Assembly (NCBI GenBank): GCA_963575745.1
Contig: CAUYUJ010017659.1
Coordinates: 152,001 to 216,000 of the forward strand
Source: Prorocentrum cordatum
Taxonomy: Eukaryota > Sar > Dinophyceae > Prorocentrales > Prorocentraceae
DNA length: 64,000 nucleotides
Reading direction: 5' to 3'
Shown here: piece by piece, positions 1-64,000 of the stretch
Layout of the letters: each line of letters starts with the position of its first letter
How positions within the stretch are numbered: position 1 is the stretch's first letter
Position numbers and translations under genes: made by a program
The notes under the pieces: generated by a model
Told to the model about the DNA's origin: nothing
What the model saw: the letters and a program-made list of their open reading frames with translations, nothing else
Databases searched by the model: none

Positions 1-166
1 GGAAAACCAGAGTACGTGGGCTGATTCGCCAACCCCCTTGTGCTATTCCCCCCCCTTTCGTCCGCCCCCAGAGGCATTGTCTTGATCATAAGCCTTCGGA
101 GGGCCACGACGCGGATTCTTTGACAGGAAGAGGAGGAGGAAGTCGAGGAGGAGGGAGGTGAGGGAA
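1..166. repeat. dispersed direct repeat, copy 1
   Basis: The first bases of the window recur at 2444-2602 in the same orientation with only scattered substitutions and small indels. Each copy starts with GGAAAACCAGAGTACGTGGG, passes through a C-run and ends in a GGA-rich tail. The left boundary may lie outside the window. The unit has no coding potential that I can support. Confidence 0.85.
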
Positions 167-922
167 TGGGCAACATGCGCTCTGGCGACGATGATTCGAT
201 GCTCGGCCAAGACTCTGCTACCTTGGCTGTATCATTGCTTGCTTAGCGAGTTCGAGCAAAATCATTATTATATAGAGATGCGTTGCCTCCCGTCGACGAC
301 GTGGCACTGATGCCGAGAAGACAATGCAAGACAATGCATCTACTCTACCAACCAGCCCCAACCAACCAACCACGATCGAGTCGCACAGCATATCACTCGC
401 AAGCCGCAGACCCTCTTCTTCAAGAGAGCCGTTAAACGACTTGACTATATTGTCGCCTAAACTCCATGCGACGCCGATGGAGGAGACACTTCCGTGTTAC
501 GAGCGCCATGGCTTCACAGCGCGATTTACTATACGCTGTACGCCCGCAGCGTGCCATTGATTGCAATATGGCATTACAATACGAGTCACAGGCTTCTGCC
601 GATGGACAGTTGTGCCAGGGATTCCGCGCTCCCAATATTCGTGGTGATGGTGCTATGCGTGAGGAGTGCTGAGGCAAAATGCTGCGAAACTTCTTGATCT
701 CACTATCGGCGTGCTGCCGCTTCGAACACAAACGTCGCACGCGGTGCGCGTGAGCGAGCGGCCATGCTCGGTCCACGCCACCGGGATGCATACTGCGATC
801 GCTGAGGGGGATCTACAAAGACGACCGCTTAATATGGATGCGGTGGCCGTGGAGCGCCAACGGGGCCCACGATAGAACACGACGTCGAGCATCTGAACAT
901 CATCGGAGGCGATACTCTCAAC

Positions 923-1630
923 TTATAGCTTAAACACCGTAGACAGCTCTTGTAGCCTGCCAGTGAGGGCAACCAACTGTGCTCTGGAGCCCGAATGAAC
1001 CAGCATAGTCTCGTCGCGATACCGAATATAATCTAGATTGTCGTGCAACTCGCGGAAACTATCTTGAGACACGATGCCTCGCTCATTTTGCTTGTAGCAC
1101 GCTGCGTCAGCAACCTCCCCGCTACAAGAAAGTCCCATGCCAGCGCCGACGTTGACCTTCCAGACCTTGTCTGGCGCAGTAAGGCACGACGCGCACTGGC
1201 AATCTAACATGGCAGATAACAGTTTGGCTTATGCATCTGTTTGGAGCCCGTCGGAAAACAACTGAGGAATGCATGACAAGATCGGCATGCAAACCGGACA
1301 TAACATATCATTTGGTGTATATTTTGACTAGGTGGCAATCGCTTGGCACAATTGTGCGCGACATGATCTGTAATACGTGCTGGGCGTGGCCAGCCAGGAA
1401 AGGAACGCGCCTAAGATGAGGGAGCAACGCGGGGAGATCCACTACATTGCCGTAGCCATCGGGTTACGAACGCTACAGTGGAGGAGGCGCAATTCCACCC
1501 TTCCAGGAGGCTTGTGGGTCTTGACGGTGGCTCCAAAGCGCGACACGATGTCTTCGCATCGGCTCGCGTCCACGTCTGAAAGCATGGCTCGCTCGAGCGC
1601 TTTGTCGTCTAAAAAACCTGCAGGTGTCAC
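923..1630 (-). pseudogene. degenerate reverse transcriptase relic
   Basis: Two minus-strand pieces look like parts of one reverse transcriptase. The 5' piece (1630-1442) contains VKTHKPPGRVELR, resembling the KTHKPPG segment of dinoflagellate and Penelope-like or LINE-like RTs. The 3' piece (1210-923) contains GAGMGLSCSGEVADA followed by IRYRDETMLV, which corresponds to the YRDD catalytic box with the second Asp changed to Glu. The 230 bases between the pieces have stops in the frames I read and no recognisable RT sequence. No endonuclease or 3' tail could be assigned. The changed catalytic residue, frame breaks and missing ends mark it as dead. The family assignment rests on remembered motifs, not alignment. 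Confidence 0.55.
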
Positions 1631-1639
1631 GAACAGCCT

Positions 1640-2440
1640 CGATAAAATCAGTTACCACCGCCGCCCAAAAACTCCTTAATGAGCGAAGAATTTCTCTCTG
1701 TAAGTGGGGCCAGACAGTAGATGCATGTAGCGATCGTGCAAATCACTATTGCGGACTAAGCAAAAAACAGCATGCTTATCTGTGGGAAGCGCCCCGATGC
1801 CAGATTGTTTTGAGGAGGGAGGCAAGCCGAATCACTGCGGGCACCGGCGGAGCGCGACGCCTTGTACAAGGCATGCCTGCCAAACCTCACGCCTGACAGC
1901 GTCAACCATGCACTGCAGAGACAAAGGCACGACAGCATCACACGGCCTGCAATATTTTGTTTTGATCGCAGCCGCCACCAATTGTCGCCATCTGTTGGGT
2001 CAGCGGCGCCAGATCCGAAAAAACATCTCCAACGGAATGTGGATTCCCGATTCCAAAGAGCAAGGGAGACGTGAGACAGCGAAGGTTTGGGTGTCATGCA
2101 ACACCAGTGCTTTCGATGGAACATCGTAGATGGTCGGACGACAAGAGGGGATGATTGTCAAAGGGTCGTGTACGAAATTTGCTGCACGCAGCTGGCCTCA
2201 GCCCGCATCGCCGTGCGCTTTCCTTGGAACGTCCGTGCATCCGGCGCCAGGAGGCGCCTGAGAGACTCGAGGTGCCGATCGCCTTCAGCACGTTCTACTC
2301 AGAACGGCAGCTCAAACATGCCCGATGTTCAAGGCCTCTCGACAAACAAGAGGCGAGCGCTCTCGTGCCCTCGGTCCGGACCAAGCTGCGGCAGTAGGCG
2401 GCGCGGCGCGGGAGGAGACAGCGTTCGCCTCGGCTACGCG
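1640..2440. other. no supported gene
   Basis: Several overlapping ORFs of 60-126 codons are open on both strands, but none shows a recognisable domain, a convincing splice context or consistent codon use. The minus strand could hold a further decayed part of the RT relic at 0.9-1.63 kb. Confidence 0.4.
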
Positions 2441-2443
2441 CGA

Positions 2444-2602
2444 GGAAAACCAGAGTACGTGGGCTGATTCGTCAACCCCCCTGTGCTATCCCCCCCCTTT
2501 CGTTCGCCCCTGGAGGTACTGTCCTGATCATAAGACTTCGGAGGGCCGCGCGGATTCTGTGACAGGAGGAGGAGGAAGTCGAGGAAGAGGGAGGGGAGGG
2601 AG
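2444..2602. repeat. dispersed direct repeat, copy 2
   Basis: Second copy of the repeat at 1-166, same orientation, 2.44 kb away. The pair could be ends of an element, or simply two members of a dispersed family. I see no element proteins between them apart from the RT relic on the minus strand. Confidence 0.85.
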
Positions 2603-2609
2603 AGTAGAG

Positions 2610-3510
2610 GTTTTTGCAATTCATTCCACGCTTGGATATCCTCGTTGGAGCCATCATGAGATGGAGCCCCAGGAGAGGTCCAGGCGGGCGAATTGTTTAG
2701 GGCCGGTCCCCAGGCCTCGGCGTCGTAGAAGCATCGTTGCGGCAAGTTTTCGGGCGTCCAGGTTTCGTCGACCAATCGTGCGCGGTGACAAATTGGCCGA
2801 GAGTTCTTGGGGCCTTTGTCCGATTTGAGGGCTGAAGAGGGGAATGAAGGCTTGAAGTGTACAGTCTTTGGTCGGGCTTGCCAGGGGGCCGCGTTGACAA
2901 GGTCGGATGATTTCAGAAAAAGCAAGGGTTATATGCCTGGAGGGGTCCCTGGGGCAGATTTGTCGCGGATGTTCCTAGACCCCCGACGTCGTGATGTTTT
3001 TTCATGCCGTGGATCCCCAATAGTCTGGAACCATCCCTGGGCACTTGCTGTCTGTTCTGAGTTGTTTTCTGACGGTCCCGAACAGCCGGGTAAGGGTCCC
3101 CGAGGCCGACAAGTATCAAAACCATCATGACTGGTCTACTGGAGAGGAGTCGTTGGTCGTGTTGAAGATGTTATATCTTTGTTTGGAGATGATTCGAGGT
3201 GCTTCTCGGCGGCGAGTTCGGGGGAGAAGCGGTAAAAAGGGCGGGCGTTCTCAGATGGTTGGGAAGTCCCCCGGCGTTCTCAAAAGTTGTTCTAATATTT
3301 CCCGAAGACACAGAACACATTTCAGAAGGTTGGAGGGCTTCTGAACAACCCCGTTGCCTTCCGAGAGGTTCTTTCTCATTTCCCCCCTCGTTCGCCGCCG
3401 ACTTTTCGTTGGGAGGTTATTCGAGGTGTGTGGGGTCGACAGCCCTCTTTCGCGGGAGTCGCCAGCGAACGGCTGCACGGGGTCCGAGTTGAGGACCGAA
3501 GACTGACCAG
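2610..3510. other. no supported gene
   Basis: Mixed-composition DNA with only short or low-complexity ORFs on both strands. I could not identify a gene, exon or RNA here. Confidence 0.4.
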
Positions 3511-3514
3511 CACG

Positions 3515-3830
3515 GGAAGGGGCGGTGGAGGTGGAGGAGGAGGAGGACGAGAGGTGGAGGAGGATGAGGAGGAGGAGGAGATGAGGAGGAGGCGGAGGAG
3601 GAGGAGGAGGAGGAAGCGGAGGAGGAGGAGGAGGAGGCGTTGGAGGAGGAGGAGGAGGAGGAGGAGGAAGAGGAGGAGGCACAGGAGGAGGAGGAGGAGC
3701 AAGAAGAGGTGGAGGTGGACAAGGAGGACGAGGAGACGGAGGAGGCGGTGGAGGTTGAGGAGGTGGAGGTTGAGGAGGTGGTGGAGGATGAGGAGGAGAA
3801 GGAGGTGGAGGAGGAACAGGGGAGAGGCAG
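3515..3830. repeat. GGA/GAG-rich trinucleotide tract
   Basis: About 315 bases of near-uninterrupted GGA and GAG triplets with GTG and GCG interruptions. It generates spurious Glu-, Arg- or Pro-rich reading frames of up to 254 codons on both strands, which I do not call as genes. The strand asymmetry (purines on plus) makes it a candidate triplex or G-rich structure former. Confidence 0.9.
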
Positions 3831-4220
3831 ACCTCCGGGGGCCGTGTGGAAGCCACGACCGGTATCTTCGCCCCGCTCCAGCCCCCCCCTTCCCCAGGAG
3901 GGGAAGGATCAAATGGAAGGGGCGTGCCCTGGACGGGATTTCGGCATACATTCAAGACGGTGAAATGAGGACCGCTTTGGGCACAGGAGGGTCTGTGATT
4001 GCCGGACCGCTCCACAGAGATGATGTCATGGAACCTGTTTGTGGCCTGGGCCCACCGTGGCCAGAAAAGCCCCTTCGTTCCTTGTTGTGCGTTCTTTATG
4101 GCAGCACGAGGACTGCACAGTGCACTCCGAGGCGGGTATCCGTAACCACCGCCTGAGGGAATCGATTTTCGGGGATTTCGGCACGCGGTGGGTCTGGGCC
4201 CCCCTCAGGGGCCGTCGCAG

Positions 4221-4363
4221 TAGTCGCTGTTCTTGCCCCGCTCCGAGCGGGCTCCCTCCGACCTACGAGGACCGGCGGTGCGTGGCCTTCCGCAGCCCCG
4301 CCTGCTACGACTCGCCGCCGCCCGCCTCCGAGGCCTCCTCGCGCATCTTTTCCTTCATGGGCA
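4221..4363 (+). CDS. possible internal exon, unknown protein
   Basis: A 143-base open stretch starts after GTCGCAG and ends at GGGCAG before GTCGAC, a canonical GT donor context. Its frame reads a natural-looking peptide with PPTYEDRRCVAFRSPACYD in the middle and SSRIFSFMGR at the end, unlike the Arg/Pro noise around it. No family is recognised. The acceptor has a weak pyrimidine tract, and no partner exon is identifiable nearby, so it may equally be an orphan or decayed exon. Confidence 0.35.
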
Positions 4364-5695
4364 GGTCGACTTTCGGCGGCGCCCGCCAGGGGGGGCGCGA
4401 GGGAGGTGGGCTTCTGAAAATCGGGGATCCAATAATTCAGGAGAGGAAAAACTCCGACACTGATGATCGTCGATTCACAGGAAGGATGAGACATATGGGA
4501 AATGGGTTCGAAGACGAAGCTCCAGAACATATGGGGAATCGTGCGAGTTGTGTCTATTTATTAATGTGTGTGTGTCCCTGGGCCCTTCAAAATCGGGGAA
4601 CCAATCAATGGCATAAGCGTTACCTTGCGGAGGTCCGCGCAGAATTCTCGGATCGGCACTGGAGCCCCCGGGCGGCGCCTCCTGCGCCCCCTCACTGGCA
4701 CGCGCCGCGCACCTGGGAGGGAGGGGGGGGTCCAGCGCCGCTCCAGGCCTCCGAAAGTTCATATTGCGCAGGCCTTACGGTTGGTGCCGCCGACCCTGAA
4801 GGGGGACGACGACGACAACGGCGGCGGCCGCGGCGGCAACGACGATGACGCTGACGTGGGGCCAGAGTCCTCAGTGATGTTCTTGGGGTCTCTTCGGAAG
4901 GCTCTCGGGGGCCTCTGGGAGGAGTTTTGGGGCCTCTTGGGGGCCTCTTGGAATCAGCGCGTATATCCGAAAGTTTATATTTATGTCGCTTGTTGTTCCT
5001 CGATGAGAGTGCGGGGGCGATTCTCGGAAGGCAGGGGCCTCCTTAGAAGGGCGTGGCGGCTTCTACGGAGCCCACTCTGGAAAGCCCGCTTGCCCCGCCT
5101 CCTTCTCTGAAGCCCACCCCCTGTTGCCCTCGCGCCTCGCGCCCTTCCCTCGTGGGCGCCGCCAGGACTGCACGTAAGACAGACCAGTGCCAGCTGAGCC
5201 ACGGCGGAAGAACGGACGAACTCAGAGGCGCTCCAACACGGCCCCATGTGCGTCAGACGCCCAGATCTCCGACGATGCGTTGTCGTTGAATGCGGGCGTG
5301 TTCTCTCAATTTGAGCATCTGGGGGTACGTCTTCGGGCGCCAGCGCCGTCATCAATGGGCGTGGAGCGAGAAGCTGCCCACCTGGGAGCGCTCGGGACCT
5401 CTGGGGCAGCACATTGACAAGACCGTGTCGGTGGATGTCTGGGTGCACGCAAGACCCAGGACGCCTCTCGTCGTGGAGAAGAACGGGGCAAGATTTTTGG
5501 TTGTGTTCAGCCTCCAGGGGCCACGCCAGGCCCCAGGGTAGTCGAACAACTGCTTCTGACGAAAAGCAGAGGACAGAGTGGCCCTTAGCCGAGGTGAGGT
5601 TTGGTGTGGGCCCGCTGGGGTCCTTGATAGCCGAGTGTGATACGACAGCTGCTCACCACGCCCCTCTAGAACCGCGCGTCAAAAAGGCCCCGCTT

Positions 5696-5717
5696 GCCCT
5701 AGCCATCTTGGCTCAAG
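5696..5717 (+). other. relict dinoflagellate spliced-leader sequence
   Basis: Twenty of 22 positions agree with the conserved dinoflagellate spliced leader as I know it, including the 3' block TTGGCTCAAG. The differences are C for G at position 4 and C for T at position 12. It lies 82 bases upstream of an ATG. A leader copy in genomic DNA is what remains when a trans-spliced mRNA is reverse-transcribed and reinserted. Confidence 0.8.
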
Positions 5718-5798
5718 GAAACCCCCTGATAACCTCGCGGCCGAGGCGTCCTGTTTCCGCGGCGCCCCTCTGGTGGGGCAAGCTTCGGCCACAACAGG

Positions 5799-6777
5799 AT
5801 GCGCTACGGCGGCGGCGGCGCGTACGGCTCTGGCGGCGCGTACGTTTCTGGACGCGCGCTCGTCTACGGCACTGGGTACGGCGGCGGCGGCGCGCTCGGC
5901 TACGGCAGCGGGCACGGTCAGGCGGACTGCTTCACGGTCACCGCCGCCTCCTATTGCGGCGTCGGCCCGGGCGGCGCCGCCGGCAGCGCCTGCGGCGACG
6001 CCTGCGGCGGCGCGGGTGGCAGCACGATCCTCTCGTACGTGGTGGCGGGGGGCGACTACGTCCAGGAGACGACCTACATGCACGTGGGAGTTGACGCCGG
6101 CGAGTTTGGCGTCCTTCGCTTCCCCGGCGCTGGACCCAATTGCTGCTGTGTGGTGATCCCGCTGCTGCTGGTTCCCGTGCTGCTGCTCCCACTGCTCCTG
6201 TTCTCGCTCGCCCCCGGGAGCACCACGGCCACAACGACCACGACGATCACCACCACGCCATACATTCCGCCCTCCACGGCTCCACCTGACACCACCACGA
6301 CGGAAAAGACGACGACCACGAGGCCCCCCCCGCCCCCGCCCCCCCGCCGCCTCCGCCTTCGCCTCCGCCCCCGCCGCCGCAGCCGCCAACGACCACCGAG
6401 AAAAGGATTCATTGCGGCGAGGGTGCCCCAGAGTCGTGGGACGAGGCGAAGAAGGTGCACTGCTGCCTCATGGAGAACAGGGGTGCCCGACCACGTCCAC
6501 GTCGCCGTGCCCCATTGATTGCAACGCGGGGTATTATGACTTCGACCCGCTGCAGTGGGTGCGCGGCTGGTCGGGCGAGGAGAAGCTCTACTTTTGCAAG
6601 ACGGCCCAAAAGGGGTGCCCCTCGGAGCTGCCGCCAGCCTCGGGCCAGCCGCCCTCTGGCGAGCCGCCCGCCCCTGACACCAGCGTCTACGACTGCGACG
6701 CCGGATACCACCACTGCGTGCACTGCCTGGATCTGTCGTGGTCCCCCCGCAACTCCGCGGTGGCAGCACGTTCTTGA
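5799..6777 (+). pseudogene. frameshifted retrogene: Gly/Tyr-rich, single-TM, Thr/Pro-linker, Cys-repeat protein
   Basis: The ATG at 5799 opens a Gly/Tyr-rich segment (residues 1-37) and a Cys-containing region. A very hydrophobic stretch around residues 115-140 (CCCVVIPLLLVPVLLLP) follows and probably spans a membrane. A Thr-rich then Pro-rich linker comes next. After a frame change near 6345 the text becomes IHCGEGAPESWDEAKKVHCC. After another near 6485 it reads CPIDCNAGYYDFDPLQW, WSGEEKLYFCKTAQKGCPS and YDCDAGYHHCVHCL, a series of Cys repeats with W and GC landmarks. The last repeat breaks near 6740. The intronless layout behind a spliced-leader relic fits a processed retrocopy. At least two to three frame changes argue that this copy is dead, unless they are sequence errors. 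Function unknown; cell-surface location is inferred. Confidence 0.6.
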
Positions 6778-6778
6778 A

Positions 6779-7560
6779 GGGCATGTTAGCCGTGGGTCGC
6801 AACCTTGAGGTGTCCTACTGGCAGGCACGGCGCCTCTGGCAACTGCTCGCGAAGCGCGTGAGACGCCAGGGGATGGAGGAGGTCAGGAGACAGCCCAGAC
6901 GCACGAGGCAGCTGAGGGCGACGGCCACGGAAGGACCTGGTACCCTAGATGCGCTCTTGGGGACCTGTGAGGACATGGGCGCGACAATCCACGATGGAGG
7001 CGAAGGCTGGTGCTGGACCGCGGCCAACGCGAGGCTTGCCCTAGATATGGGCCCACGCGCAGCCGGACACCAGCTACGCGAGATCTGGAGAAATAATATG
7101 TGGGACAATTATGTGGCCACCCGCACCAGGCGGGGCGCCGCAGAGGCGCGACGTGAGCGGGTCGGGTACGACGTCTACATGATCCGTGCCGCGGGCATGC
7201 TGCTGCGAGGCACCAGTTAGGAGGATAAGCTTCTACGGCCTCACGTGCTGGCAGTGCTGACAGGCACAGTATGGAGCGACGCGCGCTACGACAAGATCGC
7301 GCGCGGCGAAGCGCCAGGACCGTGCACCATGTGCCCGAGTGGGGCAGTGGCGGACCAAGCCCATCAAATGTGGGGTTATGCCGGTTTCGTCGCCGAGCGC
7401 CGAGGCGCCAGGGCTCCGCGCGCGCACTTCAGCCAGGTCATGGGCTGGGACAACAGCCCGCTAGAGGACGAGGCAGGCCGCATAGGGTGGCAAGCGCAGG
7501 TGCAGGCCATGGCCAGGATCAGCAGACGCATCCTGGCGGACCGCTTCGGCGGCCCCGCAG
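6779..7560 (+). pseudogene. LINE-like 3' fragment with zinc-knuckle motif
   Basis: One frame reads through 6779-7217 (for example YWQARRLWQLLAKRVRR and HQLREIWRNNMWDNYV). It hits a TAG at 7218-7220 and continues in the same frame with LTGTVWSDARYDKIARG and CTMCPSGAVADQAHQMWGYAGF. The C-x2-C-x8-H-x3-W arrangement resembles the zinc-binding tail that follows the reverse transcriptase in many non-LTR elements. No RT core precedes it; the broken retrogene does. This suggests either a 5'-truncated LINE insertion or the element that carried the retrogene. Downstream, 7620-7990 dissolves into GAG/GCA-rich low complexity. Confidence 0.45.
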
Positions 7561-7619
7561 AGGAAGGGGCGGCAGCCCAGCAGAGGAGCGAGTCGGCTCA
7601 GGATTCTGGGCGAGCAGCA

Positions 7620-7925
7620 GAGCCTGAGGAGGAGGAGGGGGAGGGGGAGGAGGCGGTCGAGGAGGCGGAGAGGGAGGGAGAGGCAGTGGCAGAGGAGGAG
7701 GCGGGGGAGGTGAGGAGGGAGGACGAGGACGTGGAGGGCCAGAACTTTCAAGGGCCCTCAGCCGCGACCCGCGCTGATGCCGCGACCCAGCCCAGGCTGG
7801 CTAGGCCGCGGCGCGCGGCGCTGGCCGCGGCAGCTGCGTGCGAGAGCGACGAGGCAGCAGCAGCAGCAGCCGTAGCAGAACCAGCAGCAGCAGCAGCAGC
7901 AGTATCAGCAGCAGCCGCGGACGTT
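7620..7925. repeat. GAG-rich then GCA/CAG-rich low complexity
   Basis: About 110 bases of GGA/GAG triplets are followed, after about 100 mixed bases, by a GCA/CAG-rich stretch at 7850-7915. Long ORFs cross it in several frames but are composition-driven. Confidence 0.7.
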
Positions 7926-7989
7926 GCACGAGAGCAGGAGACAGCACAGATATCGGGCGCAGGTTGCTCACTACAGCCAGACCCTGGAT

Positions 7990-9700
7990 GGGCGCGACGC
8001 TAGACCCCAGGCTGGGGCGGCCTGTTCTGTTCAGGCCGGCTTTCGGAGCCATTCTGCGCCGCGTGCATCGCTGCTGCGCGAACGTTCACAAGGGCTGCAA
8101 GGGCGATGGGGCCGGAGCGAGAGCGCCGAAAGTGCCGCGGGGCCGGGCCGCGGTGACCGCGGGGGGATCGCGGTGGCTATGGGGTAGCATGGCGTCGCGT
8201 TGTGTTGGGGTGGGCTTGGAACGCAGACGCATGAGGGATCGCGTAGGTTGGGATGTGCGCCGGCGGCCGCCCCATTCTGGATGGCATCCGTTCCGTCGTG
8301 GGGAATCAGTTTTTTGTCGCAGCGTACCGCGGCGAAGATATTGGACAGCGCAGCGACCAGGGTCGCGAGCGCGATCGCAGACATGAGAACAGAACCGCTT
8401 GCCCAGGGCCATTTTTTGCACGCAGTTTGCCGGGCGAAGGTCAGACGCAGCGCCGGGTGGGCTCAGGGGCGGGCGCGTCGACCCCCAGCGCCCATTCATC
8501 GCCGACGGGGGCCTGATAACCCACTCCGCCGAGGATCGCGCAGACCTGCCAATCGGGGGACTGTCGCCGCTTTATCAGCGACGCATCGCCGATTCAAGCT
8601 CGATGCCCCCCCCCCTGAGCCGCGCCCCCCGCGTCGTTCCCCGTCAGCGGGGGCGGTGGAACAGGCGAGGGCAGGAGATATAGATGATCCGCTGCGATGG
8701 AGAGGGGTCATGAGGGAGAGCGGCCTCGAGGCCATTCGTCGAGCCAGGCCCCCCTGGGCCCTCCACCAGCCTCGGGACTGGCAAAGACCGCTCGGGATGA
8801 AAAGCTGCTCTCGTGGCAACCGTGCTCTGGGATCTAGGGCCCGCGCGTTTCTTAGCATGCCCGTAGAATTGGGGCGAAGTGCGTCGGGGGCCACTGAGAG
8901 CTGGGCGGGTCATGCGGATGCATCTTGGGCTGCGGCCGTTCCAGAGAGCATTTCGGAACGTCTCCGATGATTCTCGCGCCTTGGGCGCGCCTGCTTGGTT
9001 GGAAAAAGTGCGCCAGTAGCACGCGCGCCGCCGGCAGATCTCCCGCCCGCGCCGCTGCGTCGCCCGCGGGATTGCGGAACTGACAGTGGACGCGGCCGAG
9101 TGCCCCGGCAAGGGGCGCAGATGGCGCGCGGGGAGGGGCAGGCCACAAATTCGAAGGAGAGGGGTTGAGAAGGATATTGGGACCTCTCCACCGACGCGCG
9201 CTTGGATTGGAGATGGCCGGGGGGCTGAGATGAGGTCCTTTTCTTTCCCGCGTGGCAGAAGAGGGGCGCAGGCATTCTGCGTGGCACTTGATTATTCAAC
9301 GGGGGCCTGCTATTTTGCGTATTGTTCACAACCTGTGTAGATTTTTCAGTTTGGGGCACCGTTTTTGCTTGGTCGGAATGGCGAAGTTTGTGCGTGGTGC
9401 ATATCTGCCAGCGCTGGGAACGACCCTGCGGCCGGCCGCGGGGGCGCCCTCGCGCGGCTGGTCGGCCGCGCGCTGGCCAACCCGATTCCGTTTCTCGCTC
9501 GCGTCGCGCGTTGCGGCGCGGTGCATCCCCCCCACCCCCCCCCCGCCTGGCACTGGGGCGGGATATTGATGCCGCGCCGCGTCTCGGGCTCCGACCCTCC
9601 GCCCGCTGGGGCTGCGTTCGGCGCGCAGCGGCTTCGCTGCGGCCCATGGTGGCCCGCTGCGCTCGCTGGCCCAATCGGGCTTTCTGTTTGTTCCTGCCGC
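7990..9700. other. no supported gene; contains one copy of a dispersed repeat
   Basis: GC-rich DNA with many overlapping Arg/Pro/Ala-rich ORFs on both strands and no recognisable domain. Bases 8520-8640 resemble 31845-31960 in the same orientation, sharing CATCGCCGATTC and AGCTCGATG before a C-run and TGAGCC. Confidence 0.5.
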
Positions 9701-10560
9701 GCCCTGGATTCAGAAGTGGCGATTGGCATTCTGCGGGGGAACAACCTTTGGGTCTTCGCTGACCGATAAAACCTCGAGCTCCGACCTCCGATCGATCCCG
9801 CGATGACTCTCAGACAGGCTCGCGACTCTAACGGAGGAACGGCGCCGCAGGGGTGGGCGAGACGCGCGGTTGCTAGGACAGCTCCAACGAAGTCCCCGCC
9901 CCTCTGGCGGCGCGCGCAGCGGCCGGACAATATCCCTGGAGGAACTCTCCGGCGATATTGCCATTCTCAAGCGGCATGAAGATCTATCGTTGTTGTTGCG
10001 GCAGTCCCGCGCGAAATCGCCGCTGCCAGATTCCATTGCGGATTTTTAGATCGCCCTGGAAGGCGAACTGAAAGGTGCTTTGAGAAAGCTCCAGGCGGAC
10101 TCGCATTTCCAGACGCTGACCCCATTGTCTTTTATGATATTACAAAGTGGCGAGGGATGCATCTGCGACCTCAAATCGGCTCGAACTCCAACAGTGCCCC
10201 GGGGCCCCAGCGCGTCGCCGCCCCATTCGGAGCGACGTCCCCCGCTCGCAGTTTGGGGTGCCTCGGCGCGATGCTGGCCGCGCCGCGCCGCGGGCTCATT
10301 GCCCTTCCCGCCCGTCGGCGCGCGGGCGATTTCTTCTGCCCTGAACAGACGAGATGGCGCGCTGAATCGCGCCTCTTTCCAATTTCTGTCCATTCTCCAA
10401 ATTGGCGCGCGCGCCCCGCGCCCGCTGCGTCGAACCGCGCTCGCCACTTCGTTCGAGACACAGGCGGGTTGGACCGAAGGCGTCCGCTGTCCTCTCCAGC
10501 TGGTTCGTGGATAAATGCCACAAATGGGCTGCCCGCGTCGAACGCTTCTCTGCAACCGCC
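9700..10560. repeat. macro-repeat, copy 1
   Basis: Starts near CCTGGATTCAGAAGTGG. It contains the marker block GGGTCTTCGC, then CTCGAGCTCCGACCT, then GGAGGAACGGCG, and ends in a GC-rich block with GCCCCGGGGCCCC. Equivalent blocks recur at 10562 and 12500. The final 170 bases belong to the satellite repeat described at 10360-12530. Confidence 0.8.
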
Positions 10561-12530
10561 GCCTGGATTAGAAAGTGGTGATTGGCATGCTGCGAGGGAG
10601 CAACCCTTGGGTCTTCGCTTATCGATAAGACCTCGAGCTCCGACCTCGGTTCGATCCCGCGACGACTCCCAGACAGGCTCGCGACCCGAACGGAGGAACG
10701 GCGCCGCGGGGATGGGCGAGACGCGCGGTTGTTAGGACAGCTCAAACGAATTCGCGGCTTTCCTGCGGCGTGCAAAGCGGCCAGACGACATCCCTTGAGG
10801 ATTTCTCAGGCGATATTGCCACTCTCACGCGGCCCGAAGATCGACTTGATTTGTTTTGAGGAAGCCCCCGCGCAATTGCCATGTTCAGATGCCATGGCAA
10901 ATTTCCAAATCGCCTCGGAAAGCGATCTGAAAGTTGTCTTGAGAAGGTCCCGATGGGAATCGCATTTTCAGACGCTGACCCCGGGGCCCCGCGGCCTTGC
11001 GGGAGGCCAGCCGTGCCTTTCTCGACCCCCGTGGTCTCCAGTTCTTAGTCCAGCGGGTTGACCGCCGCCAGCGCGCTGAATCGCGTCACTTTTGCACGTG
11101 TTCATGCTCCGCATTAGCGCGCATCCTGCGTCTACGGCAGCGACCCGCGCTCGCCACTTGGTCCGAGAGCCGCGCGCATCCTGCGTCTACTACAGCGACC
11201 CACATTCACCACTTCGTTCGAGATCCAGGCGGGTTGGACCGAAGGCAGTCCGCTGCCTTCTCTGTTTTGGTCGGGGATAGATGCCGCAACTGGTCTGCCT
11301 ACGCCGATTTGTTTCCAATGGTCGCCGCCAGCTTTCTGAATCACGCCTCTTCGCGCGTGTTTCCTTGCCCCACATTTGCGCGCGCATCCTGCGTCCACTG
11401 CAGCAACCCACGCTCGCCACTTCTTTCGAGATCCAGGCGAGTTGGACCGATGGCAGTCCTCTGCCCTCTCTTTCTGGTTTGTGGAGCAATGCCACAATTG
11501 GTCTGTCCACGCCGAGCGTTGTCATGCAATGAGCGTCGCCGGCGCACTGAATCGCATGTTTTTTTCGCACGTTTTTCCACGCTCCACAATTTGCGCGCGC
11601 ATCATGCGCCTGCGGCGGCGACCCGCGCTCGCCACTTGGTCCGAGAAGCGCGCGCATCCTGCGTCTACTACAGCGACCCACACTCGTCGCCTCGTTCGAG
11701 ATCCAGGCGGGTTGGGCCGAAGGCAGTTCTCTGCCTTGTCCTCCTGGGTGCTGTATAGGTGTTACAACTGGTCTGCTCACGCGGAAAGTCTCATCTCACG
11801 GCCGCCGCTAGCGCGCTGAATCACGTCTCTTTCGCGCGTTATTAATGCCCCTCATTGGCGCGCGCATCCTGCGTTTACAACAGCGACCCGCGCTCGCCAC
11901 TTCGTTCGAGATCCAGGCGGGTTGGGCCGAACGAAGGCAGTCCTCTGCCCTCTCCATCTGGTTGGTGGGAAAATGCCACGGGTGGTCTGCCCGCGCCGAG
12001 CTTTTTTTTAGTGGCAGCCGCCAGCGCGCTGAATGACGTCTCTCTCGCACTTTTTCCCATGCTCCACATTGGCGCGCACGTCCCGCGTCTGCTGCAGCGA
12101 CCCGTGCTCGCCACTTCGTTTCTGAAGCGCGCGCGCCCTGCGTCTACCACAGCAACCCACGTTCGCCACTTCGTTTGAGATCTGGGCGGGTTGGACCGAA
12201 GGCAGCCCTCTGCCTTATCTTTCTTGTTTGTGGAAAGATCCCGCAACTGGTCTGCTCGCGTCGAATGTTTTTTCTGGTAGTGACCGCCGCCGGCGCGCTG
12301 ATTCACGCCTCCGCCCAATGTTTTTCGATTTTCCAAAATGGCGCGCGCGCCCAGCGTCTGCTACAGCGACCCGCGCTCGCCACTTCGTTCGAGATCCAGG
12401 CGGGTTTGACCGAGGGCGCCCTCTGCCTTCTCCATCTGGTTTGTGGATAAATGCCACAAGTGGTCTGCCCACGCCGAACGCTTTTTTCGCAACCGCCACC
12501 TGGATTAGAAAGTTGGTGATCGGCATTCTC
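10360..12530. repeat. satellite array with a higher-order unit of about 478 bp
   Basis: The marker GCGACCCGCGCTCGCCACTT and close variants occur at about 10432, 11142, 11196, 11400, 11618, 11671, 11883, 12097, 12152 and 12366. Basic spacing is about 204-214 bp, but every second unit carries an extra copy of a roughly 54-bp segment. The result is a 476-479 bp higher-order period (11142, 11618, 12097). A 10560-11000 macro-repeat segment interrupts the array after its first unit. Only chance ORFs cross it. Confidence 0.8.
10562..11000. repeat. macro-repeat, copy 2 (shorter)
   Basis: Repeats the GGGTCTTCGC, CTCGAGCTCCGACCT and GGAGGAACGGCG landmarks of 9702-10130 in the same order and orientation, then diverges before the satellite array resumes. 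Confidence 0.8.
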
Positions 12531-13140
12531 TGAGGGAAGAGCCCTTGGGTCTTCGCACATCGATAAAACCTCGAGCTCCGACCTCGGATCGATCCCGCGA
12601 CGACTCCCAGACAGGCTCGTCACCCGAACGGAGGAACGGCGTCGCAGGGGTGGACGAGACGCGCGGTTGCCAGGACTGCTCGAACGAATTCGCCGCTGTC
12701 TGGCGGCGTGCGTAGCGACCAGACAATATCCCTTGAGGAGTTCTCAGGCGATATCGCCACTCTTAAGCGGCATGACGATTTATATGTTTGATAGGAAGTT
12801 CCGCGCGACATCGCTTTTTCAGATACCATGGCAGGTTTGCAGAGCCCTGGAAGGCGATCTGAAAGTTGCTATGAGAAAACTCCAGGCGGACTCGCATTTT
12901 CAGGCGCTGATCCCATTTGGCTTGTATGATATTACAAAGAGGTGAGGGATGCATCTAAAATTCCCAAGTCGGCGAGAACTCCAACATTGCCCCGGGGCCC
13001 CATCACTTCGCCGCCCCAGTCGGAGCGACGTCCTCCACTGGCATCTGAGAGCGCCTCGGCGCGATGCCGGCCGCGCTGGGCCGCGGGCTCATTGTCGTTC
13101 CTTCCCGCCTGCGCGCGGGCGATTTCTTTTGTCCAAAACG
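12500..13140. repeat. macro-repeat, copy 3
   Basis: Third copy with the same landmarks. It also contains the GCCCCGGGGCCCC block and the CGCGCGGGCGATTTCTT terminus shared with 10200-10340. The three copies bracket the satellite array, so satellite and macro-repeat appear to have expanded together. Confidence 0.8.
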
Positions 13141-15180
13141 GGCGAGATGGCCGCGCCATGCAATGCGCCAGTTCGCCGAACTAGCACGGCGCGGTCGCTG
13201 ACGGCGAGCTGCGCCGCCCGGCGTCCTATATTTGTTTGTCTCTGGCGACTGGCGAGAGAGGCCTCGTGCGCTGGCCGCTGCCGGACGCGCCCGGCGGCGC
13301 GCCGAAGTCGCTGCCGCCCTTCGGGCGGGCGCGCTCGAGCGCGGGCGCGCGTCCAAGCTGGCAGGCCGCTTTTGTTGGGCCGCCTCCAATTCCCCCGGGC
13401 GACGTGGGCGGGCGGCGCCCCCGCCATTATCGCGCCGCCCGCGCGCCCCGTCGCGCCCGCGAGTCTGTCCGCAATCGTGGCGCGAAGCGCTCTCCAGCAG
13501 TCTCGCCGCGACGCGGGCGCGGCAGGCGCTGGGCGCAAGGTCTGCGCAGCGACTCGGTCGCGCGGAGCTGCCGGGCCAGAGTCGCCGCGGCCCTCTCCGT
13601 TGACGGGCGCGCAGTGCTTGCTGATGTCGCGCCTCCTGAGCCCCTGCGTCGGGTCTTTTAGGAAAGGCTCGATTATCCAATCGGGGGGCTGGAGGTGCTC
13701 AGCCTCGCTCTGGGCCTGGCCACCTTCGGGCCGCCTGTCTGGCCGACGCGTGAATATTTTTCTCGGGGAACGCAGGCTGCGAGTGGGCCATTCGGTCCGG
13801 TGCGGCGAAACAGGTGGTCCACTCCTGCCTCGCCCAGTCAATTTTGCACATGGCGCCGCGCGCAAGTTGCAGCCTGCGCGCCCATCGCCTTGCGTCGGCG
13901 CCCAGCGCGGCCGACCTGCCCTCAGGCGGGTCGCAATGCTTGCTTCGCCGCATGGGCGCATGGGGGCGGAGTGGATTTCTTTGGCGCCGGGCGGTGCCCG
14001 GCTCGACCCGGGCCCGCAGCTGCCTCGCCGCCGGCCCTGGCTGGCTCGGGCGCCGGGCGCGAGTGTGCGCCGGCCGTGTCTGGCAGGCAAGGGCGCCTCC
14101 CTCGAGCGCGTCGCGATCACGCGTCGCGGCGCCGTCGGCGCGCTCGCCGCAGTTGCCGCGGAGGGCCCCGCCCATGTTCGACGCAACGTGGCGCGGTCGG
14201 GCTCGGCTGCCCAGCTTCGCGCGGTCTGCCCAGGGGCGCGCCCCGCCCCTGCATTCGACGCTGCTGCGCTTGGTCAGCAACTTGGTCGACGTCGCCCTGG
14301 AAGATTTCAGGGGCGCCGTGGCGTTATCGAGCGACGCCCGCGGGAAGCTCCGCGCGACCGTCGCGACAGACCAGCGCGGCGGCGCGCCCGGCGCGCAAGG
14401 CGGAGGACGCGCCGGCGCGCGCGCCGCGCCCGCCCATTCGCGTCGGAGGGCAGGCGGCGCAAGGCAGGCGCCCTCGAGCGATGCGGATTGTTCATCGCCC
14501 ACGGCGCGGGCGAGACACCGCGGCGCATCGCGCGCGGCGCGTCGCGCGGGCGCCGGGGCAGCGGCGGGGCAAACGCAGCTCCCCCAGCGTATCCTGCGAC
14601 CGCTGTCCAGCGGGCGCTCTCGAGTCGCCGGGCGCGCGGCCCGGCGGGTCGCGCGCGGGCCGCGGGTCGAAGGCGCGACGCCCCGCGCCTGCGTCGCCGC
14701 GCGGGCGGCCTGGATTCCGCGGGCGCGCAGAGCCTTGTTGAGCGCGTTCCCGGGGGCATGCCCGCGCTCGTTGCCGGCGTTAAGCAGCCGCCAATGACGC
14801 CATCGAGAAGCGCTTGGGCTGGGCGGCGAGGGCGCGCGTGGCTCGCCAGGGCCGCCGATCCACCGCGTCGTGCTTGGCGGCCCGCGCATTCCTCTTTCGG
14901 CTACATTCGGAAGTCCTGCCCGCGGCGCAAGCTGCGGGCGGCGCGGCCGTAGCTCGCGCGTCCTCGGCGTTTGCCGTCGGCGATCGAAAGATTGAGCTGC
15001 GCCTCTCCAGGAGTGTGAATCGCGAGAGCCGCTCAGTGCTGTCGCGGCAGTGCTGGCGCGACGAGCGCGCGGTCACCTGCCCCGCGCTCGTTCTCTGGGC
15101 CTGGCTGAACGCCGCGCCATCTCGTTCTGGGCCGAGTGGCCCCCGGGCGCAAAACGAGCTCGGCCGCGCCGAGCGCAGCC
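13140..15180. other. very GC-rich DNA, no supported gene
   Basis: All six frames stay open for hundreds of codons (up to 667 on plus and 396 on minus) because stop codons are rare at this composition. Every translation is Arg/Ala/Pro/Gly-rich with no domain, so none is called. Confidence 0.5.
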
Positions 15181-15186
15181 GAGCTT

Positions 15187-15383
15187 GCTGTGTGTGTGTG
15201 TGTGTGTGTGTCTGTGTGTCTGTGTGTCTGTGTGTCTGTGTGTCTGTGTGTCTGTGTGTCTGTGTGTCTGTGTGTCTGTGTGTCTGTGTGTCTGTGTGTC
15301 TGTGTGTCTGTGTGCCTGTGTGCCTGTGTGCCTGTGTTTCTGTGTGTCTGTGTGTCTGTGTGTCTGTGTGTCTGTGTGTGTGT
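15187..15383. repeat. TGTGTCTG octamer microsatellite
   Basis: About 195 bases of TGTGTCTG units with a few TGTGCCTG variants near 15312-15345. It encodes only Cys/Val or Thr/His noise. Confidence 0.97.
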
Positions 15384-15484
15384 TGCGAAGGCCTTACGGC
15401 TGGCGCCGCCGACCCTGAAGGGGAAAGACGACAACGGCGGCGGCGGGGCGATGACGACGACGACGACGTTGACGTGGGCCAGAG

Positions 15485-16092
15485 TCCTCATGCATGCTTC
15501 TTGGGGTCCCTGCGAAGCGCTCTCGGGGGCTTCTGTGGCAGTTCAGGGACCTTGGGAGCCTCTCAGGGGACTAGGGGCCTCTTGGGAGCCTCGTGGGGGC
15601 CTCTCGGGGTTTCCTGGGGGCCTCTGGGGGGCCTCTAGGGGGCCTTTTGTTTCCTCCTGGGAGCCTCTCGGGACCGAGGACTCGAAATGCCCGTTTTGGT
15701 CTTTCATCTGCATGGGCACCCTTTTGGAGCCGTCTTTGGGGCCTTTTTTGGGCCGCCTTGGAGGCGTCTTGGGCCGTCTTGGGGCCCTCTTGGACCGTTT
15801 TGGATCCCTTCTGGAGCCCTCTTGGGCCGTTTGGGGGCGATCTGGTGGGTTTCTTGGGCCGTCTTCGAGGGTCGGGGGCGGAACAAGCGAAAACGCTGAA
15901 ATGATTCAAACACCAGTGGGAAATCACTGATTTTCCCTCTTGGGGCCCTCGTGGGAGTGCTCCTGGAGGCCTCTTGGGCCATCTGGAGGCCGTCAAGGCG
16001 TTTTGGATGGATCGTTCGGCGATTCGGTGCCCACTTGGACCGTCTTGGGGGCCTCTTGGGGCACGCTTGGCCCGTCTTGGAGCTTTCTGGGG
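15485..16092. repeat. 10-11 bp phased TTGG array 1
   Basis: Degenerate blocks such as TCTTGGGGCC and TCTTGGAGGC repeat every 10-11 bases over about 600 bp. The block 15885-15935 differs from the array and resembles, in reverse complement, a core at 28126-28200 and 25308-25375. Translations are Gly/Leu/Ser/Pro noise. Confidence 0.8.
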
Positions 16093-16171
16093 CCCTGGGA
16101 CCCCTTGGGGGGAGTCGCATCTGACCTATAGCCTATAGGTCAGATGCGACTCCCCCCAAGGGGTCCCAGGG
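16093..16171. repeat. 79-bp near-perfect hairpin (39-bp arms, 1-nt centre)
   Basis: Bases 16093-16131 are, as read by hand, an exact inverted copy of 16133-16171 around a single C. The arms run from CCCTGGGACCCC to GACCTATAG. Symmetry stops outside. The hairpin closes the TTGG array on its left. Such a short-centre palindrome may be a fold-back inversion or an assembly turn-around. Confidence 0.9.
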
Positions 16172-17005
16172 AGGTCCTACAGGACCCCGCTGGGACCCCC
16201 CCCCGGGATCCCCCCCCCTCCCGGCGGGGAAGGAATCAAAGGGAAGTGGCTAGAGTAAATTACGACGTTGCTCCATTTCGCTTTGGCTGGCGCGCTTGAC
16301 GAGGAGGAGGGTCTAGGGAAGGGGGGAGCGGCGACGGGCCAGCGCTTGAGGAGGAGGGCCCAGGGAATGGGGGGATCGCGACGGGCCCAGGGAAAGGGGG
16401 GGCGCAGGGAAAGGGCACGACAGAGCCGACGACTACCGAATGACGGAGACGACAACTCGAACGGACAAGCCTCTCACACATGCCGACAGGGTCGGCGGAT
16501 TTTACGAGGTGGCGATAGATCGGGGGGGGGGGAGGTGAGAGCGGCGCACTTTTCGCTCACCCGAGAGCGGCCCAAACAGATCCGTCTGAAGGGGCCCCTT
16601 GGGGCCCCAGATGTGCACGGAGGGCGCACGCGTCTTCGCCATCTTTGTTCCCAGACGTCCGCCGATATGTTTTTCCCCACCCGTGGTGTTTTGGGCCCTC
16701 TTGTTTAAATCCGCAGCGCCTCGCGTTCATTTCTCCTTCGTCCTCCCCCCTTCCCTCCTCCCGCTTCTGCCCTCTGCAAGTCCTCATCGTCACACACTCC
16801 ACACGCCTCGTGGCTTCATAGGGAGGTTCACCGAAGGCGGCCAGAATCACGTGCGCCCCCCCGCCCAGGAATCACATGCGCCCCCCCGCCCATTTTTGCC
16901 CCCCGCCCCCTTGAACTTCTTCTCATATGCCTCGCAATGCTCGCAGCTGGCTAACCTCAGTCGGTCTTTAATTTGTGTCCCCCCTCCTTTCTCTCGGCGG
17001 GGAAT
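16172..17005. other. no supported gene
   Basis: GC-rich DNA with G-runs and C-runs and only composition-driven ORFs. No exon or RNA recognised. Confidence 0.45.
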
Positions 17006-17009
17006 TCAC

Positions 17010-17215
17010 TCGCCCTCCTCCTCCTCCTCCTCCTCCTCCTCCTCCTCCTCCTCCTCCTCCTCCTCCTCCCCTTGCTCCTCCTCTTCCTCCTTCTACTCCT
17101 CTTCTTCCTCCTCCTCCCTCCGCAATCGTAGTCGTGGTCGTTGTCGTAATCGTACTCGTATTCGTAGTCGTAGCCGTAGCCGTAGTCGCATCGTGGTGGT
17201 AGTCGAAATCGTAGT
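17010..17215. repeat. CCT tract followed by GTAGTC/GTCGTA-rich repeat
   Basis: About 60 bases of pure CTC/CCT triplets are followed by mixed CTTCCTC. A hexamer-like GTCGTA/GTAGTC region with TCGTAATCGTACTCG variants extends to about 17215. Confidence 0.85.
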
Positions 17216-17219
17216 CGCA

Positions 17220-18610
17220 TCGTGGTCGTTGCGGAAAATGAACACTGTCCTTCCTTGTTGGGGCCCCAGTCCGCGCGGAGAAGCACAAACAGAAGCCTTT
17301 TGGCGCTCCGCGCGGATCTCTTGTATCCGCGCTGGGCCCCGGCGGCGGCGCCTTCAGCGCCTCCCCTGGCGCGCTCCGCGCGCCGGGGAGGGGGGTCCCG
17401 CGCAGCTCCAAGAAACCGGCACGGACCGCCCAGCGTTTGTGTTGCTGTCGCTCTGGCTCCTCCACAAAAATCGAGGTGGACCTGCACGACTGTCCGCTTC
17501 CCCTGCTCGCCCCCAAAGAGGCCGCTCGGACCTCTCCGCCGACGAGCGCGACCCCTCCGCCGACGGGCACCGGCGGCCCCGCGCGGCACTCAGAGGGCCT
17601 CTGCACACGGCGGCGGTTCGCTCGCGCGCCGCCTCGGCGACCGCCGGATGACTGGCGCGGGCGCCCGGGGTCGAACGCCCGGGGGAGGGGGGGGCGCCAG
17701 ACGGCGGCTGTAAGCTCGCGCGCCGCCTCGGCGACAGGCGGGGTGCCACCTGGAACCGGCGCGGGCGCCCGGGTCGAGCGCGGGAGCCTTGAGACGGGGG
17801 TCGATGCAAACGGGGGTCAGCCAGAGCGCCGGATCTTCTAGCAGGATCTCGCAAAGCTGAGGCTGCACTGACCCCGGCTAGCGCGCAGGATCCTGAAGGG
17901 TGTTGCAGGACGAGGGTCATTAGATCCCCGACGAACGCTCAGGGGGGCGCCAGATCTCCGCCGATAGCCAGTCCAAATCCATGATTAGGCATACTAGTTC
18001 TCCTCAGAGTACCCTTGCGTCCTTTCCTTCGTGGCCCGTCCTTCGCTGGTTTCACTGGCCAGCCCCTCGGAGTACTCTTTGGGGCGGGCGACGCCTTCTG
18101 GAACGCTCATTCGGCAGCCGAGGCTCTCGCGTCCTTACCGCCCGTCGCCCGTCCCTTCTTATAGATGTTGACTGTATGATGTTTTCAATCCCGTTGTTGT
18201 TTCCTTGATTTGGGCCTCTACAGAGGCCGTTGTCGGGCCCCGGAGCCATCAAGAATGGGTCCGGGGCGAAAGATTGGCCCAGGGAAGGGGTCGGGACCTC
18301 GTGGGGCTGCAAGATCATACCGTCGGATGTCTGGGAAGTCGAGCGCGCGCAATCCGGTCAGCACACACCAGATAAGAATCGCTGAACATTTAAGCGTAGT
18401 GGTTGGTCTGTGTGGACGGGTCATATCTCGTCCATGAGATCGTATGAGGTCGCGGACATGCCGTCCATGAGAGCGCACAAATAAGTCAGGAACACATTGG
18501 GCAGCAAGTTTGAGGGACATCTTTAATTGGAAACCATATGTCTACTGACTGGCTTGTGCTGGCTTATGATAAATGTCAGTCCTCCCATGTGAGGCTGGAG
18601 TAGATCGGGA
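17220..18610. other. no supported gene
   Basis: GC-rich first half and mixed second half with overlapping ORFs up to 188 codons on both strands. None has a domain or splice context I can defend. Confidence 0.45.
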
Positions 18611-18615
18611 CGGAA

Positions 18616-18657
18616 CATCGCGCCGCATCGCCGATGCATCGACGATGCGGCGCGATG
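18616..18657. repeat. 42-bp imperfect palindrome
   Basis: CATCGCGCCGCATCG is mirrored by CGATGCGGCGCGATG around CGATGCATCG, with one unpaired position in each arm. It could form a cruciform or an RNA hairpin. No associated gene. Confidence 0.85.
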
Positions 18658-18659
18658 CT

Positions 18660-20935
18660 CCGACCCCACCTGCTCGAGATCCCCTGTGGCAGTTCCCCCG
18701 AAACCCAGACCTCAGAGAAAAGTTCAGGCGAACATTTTTCTTCCCTATTTTCAGCCTCTGCGGAGGAGGAGCCCTCACCAGCCGTGGAAGAACGGCTCGG
18801 AATCCATGGCCAGTTTTGGGGAGGGGGCCGTAACCTCCAGGGTTTCACGCTGCGAAAAGGGTTACGACAGGTCAGGGGAATGGTGCCAGCGTGAGCGCTG
18901 TCGGCGGAAGCCCAGGGCGTCGAGATGTTGAGCTTCAGGCAGGCAGCGTCCCTTTCGATCCGACCGATCCGGATTCGATGTGCGCGCGGACACGAAGTTC
19001 CCGACGTCGGCGCGAATCACACGGGCGATGGCGGGTGACGCGAGGGTTTGGGTGCTTCTCCAGGTCGTGGCCGAAGTCGGCACGGTCCCCCAGAAAGCGC
19101 CGACCACGGCATCCCAAGTTTTGTAGAGAGCCGCCGAAAGTGCGGCAGGCGCTGGCTGGGTCGATCGGAGTCAGTTCGAGGAGGAGGAGGAGGAGGAGGA
19201 GGAGGAGGAGGTGGAGGGCGGCCAATCGACCCCACTGGCGCTGCGATCCGAGGCGGCCCGATTCTCTCAGATTTGGCGCTCTTGCGTATCTGGGCGCAGC
19301 CGCCTCTGACCCTACCTCGGCATCGTGCCGATGCAGCCCGATCCGACGCACGTCCCGGTCCGATCCGATTTCGAGAACCGATGCTGCTTGATCCTGAAAC
19401 TCAGGATGCAGTTTCGGGGAGGTTGAATTCGGCATCGGCGCTGGTATGCCCGTGGTCGAAATTCTGCCGAATCCAGGATTTCCCGCATTGTCCCTCTCAA
19501 TCCAGCTTGGTCGGGCTCCATGAGGTTAATCCGGGCCAAGCCAGCCGAATGGCCCGTTTATCTGGATAAATAGTCTTTCATCGTTATTACGGCAGTTACC
19601 CAGGAGCTGTTTCTGAATGAAAGAGCCGCGATTCGGCGCATCTTCCTTGCGGCGTAAATCGGAGGAAGAACAAACCAGCAGCGGGTCCACGGAAGGTTGG
19701 CAGAGGGCGTCAGAAGGAAAGAAAAGCAAAACGTCAACATTGTTGGATTCGAGCTCCTTGAATTTGGCCAGCATGGAGACGGAAAGTAACGGGACGAAGA
19801 TCGACAGCAGCTCTTTTCCGTTTTGAACGGGTTTCGTTGTCGGTGTCGCCGCGGCCGTTGTCCATTTGGGACGAGCGTCATTGGCCCAGCAGGACCTTGC
19901 AGGCCTTGGACAGTACCTAATGTTTGGCATCGACCCGATTGTTTCTGTCCCCGTTCTGGGCGTGCCAAAAGGGGGGGCCATCTCGGTCACAGGGACCTGG
20001 AGAAAACATTATAAGGCTCGAAATACATGCGACAGATGTCGCGTGCCTCTGGGAACCTCCGAGAAAAAGTGATCGGTCTAGAATGAACGGTCCGCGCGGT
20101 GTCAGAGATCAGGGCCGACGTCACAGCATGAGCTTCTTGCACTCCCACTTGCGACGTGGAAGTTCTTGCCGGCCGCCGTGCTGTAAGCGGCGCGACATTG
20201 AGTTGTTGCGTTTGTCGCGGGAGACTTTTTTGGGTGTATTATTCCAGCAGTCAGAAGTTAAGAGAGCGTCGAAATGTCGAGTTCGCCGCGAGTTTCTCGA
20301 AGTGTGGCCCGAAGCTTGATCGGCAGGATGCGCTTCGGGGGAATCTTGTGGGCAGTCAGATGCGCTATCTCATCGTCTGGTTGAATTCCCGGGTTTTGGG
20401 GGACATGTCGCTCAGTTGTGAAGTGGTAGAGTTCTTGAGCACCAGACACCCGAAGCACCCACTCTACGGCATGGCTTCTTGTAATAACAATTGTAAACAC
20501 GACAGTAGAGATAATGCCGTTAATGCTTGGCTGAGGTGACGAGGAGCAGTGCGTTATCGACCGCGTCGTCGCCCTCTCCTTTGCCAAATTGGTGTTCTGT
20601 CCGCCATACGTTTATCGAGGCTCAGATTCAGCCGGACGAGGACGAATGGCCTATCGTCACTACTTCGCGTTCGAAGTCTTCGCCCCCTCAGTTTCAGTTT
20701 CAGTGATGCCCGTCGCCGGCTCAAGAATTTGAAGCCACTATCGTTACCCGCTGTTTGGAGAACTAGTGTTCGTGAGGACTATGCTGGATGTAGGGGCATT
20801 CAATTAATACGTAGCGAATGCGTTGGCTCGGGTCTCGGGAGATCCAAGTCGACGAATCCGGCGGCACGTACATGGGTGAGTGGTCCATGCTGGTCTCTCA
20901 AAAGTTATGTTGACATGTCCGCCTGCTCTCTCCTT
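18660..20935. other. no supported gene; holds a dispersed repeat copy at 19405-19530
   Basis: Mixed DNA including a GGA run at 19160-19213. Bases 19405-19530 (GGAGGTTGAATTCGGCATCGG onward in part) resemble 37295-37450, which shares GCATCGGCGCTG, TGGTCGAA and GGGCTCCAT in the same order. No convincing gene on either strand. Confidence 0.5.
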
Positions 20936-20939
20936 GTTT

Positions 20940-20940
20940 G

Positions 20941-20983
<43 letters not shown>

Positions 20984-21212
20984 TTATTTTTCTCTCTCCC
21001 TCTCTTTCTCTCTTGAATCGGTATCTTCGCCCTGGTCTGTCACGCACCGTAACACGAGGACAGAGGAGAGAGACACAAAGAGATATAGAGAGAGAGACAG
21101 AGAGAAAGACAGAGAGATAACGACTACACATGTATAGTTATGTATATGTGCATGTCTGTATGTATACATGAATTTCAGAGAGAAGGAGCGAGAGAGAGAG
21201 AGAGAACGAGAG
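20940..21212. repeat. CT tract and complementary GA tracts
   Basis: A (CT)n-rich tract at 20940-21014 is followed by (GA)n-rich tracts at 21060-21120 and 21178-21212. The complementary arms could fold into a long hairpin. Further ACAT/ATAC repeats follow to about 21300. Confidence 0.85.
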
Positions 21213-21479
21213 CAAAAACAACAAATAAGGGGGACCAACACGCATCGACAAATATGCACATACATACATACATGCATACATACAGACAGACATACATCTA
21301 AAGCAGAAAGGGAATGAGTGATGCACACACACACGGGGGAAATGAGTGTGGGTCAACAGCCAGGACCTGGATTCCTGGTTGGGCCACGACACCCTTGAAG
21401 AGCCTCTTTGGCCCTTCCGCGGCCGCTCAAGGTAGCACCTGGGTGAGCCAGAAGTCCGTCAGGAGGCCCGAAGAGTTTC

Positions 21480-22020
21480 CCATGCGCGCCCATGGACAGC
21501 TCGAATGCATCCAAGACGGCTCAAGACGGCCCAACATGGTTGCCAAGAGGCTCGCAAGACTCGCCCAGCAGGCTCAAGGATGACCCCAGAGAAGCCCCCA
21601 AGAAGCACAACATATGTATTCCTAGGTGGTTCTTGCATTATTTCCGCATCCTCCCTTTCTCGGTCGTCAGCGCCCAAGATGGCGCAAGAGGCTCCAACTC
21701 TCGTCCGAACGCGGCCCCGAAAGTTTCAAGAGGGCCCCACGGAGGCCCAGGACAACCCAAGATGGCCCCTGGAGGGGCTCAAGACGGCGTAAGAGGGTCC
21801 TGAGATTGCCCAAGATGGGCCCAAGACGGCTCATAACAACCACACTAAACCCGCAAGACACCAAAGGGGCCCAAGATTATCGCTGAGGGCCCCAATGCAC
21901 TCCAACACGACCTCAAAACAGCCCCCAGGGATCCTCAAGAGGGCCCCACAACGGCCCCAAAGACCCCGACGACAGTCTTTCCAGCATGCGTCCAAGAAGC
22001 TCTCGGACGGCTCAACCAAA
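21480..22020. repeat. phased TTGG array 2, opposite orientation
   Basis: CCAAGA/CAAGAC blocks repeat every 10-11 bases, the reverse-complement sense of the array at 15.5 kb. An interruption at 21605-21675 with TTGCATTATTTCCGCATCC sits where other arrays carry their non-repetitive core. Confidence 0.75.
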
Positions 22021-22029
22021 GACGGCTGG

Positions 22030-23640
22030 AGGTGTGCAGGCAGGAAGCTCTTCGACGACGCTTTGACACAGCGGTGCCGCCTGGCGCGGATTCTTGTGCA
22101 CGGCTGAGCTGGTATGCTTCCTGCGTCCGAACTGTGTGCGTTGCGCCCGCGGTGCGCATGGTGTGAAGTGCGACGGTCCGAGAAGGGCCAGTTGAGACAA
22201 CGGTGATTAATTGGCCTTCGGAAGGCCTTTCGTCGCCACGGCTGGACGCAGCTTGGAAAATTGGTGCGTTTGGACCCCAGGAGTGGTCCAGGGACCGATT
22301 TTGAGTTGCTCTTGTCTCAAGTTACCCTCCGAGACGCTTTGGGTGTGGCGCGTGAGCGTGCTGCGCTCGGTGCGCTTAGCCCGTTGCGTTCCGGCCCATT
22401 GCAGATTGTGGTGTCGGACGGTATTTGCCGCTTTCTCTCCGGCCCGCGTCCGAAAAAGTGCGGGCGAAGCGCCCGATGTTCCGCCTGCTATTCTGCCTCA
22501 GCGCTGGCAGGTGGGGGGTGCGTCGCGCCTCATTCCCTGCAGCGAAACCGACTCGGTGCTCCAGCTCAAACCTCCTTCCGCTTGTGCTGGTCTGCCCTTC
22601 GGCCGTGAGCGGGGAGCTTGGTTCTGTGGGGTTCAAGGCCTGTGGCCCTTCTCCAGGCCACAGTTTGCGTCCCCGCCAGATCTCGTGATGGCGACAGCGC
22701 GACGGACCGCAGGCCAGCCACCCTTTGCGGGGGTTTGCGCGGATGAGCGACCGTCTGGAAATTCATCGCGGACGGACCATCGGTCGGTGAGGCTGGGCAG
22801 GCGAAGGTCATTTGCCCCGCCGTGGTAAGCAGAGTTGTGGCGATCGCCTCGTCTTGAAGCCCCCGTGCTGAGAAACGGCGAGTCGTTGTCGAGGTTGGCT
22901 GCGGTCGATTCGAAATCTCGGGCAGGCTCGACATTCAGGTAGGGTGAGAAAAGCAGCAGCATAGTGACCAGCATGAGAAGGCCTTCGCCTCTTCTCTCCC
23001 GCCTCATCCTACTTGTTCTCCTCCTGTCCACGTCATCACCACGCCTCCCAATTGGGCGTGCGACCCCGCTTCCCTGCTGCAAGGACCTCTGACACGGATT
23101 ATGGGTGTTGCGTCAGCACGGGGGCAGCTTCTCCAAATCATCATCATCACCAACACAATGGCCCTCACTTCCGTTGCCATCCGCAACCCCCTCAACCTCC
23201 TCCCACACATATCCATCATCTTTGCGACACCATCATCATGGATGCCCCCCTTTGGCACAGGTTCCGCTCCCTCCCTCTTATCTCTTCCGCCACGCCAGTG
23301 GGAATTACCAACCAAAGTAAAGGAACTAATTGCTGTCATCACCACAGCCACGTTCACCCTCGCTATCGCCACCATAAGCATCGTCCCGCATCCTTTTTTC
23401 CACGCCCTATCCATCCTTGCCCCGCCTCCTCTTCCTCATTATCGAAGACGCCTACGGCGAATCACCGCCGCCCCCTGCCTTTTAGGTTACGCCTGTGTGG
23501 CCAAACGTCTGGGCAAAGTTTGGCCACGCCATTGGCCCATGCGTTCCCCCAGCCGATGTGGAAGCCCTTCGGGGAACACGTAGGGAGGAAGAAGAGGATA
23601 AGGAGAAGAAGGACAAATGCTAATGAGGAGAAGGATATGG
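22030..23640. other. no supported gene; holds a dispersed repeat copy
   Basis: Bases 22210-22310 share GGCCTTC, CGTCGCCACGGCTGGACGC and GGTCCAGG-like landmarks with 29310-29405 in the same orientation. The rest, including a CCATCATCATC-type stretch at 23130-23420, gives only chance ORFs. Confidence 0.5.
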
Positions 23641-23905
23641 AGGCCTCTTGGGAGTGTCTTGGGTCATTCTTGGGGGCTCCTGGGAGCTTCCTCGGGGCCT
23701 CTTGGAGACCTCTTGGGGACCTCCATGGGCCTCCTAGGGGCCGTCGGGTGCTTCTTGGTGGCCTTTTTGACAGTCTTACGGCGTGCATGGCCCGTCTGAC
23801 GCCGTCGGAAATCATCTTGCCGTTTTGGGGCCATCTTGGAGGTCTCTTGGGCGATCTCGGAGCAATCTTGAGAGCCTCTTGGGCCGTCTTTGGCGCGTCG
23901 TGGCG
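23640..23905. repeat. phased TTGG array 3
   Basis: TCTTGGG and TCCTCGG blocks every 10-11 bases, plus orientation. Confidence 0.75.
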
Positions 23906-23991
23906 GGTTCATTCTCCATGAGGGAAGTGCCCCGGGGGCTCCAGAGGAGTGCTTAGTAACGGCCAGATGCCAGGTTTTCCCACGTTTCAAC

Positions 23992-24062
23992 TGGCATCTA
24001 GTTGTCTAGAGCACTCGGCTCTCACCCGAGCGACTCTGCCGAACATTTTCGACCCAGATGAA
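23992..24062 (+). other. tRNA-Glu(CUC)-like relic
   Basis: CTCGG-CTCTCAC-CCGAG at about 24013-24029 is a perfect 5-bp anticodon-type stem with a 7-nt loop reading CUC, preceded by TAGTTGTCTAGAGCA, which resembles a shortened D arm. CATCT upstream could pair with AGATG downstream as part of an acceptor stem. The T arm does not pair properly and lacks a clean GGTTCGA box. It may be a decayed tRNA or the head of a tRNA-derived SINE. Confidence 0.3.
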
Positions 24063-24194
24063 GCAAGAGGTTTGCCTGGCGACGGAACCATCCCTATGAA
24101 GTCAAGTGTAGCGCAAGGCGCGGGCACCTCTTCATGTGTTGTTATTGGGCCGTCTTGGGCCGTCGGACGGCCGAAAAGAAGCAAAGGGGGAAAT

Positions 24195-24425
24195 CACTGA
24201 TTCGGGCCTCTTCGGGCCTTCCTGGAGGACCTCTTGGAGGCCTCTTGCGCCGTCTTGGAGGCCTTTTCGAGGCCTCTTGGGCCGTCTTGGAGGCTTCTTG
24301 GGCGGACTGGGAGGCACCTTGGAACCTCTTTGGCCGTCCAGGAGGCCGTTTTGGACCATCTTGGGCGAGCTTGGAGGCCATCTTGGCCGTTTTGGAGGCC
24401 ATCTTGGGCCCATCTGAAGCGAATA
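24195..24425. repeat. phased TTGG array 4
   Basis: Clear TCTTGGAGGCC and TCTTGGGCCG alternation with 10-11 base spacing. It is preceded by GGGAAATCACTGATT, the same phrase that occurs inside array 1 at 15918. Confidence 0.8.
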
Positions 24426-24811
24426 GATCCTTGCCAACCGGCTCTGCGCAAGCGTTCCGGGTGGCCGGCCACTGGACCGAAGCACCAAGGGGGAATCTTG
24501 AAACGAACCAGAAACCATCAGATGTTCAGCACGCCAGGCACTTCTATGATAAATCCACAGTGGGCGGCGGATGACGGAAAGCGCGAGCAGCGTCGCGATC
24601 CGTGGGTCGGGCGGGTTAACAAGGGGGAGTGTGGTGGGGCGGGGGCCCAGATGACGGAAAGCTCGCGCAGCGTGCGACCCCTTGGCAGGGAGACGTTGGC
24701 TTAGGGGGGGTTCGAGGGGGACGGCAGGGCGACACCCGGATGACAGAAAGCACGCGCAGCGTGCGATCCGTGAGTCGAGAGAAATTTCAGCAGGGAAAGA
24801 TCGAGGAGAAG

Positions 24812-25062
24812 TGAGGAGGAGGAGGAGGAGGAGGAGGAGGAGGAGGAAGAGGGGAGGAGGAGGAGGAGGAGAGGAGGAGGAGGGGGGGGGAGGGGAAGAG
24901 GGGGAGGAGGAGGAGGAGAGAGGAGGAGGAGGAGGGAGGAGGAGGAGGAGGAGGAGGAGGAGGAGGAGGAGGAGGAGCGAGGAGGAGCGAGGAGGACGAG
25001 GAGGAGGAGGAGCGAGGAGCGAGGAGCGAGGAGCAAGGAAGAGGTCTAGGGAATTCAGTAGG
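24812..25062. repeat. GGA tract
   Basis: About 250 bases of GGA/GAG triplets with a few G-runs, ending in GAGCGAG units. Confidence 0.95.
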
Positions 25063-25089
25063 GAAAGATCGAGGGGAGCGACAGGCCGA

Positions 25090-25465
25090 CCCGGGGATCT
25101 AATGGCACAAGTTTCCTCTCGAGAGGCCTGCAGCGGCCTCGAGATAGCCCAAGACGGTCCAGGATGGCCGCCAAGACGGCCTCAGAGGGATCAAGAGGCT
25201 TCCAACGTCGCCCAAGATGCTTCCAAGACTGCCCAAGAGGCCCCCAAGACGACCCAAGAGCCTCCAAGACGCCCAAAGAGGTCTCCCAAGAGGGTTAAAA
25301 CATGCGAGATTCATAGATTGTGCGATGGTGTTTCAAGGTTTTTGGGGTTCTCGCCTTTTCAGCTTCCCGACGCTCCAAGACGGCGGCGCAAGAGTCCCCC
25401 AAGATGGCACCACGGCCCCAAAACGGCCCAAGAGGCCCCCAAGACGGCTCCAGGAGGGGGCCCAG
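25090..25465. repeat. phased TTGG array 5, opposite orientation, with core
   Basis: CCAAGA blocks every 10-11 bases surround a non-repetitive core at about 25308-25375 containing GATGGTGTTTCAAGG and TTTTCAGCTTCCCGACG. The same core, with substitutions, is at 28126-28200 inside another array. The array is bounded on both sides by GGA tracts. Confidence 0.8.
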
Positions 25466-25467
25466 AC

Positions 25468-25648
25468 GGGATAGGAGGAGGAGGAGGAGGAGGAGGAGGA
25501 GGAGGAGGAGGAGGAGAAGGAGGAGGAGGAGGAGGAGGAGGAGGAGGAGGAGGAGGGGTGGAGGAGGGGAGGAGGAGGAGGAGGAGGAGAAGGAGGAGGA
25601 GGAGGAGGAGGACGAGGAACGAGGAGGAGACGGAGGCGGATGAAGATG

Positions 25649-25687
<39 letters not shown>

Positions 25688-25690
25688 TAG
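25468..25690. repeat. GGA tract followed by CAG run
   Basis: GGA triplets to about 25625, then about 13 CAG/CAA triplets at 25650-25688. Confidence 0.95.
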
Positions 25691-25992
25691 GAGTAGAGTA
25701 GGAGTAGGAGTCAAGCTAGCCAGCTCGAGCGAGTCAAGCATGGCATGCCCAGTCCCACCCGCCCTCCCACAACATAAGAAGCAAAGCTGGCACAACTGGG
25801 GGACCGAAGTCACACCGGCCAGCCGGTTTGGTACAGCTGATGCGGCCGCGATGGCGGTTGCCGACGGGAACTGGCGAGCGCGTGTTGAATGCCGCGCACG
25901 CATTGCCAGACGAGTCGAGAATGGCCCGGTACACCGCAGGAAGCCAGAGGTGGCCGGAGGAAGCCCGACGGTCTGACAGGACACCCCAAAGC

Positions 25993-26111
25993 ATTTTTGT
26001 GAAAAAGCATTGGGTTTTTGATGTTTTTATGTTGAAATGCTTGCAAACACACGGTGTTCGGTAGGATTCTGACATGAACGCGCGAGTGTGCTCTTTGTGG
26101 TATTTTTTGCA
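25993..26111. repeat. 119-bp direct repeat, copy 1
   Basis: AT-rich block starting ATTTTTGTGAAAAAGC and ending GGTATTTTTTGCA. It is almost identical to 26255-26374, differing by about one A and one base in GCGCGAGTG/GCGCGCGTG. Confidence 0.95.
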
Positions 26112-26254
26112 CAGGATTCGCGGCCTGGGTGCATGACAGAGCATCGCGAGTGCACCGCGCGATGACGTGAAATCGCTGGATTTGACAGAATTCTTAAGAT
26201 TCCTATGGTTTTCCTATGATTTCAGCAAGAGAGCCCGGGCGGGAAATTTGTACA

Positions 26255-26374
26255 ATTTTTGTGAAAAAAGCATTGGGTTTTTGATGTTTTTATGTTGAAA
26301 TGCTTGCAAACACACGGTGTTCGGTAGGATTCTGACATGAACGCGCGCGTGTGCTCTTTGTGGTATTTTTTGCA
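26255..26374. repeat. 119-bp direct repeat, copy 2
   Basis: Second copy, 262 bp downstream, same orientation. The near-identity contrasts with the diverged repeats elsewhere and implies a recent duplication or two fresh insertions. Flanks differ, so no shared target duplication is obvious. Confidence 0.95.
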
Positions 26375-26537
26375 ATGGATTATCGCCGTGGACGACAGGA
26401 CGTCCATGTCGAGAGGAAAAAATAAGAAAAATGTTGATTTTGTATTGTTTTTTACAGGTTAGGATGGGACCACCCGGATGCGGCCCCTAATGGCCGGCCT
26501 GAGGGGGGAGTAGGAGTATATTCTAATAAGGAATAAG

Positions 26538-26714
26538 GATAGGAGGAGGAGGAGGGAGGAGGAGGAGGAGGAGGCGGAGGAGGAGGAGGAGGAGGAGCGA
26601 GGAGCGAGGAGCGAGGAGCGAGGAGCGAGGAGCGAGGAGCGAGGAGCGAGGAGCGAGGAGCGAGGAGCGAGGAGCGAGGAGCGAGGAGGAGGCGGAGGCG
26701 GATGAAGATCAGGA

Positions 26715-26796
<82 letters not shown>

Positions 26797-26870
26797 GGAG
26801 GAGGAGGAGGAGGGGGAGGAGGAGGAGGAGGAGGAGGAGGAGGAGGAGGAGGAGGAGGAGGTGGAGGAAA
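26538..26870. repeat. compound GGA / GAGCGAG / CAG / GGA microsatellite
   Basis: GGA triplets, then about 14 heptamers of GAGCGAG (26595-26690), then an uninterrupted run of 26 AGC/CAG triplets (26717-26794), then GGA again to about 26870. ORFs through it are poly-Ser, poly-Cys or poly-Glu artefacts. Confidence 0.97.
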
Positions 26871-27044
26871 AGAATGCGCGAGACCGACGGCGAAGGTTTG
26901 CTCCGCCGAGCCGCGCGGCCGTGGCCGCGCGCCTTCAGGGGTCCTGCACCGCACGGCCAGGACCCCTGGCCACGGGGGCCCGCCCGAAGGCAAGGCCCCC
27001 GACCGTGAGGAAACCGACCTCCGAGACGGACTCACCCGTGCCGT

Positions 27045-27639
27045 TCAGGGAGGCGGCCGCCCGGCCGCAGCGAGGCGGTCGAGGTTGTCCTGGAGCGCCT
27101 GCAGGTCCGCCGCGAAGGTGTCCCTGCTCTGGGCCGTGACCGCGGCGCCGCCTGGCCCCCGAGCAGGCGTCGCGCCCGCCGCCGTTGCCCCGCCCCAGAC
27201 CTCGTCCGCGTCGGTGTCGGTCCTGCGGAGTTGCCGTCGAGGAGCGGGCGGGGCCACGCTGGGGCCGCGGCCCGCCACCAGCCCGTCCGCCCACTCGTCG
27301 TCCACCAGCGTCGGCCGCGGCCCCGCCGCAGCCCGCAGCACCGCCGCCACGACCACCTCGCCCCCGTCGCCGTCGCCGCCTCCCAAGGACAGCAGCAGCG
27401 CCAGGCACGGGCGCGGCTGGCAGTGTGGCGGGAGCCCGAAAGCTCGCCGCCGCCGCGCGCAGCAGGCCCTCGGCGGCCCGCAACAGGCGCACTTCCGACT
27501 GGGAGTGGCCCGCCGCGAGGCCCGCCGCGGCGTGCGTCGCCAGGAGCGCCCCGCGGGCTGCTTCCTCGGCGACGCGCTGCTGCGAGAGCGCACCTGGCAT
27601 TGCCCAGCAGCGAGCGCGGCGCGGCCGCGGCCCAGCCAT
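27045..27639 (-). pseudogene. retrogene-like Ala-rich protein with one frame change
   Basis: On the minus strand an ATG at 27639 opens MAGPRPRRARCWAMPG, then ALSQQRVAEEAARGALL and SEVRLLRAAEGLLRAAAAS. Near 27410-27430 the sensible text moves to another frame: CLALLLSLGGGDGDGGEVVV, RPTLVDDEWADGLVAGRG, TDTDADEVWGGA and TFAADLQALQDNLDRLAAAG, ending in TGA at 27045. The Ala/Leu-rich stretches could be helical. No family is recognised. It is intronless apart from the frame change, and a spliced-leader-like block lies immediately 5' of the ATG. Both point to a reinserted cDNA. The composition is clearly more protein-like than the flanking GGA tracts. Confidence 0.5.
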
Positions 27640-27645
27640 GCGGAA

Positions 27646-27665
27646 CTGAGCCAAAATCGTACCAG
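27646..27665 (-). other. possible spliced-leader relic
   Basis: The minus strand reads CTGGTACGATTTTGGCTCAG, six bases upstream of the retrogene ATG. It contains an exact ATTTTGGCTCA block of the dinoflagellate leader, with short deletions on either side (GTACG for GTAGCC, CAG for CAAG). Confidence 0.45.
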
Positions 27666-27835
27666 GAGGAGGAGGAGGAGGAGGAGGAGGAGGAGAAGGA
27701 GGAGGAGGAGGAGGAGGAGGAGGAGGAGGAGGAGGAGAAGAAAGAGAATGAGAATGAGGAGGAGGAGGAGGAGGAGGAGGAGGAGAAAGAGGAGGAGAAG
27801 GAGGAGAAGGAGGAGGAGGAGGAGGGGAAGAGGGG
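27661..27835. repeat. GGA tract
   Basis: About 175 bases of GGA/GAA triplets directly abutting the leader-like block of the minus-strand retrogene. Confidence 0.95.
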
Positions 27836-27939
27836 AACGACGAGGAGGAATAAGGGACAATCTAGCGATCGATTTCGCTTTGAAAGTAAGTTCGCTTTCC
27901 GTTCCCGTGCTGAGCAGGTCTACTAGCAGCAGTTTTTTT

Positions 27940-28215
27940 CCCGAGAGGCCTCCAGTGGATTCAAGATAGCCCAGGATGGTCCAAGATGACCTCCAAGACG
28001 GCTCCAGGGGGTCAAGAGGCTTCAACTTCGCCCAATATGCCTCCAAGACGGCCCAAGAGGCCTCCAAGACGATCCAAGAGGCCTCCAAGGCGCCCCTAGA
28101 GCCCCCCCAAGAGGGCCCAACGATGCAACATTCATTGATTGTTCGATGGTGTTTGAAGGTTCTTCGTGTTCTCCCGTTTTCGGCTTCCCGACGGGCTCCA
28201 GGCAGGGCCCGTCTC
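27940..28215. repeat. phased TTGG array 6, opposite orientation, with core
   Basis: CCAAGA blocks at 27960-28120, then the non-repetitive core at 28126-28200 (GATGGTGTTTGAAGG, CCGTTTTCGGCTTCCCGACG) shared with the array at 25.1-25.5 kb. The start CCCGAGAGGCCT also matches the start of that array (CTCGAGAGGCCT). Confidence 0.8.
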
Positions 28216-28704
28216 GATCTGATCGATTTGGCTTGACATCGTTTTCGGCTGGCTCGGTCTGGTCCACTGTCGGTACAGCTCGGTATCGTTGTCGGCCAGT
28301 GCGCCCCGACGATTGAATGAGGATGTTGCGCATCCGTTCGCGACCGATACAAGTCGATCTCGGCGCCGTGTCGATGCAGGCCAGTCACAGTACACGCTCT
28401 GATCCGATCCGGTTTGCCGACTCGATGTTTATCGATTTTGCCCCCAGGATGCGCGAGAGGTTTGAATGGATATGAGTTGACAGAGAAGGGGCTGGATCCT
28501 GGAAGCGTAGGACTCGAGCTCGCCAGAATTCGGGTTTGCCGACGCTAGTTGACGGGCCCGTTTTGAATTTTGACGGTCCAGTTGTCGCAGGATGTTTGCA
28601 GCGGAGCTCGCGTCAAATTTCAGATTAAACCTCGTCATTTGTCTGACGGCCCCGTCAGGCCCATGCGAGTTGTCAAAACTCGAGTTCTACGTCTCCCCGA
28701 CCAG

Positions 28705-28865
28705 AAGGTGCGACGAATTTGTTCGGCAAGAGTGCCGTCCTCCGAGACAGAGCGCCCCGGCCGGCCAGCGGCGCTTCCGATATCAGCACCTTCCAGCTGG
28801 AGCTGCTGCGCCGCACGAAGCAGCAGCTAGATTTCCTGAGGGGCCAGGCCGAGTCCATCAAGCAG
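28705..28865 (+). CDS. possible internal exon, helical peptide
   Basis: Open in one frame after CCCCGACCAG and ending at ATCAAGCAG before GCGCCC, a GC-type donor of the kind dinoflagellates use. It reads LFGKSAVLRDRAPRP, then STFQLELLRRTKQQLDFLRG and QAESIKQ. The second half is a typical charged amphipathic helix. No family recognised. It is isolated by kilobases from other candidates, so it may be one exon of a long-intron gene running rightward. Confidence 0.4.
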
Positions 28866-29115
28866 GCGCCCATGCGCGCGAGCAGCTCTCACTGTCTTTT
28901 CAATCATCTGTGTCCCTGGTCTCTTCGTCTGCACTGGATTTGTCGTGACTGTGAGCCTACTCGCAGGCATTTCCTGAAGGTCTCCACGATCTGAAGGTTT
29001 CCTGGCCGTTCCTGCTTTCCTTCTCCTCTCGCCTTTCGTCTGCCTGCGCCCCAGTACTTAATTCGCCACCCTTGCGCCGAGGAGAGGATATTGGAGGGCT
29101 CCTTCTTTTACACAG

Positions 29116-29196
29116 GATGTTTGGCCCCGAGCCCGCCGCGGTTGCGCCCGAGCTCGCGAAGGACTGGGGCGGCGTGGACGCCATCTCGTCCTGCAG
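29116..29196 (+). CDS. possible internal exon
   Basis: Preceded by a good pyrimidine-rich acceptor (CCTTCTTTTACACAG). It reads MFGPEPAAVAPELAKDWGG then VDAISSC up to CTGCAG. The downstream boundary is unclear because the bases after it, GACGGG, are not a standard donor. A neighbouring frame also reads plausibly (SALTAELAKGPGGHSCSAAP) at 29227-29300, so a frame break or second mini-exon is possible. Confidence 0.35.
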
Positions 29197-29309
29197 GACG
29201 GGTGGCCCCAGGCACGTCTGCGCGAGCCTCCGCGCTGACGGCCGAGCTCGCCAAGGGCCCAGGCGGGCACAGCTGCTCGGCGGCGCCCGAGGCCATGCCT
29301 GGCGGGTTG

Positions 29310-29405
29310 AGGCAACGGTCGTTGGCCTTCAGGGGGCCCCCTCGTCGCCACGGCTGGACGCAGCTCGCAAAACTAGTTCGTGGGGGCCCCCAGAAGAGTC
29401 CAGGC
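29310..29405. repeat. dispersed repeat copy
   Basis: Shares CGTCGCCACGGCTGGACGC and flanking landmarks with 22210-22310, in the same orientation. Confidence 0.6.
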
Positions 29406-29714
29406 AAAGTGTGTGCGTGTGTGTTTGTGTGTGTGTGCGTTTGTGTGTGTGCCTGCATCCCCCCGGCCGGCTTGCCTGGCTGCCCGCCGGTTGCCGCCTC
29501 CCAGCCGCTGCTTCGCCGCCGCCGCTGGCCCCCCGCCCTGGCGCCCTTCCTGCTGTGGCCTGGCCCTGCCCTGAGCGGGTTGGGCTTCCTCTCCCTCCCG
29601 CCCGCGCCAGATCTTCTCCCTCTTCCCGCGTGTCCGCGGCTTCATTCGCGTTTTGTGCGCCCCACTAATGCCACACTGCCGGAGCAGTCCCTTTGCCCAG
29701 CCGCCGACGCAAAA

Positions 29715-30535
29715 AGTGTGTGTGTGTGTGTGTAAGTATGTTGTATGTGAGTGTGTGTGTGTGTGTGCGTGTGTGTGCTTGTGTGTGTTTGAGTGTGTGC
29801 GTGCGTGCGTGCGCGTGCGCGTGCGCGTGCGCGTGCGCGTGCGCGTACGCGTGTGCGTGTGCGTGTGCGTGTGCGTGTGCGTGTGCGTGTGCGTGTGCGT
29901 GTGCGTGTGCGTGTGCGTGTGCGTGCGCGTGCGCGTGCGCGTGCGCGTGCGCGGGCGCGGGCGTGGGCGTGGGCGTGTGCGTGTGCGCGTGCGCGTGTGC
30001 GTGTGCGTGCGCGTGCGCGTGCGCGTGCGCGTGCGCGGGCGTGGGCGTGTGCGTGGGCGTGTGCGTGTGCGTGTGCGTGTGCGGGCGCGGGCGCGGGCGC
30101 GTGCGCGTGCGCGTGCGCGTGCGCGTGCACGGGCGCGTGCACGGGCGTGGGCGTGGGCGTGGGCGTGGGCGTGGGCGTATGCGTGTTCGTGTGCGTGTGC
30201 GTGTGCGTGTGCGTGTGCGTGTGCGCGTGCGTGTGCGCGCGTGCGTGCGTGCGTGCGTGCGTGTGCGTGCGTGAATCCGTCCGTGCGTGCGTGCGTGCGT
30301 GCGTGTGTGTGCGTGCGTGCGTGCGTGCGTGCGTGTGTGTGTGTGTGTGTGTGCGTGTGCGTGTGCGTGTGCGTGTGTGTGTGTGTGCGTGAGTGTGTGT
30401 GTGTGTGTGTTTGTGTTAGTGTACGTGTGTGTGTGTGTGTGTGTTGGTGCGTGTGTGTGTGTGTGTGTTAGTGTTAGTGTGCGTGTGTGTATGTGTGTGT
30501 GTGTTAGTGTGTGTGTGTGTGCGTGTGTCTGGGGC
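29715..30535. repeat. 800-bp GT/GC alternating purine-pyrimidine tract
   Basis: Begins as (TG)n, becomes GTGCGC and GTGCGT hexamers and GGGCGT variants, then returns to (TG)n near 30400-30530, with almost strict purine/pyrimidine alternation throughout. All large Val/Cys/Ala/Arg ORFs across it are artefacts. It is a classic Z-DNA-prone sequence. Confidence 0.97.
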
Positions 30536-31138
30536 GTATGCTGGGGATTGCGCCTTCGTTCATGTCCCGAGTAAGCACTGCGGCAATGCGTGACACAGTG
30601 TCTGCCTCAGCTTCCCCGCGCCCTTGCACGAATGTGGTGTGGCTGCCCACGCGACCAGACGGACGCAAGGCTCAGCGATGGTTCTCTCAGCTCGCGACGC
30701 TCCGAGCCAAGAGTTCGGGGGCGTCCGCCTGCACCGCACGGCGGCGCGAGGTCGGCGGCCCTGGAACGCGCCGTGCCCGACGTCTAGCCGGCGCCGCCGG
30801 GCGCCTGGCGGCGCCCCTGGGGCGCTCCGGCCCCAGGGCAGAGGTGTTGAGTGTTGAGACCGCCCAGGGACTATTCTGGATGGGTTTTTGTTTGATCAAG
30901 GGGGGGGGATTAACCTTCTGATTGAGCCTGCCCAATCCCGCCCCCCATCCATCCTCCTCCCCATCCTCCTCTTCTCCTCATCCTCCTCTTCCCCCAACCC
31001 CACCTCCACCCGTTCCGACAGACAGCACGTGCCCAACCCTCCCAACGGATCCAAGGGGGGGGGGGGGCGATTACGACGGTGACAGAAGGTCCCCCGAGGA
31101 TGCAGCATAATTTGAAGGTGCAATTATCGACCACGCAG

Positions 31139-31267
31139 GGCCTGCTGGCCAATATGTCGAGGTCGGTCCGCGCGCGGTCCAGGAGGATCCGTGGCGCCAC
31201 GAACCTGCCCTACGTGCGCCCGCTTGACGGGTCGGGCGTGGCCCATCCCGCAGAGGCGAGGCCAGAG
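31139..31267 (+). CDS. probable internal exon, unknown protein
   Basis: An AG acceptor in CGACCACGCAG, a 129-base open segment of exactly 43 codons, and a GT donor (CCAGAG then GTAGGC) make a clean phase-0 exon. It reads GLLANMSRSVRARSRRIRG and ATNLPYVRPLDGSGVAHPAE, then ARPE. The basic central stretch could bind nucleic acid, but no domain is recognised. It is the best-bounded exon in the first 39 kb and may belong with the candidates at 28.7 and 29.1 kb. Confidence 0.5.
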
Positions 31268-31639
31268 GTAGGCGAAGAAGAAGCAATCGAAGATAGATTA
31301 CCTTTCGGAGGTCCGCGCAGATGTTTTCCGAATCCAACTTATTGAACAAATCAAAACGGAAGTGTTTCGCTGCTTCTGGCCTATCTAGAGGCCCTCGGCC
31401 AGCCCCGGGACTGTCAAAAGACGACTCAGGAGGACAAGCCAGTCTCTGGGAGTGGGTCGAGGCTTCTGGGGACCCCACATTGAAAAAATCAAGACGTCGG
31501 ATCTCTCGGGAGCTGGGTCTCGCTTCCCTGGCGCGCTCCGCGCGCCAGGGCCGCCGCCAGAGGCTTCGCGAGGGCGGTCCGAGCGCAGGCTCAGGAAGTC
31601 CGCGCGGGCGTCCGACGGGTCTTTGTTTGTGCAAGTGGT

Positions 31640-31800
31640 CTTCCTCTGGAGGCGGCCGAGGTGCAGCGAGGTTCAGAGGTACTGACCGAGGTGCAGCGAG
31701 GTGCAGAGGCTCTGGAGGCGGCCGAGGTGCAGCGAGGCGGCCGAGGTGCGCCGAAGTGCAGCGAGGTTCAGAGGTACTGACCGAGGGGGATAGGTTCATG
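31640..31800. repeat. GAGGTGCAGC tandem minisatellite
   Basis: CCGAGGTGCAGCGAGG units with TTCAGAGGTACTGA spacers recur about seven times. Confidence 0.85.
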
Positions 31801-31844
31801 CGGTGAGTGCATCGATCCCAAGCGTCGCCTGCAGGGGCCTGGTG

Positions 31845-31960
31845 GCCCACCCCGCTCAGGAACGCTCGATTTCGCCATCGGGGGCCCGTCGCGGATCTAT
31901 CGGCGATGTATCGCCGATTCCAGCTCGATGTTTCCCCCCCTGAGCCAGTCCCCCCTACAG
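31845..31960. repeat. dispersed repeat copy
   Basis: Resembles 8520-8640 in the same orientation (ATCGCCGATTC, AGCTCGATG, C-run, TGAGCC). Confidence 0.65.
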
Positions 31961-31964
31961 TCAA

Positions 31965-33010
31965 GACAATGAAAAGAGGACCATGTCCAGGCGATCCAAA
32001 ACATGGATCAAGGGGGCGTGGATCAGCGACGGGTCCCGTTTCCATGGGAAGTCGCGGATTTCCGCCGCCGAACGGGGCGGCACCGGCCGCATTTTGGGGA
32101 GGGCACCTCCCCCGATCCATGGATCTGGCGACCGCGAATCCACGGATCGTTAATCCATTTGTGCGCGCCCCCGACATGTTGGGCTCAGGAGGCCTTTTGG
32201 TTTTTTGGGGGCAGCGGCTCGAGCTTTATAGGTCGGGGGACCTGTGCGTGGCCAGGGCTCGGCGCGGCCAGGAAAGCCCCCCTCGGTCCTCATCTCGCGT
32301 TTCCCATGGCAGCATCCAGTCGGGCGTGTCCCTCTACAGGAGGAATATTCAAAAATAGTTAAAAAGCGGATTCTGTGGAAGGAGGCCAGGCCGCGCCCCC
32401 ATGAAGGCGAGGCAATACTCGCATCTGCTTTGCAGCGCCCGTGGCCAGGCTAGCAATAGAGAGGGGACGAGTTCAGACGACGCATTCAGACGGACCCCCC
32501 CCCCAACCAGCGCAAATTCCAGAGGGTGTCATCCTCGGAGATTGCTGAATGGGTTGCGAGAGGGAAACTGGTCGTTCCTCCCGGTCTCTCCAGTGGACCC
32601 TTGGGCAGTCGGCTCTGTGCGCTTTGGCCCAGCCTACGATCCTGCATGCCAATTCGGGGGGCGAGGAGCGGGAGCTGGGAGGAGCTTGAGCTGGCATGGG
32701 GCCGCCTGGGTTTGCGCTCAGCAGATGCTCGGTTCCGTTCCGCGGAGCTGCTTTCGGCTTGCTGCCCACACGGTCGGGGCAGAGCGTCAGAGGAGGAGAA
32801 GGTACCCATACCGCTACCCTTCCCTCGATTTCCCCTTGTGGGGGCCTGGTGGGTGGCCCTCGTCACTACCGCTGGATTCGCTTCGAAATCCTGGCTTGAA
32901 CGCACCTCAGGGGAGGTCCAGGGCGTGGTGGTATCGGTACCCTTTTGGTCTCCCCCAAAGGCAGGGAGGTCTGTACGTGTGGACGTTTTGGTGCACGAGC
33001 CTCCCCCAGC
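31965..33010. other. no supported gene
   Basis: ORFs up to 252 codons overlap on both strands with no domain or splice logic. A few small inverted phrases around GGATCCATG occur but nothing assignable. Confidence 0.4.
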
Positions 33011-33014
33011 CCCC

Positions 33015-33205
33015 GAAACAAGCACATGGGGCGGTCCAGAGAAAAGCCCCGCACTCGAGGGTCGAAGGAATGGGCATTCCTTCCTCGGCGGAAGGCGGCG
33101 GAAGTGAAACGAGGCCGCCTCCGTCGGCGGAAGCCGGCGGAAGTAAGCATGCGCCCTAAGAGATTGCACCAGTTTTTTGTTCAGGATTTCGGTAATTTGC
33201 CATGT
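33015..33205. repeat. dispersed repeat with CGGCGGAAG motifs, copy 1
   Basis: Landmarks in order: CACATGGGGCGGTCCA, GTCGAAGGA, GGAAGTGAAACGAGGCCGCC, CATGCGCCC, AAGAGAT, TTCAGGAT, GCCATG. The same order occurs at 34310-34535. Confidence 0.85.
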
Positions 33206-33516
33206 TGACGTTTTGGCGCATGACCCCCCCAAAAATAAACATGTTACCCCGCCGAACAGAAAGTAGTGGCTGAGTGTCGGGAGGATAGTGCCCGTGCAAT
33301 CCCCAACTCATTCACGGGCCATTCACCGTCCGGCGCGTGGGTAGGAATTCAGGACGTGAGCGATCACAAACCGAGAATTGAATGCCGCGCGGGCTGAACA
33401 GAACAAGAAGAGGAGAAGGAGAAGGAGACGGAGCAGGACCCGTACATTCCTGTCCAGACCTACGCACGTTACATCGACTGGATTTCGAGTCCGCTGTTGG
33501 ATCTTGAAGTCAGCGC

Positions 33517-33710
33517 GATCCTTCGGAGAGGCACAGTCTCCGCATTCGCTTTGCATGCTGAACGTGCGACAGCTGGCCTGTTCTTCTGTGGTGATGCGTT
33601 CCTTGCTTGCGGCTCGGTCGATTTCCAGCCGACCTCTGGCGTTTCCATGGTCGGTTCGATCCGATGTGGATTGCCGACTCGATGTTGGGGCCGCTTGGCC
33701 TGGACATCCA
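33517..33710. repeat. duplicated segment, copy 1
   Basis: Starts GATCCTTCGGAGAGGCACAG and ends TTGGGGCCGCTTGGCCTGGA. Matches 33842-34010 in the same orientation. Confidence 0.85.
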
Positions 33711-33841
33711 CAGTGCATGCCCCAGCTCACCACAGCTTGTCGTCCTCTCTTCTTCTCATCCTCTCTTCTCACTTCCTATATTTCCTCATTCTTGCCTCCA
33801 CCCCCTGCTCTTCCTACCTGGTCCCGAACCTGCTACAAGCC

Positions 33842-34010
33842 AGCGTGATCCTTCGGAGAGGCACAGCCTCTGCATTCGCTTTGCAAGCTGAGCGTGTGCC
33901 AACCGTCATCTTTCCTGTAGCTGGGGGTGCGTTTCTTGTTGCTGCTCGGCCGATTCCTGGCCGACGTGTGCCGACTCGGTGTTGGGGCCGCTTGGCCTGG
34001 ACACATGTTG
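33842..34010. repeat. duplicated segment, copy 2
   Basis: Second copy about 325 bp downstream. The two copies are separated by a CTCCTCTTCTT-rich stretch, and the second copy has lost roughly 25 bases. Confidence 0.85.
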
Positions 34011-34309
34011 CATCTCAAACCACGGTGCACGCCAGAGGTCGTTGCAGCTTGCTGGCCTCGCAGATCAGGTCCGTGCGGCAAGATGGCTCTGGACATGCTT
34101 TCGCGTCGACGCGGAGAGGGCTGTGAGTTTTCCCTGGCGGGGTTCGTTCGCGCGGGCTGTGCTATGCCCAGAATTGTTGTCGCTGAAGCTGCCTGGTGGA
34201 GTGCCAAGTACTCCCCGCGACGATCCCCTAAACCCCGGCCTTCGTTTCATCACAGCGCCATGAGCTGCGCTAGATCCGAATCGCGCGCGTGGTTGTTAGT
34301 ACGCCTTCT

Positions 34310-34535
34310 AATATCAATATGTGGGGCGTTCCAAAAAGGACCTTGCCTTCGAGGACCGAAGGAGTTGTCATCTCTTCCGCCGCGGAATGCGGAGGAAGGT
34401 CGGCGGAAGTAAAACGAGGCCGCCTCCGCCAGCGGACGCCGGAGGAAGGGCGGTGGAAGGTGGCGGAAGTATGCAATGCGCCCCCAAGAGATGAACACAT
34501 TGTTTGGTTCAGGATGTCTGAAATCCCCCATGCAG
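34310..34535. repeat. dispersed repeat with CGGCGGAAG motifs, copy 2
   Basis: Homologous to 33015-33205, slightly longer because of extra CGGAGGAAG units. Confidence 0.85.
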
Positions 34536-34547
34536 TGTTGTATGCAC

Positions 34548-34765
34548 ATGTCTATATATATATGTATATATATATCTGTATATATATAGGTGTGTGTGTG
34601 TTACGTACGTATGTAGACATGTAAGCATACATATGTATCTGCATCCACACTTGCATTTATATGTAGAGATCAATGTTCCTATACCTGTGTCTATACCAAA
34701 ACCTACACCTGTACACACACACTTATATACATCTATATATATATATATAGATGCACATCTAAATG
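34548..34765. repeat. TATA/TACA microsatellite region
   Basis: TATATATGTATATA, then ACATGTAAGCATAC-type and TATATATATA blocks, strongly AT-rich in a GC-rich neighbourhood. Confidence 0.9.
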
Positions 34766-34859
34766 TATATGTATAGCTCGTATCTCTTGGGACCACGGTC
34801 CCAGGCCCATGGGCTAGGATACCCTTCCGGGTTCCCACGACTGCGGGGGAATCGTATTT

Positions 34860-35230
34860 TTTGATCCCTCTGGGGCCCTCCCCAGGCCCTGGCAAAGGGC
34901 TTCAAGAGGCCGCAAGAGCCTTCGAGACCCGCCCGCGCGTTCCCAGAGGGCTCCAAGAATCCGCAGGATAGCCCAAGTGCCCGCCGATCTTTCCCAATCC
35001 GACGATTCCAAGGAGGACCCAAGAGGCTCCAGGACGGCCTCAAGACAGCTTCGATGGGTCTCGAAGGATTCCCCAACGGAGAAGGATGCCTTTTGGTTGT
35101 CTGACTTTGTTGGGTGCTTTTTTCCAATGCCATGAGGGCTTCAGCGGAGCCTAAGGAGCGGCCAGAAGCGCGCCAAGAGGGCCCCAGGAGGACCAAAGAG
35201 GGCATCCGTTGGAGCCTCACCAAAAACGGC
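34860..35230. repeat. phased TTGG array 7, opposite orientation
   Basis: CAAGAG/CCAAGA blocks about 10-11 bases apart, more decayed than the others. Confidence 0.65.
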
Positions 35231-35539
35231 AAGACGTACCAAGATCGGCCCGAGATTTCTACATTCAACATCTTGCTATTGTACCGTATGTTTCTCGCCG
35301 GCTGCCAGCAGGCCGGGCACCAGCTCCGCCGCAAAGTCTCTTCTTGTAGAGGGGTGCGGTCATGTCTGAGGCAATGACGCTTTAACATCTTAGGGATAGC
35401 ATTCGCCTGTAGCAAACACTTAACTGCCGAATCATACCTTACCTGTAGCAAGCGCTGTTGAGGATCATGCCTGCGGCAATCAGCTAAAGCAGCAAGATAA
35501 GATAGATCGCCACGATATGTTTCAAGAGGAATCCGAGAC

Positions 35540-36005
35540 GGCCACAGGAGAGCCAAGAGAGGTCTTGGGGATTTCTTTGAGCTCTCTTGGGGGCCCTCTT
35601 TGGGCCACTTTAGAGGACATCGTTTAGAAAAGGGGAGGGGGTTTGACTACCCTGTCCCTCTGGAGCCCGAACATTGGCTTATTGGGCGCTCTTGGCGCCG
35701 TTTTGGAGCCCTCATGGGACCCTCGTGGGGCTTTCTTAGGCAGTCGGGTAGTCATCTCCAGGCCTCACAGCCCATCGGAAGCGGAAAGGGAAAGGCAAGA
35801 AGGCAAATTACATTCCATACCTTTAGATGTTGGAGGGATTTGGCACGGGTTCGGGCCTCTCGAGGCCGCATTTGGGAGACCCCGTGGCCGCTTGGAGCCG
35901 TTTTCGGGCGGTCTCGCTGCCTCTTGGATGCATTTTGGAGGCCATCTGGATCTCATCTTGGGCTCGCTGAGGCCATCTTGGAGCCATCTTAGGCCATCTT
36001 GGACG
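35540..36005. repeat. phased TTGG array 8
   Basis: TCTTGGG, TTTTGGAG and TCTCGAGG blocks in the plus sense, with a non-repetitive stretch at 35800-35850 in the position of the core. Confidence 0.65.
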
Positions 36006-36009
36006 CTTT

Positions 36010-36940
36010 TGCCGCAAGAGGGTCAAGCTACCCACAACCCACCAGCCGTCTCGCTCATTCCCACCGGCCCACGCGGCACGCGAAAGTGCACCGGAGTCTC
36101 AGCACACACAGCGGTCCCAATCGGATGGGCAGCCACATGACACCAGTGCAGACGCCATGTGCGCAACTTTGGCGAGGTGCTCCCCGCGTGCCCAGGGGCC
36201 CATGCGTGCCAGGCGCGCCAAGTGCGCCAGATGCACCGCGTGCTCCGCGTGCACCAAGTGTACCACGTGTGCTCGGCGCACACAGCGTGTGCCAGGTGCG
36301 CCAACGCACGTGGCAGCACACATCAGGCAACACGTCGAACCCCCCACCGCCATCCTTGCCAAAGACATGCGCCAAGAGAGCGGCTAGGTGGCCATCGCGG
36401 TGTATGAAAAGTGCACCCGCAATCGCTGTACTGTTTTCTTGAGAGGGATGGTGTGCTTGCGCGCACTTTGCAATCTGCTACCCCCTTCACACCGTCCTTA
36501 TCAAAAACAATTCAAAGTGACAGCGAGGAGCGTGCGCATGGTCAATATTTTGCCGCAAAGTGTACTTTGTGTTTTTATTTACCGGGATGTGCGAGGGGGG
36601 TGTTGGCATGGGTTCGGCTCGCCGGCGGGTCGACTGGGCGAGAGGGTGATCATTAAGAAACGCAGAAATCAAGTTGCCCCCGAAGTACGGCCGTTTATCT
36701 GGACCATGGAGGTGTACGGAGGGGGGAGAAGTAATTGATAGTTCCTTGGGTGTTCTATGCATCCATGGCACCAGTCTCATGTGGGGTGCAACGCCCTCTG
36801 TTAATTCATGTGTGCGGGTGTGTGTCGGCGATGTGGTTTGTCTCTCGAGTTCCGTTTGCACGTCTCTATGCAATGCGACCGTTCGGATGAGTATTCAGAA
36901 GGTTGCCGGCGCTGATTAATGTGTGTGTGTCGGTGTGGAC
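36010..36940. other. no supported gene; GTGCGCCA-rich segment
   Basis: Bases 36200-36310 are rich in GTGCGCCA/GTGCACCA units. Otherwise only chance ORFs, and none with a domain. Confidence 0.4.
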
Positions 36941-36951
36941 GGATCCACCAG

Positions 36952-37038
36952 GCCCTCTTCGACGCCGTGGACGACGAGGACGACATGGACCAGCTCGTGG
37001 AGGCTCTGCGAGCCTCGGCGCCAACGCTCCCCATCCCG
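36952..37038 (+). CDS. possible exon, acidic helix
   Basis: After ATCCACCAG the frame reads ALFDAVDDEDDMDQLVEALR and ASAPTLPIPPPS, an acidic segment followed by a Pro-rich tail. The acceptor has only a GT-rich rather than pyrimidine tract, and no donor is clear; the end given is where the text stops looking protein-like. Unknown function. Confidence 0.3.
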
Positions 37039-37059
37039 CCCCCCTCCTCCCTCCCAGCA

Positions 37060-38715
37060 GCAAGCTTAACGCTCCTATTGGGCCGAGCTCGTCTCTGGCC
37101 GACATGAATCGCGGAGAGTCAGAGCGGAACAAGCCGGCAGGAAGCGAGGCCCCCATCTTTTTGACCCCCACAGAGGCCACGCCGCGGCATGAATGATGAT
37201 GTCAGGTCTGCGAGGTGGAAGGCAAGAAGCAACCAGATCGATGAGTTTGACGAGACTGTTCGCACTGGTGCGTTCTCGACCCATTCTCTAGGATACGAAC
37301 CCTGGGAGGTTAAATTCAGCATCGGCGCTGCTACATGCGTGGTCGAAGACTGGCCCCAACCTGCATAGCCCGGCTTGTCCCTGCCAAATCTAGCCGAATC
37401 ATGCTTTATCTCTGGCTCACTTCTGGGCTCCATCTGGGCTGATCTGGCTTCATGGTCGCTTCAGTGGGCTGAGCAGCTTGTAGTTGTACAGGGGCCCGCC
37501 ATCCTGAGCGAAGAGGAGATAACCGCTGGGCCGAGGGGACCGCCCCTGGCGCCGCACCAGAGACCGTGGAAGATGTCGCAGTACCCTGCATCCTTCCCCT
37601 TCGGCCCATCCTTGGCTGATCTTGGCCGCTTTCGCTGGCCGCGCCCCACTCGCAAAGTGTCGGCATGGCTTTCCGAGGCCCTTGCATCGTTATCGTGCTC
37701 CCACATTTTACGAGATGGTTATACCTTCCCCGTTGGCACACATTCACTCTCTTGTTAGGCTGTGCATAGCCCTCAGGGCGCACTTTCTTGGGAACATCCC
37801 GACTTACAGTGCGGGCTCTGTCCCCCAGCGGGTCGGAATGAACATCTCGGCTCTCTGTCTCTGCTGACCGACCTATATTCACAGGTTAGCAGTCGTTTTA
37901 GATTTGCCCTGGGGAGTTCTCTTCCTTTTCGTAGGGGCTCTCATGCCACCCTCCCATGCTTCATGTATGTATGTATTTCTGCTTGTGCACCATCAGGTCG
38001 CCGCATCCGTATGTATATATATGTGTGTGTGTGTTGCGTTGCTGTACGTGTGGGGGCCCCTCGCATCGTCGCCTAGCCCTTCGTTTCTGTTGGAACGGTA
38101 TCGCTGCAGAGCAGTCCTGACTTGCAAGCACGTGAGCATAGGCGAGGATTAAGTCTGAGGCTCAGGCACCCGTGTCCCCAGGCTCTTGGCAGCCGTCACA
38201 GGTGCGCGCACGAGGTTCAGGTTCGCATGCAAAATGCTTCCCGCCTGTCTTCGAGGTTTGGCCAGGTTCAGGAATGCAGAGTGCTGCGCAGACAAGGGCG
38301 TATGAGGTTCAGGCCAGGGTCGTTGACGCGAGGACACCGTCGTGGAATAGTGTTGCCAGAGTATTGAAGCGCCCGGCAGTCGGGTGCAGCGTTTCCCTTA
38401 ACAGCGTTTGCACTTATGGTGTGGGTGGCGGCCTGGCAGCTCCTTGCTCGCCGTCGCCGCCCCGTCGCCGCATCGTCGCCGCCCATCGTCTGGGCCTGGG
38501 TGACGATCCTGCGGCTCGGTGCTCGCCGTCGCCGCCCCGTCGCCGCCCAGACTCGCTTTAAAATAAACATTCCCCAAGCAGAGCTTGCCTCTGTAGGGGT
38601 CCTAGCGGATTCATCTGGTTAGGTGAGGTGGGGCGCCGATCTCGGCGGCACGCCCGGGTGGGTGCCCCTTTCAGGTTCGCCGCCGATTTTCACGGTGCCC
38701 GGGTGCCCGAGTGTT
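37060..38715. other. no supported gene; dispersed repeat at 37295-37450
   Basis: Bases 37295-37450 match 19405-19530. A CTCGCCGTCGCCGCC block is duplicated at 38447-38475 and 38520-38550. ORFs are short and unremarkable. Confidence 0.45.
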
Positions 38716-38721
38716 GTTTTA

Positions 38722-39002
38722 CAGCCCTGTAGCCCTGTAGACCTCTTGCATTGTTGCCCTATGGCCTTATAGCTCAATAGCCTTATAGTCCTACAGCCCC
38801 ATAGCCTTATAGCCCTACAGCCGTATGCCCTATAGCCCTATCGCTCTATAACCCTATAGCCTTCTAGCGTTATAGCCTTATTACCCTATAGCCCTACAGC
38901 CCTATAGCTCTACATGCCTATAGCCCTATAGCCCGACAGCCTTATAGCCCTATGGTCCTATAGCCGTGTAGCCCCATAGCCCCATGTCCTTATAGCCCTA
39001 AA
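38722..39002. repeat. degenerate decamer array CCTATAGCCC
   Basis: About 28 units of roughly 10 bases, each close to CCTATAGCCC or CCTTATAGCC, with scattered substitutions. TATAG repeats about once per helical turn. Confidence 0.92.
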
Positions 39003-39299
39003 CAGATGACGATTGCGGTTTGTCTCTGGTATCATTTAAAGCTCCACCCCGGGAATTATCAACACCCCGGGGGTGCTGCAATTCACAGTCGATTCAGCCC
39101 CATCATTGTTTAAATGAATTCATACCACCCTTGTCGAATCGTTCTATGCGCGCACACTTGTGAATCACAAGTCAGACATATTCAAAAACCTTTTGCAACA
39201 TAACTGAACAAAGTCCGCATGCGCGCGGCGTCACGCGCAAATGCCGACATTCATCCATCTCTTCTTAATATGGTGTCTCGTCTATGGTTTTACAAATTC

Positions 39300-39790
39300 G
39301 TTCATTCGAATCAGAAATTCACACCATCTTAGGCAGTCCTGTCAAATAGTGTTATTCGCGCGTGCGGGCCACTCGTGCTCGTCGACCGCGCGAGCGTATG
39401 CCGAAATCTTCCCAAACCTTCAGACGCGAGGACACCATCATCGTCATCGGCCCGATCAGCATCGGAGCAGTCATTGCCCTTACCGTCGTCCTTGTCACCA
39501 TTGCCAACAACATCGATACTATAATTGTCCTGGCCGGTGTCGGCGTCGCCATGTTACCGCGCCCGCCCAAGTCACCGACTCGTACTGACTGCCCGCGCCT
39601 CAGCGCGGCCTGCGAGACACGGTGAGAAATGCCCCGCGGTCAGCGCCACCGCGGCCGCGTCGGTCGCGCCAGACTAGCTGGCCGCTTTGCGCGCGAGCCT
39701 GTGCGCGTCAACGCGGCCGCAGCGATGCACCAGCCAGCGCCAAGCAGCCATCGCAATCGCCGCCGCATGGGTTTTGGAAACCAAGCTGCG
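39300..39790. repeat. diverged direct repeat outside the 16-kb unit, left copy
   Basis: Bases 39640-39790 match 57035-57175 closely in the same orientation (CCGCGGCCGCGTCGG, GCGCGAGCCT, CGGCCGCAGCGATGCA, CGCCGCATGGGTTTTG). The preceding 240 bases match more loosely. Offset between the copies is about 17.4 kb. Confidence 0.85.
39398..39625 (+). CDS. small hydrophobic ORF, left paralogue
   Basis: Seventy-five codons from an ATG that is conserved in the copy at 56834. It reads MPKSSQTFRREDTIIVIGP, then a hydrophobic segment with SIGAVIALTVVLVTIAN and DTIIVLAGVGVAM, consistent with one or two membrane spans. The right copy shares the start, an Arg-rich lead and IIV-x-G-x-I-x-IGAVI. Conservation of reading frame between diverged DNA copies is the only argument for coding. 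It may be a passenger ORF of a repeat. Confidence 0.35.
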   Translation: MPKSSQTFRREDTIIVIGPISIGAVIALTVVLVTIANNIDTIIVLAGVGVAMLPRPPKSPTRTDCPRLSAACETR

Positions 39791-40216
39791 GTGGGTGGGT
39801 GGGATGTTTGCGCGAGCGTGGGAGGTGGGCACGCGCGAGGCAGTCAAAGTCAAATGCACCACGTAGATTGCACCACAGCGGTTCGCCTCTTCTCAAACAT
39901 CAGTAGCGCCCACCAGCACCCCGAACGCGGGATTATCGATCCCCCTGGGGATGTGAAGTTTACACACGTCCGTGTCCCATTCTTTAACCAGAATATGAGT
40001 TCATAGGGCCCCAGACGAACAGGGCTCGATTCCCTCCCCCATCCTTTGCGAAAAACAGAATGAGCGCTCATCGTTACCCCAAACATCACCAGTTCCAGCA
40101 AAGCTTCTGCAACAATCGGGACGAAACGCACTCGCGTGCGTCGTCGCGAGTGCTTGCAGCAATCTTTCGAAAAAACATACAAACAACACGGTGTTTTGCA
40201 GCACGAGTTCGATTAT

Positions 40217-40320
40217 ATAATCCAATAGCCCTTATAACGGCGACGATGGAACACAGTGCCGGGGAACTGCTTTGAACATCACCAGTCGTTCAAAGCAGTG
40301 CCCCGGCACTGCTTTGAACG
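40217..40320 (+). repeat. left terminal inverted repeat
   Basis: Structure from the outside in: the 22-base terminal box, a GGCGACGAT box, an imperfect hairpin (40253-40276), a short spacer and a perfect hairpin (40287-40320). Relative to the right end it lacks about 8 bases after the terminal box and has substitutions in the first hairpin. Confidence 0.85.
40287..40320. repeat. 34-bp hairpin, left
   Basis: Arms CGTTCAAAGCAGTGCC and its complement around CC. Same core at 48361-48410, 56540-56573 and 56574-56602. Confidence 0.95.
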
Positions 40321-40439
40321 ATGCGGAAATGCGATCAGCAGGAGCCTTCGTCTGTTCCTTCTCCTCTTCTCGTCGCTGTATGCTCTTCCTTGTCCTCCCT
40401 CCTCCCCCGTTCCCTCTCTAATTAATTACCTCGTTCTCC

Positions 40440-40800
40440 CAGTCTCACGCGCACTCTTCCTCCCCCCTCTCCTCCTCCTCTTCCTGCTTCTCCTCCTCGT
40501 CCTCCTCCTCCTCCGCCTCCTCCCCCTCATTTGTTATATTTCTCCGTCCTTGTCCTCCTGTCCCCGTTCTCCTTCTCCCTCTCCTCCTCCTCCTCCTCCT
40601 CGTCGTCGTCGTCCTCCTCCTCTTCCTCCTCCTCCTCCTCCTCCTCCTCTTCCTCCTCCTCCTCCTCCTCCTCCTCACCTTCTTCCTCCTCCTCCTCCTC
40701 CCCCTTTTCCTCTCCCTCCTCCTCCTCCTTCTCCTCCTCCCCCTTCCCCCTCTTCCTCCTCTGCTATCACTCCTCCATAATTCCTGTCCGCTCCTCCCCT
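40440..40800. repeat. CCT-rich tract
   Basis: About 330 bases of CTC/TCC triplets with CTT and CGT interruptions between the left terminus and the first ORF. ORFs across it are poly-Pro, poly-Ser or poly-Arg. Confidence 0.9.
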
Positions 40801-41110
40801 TCACTGATCTTCCTCTTCGTCATCATCATCCCTTTCGTCGCACGCCTCTTAATCCTCAATCGGTTCCCAATCTTCTCGACTTTCTTGTCATCCGCGTCCT
40901 TGGCTGTTGGAGGGGCCTCAGGAATTCTCAGGGCTCTTGTGTTGCACGCGAAGGCACACCTCCCAGGAACGCATCATCCTCCTCACATTCACCCTCCTCC
41001 TCCTCATCCTCCTCCTCCATGCACGTTCGGCTCAAGCCCGCGCCGACGGTAGGTTTCACGGCGGTTGGGCGGGCTCGCGCCCGCCTCCGCGGCCTGCAGT
41101 CGGGGCAGAG

Positions 41111-42277
41111 ATGCGTGCAGGGTGGGATGACAAAGCGGAAGAGGAAACACGGGCCGCAGTTGCGGATTCTTCAAAGAGCAGCGGCGGCGGTTGGGGAACA
41201 AGTGGGGGTTGGGGCGGCCGCAGTGGCGGATACGGCGGCGGAGGTGACCGCAGTGGCGGCTGGGGCGGCGGAGATTCTCTTGGCGGATGGAGAGGAAAAG
41301 CGCAGGATGGCGGCGACGGAAGTGACCGCAGTCGCGGATGGGAGGGCGGCGGATGGGGCGGCAACGGATGCGAGGGTTGGGGAATGGAGGGCGCCCGCTG
41401 GTGGGACGACGAGGGTGGCTGGTGGAATGCATGGGAAGGTGGCCGCTCGAGTGCCTCGGCAGGTTCTCCTGCCGCGGAGCCCGCGGCCGCAACAGCGGCG
41501 GGCAAAGGAGGCGGTCCCCTGCTTCCCCCAGGGCGCGAAGAACAAGGCGCAGTTGCGCTGTTTCAAATTGTGCGCAATGAGCCGCTGCCAATTTTCAAGT
41601 TGGAATTCTTCGAGAACTTCAGGGCGAACTGGAACGGCAATTATAAGCAGCACAACGCGGCCTTGAAGTGGTTCCGAGACGAGTACGAAGACCGAGAAAA
41701 CCCTTTCGGCAGCCGCACGCCCGTCTTCGGAGGTACCGCAGTTGCGGAGGAAATTTCGAAGATCCTTAAGTACCGCGCAAAGGGGAAGGCGCAGGACAAC
41801 AGGGATTGGGACTGGGACCACACTGTCAAAGTGCCGTGGTCTTGGCTGGAGATGGTCGCGCAGATGGATGGACCTACAATGCTGCGCGTCGTGTGCGGCC
41901 CTGACAATGACCGCAGTCGCGGGTTGGTCCGCTGCGAGTGCCGCCCGTGCCCTAGCAGTCTCGACAACATGAGGCACACGAAAGGGGTGGACAGAGGACA
42001 GGCGCAAAGAATCCCTCTGCCCCAGTGGGATTTCGTCCTCATCCGCGACGACGGCTCGGGCATTCGCGTCCACCCATCCTGGTCTAGCCCGAAGTTCAAC
42101 ACGTATGAGGTGGAGCCGCACTCGCATCCCGTGCGGGGCCCGAGGGCAGGTCTCGGCAAGAGCGATGGCCACGGAACGTTCACGTTCTGGAAGATGCTGC
42201 ACGCCCATCCGAATCCTGGGCGGTTCGACGCGAGCAAGGGGGCGCATCTGCAACCGCGGTGGTCCGCGCAGCCTTGA
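41111..42277 (+). CDS. ORF A: Gly/Trp-rich N-terminus with conserved-looking C-terminal domain, unknown
   Basis: The frame is open from further upstream without a good start; the first in-frame ATG in sensible text is 41111 (MRAGWDDKAEEETRAAVADS), giving 388 residues. Residues 20-110 are Gly-rich with many WG/GW pairs (GGGWGTSGGWGGRSGG, WWDDEGGWWNAWEGG). From about residue 150 the protein is ordinary globular text: LEFFENFRANWNGNYKQ, KWFRDEYEDRENPFG, VKVPWSWLEMVAQMDGP and FTFWKMLHAHPNPG. No family recognised. Dense WG/GW repeats are known as Argonaute-binding platforms in other eukaryotes, but that role is only a possibility here. It ends in TGA with no frame break, unlike most neighbours. 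Five micro-palindromes fall in frame, as Ala-Val-Ala, Arg-Ser-Gly-Gly and similar. Confidence 0.6.
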   Translation: MRAGWDDKAEEETRAAVADSSKSSGGGWGTSGGWGGRSGGYGGGGDRSGGWGGGDSLGGWRGKAQDGGDGSDRSRGWEGGGWGGNGCEGWGMEGARWWDDEGGWWNAWEGGRSSASAGSPAAEPAAATAAGKGGGPLLPPGREEQGAVALFQIVRNEPLPIFKLEFFENFRANWNGNYKQHNAALKWFRDEYEDRENPFGSRTPVFGGTAVAEEISKILKYRAKGKAQDNRDWDWDHTVKVPWSWLEMVAQMDGPTMLRVVCGPDNDRSRGLVRCECRPCPSSLDNMRHTKGVDRGQAQRIPLPQWDFVLIRDDGSGIRVHPSWSSPKFNTYEVEPHSHPVRGPRAGLGKSDGHGTFTFWKMLHAHPNPGRFDASKGAHLQPRWSAQP

Positions 42278-42279
42278 CA

Positions 42280-42942
42280 CCGCAGTTGCGGGATTGCGCA
42301 GCCATGGAACCGCAGTTGCGGAAACCGATCGCGTGACGCCGCGCTCGTTTGACTCACTATGCGCGCTTTCGGCCGCAGTTGCGGCGCTGCCTTCAAGCGA
42401 CTTCATACAGCTTGGCCGCAGTTGCGGCGCTCCCACGACTGACCGCTGTAATTAGGTGCTTCGGGCGCGCATCACCTCCGTTGAAGCACTCGTGACGTTA
42501 AGTAGCGCGGCCGCAGTTGCGGAGACAGGTACTTAAACAGATGGATCCGCAGTTGTTCGTCGTCCTCGTATCCCCTTCCCCGTCGTCCTCGTCGCAGTCT
42601 CCTCCCTCCGCCTTTCCTCCTCGTCGCAGTTCCTTCCGTTGGCCGTAGCCCGCCTCCGTTGGCCGAGTCATTTCCCGTCGTCCTCGTCGCTTTCCCCCCC
42701 GAGGGCCGCAGTTGCGGACTTTGTTGATTCCTCCTCCTCCGTTTCTTGCCCGTCATCCTCGTCGCAGTCCCCTTGCTCCTTTCACCCTCGTCTGAGCTCT
42801 TCGCGCCATCCTCTTCCGTCGCGTCCTCTCCATCCTCCTCTTCGCCTTCCTCGTCCTCATCCCCGCCGTCTCCCTCGTTGCCGTTCCTCTCCCAAGCCGG
42901 CCGCAGTTCCCCCGTCGGACGGGGGCCGCGCGCGGCCACGCC
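42280..42942. other. intergenic gap A-B with six micro-palindromes and a CGTCGTCCTC-type tract
   Basis: Six 12-mers (42280, 42310, 42373, 42416, 42511, 42706) lie between ORFs, showing that the repeat does not depend on coding. Bases 42560-42900 are TCGTCCTC/TTCCTCC-rich and resemble an untranslated leader. Confidence 0.6.
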
Positions 42943-44777
42943 ATGGACCCAGCTCGCAAAGCCGAGGTCGACAAGCGGTTCGCCGAGCTGAAGCAGCAAC
43001 TGCGGGAAAGGCTCGGCGCGCAAGGGGCTGCCGCGGATGCCGCAGTCGCGGAGCCGACGGGGGACCGCAGTAGCGGAAGCCCCGAGCGACCGCCGCGCGA
43101 GGCCTCCCCGCAGTCGTCTAGCTCCTCGCGGTCGGCCATCGAATATCGGCCGCCGCCGCCGATAAGCGCTGCGAGTGGGAGCTCTGCTGGTGGGAGGCGC
43201 GAAGAGGCGCAGTTGCGCAGGGCGCACTTGACCCCCAAGGCAAAATGGGGGCCTCGGGCGCAGACGCCGACGAAGCAGCAGGACCAACCAGCAGTGACGG
43301 GAGCCGCCACCGAGACCGCAGTTGCGGGGGTGGCCGGCGAGCCAGGTGCCGCGCGCGGCTCATCTGGGAGCAGCGCGCCCTCGGCCGTGCTGCTCGCAGC
43401 CGAGTCCAAACGAGGCGCCCAACCCGAAGACGAGGCCGCCTCCCAGGAGAAAGCCGCCGAGACAACCGCCTCGGCCGATTCGCGGCCGAGGAAAAGGCCG
43501 CCTCCCACGGAAGACTCGCCGCTGTCAGAACCGCAGTCGCGGGGTCGCGCGGGGCCTCCGTCGGAACCGCAGTTGCGGGAAGATGCGGGAGCACCGCGGA
43601 AGAAGCAGCGGACCAGGTCCCCTCCAGGGATAAACTACGTTGGGGAACGCCCCAAGTGGAACGAAGGATTCCTTCGTACAGCAGACGGCAATCGGGTTCC
43701 GTCCACCATCGCTTTGGTGTTCAACGTGGTGGTCATCACGAAGGTGGCAACAAAGGAAGATGTCTTCAGGTGCATCTTGCACCAAACTGCGGCGGTCGTC
43801 TTCGTCGTATGGGACCCCGAGCTGTTCCGCACGGGGAACGTCGAAGGCGCTTGCAGCTACGACGTTCGCGTTGGACTCAGGAGTGCCATCGACAACGCTG
43901 TCACTATGAAAAACGCCTCCGAGGAGCCTTACTGGACGACGGTTCCCCTGTTCAGAGAGACGGGCCTGGTGCTCGTGCGCCCGCACATCATCGCAGAGAC
44001 CGCAGTTGCGGGTCATGTTGTTGGGGCCACCCACGCCGTCACGATCCTGAGCTTTCGCCTGAAGGGCTCCGAGATGAATCCTGCCGCGGTGATCCGTTTT
44101 GCCGTCGTGTCCAGACACGCAGTCACCGAACGTCTCCAACACAAGATCACGCAAACAGAACAACAAGCGTGGCATCCAGCTTTCTTCAAGGACGCGGTTG
44201 CTGCCATCCATAAAAATGATGTGCGGTTCTTGTGCGGCCTGTTTGACATCCCGCCTGAGCAGCTCGCAGCATTTGGCCGCAGTTGCGGAGCCAGCTGCAC
44301 CTGCCCGGTGGGGGTGGTGTTCAGGGCTGGACCCGCCCTGTTCGGAGGCATTGTGGAGGGCACACGCGTCATGCATCCGAATACGTCCTCCCCATTGGCC
44401 CGTGCGACGTGCGCATTGCGGACTACAACCTGGATTTTGCAGGGAGGCCGTCGAAGAACGATCCCCAGTGGCTCCCTGATTGGATGCATCGAACAAGCGA
44501 CTCCATCATCTCTCGGCGCTGGGTCCCAGCGAAGTACATGCCCAAGTGGGAGGATGACCCTGACCGCAGTAGCGGAGTCAGAGAAAAGCTCCACTTGGCA
44601 GCGCTGCCCCCAATCGGCAAGGTCGTTCAGAAGGAGCTCAACGAGAAGACCTTCAGCACGCACTGGTGCGAGGGCATCCACCAAAACATCGTCTTCGTCG
44701 GCCACGGACGCGCAAGTCGGGCGAGCAAGCGGAAGCACGAAGAGGCGCGATCTGCCGCAGTTGCGGACGAGCGGTGA
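42943..44777 (+). pseudogene. ORF B: diverged EEP-nuclease-like protein, one frameshift
   Basis: ATG at 42943 in a CCATGG context. Residues 1-230 are low-complexity with basic patches (PRKKQRTRSP near 225 resembles a nuclear localisation signal). From about residue 235 a globular domain begins: TIALVFNVVVITKVATKEDV, VVFVVWDPELF, FRETGLVLVRPHI, VTILSFRLKG and VRFLCGLFDIPPEQL. This succession parallels ORF F and the strand order of endonuclease/exonuclease/phosphatase folds, with GLFD where GDFN would be, so catalysis is doubtful. Near 44370-44382 the sensible frame moves by one: MHPN is followed by YVLPIGPCDVRIADYNLDFA and KELNEKTFSTHWCEGIHQN, ending in TGA at 44777. The EEP relation is inference; the frame break is seen directly. 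Confidence 0.5.
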
Positions 44778-45489
44778 GTGCGGCAAGACCGAGGAGCCGC
44801 AGTTGCGGAACAGAGCTCGGTACTAATTACTGGGCGCCTGCTGCCTGCGTAGTGCATCCCAGTGTAGGATAGCCCGCAGTTGCGGTGTTGCGGTTGCGGT
44901 GTAGGATAGCCCGCAGTTGCGGGGTTGCGGTTGCGAAGCCGCAGTTGCGGTTGCGTATAATAGGAGAGCACGCGGTTGCGAAGCCGCAGTTTGCAATAAG
45001 TGTGCGCGCGCTGGGTCATCATCATCGTCGTCGTCCGTCCTCGTCGTCGTCGCTGCCGTCGTCGTCGTCGCGTCTGTCGTCTGTCGTCAGCAGTCGTCGT
45101 CGGTCGTCGTCGTCGTCAAGTCTGTCGTCTGTCGTCAGCAGTCGTCGTCGTCGTCGTCCCTCCTCCCTCCTCCCTCCTCCCTCCTCCCTCCTCCCTCCTC
45201 GTCCTCCTCCAGGCCGCATCCCCCCGCCACTTCCGTCCTAGCTGTCCTTCCCCTTCCCCTCCTCGTCCTCCTCCAGCTTGCACCCCCCTCCCTCCTCCAG
45301 CCTGCACCCCCCCCAAGCTCTCGCCCGATATTTTGGATTAAAACTGGGCCTTCAGTCGTCCGCAGGCATTCGGCTCAGCAGGTCGTTGGGCTCCTGGCAC
45401 ACACGCCTCCACCCTGAGCGACGGACGTCGTGCCATAGTCCGCCATATCGGAGCTTTGGGCCGCAGTGGCGGACAGCGTCGGCACAGAT
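44778..45489. other. intergenic gap B-C: micro-palindrome cluster and GTC/CCT repeats
   Basis: Holds 12-mers at 44797, 44874, 44911, 44939 and 45461 with GGTTGCGG echoes between them. Then come TCGTCGTC repeats (45020-45155) and a CCTCCCT heptamer run (45157-45200), a likely 5' leader of ORF C. Confidence 0.7.
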
Positions 45490-47916
45490 ATGAACGACAG
45501 CGTCGGCACAGATAATGCCGCAGTGGCGGACAAGAAAGCCGCAGTGGCGGACGAGACAGCCGCAGTTCCAGGCGGAACGCAAGGGATCTTTCAGAGGGCC
45601 AACGCCTTGAGGTCTAGATTCAGGACAGGGGACAAGGTGCGCCTCCCTGTGCTCATGCTCGCCCCGCACACGGGCAACCGAGGCGGGCACTACCCTCAGC
45701 AGGAAAGGGTTCGGGAACTCGCTGTGAAAATCTTCCTGGCTGGATTCACGCAAGCCGAAGCTGACCACGAAGGTGTCTGCGTTCAGATGTACCCAGCACA
45801 AGAGCTGGTGCTGAGAAAAAAGGAGGACCCGAAGTTCCAGACGTACACAGAGTACAATCTGGAAAAAGCGACCGGCCACCTCGCTGCGTGCTTCGACCGC
45901 AGTTGCGGAACAGACGTTGCGTATGGGACGCGTTCGCACTCCCACTTGTGCCTCGTGTTGCGGGCGTGCGCCCTGGGAGCCAAGTGGCCCATCCCCCAAG
46001 GCATGGAGTTCACGGAGGACGAGAGCGCGAGGCTGAAGCCCGTGCTCGATAAGGACGGCAAGCTCGACATGGCCGCAGTGGCGGAACATGACCCTGTCGC
46101 TAAGAAACTCGTGCAGGGGGGTATGCTCATGGAAGTGCTTAGCTGGAAAATCATGGACGAGGAACCCACTGGTGCTTCGCTCATCAGCCAGTCCCTCAAT
46201 AAAGGAGCCGATTTTGCGTTGCGAACGACTGAACTCACCGCGCTCCGTGTTCTGTGCAAGGCTGTTGACGCGGAGCTGCACGCCGCAGTTGCGGATCAGG
46301 TTGCCTTTGAAAAGGTCAAGCTCTCCGTCATGCACGAACTCGATCGAGTCGTTCAGGACCCAGACTTCATTGAGCTGTTCTCGTTCGTTGTTGGGCTCGG
46401 GAGCACGAAAGCGCAGTTCATCCCCTTGCTGCTCCAGTTCTGCGAGGTCTACGTGAACTCCAGGAGAAGGGCCCTTCGGCTCGGTGCCTTCGGGGCAGCC
46501 AGCGAGCTTCCCGACGAAGTGCCGTGGGTCAAGGTTGCCGTGGTGATGCGATGCTACAGGAACGCGCCTGCGAGGAAGAGGGGCGTTGACACTCCTGTGT
46601 GGTGCCCTGACCCAGAACAATCGTGGAAGAAGAAGGAGTTCCGAGACTTCCTCATCGACATGAACTCGGCTCTCCGTTTGTACTTGTTCACGCTGAGCAA
46701 GGCCATCGACGGCATGGGCCCTGAGAAGGCGATCGAGTTCAAGGCGAACCTGTGCATACTGACCGCAGACGGCTTCATACAGTACCTGAAGGACACCAAC
46801 TTCAAGGAACGAAGTATCCCAGGACATCGTCAGGCGCTCCTCCGCGCTTGCGCGGAGGCCACGGGGAAGGTGGAGCCGAAGTCCAATCGGGACGCCCTTG
46901 AGAAGGCCCTCGGCGAAGTGGGAGTCCGAGGCGGGAAGCCCGATTGGTTCGATTTCAACGCGTTGCCGCGCCCAGAACCGAATGAGCCCGCAGTGGCGGG
47001 GAAGACAAAGGCTTCCGCAGAGGAGCACGAGTTGATGCCGACGGTCATTTCCTTTGACCCCACGACGCAATTACCAACGAACCACCAGCGCAGCAGGGAC
47101 ACGACGGCCATTCCACGCGGATCCTTCCCTTTGCCAATCGCCGAATGGAGGCGTTCAGCGGCAGCGAAGGAGCTGGGGCGGGAGCCTGCTTTGGTCAGCG
47201 CAGTGTTGCTGTGCCTTTGGGCGCGCCACATGTCCGCAGTTGCGGAAGCGCAAGTAGAGGTGTTGCAAGACGCTGACACAGAGAAACGCACCGTCAAGGC
47301 AACCGCTGCAAACGACGAAAAATGCATCGAGTTGTGGCCGTGCGTCCCAAAGGCATCCAAGGTGCACGCCGCAAGCACGCACCCCGAGAGGGTGGCCGTG
47401 CAAGTCTGGGTGAAAGGAGATCCAAATGGGGCCACGCCCACGACCTTCTACTTGCACCCCGAGTTCAAGCCGCCTGCGGACAAGACGCCCGCCGACGTGG
47501 CTGACCACGATGTGCGGTTGAGAACATGGAAGTGGGATGCGCAAGAGACAATGCACGTCTTCTGGGCAGTCAACAGAGTCACGCAACAGGAAGTCCAGCA
47601 GAGAAACAGCCGTGATGAAAGCGCAGTTGCGCGCATCAGCATGGAGCTCGAGGAGAAAGAGTTGGCGGTGTGCGTGCCTGGGGCAGGCGGGCTCGTGCTC
47701 GCCGTGAATGCCCCCGTGCTGGTGAATACGGCGGCCGTAGAGCAAGGAGAAGAGCTCCTGTGGGAGGCGAGACCCAAAGCCGCACCGAAGAAGAAGGCCG
47801 CAGAGGAGACGTGGAAGACGGACGCGGCCAAGAGGGCCAAAGGGAAGCCTTCGGGCCAGCCCGCCCCGAAGAAATCAAAGAAAGGATTCGACGAATGCGG
47901 GGGGATGTCGCTCTAA
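45490..47916 (+). CDS. ORF C: 808-residue uncharacterised protein, uninterrupted
   Basis: First in-frame ATG is 45490 (MNDSVGTDNAAVADKK); the frame is open a little further upstream. It is the only long ORF of the unit apart from ORF A without a frameshift. N-terminal 35 residues are Ala/Val/Asp repeats made by the 12-mer. The body is globular: FRTGDKVRLPVLMLAPHTG, AVKIFLAGFTQAEADHEG, GTRSHSHLCLVLRACALG, FIELFSFVVGLGSTKAQF, DFLIDMNSALRLYLFTLSKA, LPIAEWRRSAAAKELGREP and VKGDPNGATPTTFYLHPEF. The last 50 residues are Lys/Ala-rich (APKKKAAEETWK, PAPKKSKKG), suggesting DNA binding or nuclear import. No family recognised. After the TAA at 47914 the same frame runs 44 more codons to TAG at 48049, including two 12-mers. 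Confidence 0.75.
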   Translation: MNDSVGTDNAAVADKKAAVADETAAVPGGTQGIFQRANALRSRFRTGDKVRLPVLMLAPHTGNRGGHYPQQERVRELAVKIFLAGFTQAEADHEGVCVQMYPAQELVLRKKEDPKFQTYTEYNLEKATGHLAACFDRSCGTDVAYGTRSHSHLCLVLRACALGAKWPIPQGMEFTEDESARLKPVLDKDGKLDMAAVAEHDPVAKKLVQGGMLMEVLSWKIMDEEPTGASLISQSLNKGADFALRTTELTALRVLCKAVDAELHAAVADQVAFEKVKLSVMHELDRVVQDPDFIELFSFVVGLGSTKAQFIPLLLQFCEVYVNSRRRALRLGAFGAASELPDEVPWVKVAVVMRCYRNAPARKRGVDTPVWCPDPEQSWKKKEFRDFLIDMNSALRLYLFTLSKAIDGMGPEKAIEFKANLCILTADGFIQYLKDTNFKERSIPGHRQALLRACAEATGKVEPKSNRDALEKALGEVGVRGGKPDWFDFNALPRPEPNEPAVAGKTKASAEEHELMPTVISFDPTTQLPTNHQRSRDTTAIPRGSFPLPIAEWRRSAAAKELGREPALVSAVLLCLWARHMSAVAEAQVEVLQDADTEKRTVKATAANDEKCIELWPCVPKASKVHAASTHPERVAVQVWVKGDPNGATPTTFYLHPEFKPPADKTPADVADHDVRLRTWKWDAQETMHVFWAVNRVTQQEVQQRNSRDESAVARISMELEEKELAVCVPGAGGLVLAVNAPVLVNTAAVEQGEELLWEARPKAAPKKKAAEETWKTDAAKRAKGKPSGQPAPKKSKKGFDECGGMSL

Positions 47917-48360
47917 GAAGCCGCAGTGGCGGCAGTCAGGGCGGCTTGCTCGCGTGACCGCAATTGCGGGCAACAGGCCGGAGGGGAGGACGCAGGCGTG
48001 ACCGTTGTGGCGGGGCGGTCCTGTAGTTTGCAGCATCGCTGCTTCTGTTAGGCGTCGCCGCAGTAGCGGATCGCTGACGCCGCAGTAGCGGATCGCAAAA
48101 AGAACTCCCCCCTCCCTCCTCCCTCTCCCCCCTCGCCCCTCCTCCACTTCCTCCCTCTCTCTTCCTCCTTTCCCTCCCTCCTCCCAAGTTCGAAGCCGAC
48201 GCTATTCATTCCCTCACTCCCTCCCTCCCTCCCGTCGATGTTCTCCGCATCCTGCCGCGGCCATCCTGGCGCCGACTCCCCCTCTTGCCAGTTCCCGCGC
48301 CGCGTGCACGGGACCTCCTCGGCAGCTCATCCGGCCCCAAGGCCCTCGAGGGCTCCCGCT

Positions 48361-48410
48361 CGCAGAATGCTTCAAAGCAGTGCCGGGGCACTGCTTTGAA
48401 GCATTCTGCG
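48361..48410. repeat. 50-bp perfect hairpin near the midpoint of the unit
   Basis: Arms CGCAGAATGCTTCAAAGCAG plus TGCC pair exactly around GG. Imperfect pairing continues outward through CCTCGAGGG to about 48340 and 48431. The core is the same as the terminal hairpins. Its centre (48385/48386) is about 45 bp from the arithmetic midpoint of the 40217-56643 unit. Confidence 0.95.
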
Positions 48411-48553
48411 AGCGGGGACCCTCGAGGGCCTCGCGGGGATCGCAGGGGCCGAGGGATTCATTCGCCTCGCCATTTGGCCCAACCGCGCGCGGCCCCACCG
48501 CCCGCACCACCGCCTTGCCCGCAGTTGCGGCTGTGCTCAACGCAGTAGCAAAC

Positions 48554-49542
48554 ATGCCGACTTCGAGCGAATGGACCCCTGCGTGCGTGGAGAAGGTCTT
48601 GTGCATCCGCGGAGGTTGGCTTGCGCAGACCACCCCCATCCCCGAAAAGGATATCAAGGTGCCCCACGCAGGGCCCCTCGGAGAGATAAGCTTCGTGCAC
48701 GCGAACATGCAAAAACCTTGGTTGCTCAAGGTGTGCGCGAAAGGTAAACCGACCGCAGGCGCCTTGAAGGCGCCCAAGGCCTGGGACGCGCTGAAGAAAG
48801 AACTCGCGAGGCAGGGCGGCGCCGCAGTTGCGGACGACGAGAGCGACGGCGACGCGGGGGACGAAGCAGATGACCCCATGTCGGCCCTGGTCAGCTCCTC
48901 CAGCGACGCGAAGAAGCTGGCCACGACCCCGAGCAAGAAGCAGAAGACTGGAACGCGTTCGGCGAGTACTGGCCTGCTGAGGGGAGAGGCCACAGAGTCG
49001 GCCACTGCCACTGTGCACTCCGTGCAGATGCCCGCCAAGAGCCGCTTGAAGTATCCTGAAAGGCCATTCGACACGTGCGGGTGGCCAGCTTCAAGCGGAG
49101 GAAGTTGTGGCTCGACGCTGCAGACCTTGGGTGGCTGATCGAGATGATCGTGGACGACGCGAGCCTCGGGGGTGTCCCCGACATCGACGACGGCGACAAG
49201 GGCGAGGCCGCAGTGGCGGACAAAGAATGGGCAACAGCGGTTGACCCTGAAACCCCGCTGGCGAAGCACAGGGAGCTCGGCCCCCCCATGGCACAGGGGA
49301 GCGGGTCTGGCTTCACCGTCGTTTGGGACTTCAAGGGCGCTTGGGTCGCGACGATCACGCGAGAGTGCGCCAACAAGGGCAAAACGATCGAGATGGATGT
49401 GAAGTAACTTACCAAGAAGAAGTGGCAGTCGGCGCAGTCGTCGAAGGGCTATGACTACGAGTGGGAGGGCATGACGCAGCAACAGCGCAAGCAAGCGGCT
49501 CTGGATTACCTCGAGCTCCAAGTCCCCAGTGTGTTCGACTGA
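48554..49542 (+). pseudogene. ORF D: unknown protein with one frameshift and one in-frame TAA
   Basis: ATG at 48554 starts MPTSSEWTPACVEKVLCI, then GEISFVHANMQKPWLLKVC, WDALKKELARQGG, an acidic linker with DDESDGDAGDEADD, and KSRLKYPERPFDT. Near 49075 the frame changes and reads VRVASFKRRKLWLDAADLGW, then LIEMIVDDASLGGVPD and GFTVVWDFKGAWVATIT. A TAA at 49405 is followed in the same frame by LTKKKWQSAQSSKGYDYEW and QAALDYLELQVPSVFD, then TGA. The continuation is too protein-like to be chance. No family recognised. It lies between the central hairpin and the transposase. Confidence 0.5.
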
Positions 49543-49956
49543 GGCCTGAAGCCGCATGGCCCGCAGTTGTGGTGGGGCTACTGAGTGCCCGCAGTTGCGG
49601 GGCGGCTGGGTGCGAGTGGAAACGCGGAGGGCGAGGCGGTGTGAGGAGGCAGGCGGAAGGCGAAGGGGCGCCGTCGCGTTTTTGTCTAGGGTGTTCCACG
49701 GGTGCACGCCTAAGTGCGCCAACTTGTGCGGGCGAGCGTGTTTCTTAGAGAAGCATTGAGTGAAGCATCGAGACCCTGCGCGCGCGATGATTGGGGCTTC
49801 CGCGCGGGCGCACTTCAACAGTAGCTCCTCCCTCCTCCCCTCCTTCTTCGCCCCTCCGCATCGTCTGCAGTTGCTCCTCCCTCCTCTCCTCCCTCTTCCT
49901 AGTTCTGTATCCCGCAGCCGCGTGCCCCGCCCGAGTCGTTCGCCACGCGACCGCGC

Positions 49957-52850
49957 ATGAATGTTCCCGTGGGGCGGACGTGGTATGGCGAGGAGGACGG
50001 AACGCATTTCGAGGTGGAGTGGCTCCCTTACGACAGCGGCCGCGCACCGAGGAAAACGAGGTATGGCACCACTGGGCTCGCCAACATCTTGAGCCGCAGT
50101 CGCGGCGATGCTTGCCCCAAGAAGATAAAGGTGCACGCATGTGCGGACGTTCCGTGTCTAGCGAAGTGGCCCGTGTCGCAGTACGGCTTTGCAGAGCCGC
50201 CTCAATTTCATGCGCGGCCGTCTGCTTGGCGACCAGGCGCGCCGCCGCCACCCGCAGTTGCGGTTCCCGCGGCGCCAGCAGAAGCTCCAGGCGGCGCCGC
50301 AGTTGCGGCTCCCTCGGCCCCTGCACACATAGCACCAGCAACACCAGCAGAACTCGCAGCTCCTGCGCAAGAAGGACACGCAGCTCCAGCACCAGAAGCA
50401 CCCGCAGAACCCAAACCTCCAGCAGCCCCTGTGCCCGAAGCACCCGCAGCAGCAGTCCCCCCAGCTCCTCCAGCTCCAGTGCACGCAACACCAGACCCGC
50501 CTGCTGCGCAGGAGACCGCAGTTGCGGTTGAAGCTCCTGAGGGAGTGGAAGCGGACAAAGACACACCACTTCCAGCACGCTTGCCACCAGCGCGGCCGCT
50601 GCCAGAGAACTGGTCGAAGACGCAGGTCGCATTCTTCCCGTGCCCAGACCCAAAGGCTGCAGCACGAGTTGCGGCGCCTGTTGGCGACGCCTTGCGGCCA
50701 CGAGTCGCGGCGCCCCCCCTGGCGCCAGAGAAAGGTGTACCTGTGGAAGACGCGCCAAAGATCCAGGCCGCAGTGGCGGCGACGGTGCCTGACGTCGTGA
50801 TGGCTCTCCTGAGGCAGATTCTGTCCGAGAATTCCTACATTGGGTATTCAGCTTTCATGCTGTTTGCCTTGCGGTTCGGGCGTCGACCTTACGTGTGGGA
50901 AGGCGAGAACCGCAAGGACCTCCTTGACTTCTACATGCCTTGGGCAAAGGAGAAGTGCACTGAGCCATGCGCCGTCGACGGCGTGGCGTGCGTACTCGCC
51001 GCTGCTGAGGATCTGTTCGGGGAATGGACAACGGTGGAACTCATGCCCGTGACTCCCGAGAACCCTCTCCATGAGGTGCGCCACTGGGTGGCCGCAGTTG
51101 CGGTGGGTGGCGTGTGCTCTGAGGGGGCGGACGCGTTGAACAGGTTCTACGGTCCTCTGGGACAAAGGGTCCTAGGGACTGTTTGCGATGGAAACTGCGG
51201 CATTGACCTTATGGCGATGATGTTGCAGAAACCGCAAAATGCCGAGACGCGCAAATGGCTTCGGGAGGAACTGTACGATTTCGGGGTGCGCCGCTGGGAC
51301 GAACCGGGGTTGCACGACATGCTCGTTGTCACGCAGGAACTAACCTTGGAGGAGGTGCGGGCGTACCGCAGTTGCGGGGCCAGCGGCCCTGCTGGACCCA
51401 TGGTCCGGCACGACTCCGAGGGCGAGGGCGAACCAGCAGAGGCGCCGAGAGAGGCGAGCGCGCCACGCCCCGCTCTCATGGCGGCGTTAGAGTGGCAGAC
51501 GGGCGTGCAGGACATGGGTATATTGCTTGCCATGGCTGAGGCTATGCCTGAGGCGTTGCAGGAGGAGCAGATCAGGGCGCACGCACTGGCCAGCGCACGC
51601 CCAAAACCCGAAGTTGCGGAACAGAAGCGGCGCGTGTGCCCGCACATGCTCAGAGACCGCGAACTGGTTTGCAAAGAACTGGAGGAGCACGCACGCAGTT
51701 GTGGTTGGATGGGCGAGGGCGTTCTGCCACGGAATTCAATCGCGTCTTTTTGCGGGCGGTTCACGTGGCCGAAGGGCATGGGGGTCGTCCAGCAGCGCCA
51801 GGCCGTCTCCAAGTGGTTACAAAACTGGCGCACACAAGGTGGACATGGCACGGCGGGCGTGCATGGCCGACGCCGCGCGCGGGGCAACCAAGGGCGCCCG
51901 AACAAGGCTCCTTGGCTGGAAGCCGCTCTGTACGAGTGGTGGTCCCACATGAGGTACTCCGTGGACTGGAAGGCGGTGGCCAAGCGAACCGCAGTTGCGG
52001 AGGAGAGGCCCAAGATGTTGGCCAGGTTCTCCCAATCCCTGCTGGTTACGAAGGCGAAGCAACTCGTCGCGGACTACTGCGTGGAGACAATGAAGCGGGG
52101 AGGCAAACCGATGGTGCCGCAGTTCGGCCTCGGTGGTGGGTGAAGTGGCGGCGCTCCTACGGCCTGAGCATGAAGAAGCCGAACCGCAAGTACAAGGTGC
52201 CAAAATGGTTGCTCCAATCTCGTTTTGAGACTAAGATCTTGAACGTGGCCAGGGTCCGCGCAGCTGCAGAGGAGCTTCTGGGGTACGACCCGCACATCCT
52301 GAACTGGGACCAGTCGCCCTTTCACCACAACGATTCGTCGTCGGCCTCGAAGCCGACCTTGGCTGTGAAGGGTGGCATTGTCCCGCTTGTCGAGGCGCAT
52401 GACGACAGCAGGGCTCGGTGGACAGCGAACCTGACGGTGTCGAGCGACGCGGAGGACATCCGCAGTTGCGGACCACCGCCGGCGGAGCTAATGTTCAAGG
52501 GTGGATCTGTCATCGCTGAGGGCTTGGCCGCACATGCCCGCAGTCGCGGCTATCCGTCTTGGGTGAGCACGGCGACGTCCGAGAAGGGGTCCTACCGCGC
52601 AAACGACGTTGTATCATTCTTGCAGCGGCACTTGCGGGCCTGGCCCGACGACCCGCAGTTGCGGGGAAAGTGGCGCATCCTCATGGCCGACGACCATTCC
52701 CCGCACCAAGCAGACGCTGTGCGGAGACTCGCCTGGCAGCGCGGCTACGTGCTGATCATTCACGGCGGGGGGACGACCGCAGTTGCGCAGCCCGTGGACA
52801 CGGACTTGAACCAGCACGTGAAGCGCCGGTACATTGCCCTCGAGACCTAA
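49957..52850 (+). pseudogene. ORF E: pogo/CENP-B-like DDE transposase with N-terminal OTU-like region
   Basis: ATG at 49957. Residues 1-90 form a small domain (VGRTWYGEEDGTHFEVEWLP), then a Pro/Ala linker (about 90-210). Near residue 410 there is VCDGNCGIDLMAMML, resembling the D-G-N-C of OTU-type cysteine proteases. Residues about 640-680 (GRPNKAPWLEAALYEWW, WKAVAKRT) look like a helix-turn-helix. At about 52130 the frame shifts by one (QFGL to RWWVKWRRSYGLSMKKP). The DDE domain follows: HILNWDQSPFHHND, a second Asp in WRILMADDHSPHQAD and a third in AQPVDTDLNQHVKRRYIALE. The last two are separated by 35 residues. All three acidic residues are present. TAA at 52848 is followed in frame by the usual C-terminal continuation. 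It probably recognises the terminal repeats at 40217 and 56643. Confidence 0.75.
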
Positions 52851-54298
52851 GCGCTGGTGCAGCAAATGGCGTTGGGGAAGCACGTGCCGCAGTTGCGGCG
52901 TTCCGATTGCGCCGACTTGATGCTGTCAGTGTTGGAGGATGTGCAGTTGCACGTGGACGCCGCGAAAGGTTTCCTGAAAGTGGGAATTCGAGCGCCCTTC
53001 GACAAGTCAGGAGATCTCGAGATTTGCCGAGAGGCGGCGGAACTCTGGGAAGCAGGGGGGCTGCGAGCAAAAGTGGACCCCGCAGTCGCGGAGGTGAGGG
53101 AAGAATGCGAGCAGAAACGTTTGAAATGGTCCTACAATGACGTGCTGCGTCTCATACACGAATACGAGAAACACGACGCCACAGATTCCGTGTTGGAGAA
53201 GCTCGGCGACGAAGCGCTAGGCCAGGAGCCAGGCCACGAGGAGGGCGATGAGGAGGGCGGGGAGGGAGGAGGAGGAGGAGGAGGTGCACGAGGAGCACGA
53301 GGAGGACGAAGAGCAAGAGGAGGCCTCGTGGGCCGAGGCTCTTGCGGAACAGTGCGATGCCGCAGTTGCGGCACCTGGGCCTCAAGGATCCTCGGTATCC
53401 ATGGACTGCGTGGTCGACGCAGAGGCGGCCGAGCAGGTGGCAGTGGCGACGTCCATGGCAGAAACGCTCCGCGAGGCGGAAGATATGCTGCGCCAAGTGG
53501 GCATGGAGAAACTAGCGCAGGATTGCCGACAGCAACGACACAAACAAAAGAAGCGGTTGAGAGAGCTGGCGCGGGAGGACAACGAGGTCCTACGAGCGTT
53601 GACTGCCCAGCGAGTCCACGAAGCCGCAGTGGTGGCGAAAAAGCGGCGCCTGGCTCTGGAAGCGAACGACAGGACGAAGGCGTTGCACGATCTCAAGAAG
53701 CAGATTCGAGAGGCCGAGGCCGCCTTGAGGGCAAAGAAGGAGGCCGCAGTTGCGGTGGAAACGGCGTTGGCTAACAAACACGCCCTAGCGCAGTGGAACC
53801 CCGAGGAGTTCAACATCAAGAAAAAACAGGCTGGCAGCTCTGGACCGCCTGGCTCGCGGAAAGGGCGTCCTCTCAGACGAGCAGAGGGGGGGGTGGGCAT
53901 GGTTCAAGACGCATTGGGACGAGGAGATGCGCAAGCAGCACAAGGAGCAATGGTCGTTGACGTTTGCTGGGTGGCTGCAAAAAGTCGCGAACGACGCGGC
54001 GTCTGGGAACCGTTCGGCGCTGTCGCAGTTCGTGCATTCGGAAACAGCGAGAACCCTGGGAGGGCAAATGGCGCTGGCAATCCCAGCCCTAGCGCGATGC
54101 AGGCCGCAGTTGCGGACCCACGGGAAGTCCAGCGTGAAGCTGTTTTCCCGAGCGGCGCCCGCGCGGGCAGGAGATGAGGCAAGACCGCAGTTGCGGTCTT
54201 CCAGCTGCTGCGAAAATAATCCTTTCTCAGTCCCTTGCAATCCTCGCCCTCCTTCTGCTTCTCCGCCAGTCCCTTTGTTGTTCTTTCAGTTCCTTTGA
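52851..54298 (+). pseudogene. ORF E continuation: transposase C-terminal tail with coiled coil, two frameshifts
   Basis: The frame after the TAA continues ALVQQMALGKHVPQLRRSD, MLSVLEDVQLHVDAAKGFLK and ICREAAELWEAGG, matching the kind of tail that follows DDE_1 domains. At the GGA run near 53265 the frame changes to EEEEEEVHEEHEEDEEQEEA. Next come SMAETLREAEDMLRQVGMEK and a long charged coiled coil (KQKKRLRELAREDNEVLRAL, KALHDLKKQIREAEAALRAK, about 53450-53810). At the A-run near 53822 another shift leads to LAALDRLARGKGVLSDEQRG, WAWFKTHWDEEMRKQHKEQW and FVHSETARTLGGQMALAIPA. Both shifts sit in short homopolymer or triplet runs. The exact terminus is unclear: 54177 in one frame, 54298 in the other. 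Confidence 0.6.
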
Positions 54299-54424
54299 GT
54301 CCTCGCCCTCCTTCTGCCACTCCTCGAATCCCCTTTGCCTCCTCCCTCCATCCGAGCCCATGCCCATTCGCGATCCATTTCCGTAGCCACCGTGGCTCGA
54401 GGTGGCGCGCGCGAAGACCCAGGC

Positions 54425-56423
54425 ATGTGGCCGCCCGCGCGCCCGGGCGCATCCTCTGGGAGTACGGACCGTGGAATTCGATTCGCCAGAACGGTGTTCA
54501 TCCACAGCGCTGAGAAGGAGGGGGGAGGCGAGGACGAGAAAGAGAAGGAGGAGGGAGGCGAGGACGAGAAATCCGCAGTTGCGGATGATGACGACGACCA
54601 GCGGACGCAAGATGGCGACAGCACCGTCGCGTCCTCGGCTGCCTCCGCTGACGAGGCTGAGCCGCGGGGAGGTGCGGGAGCCGCAGTTGCGGCAGCACAG
54701 GACTCCTACATGCCGAGAGCGTTGTCGTCGCGGAGAACCTGGACTCGGGCGCCCGTCATCCAGACAAGCAATCTGTCGGAAAACCAAAGAGCTCTTGTCG
54801 ACGCATGGGAGGAGAGAACGGGGTACGAAGCGGGACGGGTCGGCTTCTACGTGGCCAACTTCGGAGGGACTGCAGCTAGACCCGTGCAACGCGCGGACGA
54901 GTGGGCGCAGCTCCGCGCGAACCCTGCCCAGATCATCGCCCAGTGCGAGTGCGACGACGAGACCTGCGCGGTACTCAGTGGGGAGCGCGACGCGAGGGGC
55001 AGTGCAGCCGCAGTTGCGGACGATGCGTTTCGGAATCGGACTCACTACAACTACCTGTGCATCAGGGACCCTCCTTGTTGGCATCAGGGACCGCAGTGGC
55101 GGCCACATTGAACGCGTCGGCTTTGCGAGGCTCTTCCACAAGCAGGAAACATCCAAAACGAAGAAGAAAAAGAACAAGTCCGCAGTTGCGGATGTTCCTG
55201 CGCCAAAGTGGCACAACAAGTACTCCACGGCGATGGTGGTGCGCGTCCACCTGGACCAGGCCGTGCCCCATCTGGGGGGTTCCTTCAACGTCATGGCGGT
55301 GCACGTCCACCACAGCTTGGCCAACCAAGACTGGGGCGTCACGAAGCTCCATGAGTTCTACAACTGGTTCGTCGCCTACGTCAGGGAATGGGACGTGAAG
55401 GTCTGCATGGGGGACTTCAAAATGTGCATGTTCCAGCTTGTGTCCTGGTGCCGCAATTGCGGCCTGACTGTGGACGTCGCCGCGTGGACCCCCTGGAAGA
55501 CAGCAGGCGGCCAGCCCAGGGCAGACAGCATGGCGATTTTGTTCATAAACTGTCCTGGGCAGTACAAGCTTCACCATGGCCTGGGTGTTCTGCACGACCG
55601 TGAGGGCGGATTCTTGACGACCCAGCATGATCCGTCTTTCCCTGTCTTCGACTACACGATTGGCCCTGGGAAGATGCTTCAGACTTACGTGCCCAAGGCT
55701 GAGCCCGTTGAAAACAAGATGCGCGCCTTCCTGACGCCATCTGGCGAATCCTTGACCGCAGTTGCGGAGTTCGAGCAAAGGATGGCGCGCAGGGAACGCG
55801 ACGAGTGGGTGCGCCATCCCTTCAGAGTGAAGCAGGGCAACCTCGACGACAAGATATGGCATGGCGCCTTCGGCAGGGCGAGGCACGGAGCGCACTTCCC
55901 TCTGGTGGCTTTCACGCACAATACGTGCCGCAGTTCACCTGAAAGACTCGCCGCGAGGTTGGAACGCAGGAAGGGCGGCAGGAAGGGCGGCAAGAAGGGC
56001 GGCAAGAAGGGCAGCTACGCGGACACCGCAGTTGCGGGGAAGGGCGTCCGACCCCAGATGGGAACCGCAGTTGCGGGGAGAGACGCGGGGGCTGAGCGAG
56101 CTGGGAACACGCCACCGCCGCAAGCTGCCAACGGCGACGATGCGACCCCTTCTTGGGCCGCAGTGGCGGCTGGGTCCTGGGACGCCAGCGGCAGCGGCGC
56201 ATGGGAGGCGCGCAGTCCCGCCACGAGATGGCAGGTCTGGTCCTGGTGGGACTGGAGCTCGAGCGAATGGGGCGCTGATGGCGCGCAGTGGTGGCCCTCT
56301 GATCATGCCGCAGTTGCGGACAATGCCCCTGAGGGCTCGCCTCCTCAGCGTGAAGTCGAGTGGGGCTCGAGCGGGCGACCTGCCGAGCGACCTCCGTGGA
56401 GCTTCGAGGCGCAGCGTTGGTGA
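54425..56423 (+). pseudogene. ORF F: EEP-nuclease-like protein with Lys/Gly and Trp-rich tail, one frameshift
   Basis: ATG at 54425 (MWPPARPGASSG). An acidic linker comes first, then a domain with VGFYVANFGGTAARP, NPAQIIAQCECDDETC, and, after a +1 shift near 55070-55080, LLVGIRDRSGGHIERVGFAR. It continues STAMVVRVHLDQAV, FNVMAVHVHHSLAN, WDVKVCMGDFKMCMFQL and FPVFDYTIGPGKML. The order Q-x-E, H-V-H, GDF and FDY follows the endonuclease/exonuclease/phosphatase fold, with Lys replacing the usual Asn of GDFN. After about 55950 there are KGGKKGG repeats and a Trp/Ser-rich tail (VWSWWDWSSSEWGADG), reminiscent of ORF A. A target-nicking or cargo role is speculative. The domain parallels ORF B and the two may be paralogues. 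Confidence 0.55.
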
Positions 56424-56424
56424 T

Positions 56425-56540
56425 GGCCGCAGTTGCGGGCAAGTGGAGCATGATGTTGATTGCCGCAGTTGCGGACAGTGTACGCTGGAAAAATCATCAT
56501 CATCATCAATCATAATCATCATCATATCATCATATCATAC
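56425..56540. other. 3' gap: two micro-palindromes and an ATC repeat
   Basis: Two 12-mers (56427, 56463) are followed by ATCATCATC/ATATCATC repeats up to the right terminal hairpins. Confidence 0.85.
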
Positions 56541-56643
56541 GTTCAAAGCAGTGCCGGGGCACTGCTTTGAACGCGTTCAAAGCAGTGCCGGGGCACTGCT
56601 TTCGATCGTCGCCTCGTCGCAGTTATAAGGGCTATTGGATTAT
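56540..56643 (-). repeat. right terminal inverted repeat
   Basis: Two hairpins (56540-56573 perfect; 56574-56602 nearly so), a CGATCGTCGCC box and the terminal GTTATAAGGGCTATTGGAT box. Inverted relative to 40217-40320. Confidence 0.88.
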
Positions 56644-56799
56644 TAGCGCGCGCGCTCTCTGTCGAAGTCAAAAGTAACAGTAGTTCTTCAACCGTTTCAT
56701 CAATTCGACCAAGCGGGCCTCTCGCTCGCGCTAGTCGAAACCATTCGAACGCCCTTGTGCGCGTGCTGAGGGTAGGGCGCGACCCTTCTGAAATCGTAT

Positions 56800-57175
56800 C
56801 AGTGGGCCCCTCGCGCGCGTCGGCCGCGCGCACATGTCGACATCTTTCCAAGCCATCCGTGACCGACGCGAGGTCCCCATTATCGTTTTCGGCGTGATCA
56901 CCATCGGCGCCGTCATTGGGCTTGCTGTCGACATCGTCATGGTCATCGTCGTCACCAACATCGTTACTATCACCATCACCGTGCATACCGTTGTCGGCGT
57001 ACGAGACGCGCTGGGAAGTGCCCGACGGTCACCGGCACCGCGGCCGCGTCGGCCGCGCCAAACTACATGGCCGCTGCGCGCGAGCCTACGCGCGCCAGCG
57101 CGGCCGCAGCGATGCATCAGCCAGCGCCAAGCACCCATCGCAATCGCCGCCGCATGGGTTTTGCAAGACGAGCTG
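56800..57175. repeat. diverged direct repeat outside the 16-kb unit, right copy
   Basis: Counterpart of 39300-39790 in the same orientation. Best conserved over 57035-57175. Confidence 0.85.
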
Positions 57176-57190
57176 ATTCGAAAGGAATAA
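56834..57190 (+). CDS. small hydrophobic ORF, right paralogue
   Basis: 118 codons from the conserved ATG: MSTSFQAIRDRREVPIIVFG, then ITIGAVIGLAVDIVMVIVV and TNIVTITITVHTVVGV, a strongly hydrophobic segment compatible with membrane insertion. The tail after residue 55 is Arg/Pro-rich and lies over the GC-rich part of the repeat. The left paralogue ends earlier. Same caveats as for the left copy. Confidence 0.35.
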   Translation: MSTSFQAIRDRREVPIIVFGVITIGAVIGLAVDIVMVIVVTNIVTITITVHTVVGVRDALGSARRSPAPRPRRPRQTTWPLRASLRAPARPQRCISQRQAPIAIAAAWVLQDELIRKE

Positions 57191-57194
57191 ACTG

Positions 57195-58050
57195 CACCAC
57201 GCGAATTTTGCGCACACAAAATCAATACCGATAGCATGTTGATTTGTTTCATATATGCGTCACATAGGTTGCACCATATAGATCGTTTCACACATTTGTG
57301 CACCACGCCATTTCACAACATCGGTTGCACGTCGAAGACTGCGCCACATGGAGTGCCCCACCTAAATTGCCCAACGCGCGCTGCTACAAACTTTGCTTGG
57401 CGCCCACGGTGGCTAACACTGGCACTTTCTAGCTACACTGCGAGAGACGGTTTGCTTCATGACCTGGGTCCGTGCCGTGATCTTGTTTCTTTATTTTACC
57501 TCTTCGAGGCGTTTCGTCTTCCTTCCTTCCGGCGTGGTGGACTCGATCGTCGATCGGGGGGGGGCGCTGCTGTTTCGTCTCCGGCCCCTTGGTCCCGTTC
57601 TCTATCGCCTGTGGCGCGGGTTTGTTGCAGGGGGGGGGGGCATTGCCCTGCATAGCACCTCTCCAATGAGAGACAGACGCGAAGAGCAGCATTCGGGCTG
57701 CGAGGTGACTTGTCGCCGCGCCTTGTCGTTGCGAACGAACGTTTTTCGGCGAGACCTGCGTGCCCCCAATGGAGAAGAGCAGCCCGCTTTGGGGGAAGAG
57801 GCCGGATGAGGGTGTGTGTTTTTCCTGTTTGCCGAACGTCTAGCATGACCTGCGGACGCCACAAGAAGAGTTTTGCCCTCGGGGAATTGTCGTGCAACGT
57901 CGCGGTAGAAGGGATATTTTCAAGTGCGTCACAAACAATCCTGTGTAATGCCATTACGAAAACAAAAGAGTCTTTGTTATACGGAGACACAGAGGACACC
58001 AGGTTGTAAAGCCGCCGCGCAGGGAATCTTGTTAATAACCCCGCGAAGAT
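57195..58050. other. no supported gene
   Basis: AT-richer DNA with GCACCA phrases near 57195-57360 and G-runs at 57560 and 57635. ORFs up to 214 codons are open on the minus strand but show no domain. Confidence 0.4.
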
Positions 58051-58900
58051 AATCTTTTTGCAGGGCACCCAGATTCTTTCTGGCAGCCAGCCGCGGAACA
58101 CAGGAATAACAACGAACATGTGCAAACATCGCAAGCACAACAGAAACCATATAAAGCTATAAACATTGATCGTTTACTATCGCTGCCCTTTGGTCCTCAC
58201 TCTTCGCTGCGTAGTCACAGTTTTGTTATGTTGATTCCACTGTTTTCTGGTGTTTTCATTGTTTTCATTGTTGTCATTGTCTTTAGGAGAGATTATAGGA
58301 TTTGCCCCGGCACCAACATGAATATTTTTGTAGAGCCGCCACATAAATAATCCCTTGTGTAAGGCAGCCGCAAACCAGGAATGATGATGGTAAGGCCGCC
58401 ACACAAGGAATCTCTTGTTGTAGAGTCGCCACACAAATAATCCTTGTGTAAGGCTTGTGTAAGGCTGTGGCAAAAAGGTTTGCAGGATTGCTGGGTCATT
58501 TTCGACAGTCAGCCGCAGAAGTCAATAATCACAAGGAAAATGAGAAAACATGGAAAGCACAACGAACAAACATGGATCGCTGTAAACACTGACTGTTTAC
58601 TATCGATTCCCCTTGATCCTCATGTTGGTTCAGTTGTCAAAGCTCTGTCATGTTGATTACATTGCATTGCTGTCTTTGTCTTCTGGAGAGATTATAGAAG
58701 ATGCTCTGGCACCAATACAATAATCTTGTTGTAGAGCCGCCATATAAATAATCCCTCGTGTAAGGCAGCCGCAACACAAGATTCTGTTTGGTAAGGCCGC
58801 CACACGAGGAATCCTTTTTGTAACGCCGCCAAAAAATCATCTTTAAGGCTTTGGCAAAAAGGCTTCGTTTGCAGGGCTGCTGCGGGCGATTTTCAGCAGT
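58050..58900. repeat. tandem duplication of an AT-rich unit of about 390-430 bp
   Basis: Landmarks CAGCCGC, AACATTGATCGTTTACTATCG, GTTATGTTGATT, GGAGAGATTATAG, GTAGAGCCGCCA and AATAATCC occur in the same order in 58080-58500 and 58505-58890. Small GTAAGGCCGCCACAC units repeat several times within each. Confidence 0.85.
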
Positions 58901-59535
58901 CAGCCGCGGACACTTACGGAAAACAATGACAAATTATGAAACCAAGGAACACACTTTTTCCTGAGCGTCCCACCCTCCACGGGGGGAAGTGGCTGTCGAA
59001 CCCCGTCCGGAGAAAACAGTCGTCGGGAATCAGAGGACCGGCCACCTCTGCCGACGTCGCCATCCCGCCGATCACCCCTCGGCGAGCGCGGGCGCGCAGC
59101 AGGCAATGGAGGGCGAGCTGCAAGCGCCGAGCGTGTGGCACTAAAAAGGCAGGTGAAACAGGGAGGAGGAGGAGCCGGGGGAGGAGGAGGAAGGCCCGCT
59201 CACGGCCCCCAAGGCAGCCGGCGCGGCTGGGAGCGCCCCCGCGCCCAGCCACCAGCATGCTGCACGGCGTCGCCCTGCTTGACGTCACAGCGCTGGTCCG
59301 TGCCAGAATGCTCGCCATCCCACTCGGACAGATGGTACTCTCAGGTCCCGGCGCTGGCGATGCTGCTGGCACAAGCGCTGGCTCCCATGCGTAGCCACCT
59401 ACTCCGCCCCGTGCAGGAGGCAATCGGCCATCGGCTTAAAGAGTCTCGGGCCCACCAGGTCGCAGTCGGGAACATGCAGCATCTGCCACTCGCTCCGCAA
59501 TTGGCGGCATGGTCCGCTCGCACGTTCAGGGACGA
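58900..59535. other. no confident gene
   Basis: The minus frame near 59310-59200 reads HLSEWDGEHSGTDQRCDVKQ and GDAVQHAGGW, which looks protein-like but has no clear boundaries. It could be a decayed part of the adjacent minus-strand element. Confidence 0.3.
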
Positions 59536-60235
59536 GATGGCGTCGATGCTGGCGTCGGTGCTGGCGTCGGTGCTGACGCCGGCGCTGGCGAAGGCGCCAG
59601 TGTTCCTGCTGGCGTCGGTGCTGCCGTGGTGCTCGTGTAGGCGCTGGCAATGATGCCGGCGTCGGCGCCGGCGGTTGGCCTGGCGTCGGTGCTGACGGCT
59701 TTGCTGGGTGGCGCAGGCGCTGGCGCGGGTGCTGGCACCAGCGTTGCCGTCGGTGCTGATGGAGGCGCTGGCGCTGGTGCCAGCGGAAAACTGGCGTGGG
59801 TGCTGACTGCTTCGGAACTGGCGCCGGCGCTGGTGTAGGTGCTGGCGTTGGTGCCGGTGTAGGCGCAGGCGGTGATGCCGGCGTCGAAGCTGGCGTCGGC
59901 GCCGGCGTAGTAGGCGCCGGCGATTGTGCTTGCGTCGGTATGCTGGCTCCCATGCATAGCCACCTAATCCGTCAAGCATTGGTGCTGGAGTCGGTGATGG
60001 CGGCGACGGTGGCGAAGGCGCCGGCGTAGGTGCTGCTGTCGGCGCTGGCGCCAGCGCTGGTGTCGGTGCCGGCGTTGGGGTGGATGTAGGCGCCGGCGTT
60101 GGTGCTGGCGTCGGTGCTTGAAAAGGTGCTGGTGCAGGCGCTGGCGCTGGTGCCGGCCTCGGCGCAGGCGCTGGTGCTGGCGTCGGTGCTGGCGCCGGCG
60201 CTGGCATTCGCGCCAGCGTTGGTATCGGCGTCGGG
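59535..60235. repeat. GGCGCTGGT/GGCGTCGGT minisatellite
   Basis: About 700 bases of 9-mer and 6-mer permutations (GGCGCTGGC, GTCGGTGCT, GCCGGCGTC). The minus translation is Pro-Ala-Pro-Thr repeats. It lies directly 3' of the minus-strand LINE. Confidence 0.9.
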
Positions 60236-60490
60236 GCCTTCTCGACTGCCTCCTTGCCCTCCCCCTCCTTCTCTGCCTGCTCCACCTCCTCGGCCTCCAC
60301 CTCCTCCACCGCCGCCTCCCTGGTCCTCCGCCTCCTCCACCTCGTCGCCGTCACCTGCCGGCTCTCTGGCCGCTGCTGCTCCCCATCGCGATGAGCGACG
60401 TCTGGTTGCCTGCCGCCGTGAACAGCGAACGGTCGAGCTACAGCCGCCCGGTGCGCGACTGCCCCGCAGGTCGTCCGTCTCGCGGCCGGG

Positions 60491-61130
60491 CTACAGCCAC
60501 CTGGTGCGCGACTGCACCCGCAAGTCGCCCTGCGCGCGGAGCTCCGCGGCCCACTCGACGCCCTCCGTGGCGAGGGCGTCGGCGCCGCTGTTGAGTCTGC
60601 GGCGGACGGCCTGGAACTCGAGAACCCAGCCCTCGGCCGCAAGAGGCGCCAAGCCCTCCTCGATCTCGGCCTGGAGCTCCAGCCGCCGAAACCGGCCAGT
60701 GCCGGCGCCGTAGCGGATCGCCGCCGTGTTGTCGCCGGCCACGCGGGCGCGGCGGAAGGGCAAGGCCAGGCCCCGCAGCAGGCCGAGGCCGTGGCGACAT
60801 CCGACGGCCTCCGCGGGTTGCGAGCCAGGTCCGGCTGGAAGTGCCACTACCACCTCCGCCACTCTGGTAGGGGCGCCTCCGGCGAGGCGGTGGCGCCAGA
60901 GGATGGCGCCCGCTCCGCTCGCTTCCTCGCCGTCGAACCGCCGCGAGCCGCCATCGAAGGTGACCTCCAGGGGCCATGTCGCATCCTCGTGGGCTGGCGA
61001 CGGCGACCACGCCACAGTCACCTCTTCGTCGGGCAGAAGGCGCTGACCAGCTCTCAGGCACGCCCGGGAGCAGCGGCAGTGAGGGCAGTGCTGGACCGAC
61101 CACTCCGCGGTGGCCAACGCCGGAGGGACA
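60491..61130 (-). pseudogene. RNase H region of a non-LTR retrotransposon, offset frame
   Basis: On the minus strand, after a frame change near 61115-61125, the text reads VQHCPHCRCSRACLRAGQ (another CxxC) and then an RNase H type I fold: LEVTFDGGSRRFDG (first Asp), QPAEAVGCRHGLGLLRG (Glu), RARVAGDNTAAIRYGAG (second Asp) and RRRLNSGADALATEGVE (the terminal N-x-x-A-D-A-L-A box). It ends in TAG at 60491. It would remove template RNA during second-strand synthesis. All key acidic residues are visible. The frame offset from the reverse transcriptase is one indel or a recoding site. Confidence 0.75.
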
Positions 61131-64000
61131 CGACGAGGCCGGGGCCACCAGCCGGCGCCTGCTGGAATCCAAGCTGCAGGGCTGCTTTGGCCGTGAGGCA
61201 TCCGAGGAGGTCGCCGGGCGCGGCAGAGCGCCGGGCCACCGCACGTCGAACCATGGCGCCGCCTCCACGTTCCTCGCGCGCCAGCGCGGCAGGGACCGCC
61301 GAAGAACGCATCCCGAGGGCGGGGGCCGCAATCGCCGCGCAGTCCGGACAGGACGGATCGGGCGGGCCCCAGGCGTCTGGGCAAAGGCCGGCTGGCTGCC
61401 GAGCTGGGCCCGGCTGCGCGTGAGTGGCCGCGGCGCCGTCGCCCGCGTCGGGGTCATCGAGGTCGTCGTCGTCGCTGTTGTCCGCGTTGCCGCGCGCGCT
61501 GGTGGCCGCGAAAGCCCGGACCAGCCGCCGTGCCGCGTCCGGACTCTGGAGAGTGGCCCTGCCCAGCAGCGACATGTAGTGGAAGACCAGCTGGTGAGTG
61601 AAGGCGGCCACTGGCTGGGCCAGGTCGCCGGGCGCGCGCAGCGCCTCGCCGAAGGCGGGAGCATCGGCGGCAGGGAACAACCGGCGCCACGCGAGCGCCA
61701 CGGCCGGGCACCAATGCCAGAGGTGCTCTGCTCCGGCCTCCCCGGCGCCGCAGAGCGGGCACGAACCGTAACCGCTGGGGCCCCAGGCGTCCGGTGGAGC
61801 GAGGCGGGGCCGCGCGGCCTGGAGACGCGCCGCGTCGGCGCGGAGCTCCTCCGGCAGCAGATGCAGCGGGCGGGCAGCCCATGCGTGCCCGTCGGCCCAC
61901 GGCCCGAAGCAGTCCGCACACCACTCCAGCGCGGGCTGCCCGCTGTGAGCGGTCCGCCAAGCGTGGCAGGCTGGTCGGGCGCACACGCAGCACAGCCGGG
62001 GCGGGCGCTCGTCCGAAGGCCGCCACCGAGCCGCCCCGGGCAGGCCGTTTGCCAAGAAACGCAAGATGTGGAAGGCCGCCGTGTAGCTCCGGGCCACTCC
62101 GAGGAGCACCCACTCGTCACCGAGGCTGGGCGCCCACCGTCGCGTTGTGGAGCGCTCCAGTAGCCAGTCCCCGAGGCACCGAGCGCGGGCGGCCGCCCAG
62201 GCCGCCACGTAGAGCGCTCGGCCGAGGCGGGCGGCGCGAAGGCGCGGCTGTGGCCACAGCCGCGCGCCGGCGGCGCGGCGGAGCTGGAGCGCCGCGTCTG
62301 CGAGGCCGAGCGGGCCCCCGCGCGGCCGCGGGGCAAGCGGCGCCGGCTGGGGTTGCTGAGCCCACTGCTGGAGGCGGCCCCACCACCACCCAAGCTCCTC
62401 GCGCAGCGGGCGGGGGCCCCAAGCGTCGCGCCGCACCGAAGCCAACGCCGCAGTGGCACGGGCGGCGGCCACCGGGCATCTCGGCGCCCCGCGGGCTCCG
62501 CAGTAGGGGCCGATTCCTGTGGCCACCCACGTGGGACACCAGCGCGTGCCTGCGATGCGGAGCGCCGTGGCCATCGCATGGGTCGCGGCGGACTCGTCCG
62601 CCGGCAAGGGGAGCCCGACGTGCGGGGGGTATTCCGTCAATGGTGCGGCGTAGGAATTCCAAGCCGCCGCGCGGCGTCCGGGGGAGCCGACCGCCCCGCC
62701 GAGGGCGGCGCCCCGCTCGCGAAGTCGGCCGGAGGCGCGGCGCCAAGAACCCTGCCGCACCGCCGCAAGGGCGCCCGCGGACCACCCCCTCGGTGCGCCA
62801 GCCGCCAGTGCGCGCGAGCCCAAGGCCGCGCCCAAGTACGGCGAGGCCGGGCGCGCGGCGGCGCGGCCGAAGGGCGACGCCGCCATGCAGGTGGCCCAGC
62901 GGTCCAGGTGTGCGGCTGGCACCAATGCTGTCTTCACAGAGCAACCGCACGCGCGCCCGAGGATTCGCCAGCCACGGACCGCGTCTTCCCCGCATCGGTG
63001 CGCCAGAACGTCCCGGACCAGCTCTGGAATCAGGCCGGTGATGTGCAAGTCGCCGCCGTTGTCCACCATGCTGACGGGGAGGTCCGCGCACGTCCGCCGC
63101 ACCGCCAAAGGAGCCCCCGGCAGTGCCAGGAGCGCGCAGGAGTGCGCCTCGACACACAGGCCGGCCACCCAGGAAGCGTACACCAGGTAGATGGACACCC
63201 GCAGGGCCTGGCGGGGTCCCACCACGAGGCAGGCGGTGTCGTCCATGAAGGCGGGGTCTGCCACTCCGAGCGCGCGCTGCAGCCCCGCGATGATGGGGTC
63301 GTAGCAAACGTTCCACAGGAGGGGCGAGGCGGTGCCGCCCATCCCGATTGATCGTCTGAGGCGCCTTGGGGGCCCGCCCCGGCCTGCCCGGAGGGCCCGG
63401 ACGCTGCGGTCCACCACGAGACTTAAGAAGCCGTTGGTGACCCAGGCTGGAAGGCGCCATCGCTCGAGCAACTCGCGGAGCCAGGCCCAAGACACCCGTT
63501 CGAAGGCCTTTGATTGGTCCGCGCACAATACCGCAGTGGCCAGACGAAGGTCGCCCTCCTCCACCTCGCCGATATGGCGCTCGATCGCTGGTGCGTCTGG
63601 CCCAAGAAGTGCCTGCCGGAGCGGGCCTGGCGGAGAGGCTGGGCGCGGGGCCGGGTCCTCCAGGTGCCGGAAAGCGGCCGCGATGTTGGGGCCGCGCGAG
63701 CCGCCCGCGACCGCCGCCTGCCCCTCAGCGAATTGGGCCTCGAGGGCTGGGCCTGCGGCCGAGGCAAGCGCGGCGCCGTATAGCCTCCGGAAGCAAGTCG
63801 GCAGCTGGAGGGGCCGCATGTCGCCCGCTTGCTCCCCATCGGGCTTCTTCAGTATCCATATGAGCAAGTCCACCGATGGGCCCAGCACGGTGGGAAGCAC
63901 TTGCGGCCACAACTGCGCGGCATGGAAGGCCTGTCCCAAAAGCGCAGCCACGAAGCGGGCGCCGATGTGATAGCACTCGTAAGGCTCAGCGTCCAGGCCG
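61054..64000 (-). CDS. non-LTR retrotransposon reverse transcriptase, 5' end outside window
   Basis: One minus frame is open from the right edge (reading GLDAEPYECYHIGARF) to 61054, over 980 codons. RT motifs appear in order: DLLIWILKKPDG and MRPLQLPTCFRRLYG (fingers), LCADQSKAFERVSW (motif A Asp near 63515), RRSIGMGGTASPLLWN (motif B) and DPAFMDDTACLV (motif C, FMDD instead of the commoner FADD/YADD, near 63240). C-terminal to the RT are two zinc-binding clusters, CVCARPACHAWRTAH (about 61970-61995) and CPLCGAGEAGAEHLWHWCP (about 61708-61760), typical of LINE C-termini. An acidic linker with DNSDDDDLDDPDAGD precedes the last CPDCAAI. Catalytic residues are intact and the frame is unbroken to the RNase H junction, so this is the youngest-looking retroelement here. 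An upstream endonuclease, if any, lies beyond 64000. Confidence 0.88.
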   Translation of the reverse strand, partial: GLDAEPYECYHIGARFVAALLGQAFHAAQLWPQVLPTVLGPSVDLLIWILKKPDGEQAGDMRPLQLPTCFRRLYGAALASAAGPALEAQFAEGQAAVAGGSRGPNIAAAFRHLEDPAPRPASPPGPLRQALLGPDAPAIERHIGEVEEGDLRLATAVLCADQSKAFERVSWAWLRELLERWRLPAWVTNGFLSLVVDRSVRALRAGRGGPPRRLRRSIGMGGTASPLLWNVCYDPIIAGLQRALGVADPAFMDDTACLVVGPRQALRVSIYLVYASWVAGLCVEAHSCALLALPGAPLAVRRTCADLPVSMVDNGGDLHITGLIPELVRDVLAHRCGEDAVRGWRILGRACGCSVKTALVPAAHLDRWATCMAASPFGRAAARPASPYLGAALGSRALAAGAPRGWSAGALAAVRQGSWRRASGRLRERGAALGGAVGSPGRRAAAWNSYAAPLTEYPPHVGLPLPADESAATHAMATALRIAGTRWCPTWVATGIGPYCGARGAPRCPVAAARATAALASVRRDAWGPRPLREELGWWWGRLQQWAQQPQPAPLAPRPRGGPLGLADAALQLRRAAGARLWPQPRLRAARLGRALYVAAWAAARARCLGDWLLERSTTRRWAPSLGDEWVLLGVARSYTAAFHILRFLANGLPGAARWRPSDERPPRLCCVCARPACHAWRTAHSGQPALEWCADCFGPWADGHAWAARPLHLLPEELRADAARLQAARPRLAPPDAWGPSGYGSCPLCGAGEAGAEHLWHWCPAVALAWRRLFPAADAPAFGEALRAPGDLAQPVAAFTHQLVFHYMSLLGRATLQSPDAARRLVRAFAATSARGNADNSDDDDLDDPDAGDGAAATHAQPGPARQPAGLCPDAWGPPDPSCPDCAAIAAPALGMRSSAVPAALAREERGGGAMVRRAVARRSAAPGDLLGCLTAKAALQLGFQQAPAGGPGLVVSLRRWPPRSGRSSTALTAAAPGRA

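Follow-up and report, generated by a model that had tools for sequence, protein, structure and literature searches.

The element and its genes

The window, which is the whole 64-kb stretch of DNA that was analysed, contains a unit bounded by terminal inverted repeats and carrying six modelled genes, all on one strand, along which a single oriented 12-nt word recurs (the tag, Table 1). The inverted repeat consists of ATCCAATAGCCCTTATAAC, one mismatch, and then GCGACGA. The ends of four other copies of the unit were inspected. In three of them the repeat core recurred at either end, next to flanks that differ from copy to copy, and TA adjoined each end. For the fourth copy (C1406), the stretches examined did not contain the exact repeat core. 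The flanking TA could represent a duplicated target site or else belong to the repeat. A search for gene 3 gave 1,556 first-look candidates, of which 55 were scored, and all 55 copies were full length, lacked internal stops and were 97-100% identical. A mobile unit is supported by the inverted repeats at its ends, the adjoining TA, the large number of copies and a gene with weak DDE likeness, and the unit is a transposon.

Table 1 Positions in the window of the element, its genes and selected tags.
Feature	Position	Strand	Basis
Whole element, 16,421 bp	40220..56640	+	Terminal inverted repeats; same ends in 3/4 other copies; last-base coordinates are our reading
Left terminal inverted repeat (19 identical nt, a single mismatch, 7 identical nt)	40220..40246	+	End comparison
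Right terminal inverted repeat	56614..56640	-	End comparison
TA, left end, candidate target-site duplication	40218..40219		Copy comparison
TA, right end, candidate target-site duplication	56641..56642		Copy comparison
Gene 1 (ORF), 6 tags	40907..42277	+	ORF model
Gene 2 (ORF), 10 tags; may be frame-broken near its end (a guess)	42943..44826	+	ORF model
Gene 3 (ORF, 816 aa), 7 tags; no confident domain	45466..47916	+	ORF model, relatives, copies
Gene 4 (tentative ORF), 2 tags	48380..49138	+	ORF model
Gene 5, DDE_1/HTH_psq-like candidate transposase	49957..54177	+	Relatives, weak profile matches
Gene 6, weak endonuclease/exonuclease/phosphatase likeness	54402..56423	+	Relatives, weak match
Extent of the 69 exact CCGCAGTNGCGG tags	41154..56474	+	Exact word counts
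Tag variant, both outer-pair bases swapped	41547..41558 (also 43207, 47621)	+	Sequence comparison
Imperfect tag, loop G to A	47958..47969	+	Exact 12-mer in 6/6 other copies
Imperfect tag, C to T	49561..49572	+	Exact 12-mer in 6/6 other copies
Tag in window, missing from 6/6 other copies	48080..48091	+	Copy comparison

Transposons of the pogo and Tc1-mariner type have terminal inverted repeats, a TA target-site duplication, and a DDE_1 transposase with an HTH_psq domain. Gene 5 falls into several frames in the window copy and is continuous in its 98% relative P0024. Weak DDE_1 matches were found in 3 of 11 gene-5 relatives (best E 0.0032, with P0024 below the cut-off), and weak HTH_psq matches likewise in 3 of 11 (best E 0.0093). 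Together with the TA, these matches suggest that the element is pogo/Tc1-like. The AlphaFold model of P0024 (mean pLDDT 63.6) gave no fold match at E ≤ 0.001 among 71, and that of gene 3 had a mean pLDDT of 55.3. The first part of gene 6 is out of frame relative to its 96% relative P0035. Sequence searches of the PDB with A1, A2 and A3 returned nothing credible (best E 0.076), the Rfam scan of the window gave no matches at gathering scores, and no relative of gene 3 or gene 6 was confirmed in viral contigs. Relatives of genes 3, 5 and 6 with 64-78% identity all come from a contig with a length of 11,273, suggesting that they share a single contig that has the same gene set. As in the giant eukaryotic transposons described in passages of a review (PMC6431247), the unit is large and combines terminal inverted repeats with extra genes. 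The main text of that review contains the words pogo, Tc1 and dinoflagellate zero times, and those passages mention no dispersed tag.

One oriented word along the element

Exact copies of CCGCAGTNGCGG numbered 69 on the plus strand of the element and zero on the minus strand when both strands of the whole window were counted, and the rest of the window had none on either strand. Just six further plus-strand sites in the unit differed from the word by one mismatch, which indicates that it is sharply kept. With these sites included, the original prediction of about 71 copies, always in the ORF sense, was a fair one. Outside the unit, the window held two one-mismatch forms on the plus strand and one on the minus strand, so that the predicted absence of the tag there holds for exact copies and fails for the one-mismatch forms. 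Its predicted restriction to a 15.3-kb region describes the span of the tags correctly, but the element itself is larger and its other copies carry the tag as well. Allowing up to one mismatch on both strands, CCGCAGNNGCGG gave 146 rows compared with a shuffle mean of 18.2 (shuffle maximum 29), a count that includes double counting in that a TT copy also matches the minus strand with one mismatch. The fourth loop base of the 69 tags was T in 46, G in 12, C in 7 and A in 4. Tags were more evenly spaced than random positions (gap CV 0.77 vs 0.98, p 0.02), with a smallest gap of 21 (p 0.002) and a largest gap of 705 (p 0.02).

The 4.13-Gb genome contained 47,830 and 49,088 occurrences of CCGCAGNNGCGG on its two strands, about one per 85 kb per strand, compared with one tag per 222 bp in the unit. 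A further 52.9 kb of the same contig held no tags. Exact TT copies were found at 10 of 100 listed genome places, each as a singleton within its 10-kb stretch; seven of these singletons had one flanking repeat in common and two had another. By the window and genome counts, a single oriented word lies far above chance and is confined to the element. Scans for tag pairs returned 43 stretches in viral contigs and at least 118 in prokaryote contigs, and the richest of 169 loci had nine tags. The 25 loci inspected mostly looked like tandem repeats or repeats at multiples-of-three spacing, and none of them resembled the element.

By gene model, 51 tags are coding (4.0 per kb) and 18 are noncoding (6.2 per kb), as expected from the prediction that they lie in coding and intergenic DNA alike. 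The coding tags occupy all three reading frames, with 30 read as AVA, 12 as RSxG and 9 as PQxR. Three of the nine PQxR readings (54573, 54681 and 55008) fall where gene 6 is apparently out of frame, and they are AVA in P0035. Out of 38 AVA tripeptides, 34 were coded GCA GTN GCG, compared with 9% predicted by codon use, and 30 of these 34 were flanked by CC and G. The tag is a nucleotide-level, sense-only word and is apparently family-wide.

Conservation in copies and in distant relatives

Six other copies were compared over 6 kb each and were 94.7-95.3% identical to the window stretch. Each contained 23 tags, none of them antisense. Twenty of the 23 window tags were scored, omitting 44000 (at the stretch edge), 44874 (missing in two of six copies) and 48080 (missing in all six). 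None of the 220 fixed positions differed between the six copies and the window, compared with 343 of 5,724 other columns, a contrast biased towards conservation by choosing sites intact in the window. The same held in the coding part (0/149 vs 165/3,862) and in the noncoding part (0/71 vs 178/1,862), and other CpG columns differed in 60 of 1,044 cases. When the imperfect window sites 47958 and 49561 were added, 2 of 242 fixed positions differed by our arithmetic. Among the six copies alone, the depletion was weak (0/220 vs 98/5,724, p 0.024; coding p 0.07; noncoding p 0.36) because these copies are very similar to one another. At the right end, six tags were present in all four copies.

The AVA reading of the 12-mer requires the tripeptide to be preceded by A, S, T or P and followed by G, A, D, E or V. 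Among 32 relatives of genes 3, 5 and 6, compared at the protein level only (about 18-58% identical, seven closer ones being set apart), 118 of 136 AVA tripeptides had the dictated neighbours vs 13.6 expected, and the antisense signature [ASTP]ATA[GADEV] occurred 4 times vs these 118. Likewise, RS[CGRS]G was found 21 times vs none for its antisense form R[NDYH]CG. The rows of the relatives are not independent, P0011-P0014 being near-identical. Some tag positions were shared across relatives and some were lineage-specific. Two of the 11 gene-5 relatives (P0028 and P0032) had no AVA form, and the host gene models P0022 and P0023 had none of the three signatures. The original suggestion of a self-recognition tag fits both the way the tags are conserved from copy to copy and the restriction of the signature to the sense strand in relatives.

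Mode of reading and competing explanations

The outer stem pair of the tag was C-G at 69 sites, G-C at three and C-C at one, and the inner pairs showed no double change. The three double swaps vs one single change suggest that the stem matters. With 60-nt flanks, however, the predicted hairpin probability was 0.46 vs 0.39 for shuffled flanks, which was not significant (p 0.14), and the antisense strand folded at least as well as the sense strand (0.52 vs 0.46, p 0.04). The RNA-context folding test thus went against a transcript hairpin; of this part of the original prediction, the double swaps speak for it, and the flanks and the antisense folding do not. Tolerance of G.U wobble was dropped as an argument, since 49561, one of two such one-mismatch sites (the other is 53624), is exact in all six copies. 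The coding-sense orientation, the fixed A-G-T and the free fourth loop base would make a one-sided reader more likely than a symmetric dimer. As the modelled genes all lie on one strand, orientation to transcription and orientation to the element are inseparable.

Our leading explanation, to which we give slightly less than an even chance, is that a giant, TA-flanked, probably pogo-like dinoflagellate transposon family labels its own nucleic acid with some 70 oriented 12-nt tags. The tag would be a multivalent self-recognition signal to which a putative protein of the element or of the host binds and which selection or biased conversion maintains, and the sequence would be drawn towards the tag wherever coding permits, with the single free base absorbing the amino-acid demand. 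Less surely, the tag may be read on the transcript, whether folded into a short stem that carries an AGUN loop or recognised as a linear word; this could distinguish element RNA from that of the host and so serve, for instance, stability, export or cis-preference. We hold the RNA reading itself at just under one half. The explanation is supported by the strand bias, the fixed AVA codons, the higher tag density in spacers, the lack of differences at fixed tag positions between copies, the AVA neighbours in relatives, the even spacing, the one-sided loop freedom and the double swaps of the outer pair. Counted against it were the null hairpin test with its higher antisense value, the one window tag missing from all six copies, the weak depletion among the six copies and the two gene-5 relatives without AVA.

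Going further, a lineage of giant transposons would have evolved a self-identity word, repeated dozens of times on the sense strand in both genes and spacers and retained in deeply diverged members, and an element-borne system would use it to distinguish the lineage's own transcripts (or DNA) from those of the 4-Gb host genome; we put this forward tentatively, at somewhat worse than even odds. If the self-tag is true, a eukaryotic parasite achieves self/non-self recognition at the sequence level, and the idea is testable with a single 12-mer probe. Control of gene expression in this group has been described as chiefly post-transcriptional (PMC12787238).

The carrier is of a known kind, but among open-access papers, judged by titles and the starts of abstracts, we found no described counterpart of a word that is this dense, keeps to one strand, is tolerated in coding sequence and belongs to a single mobile-element family. 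The HIP1 octamer of cyanobacteria is a perfect palindrome, genome-wide in its hosts and over-represented in genes. Both words are short palindromes or near-palindromes abundant in genes, whereas the tag is oriented and confined to one element. DNA uptake sequences of Neisseria and Pasteurellaceae are bacterial, genome-wide and linked to transformation, and they share with the tag a short oriented word in very many copies, permissive coding places, high conservation and a proposed role in self-recognition or drive (PMC2397512). The tag differs from them in being eukaryotic, sense-only and limited to a single mobile-element family. Open-access searches with the 12-mer and with two 10-mers contained in it found nothing of the kind, the 12-mer appearing only in a Bdellovibrio paper among the matches listed. 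Searches on palindromes and transposons of dinoflagellates, on giant transposons and on palindromic elements likewise brought up no such word, judged by titles and the starts of abstracts.

The main rival, less probable than RNA-read tagging and on balance unlikely, is a polar DNA signal, that is, a word that a protein of translocation, packaging or recombination would recognise in DNA, with its orientation following the polarity of the element. Chi, KOPS and uptake sequences are polar DNA signals of a comparable kind. The single orientation along the whole element, the even spacing and a folding test that shows no RNA preference all speak for such a signal, but the loop is asymmetric and the orientation equals coding sense in relatives of three genes, though these may all lie on one strand. 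It is improbable that the word is a product of drive without use, accumulated as biased gene conversion or copying spreads it from one copy to another, and functionless for the element. The copies are numerous and alike, and uptake sequences are likewise discussed as pure molecular drive in passages on them (PMC2397512). However, drive would have to be restricted to the coding sense, and the word would have to survive in relatives with only 18-58% identity.

A reading of the tags as an array of sites bound by the transposase that the element encodes, comparable to subterminal motif arrays, is more improbable still. The 12-bp TNPA motif of En/Spm forms a subterminal array in both orientations. 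Both cases involve many 12-bp words in a DNA transposon, but the tag covers the whole body in one orientation, which disfavours a classical site array, and no tag lies in the outermost 0.9 kb on the left of the element. Of the original suggestion of a transposase-binding site, the mobile unit with its ends, copies and DDE-like gene is supported and the classical array is disfavoured; the weak HTH_psq matches in the gene-5 family speak for the array.

There is very little chance that the tag is a self-inserting micro-element of 12 nt, frame-neutral as a multiple of three. One gene-3 tag site faces a four-residue gap in five relatives and many gene-5 cells align with gaps, but several sites in well-aligned stretches are gap-free (HVPQLRR vs RVPQLSR; TTAVAQPV vs TTPVAQPV, the latter being a one-mismatch tag in the window), which indicates that in-place change is common, and 54 of 95 aligned cells of P0024 are gap-free and yet different. 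Rickettsia palindromic elements are palindromes within ORFs and are long insertions. Both are palindromic in ORFs, but the tag is 12 nt long and often aligns without a gap. The likeness to in-ORF palindromic elements drawn in the original prediction does not fit the several sites at which the tag replaces aligned residues without a gap.

A protein repeat (Ala-Val-Ala) or codon bias is hardly credible, for although AVA is the commonest reading, the three frames, the spacer density and the fixed codons contradict it. The free base was T in 4 of 12 RSxG, 21 of 30 AVA, 8 of 9 PQxR and 13 of 18 noncoding tags, as if this frame-dependent base absorbed the amino-acid needs of the protein.

Gene integrity in the window copy

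Genes 5 (a DDE_1/HTH_psq-like candidate transposase) and 6 (weakly endonuclease/exonuclease/phosphatase-like) are frame-broken in the window copy of the element, whereas their respective relatives P0024 and P0035, each on another contig, are continuous. The window copy looks partly decayed. Unlike genes 5 and 6, gene 3 is intact in this copy. The N-terminal part of gene 5 carries a DGNC motif (near residues 146-160 of P0024), which is reminiscent of OTU-type cysteine proteases; Pfam searches of gene 5 proteins returned no match to this protease type.

Matching sequences outside the element

Two gene models of Prorocentrum cordatum that are otherwise unrelated to gene 3, P0022 and P0023 (one kinase, one thioredoxin-domain), each include a ~30-residue piece of it (AIDGMGPEKAIEFKANLCILTADGF). 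These stretches may represent either exonised pieces or model errors. A second dispersed repeat (GCACCCCGCAGTTGCGGATAAGAGTGAGG and variants), which bears the 12-mer once, explains seven of the ten exact 12-mer copies sampled outside the element. It was found in the 10-kb stretches L179-L185, each with a single tag near position 5,000.

Palindromes and upstream tracts

Features of the element (window positions)
Feature	Position	Location or context
Near-perfect 34-nt palindrome (CGTTCAAAGCAGTGCC...)	40287-40320	just inside left element end
Near-perfect 34-nt palindrome (CGTTCAAAGCAGTGCC...)	48369-48402	mid-element
Inverted repeat, 50-nt arms	48335-48436	encloses mid-element palindrome
Near-perfect 34-nt palindromes (CGTTCAAAGCAGTGCC...)	56540-56607	just inside right element end
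Gene 5	49957-54177	
Gene 6	54402-56423	
Pyrimidine-rich CCTCC or CGTC tracts	40400-40780, 42560-42890, 45020-45310, 48100-48230	upstream of several element ORFs
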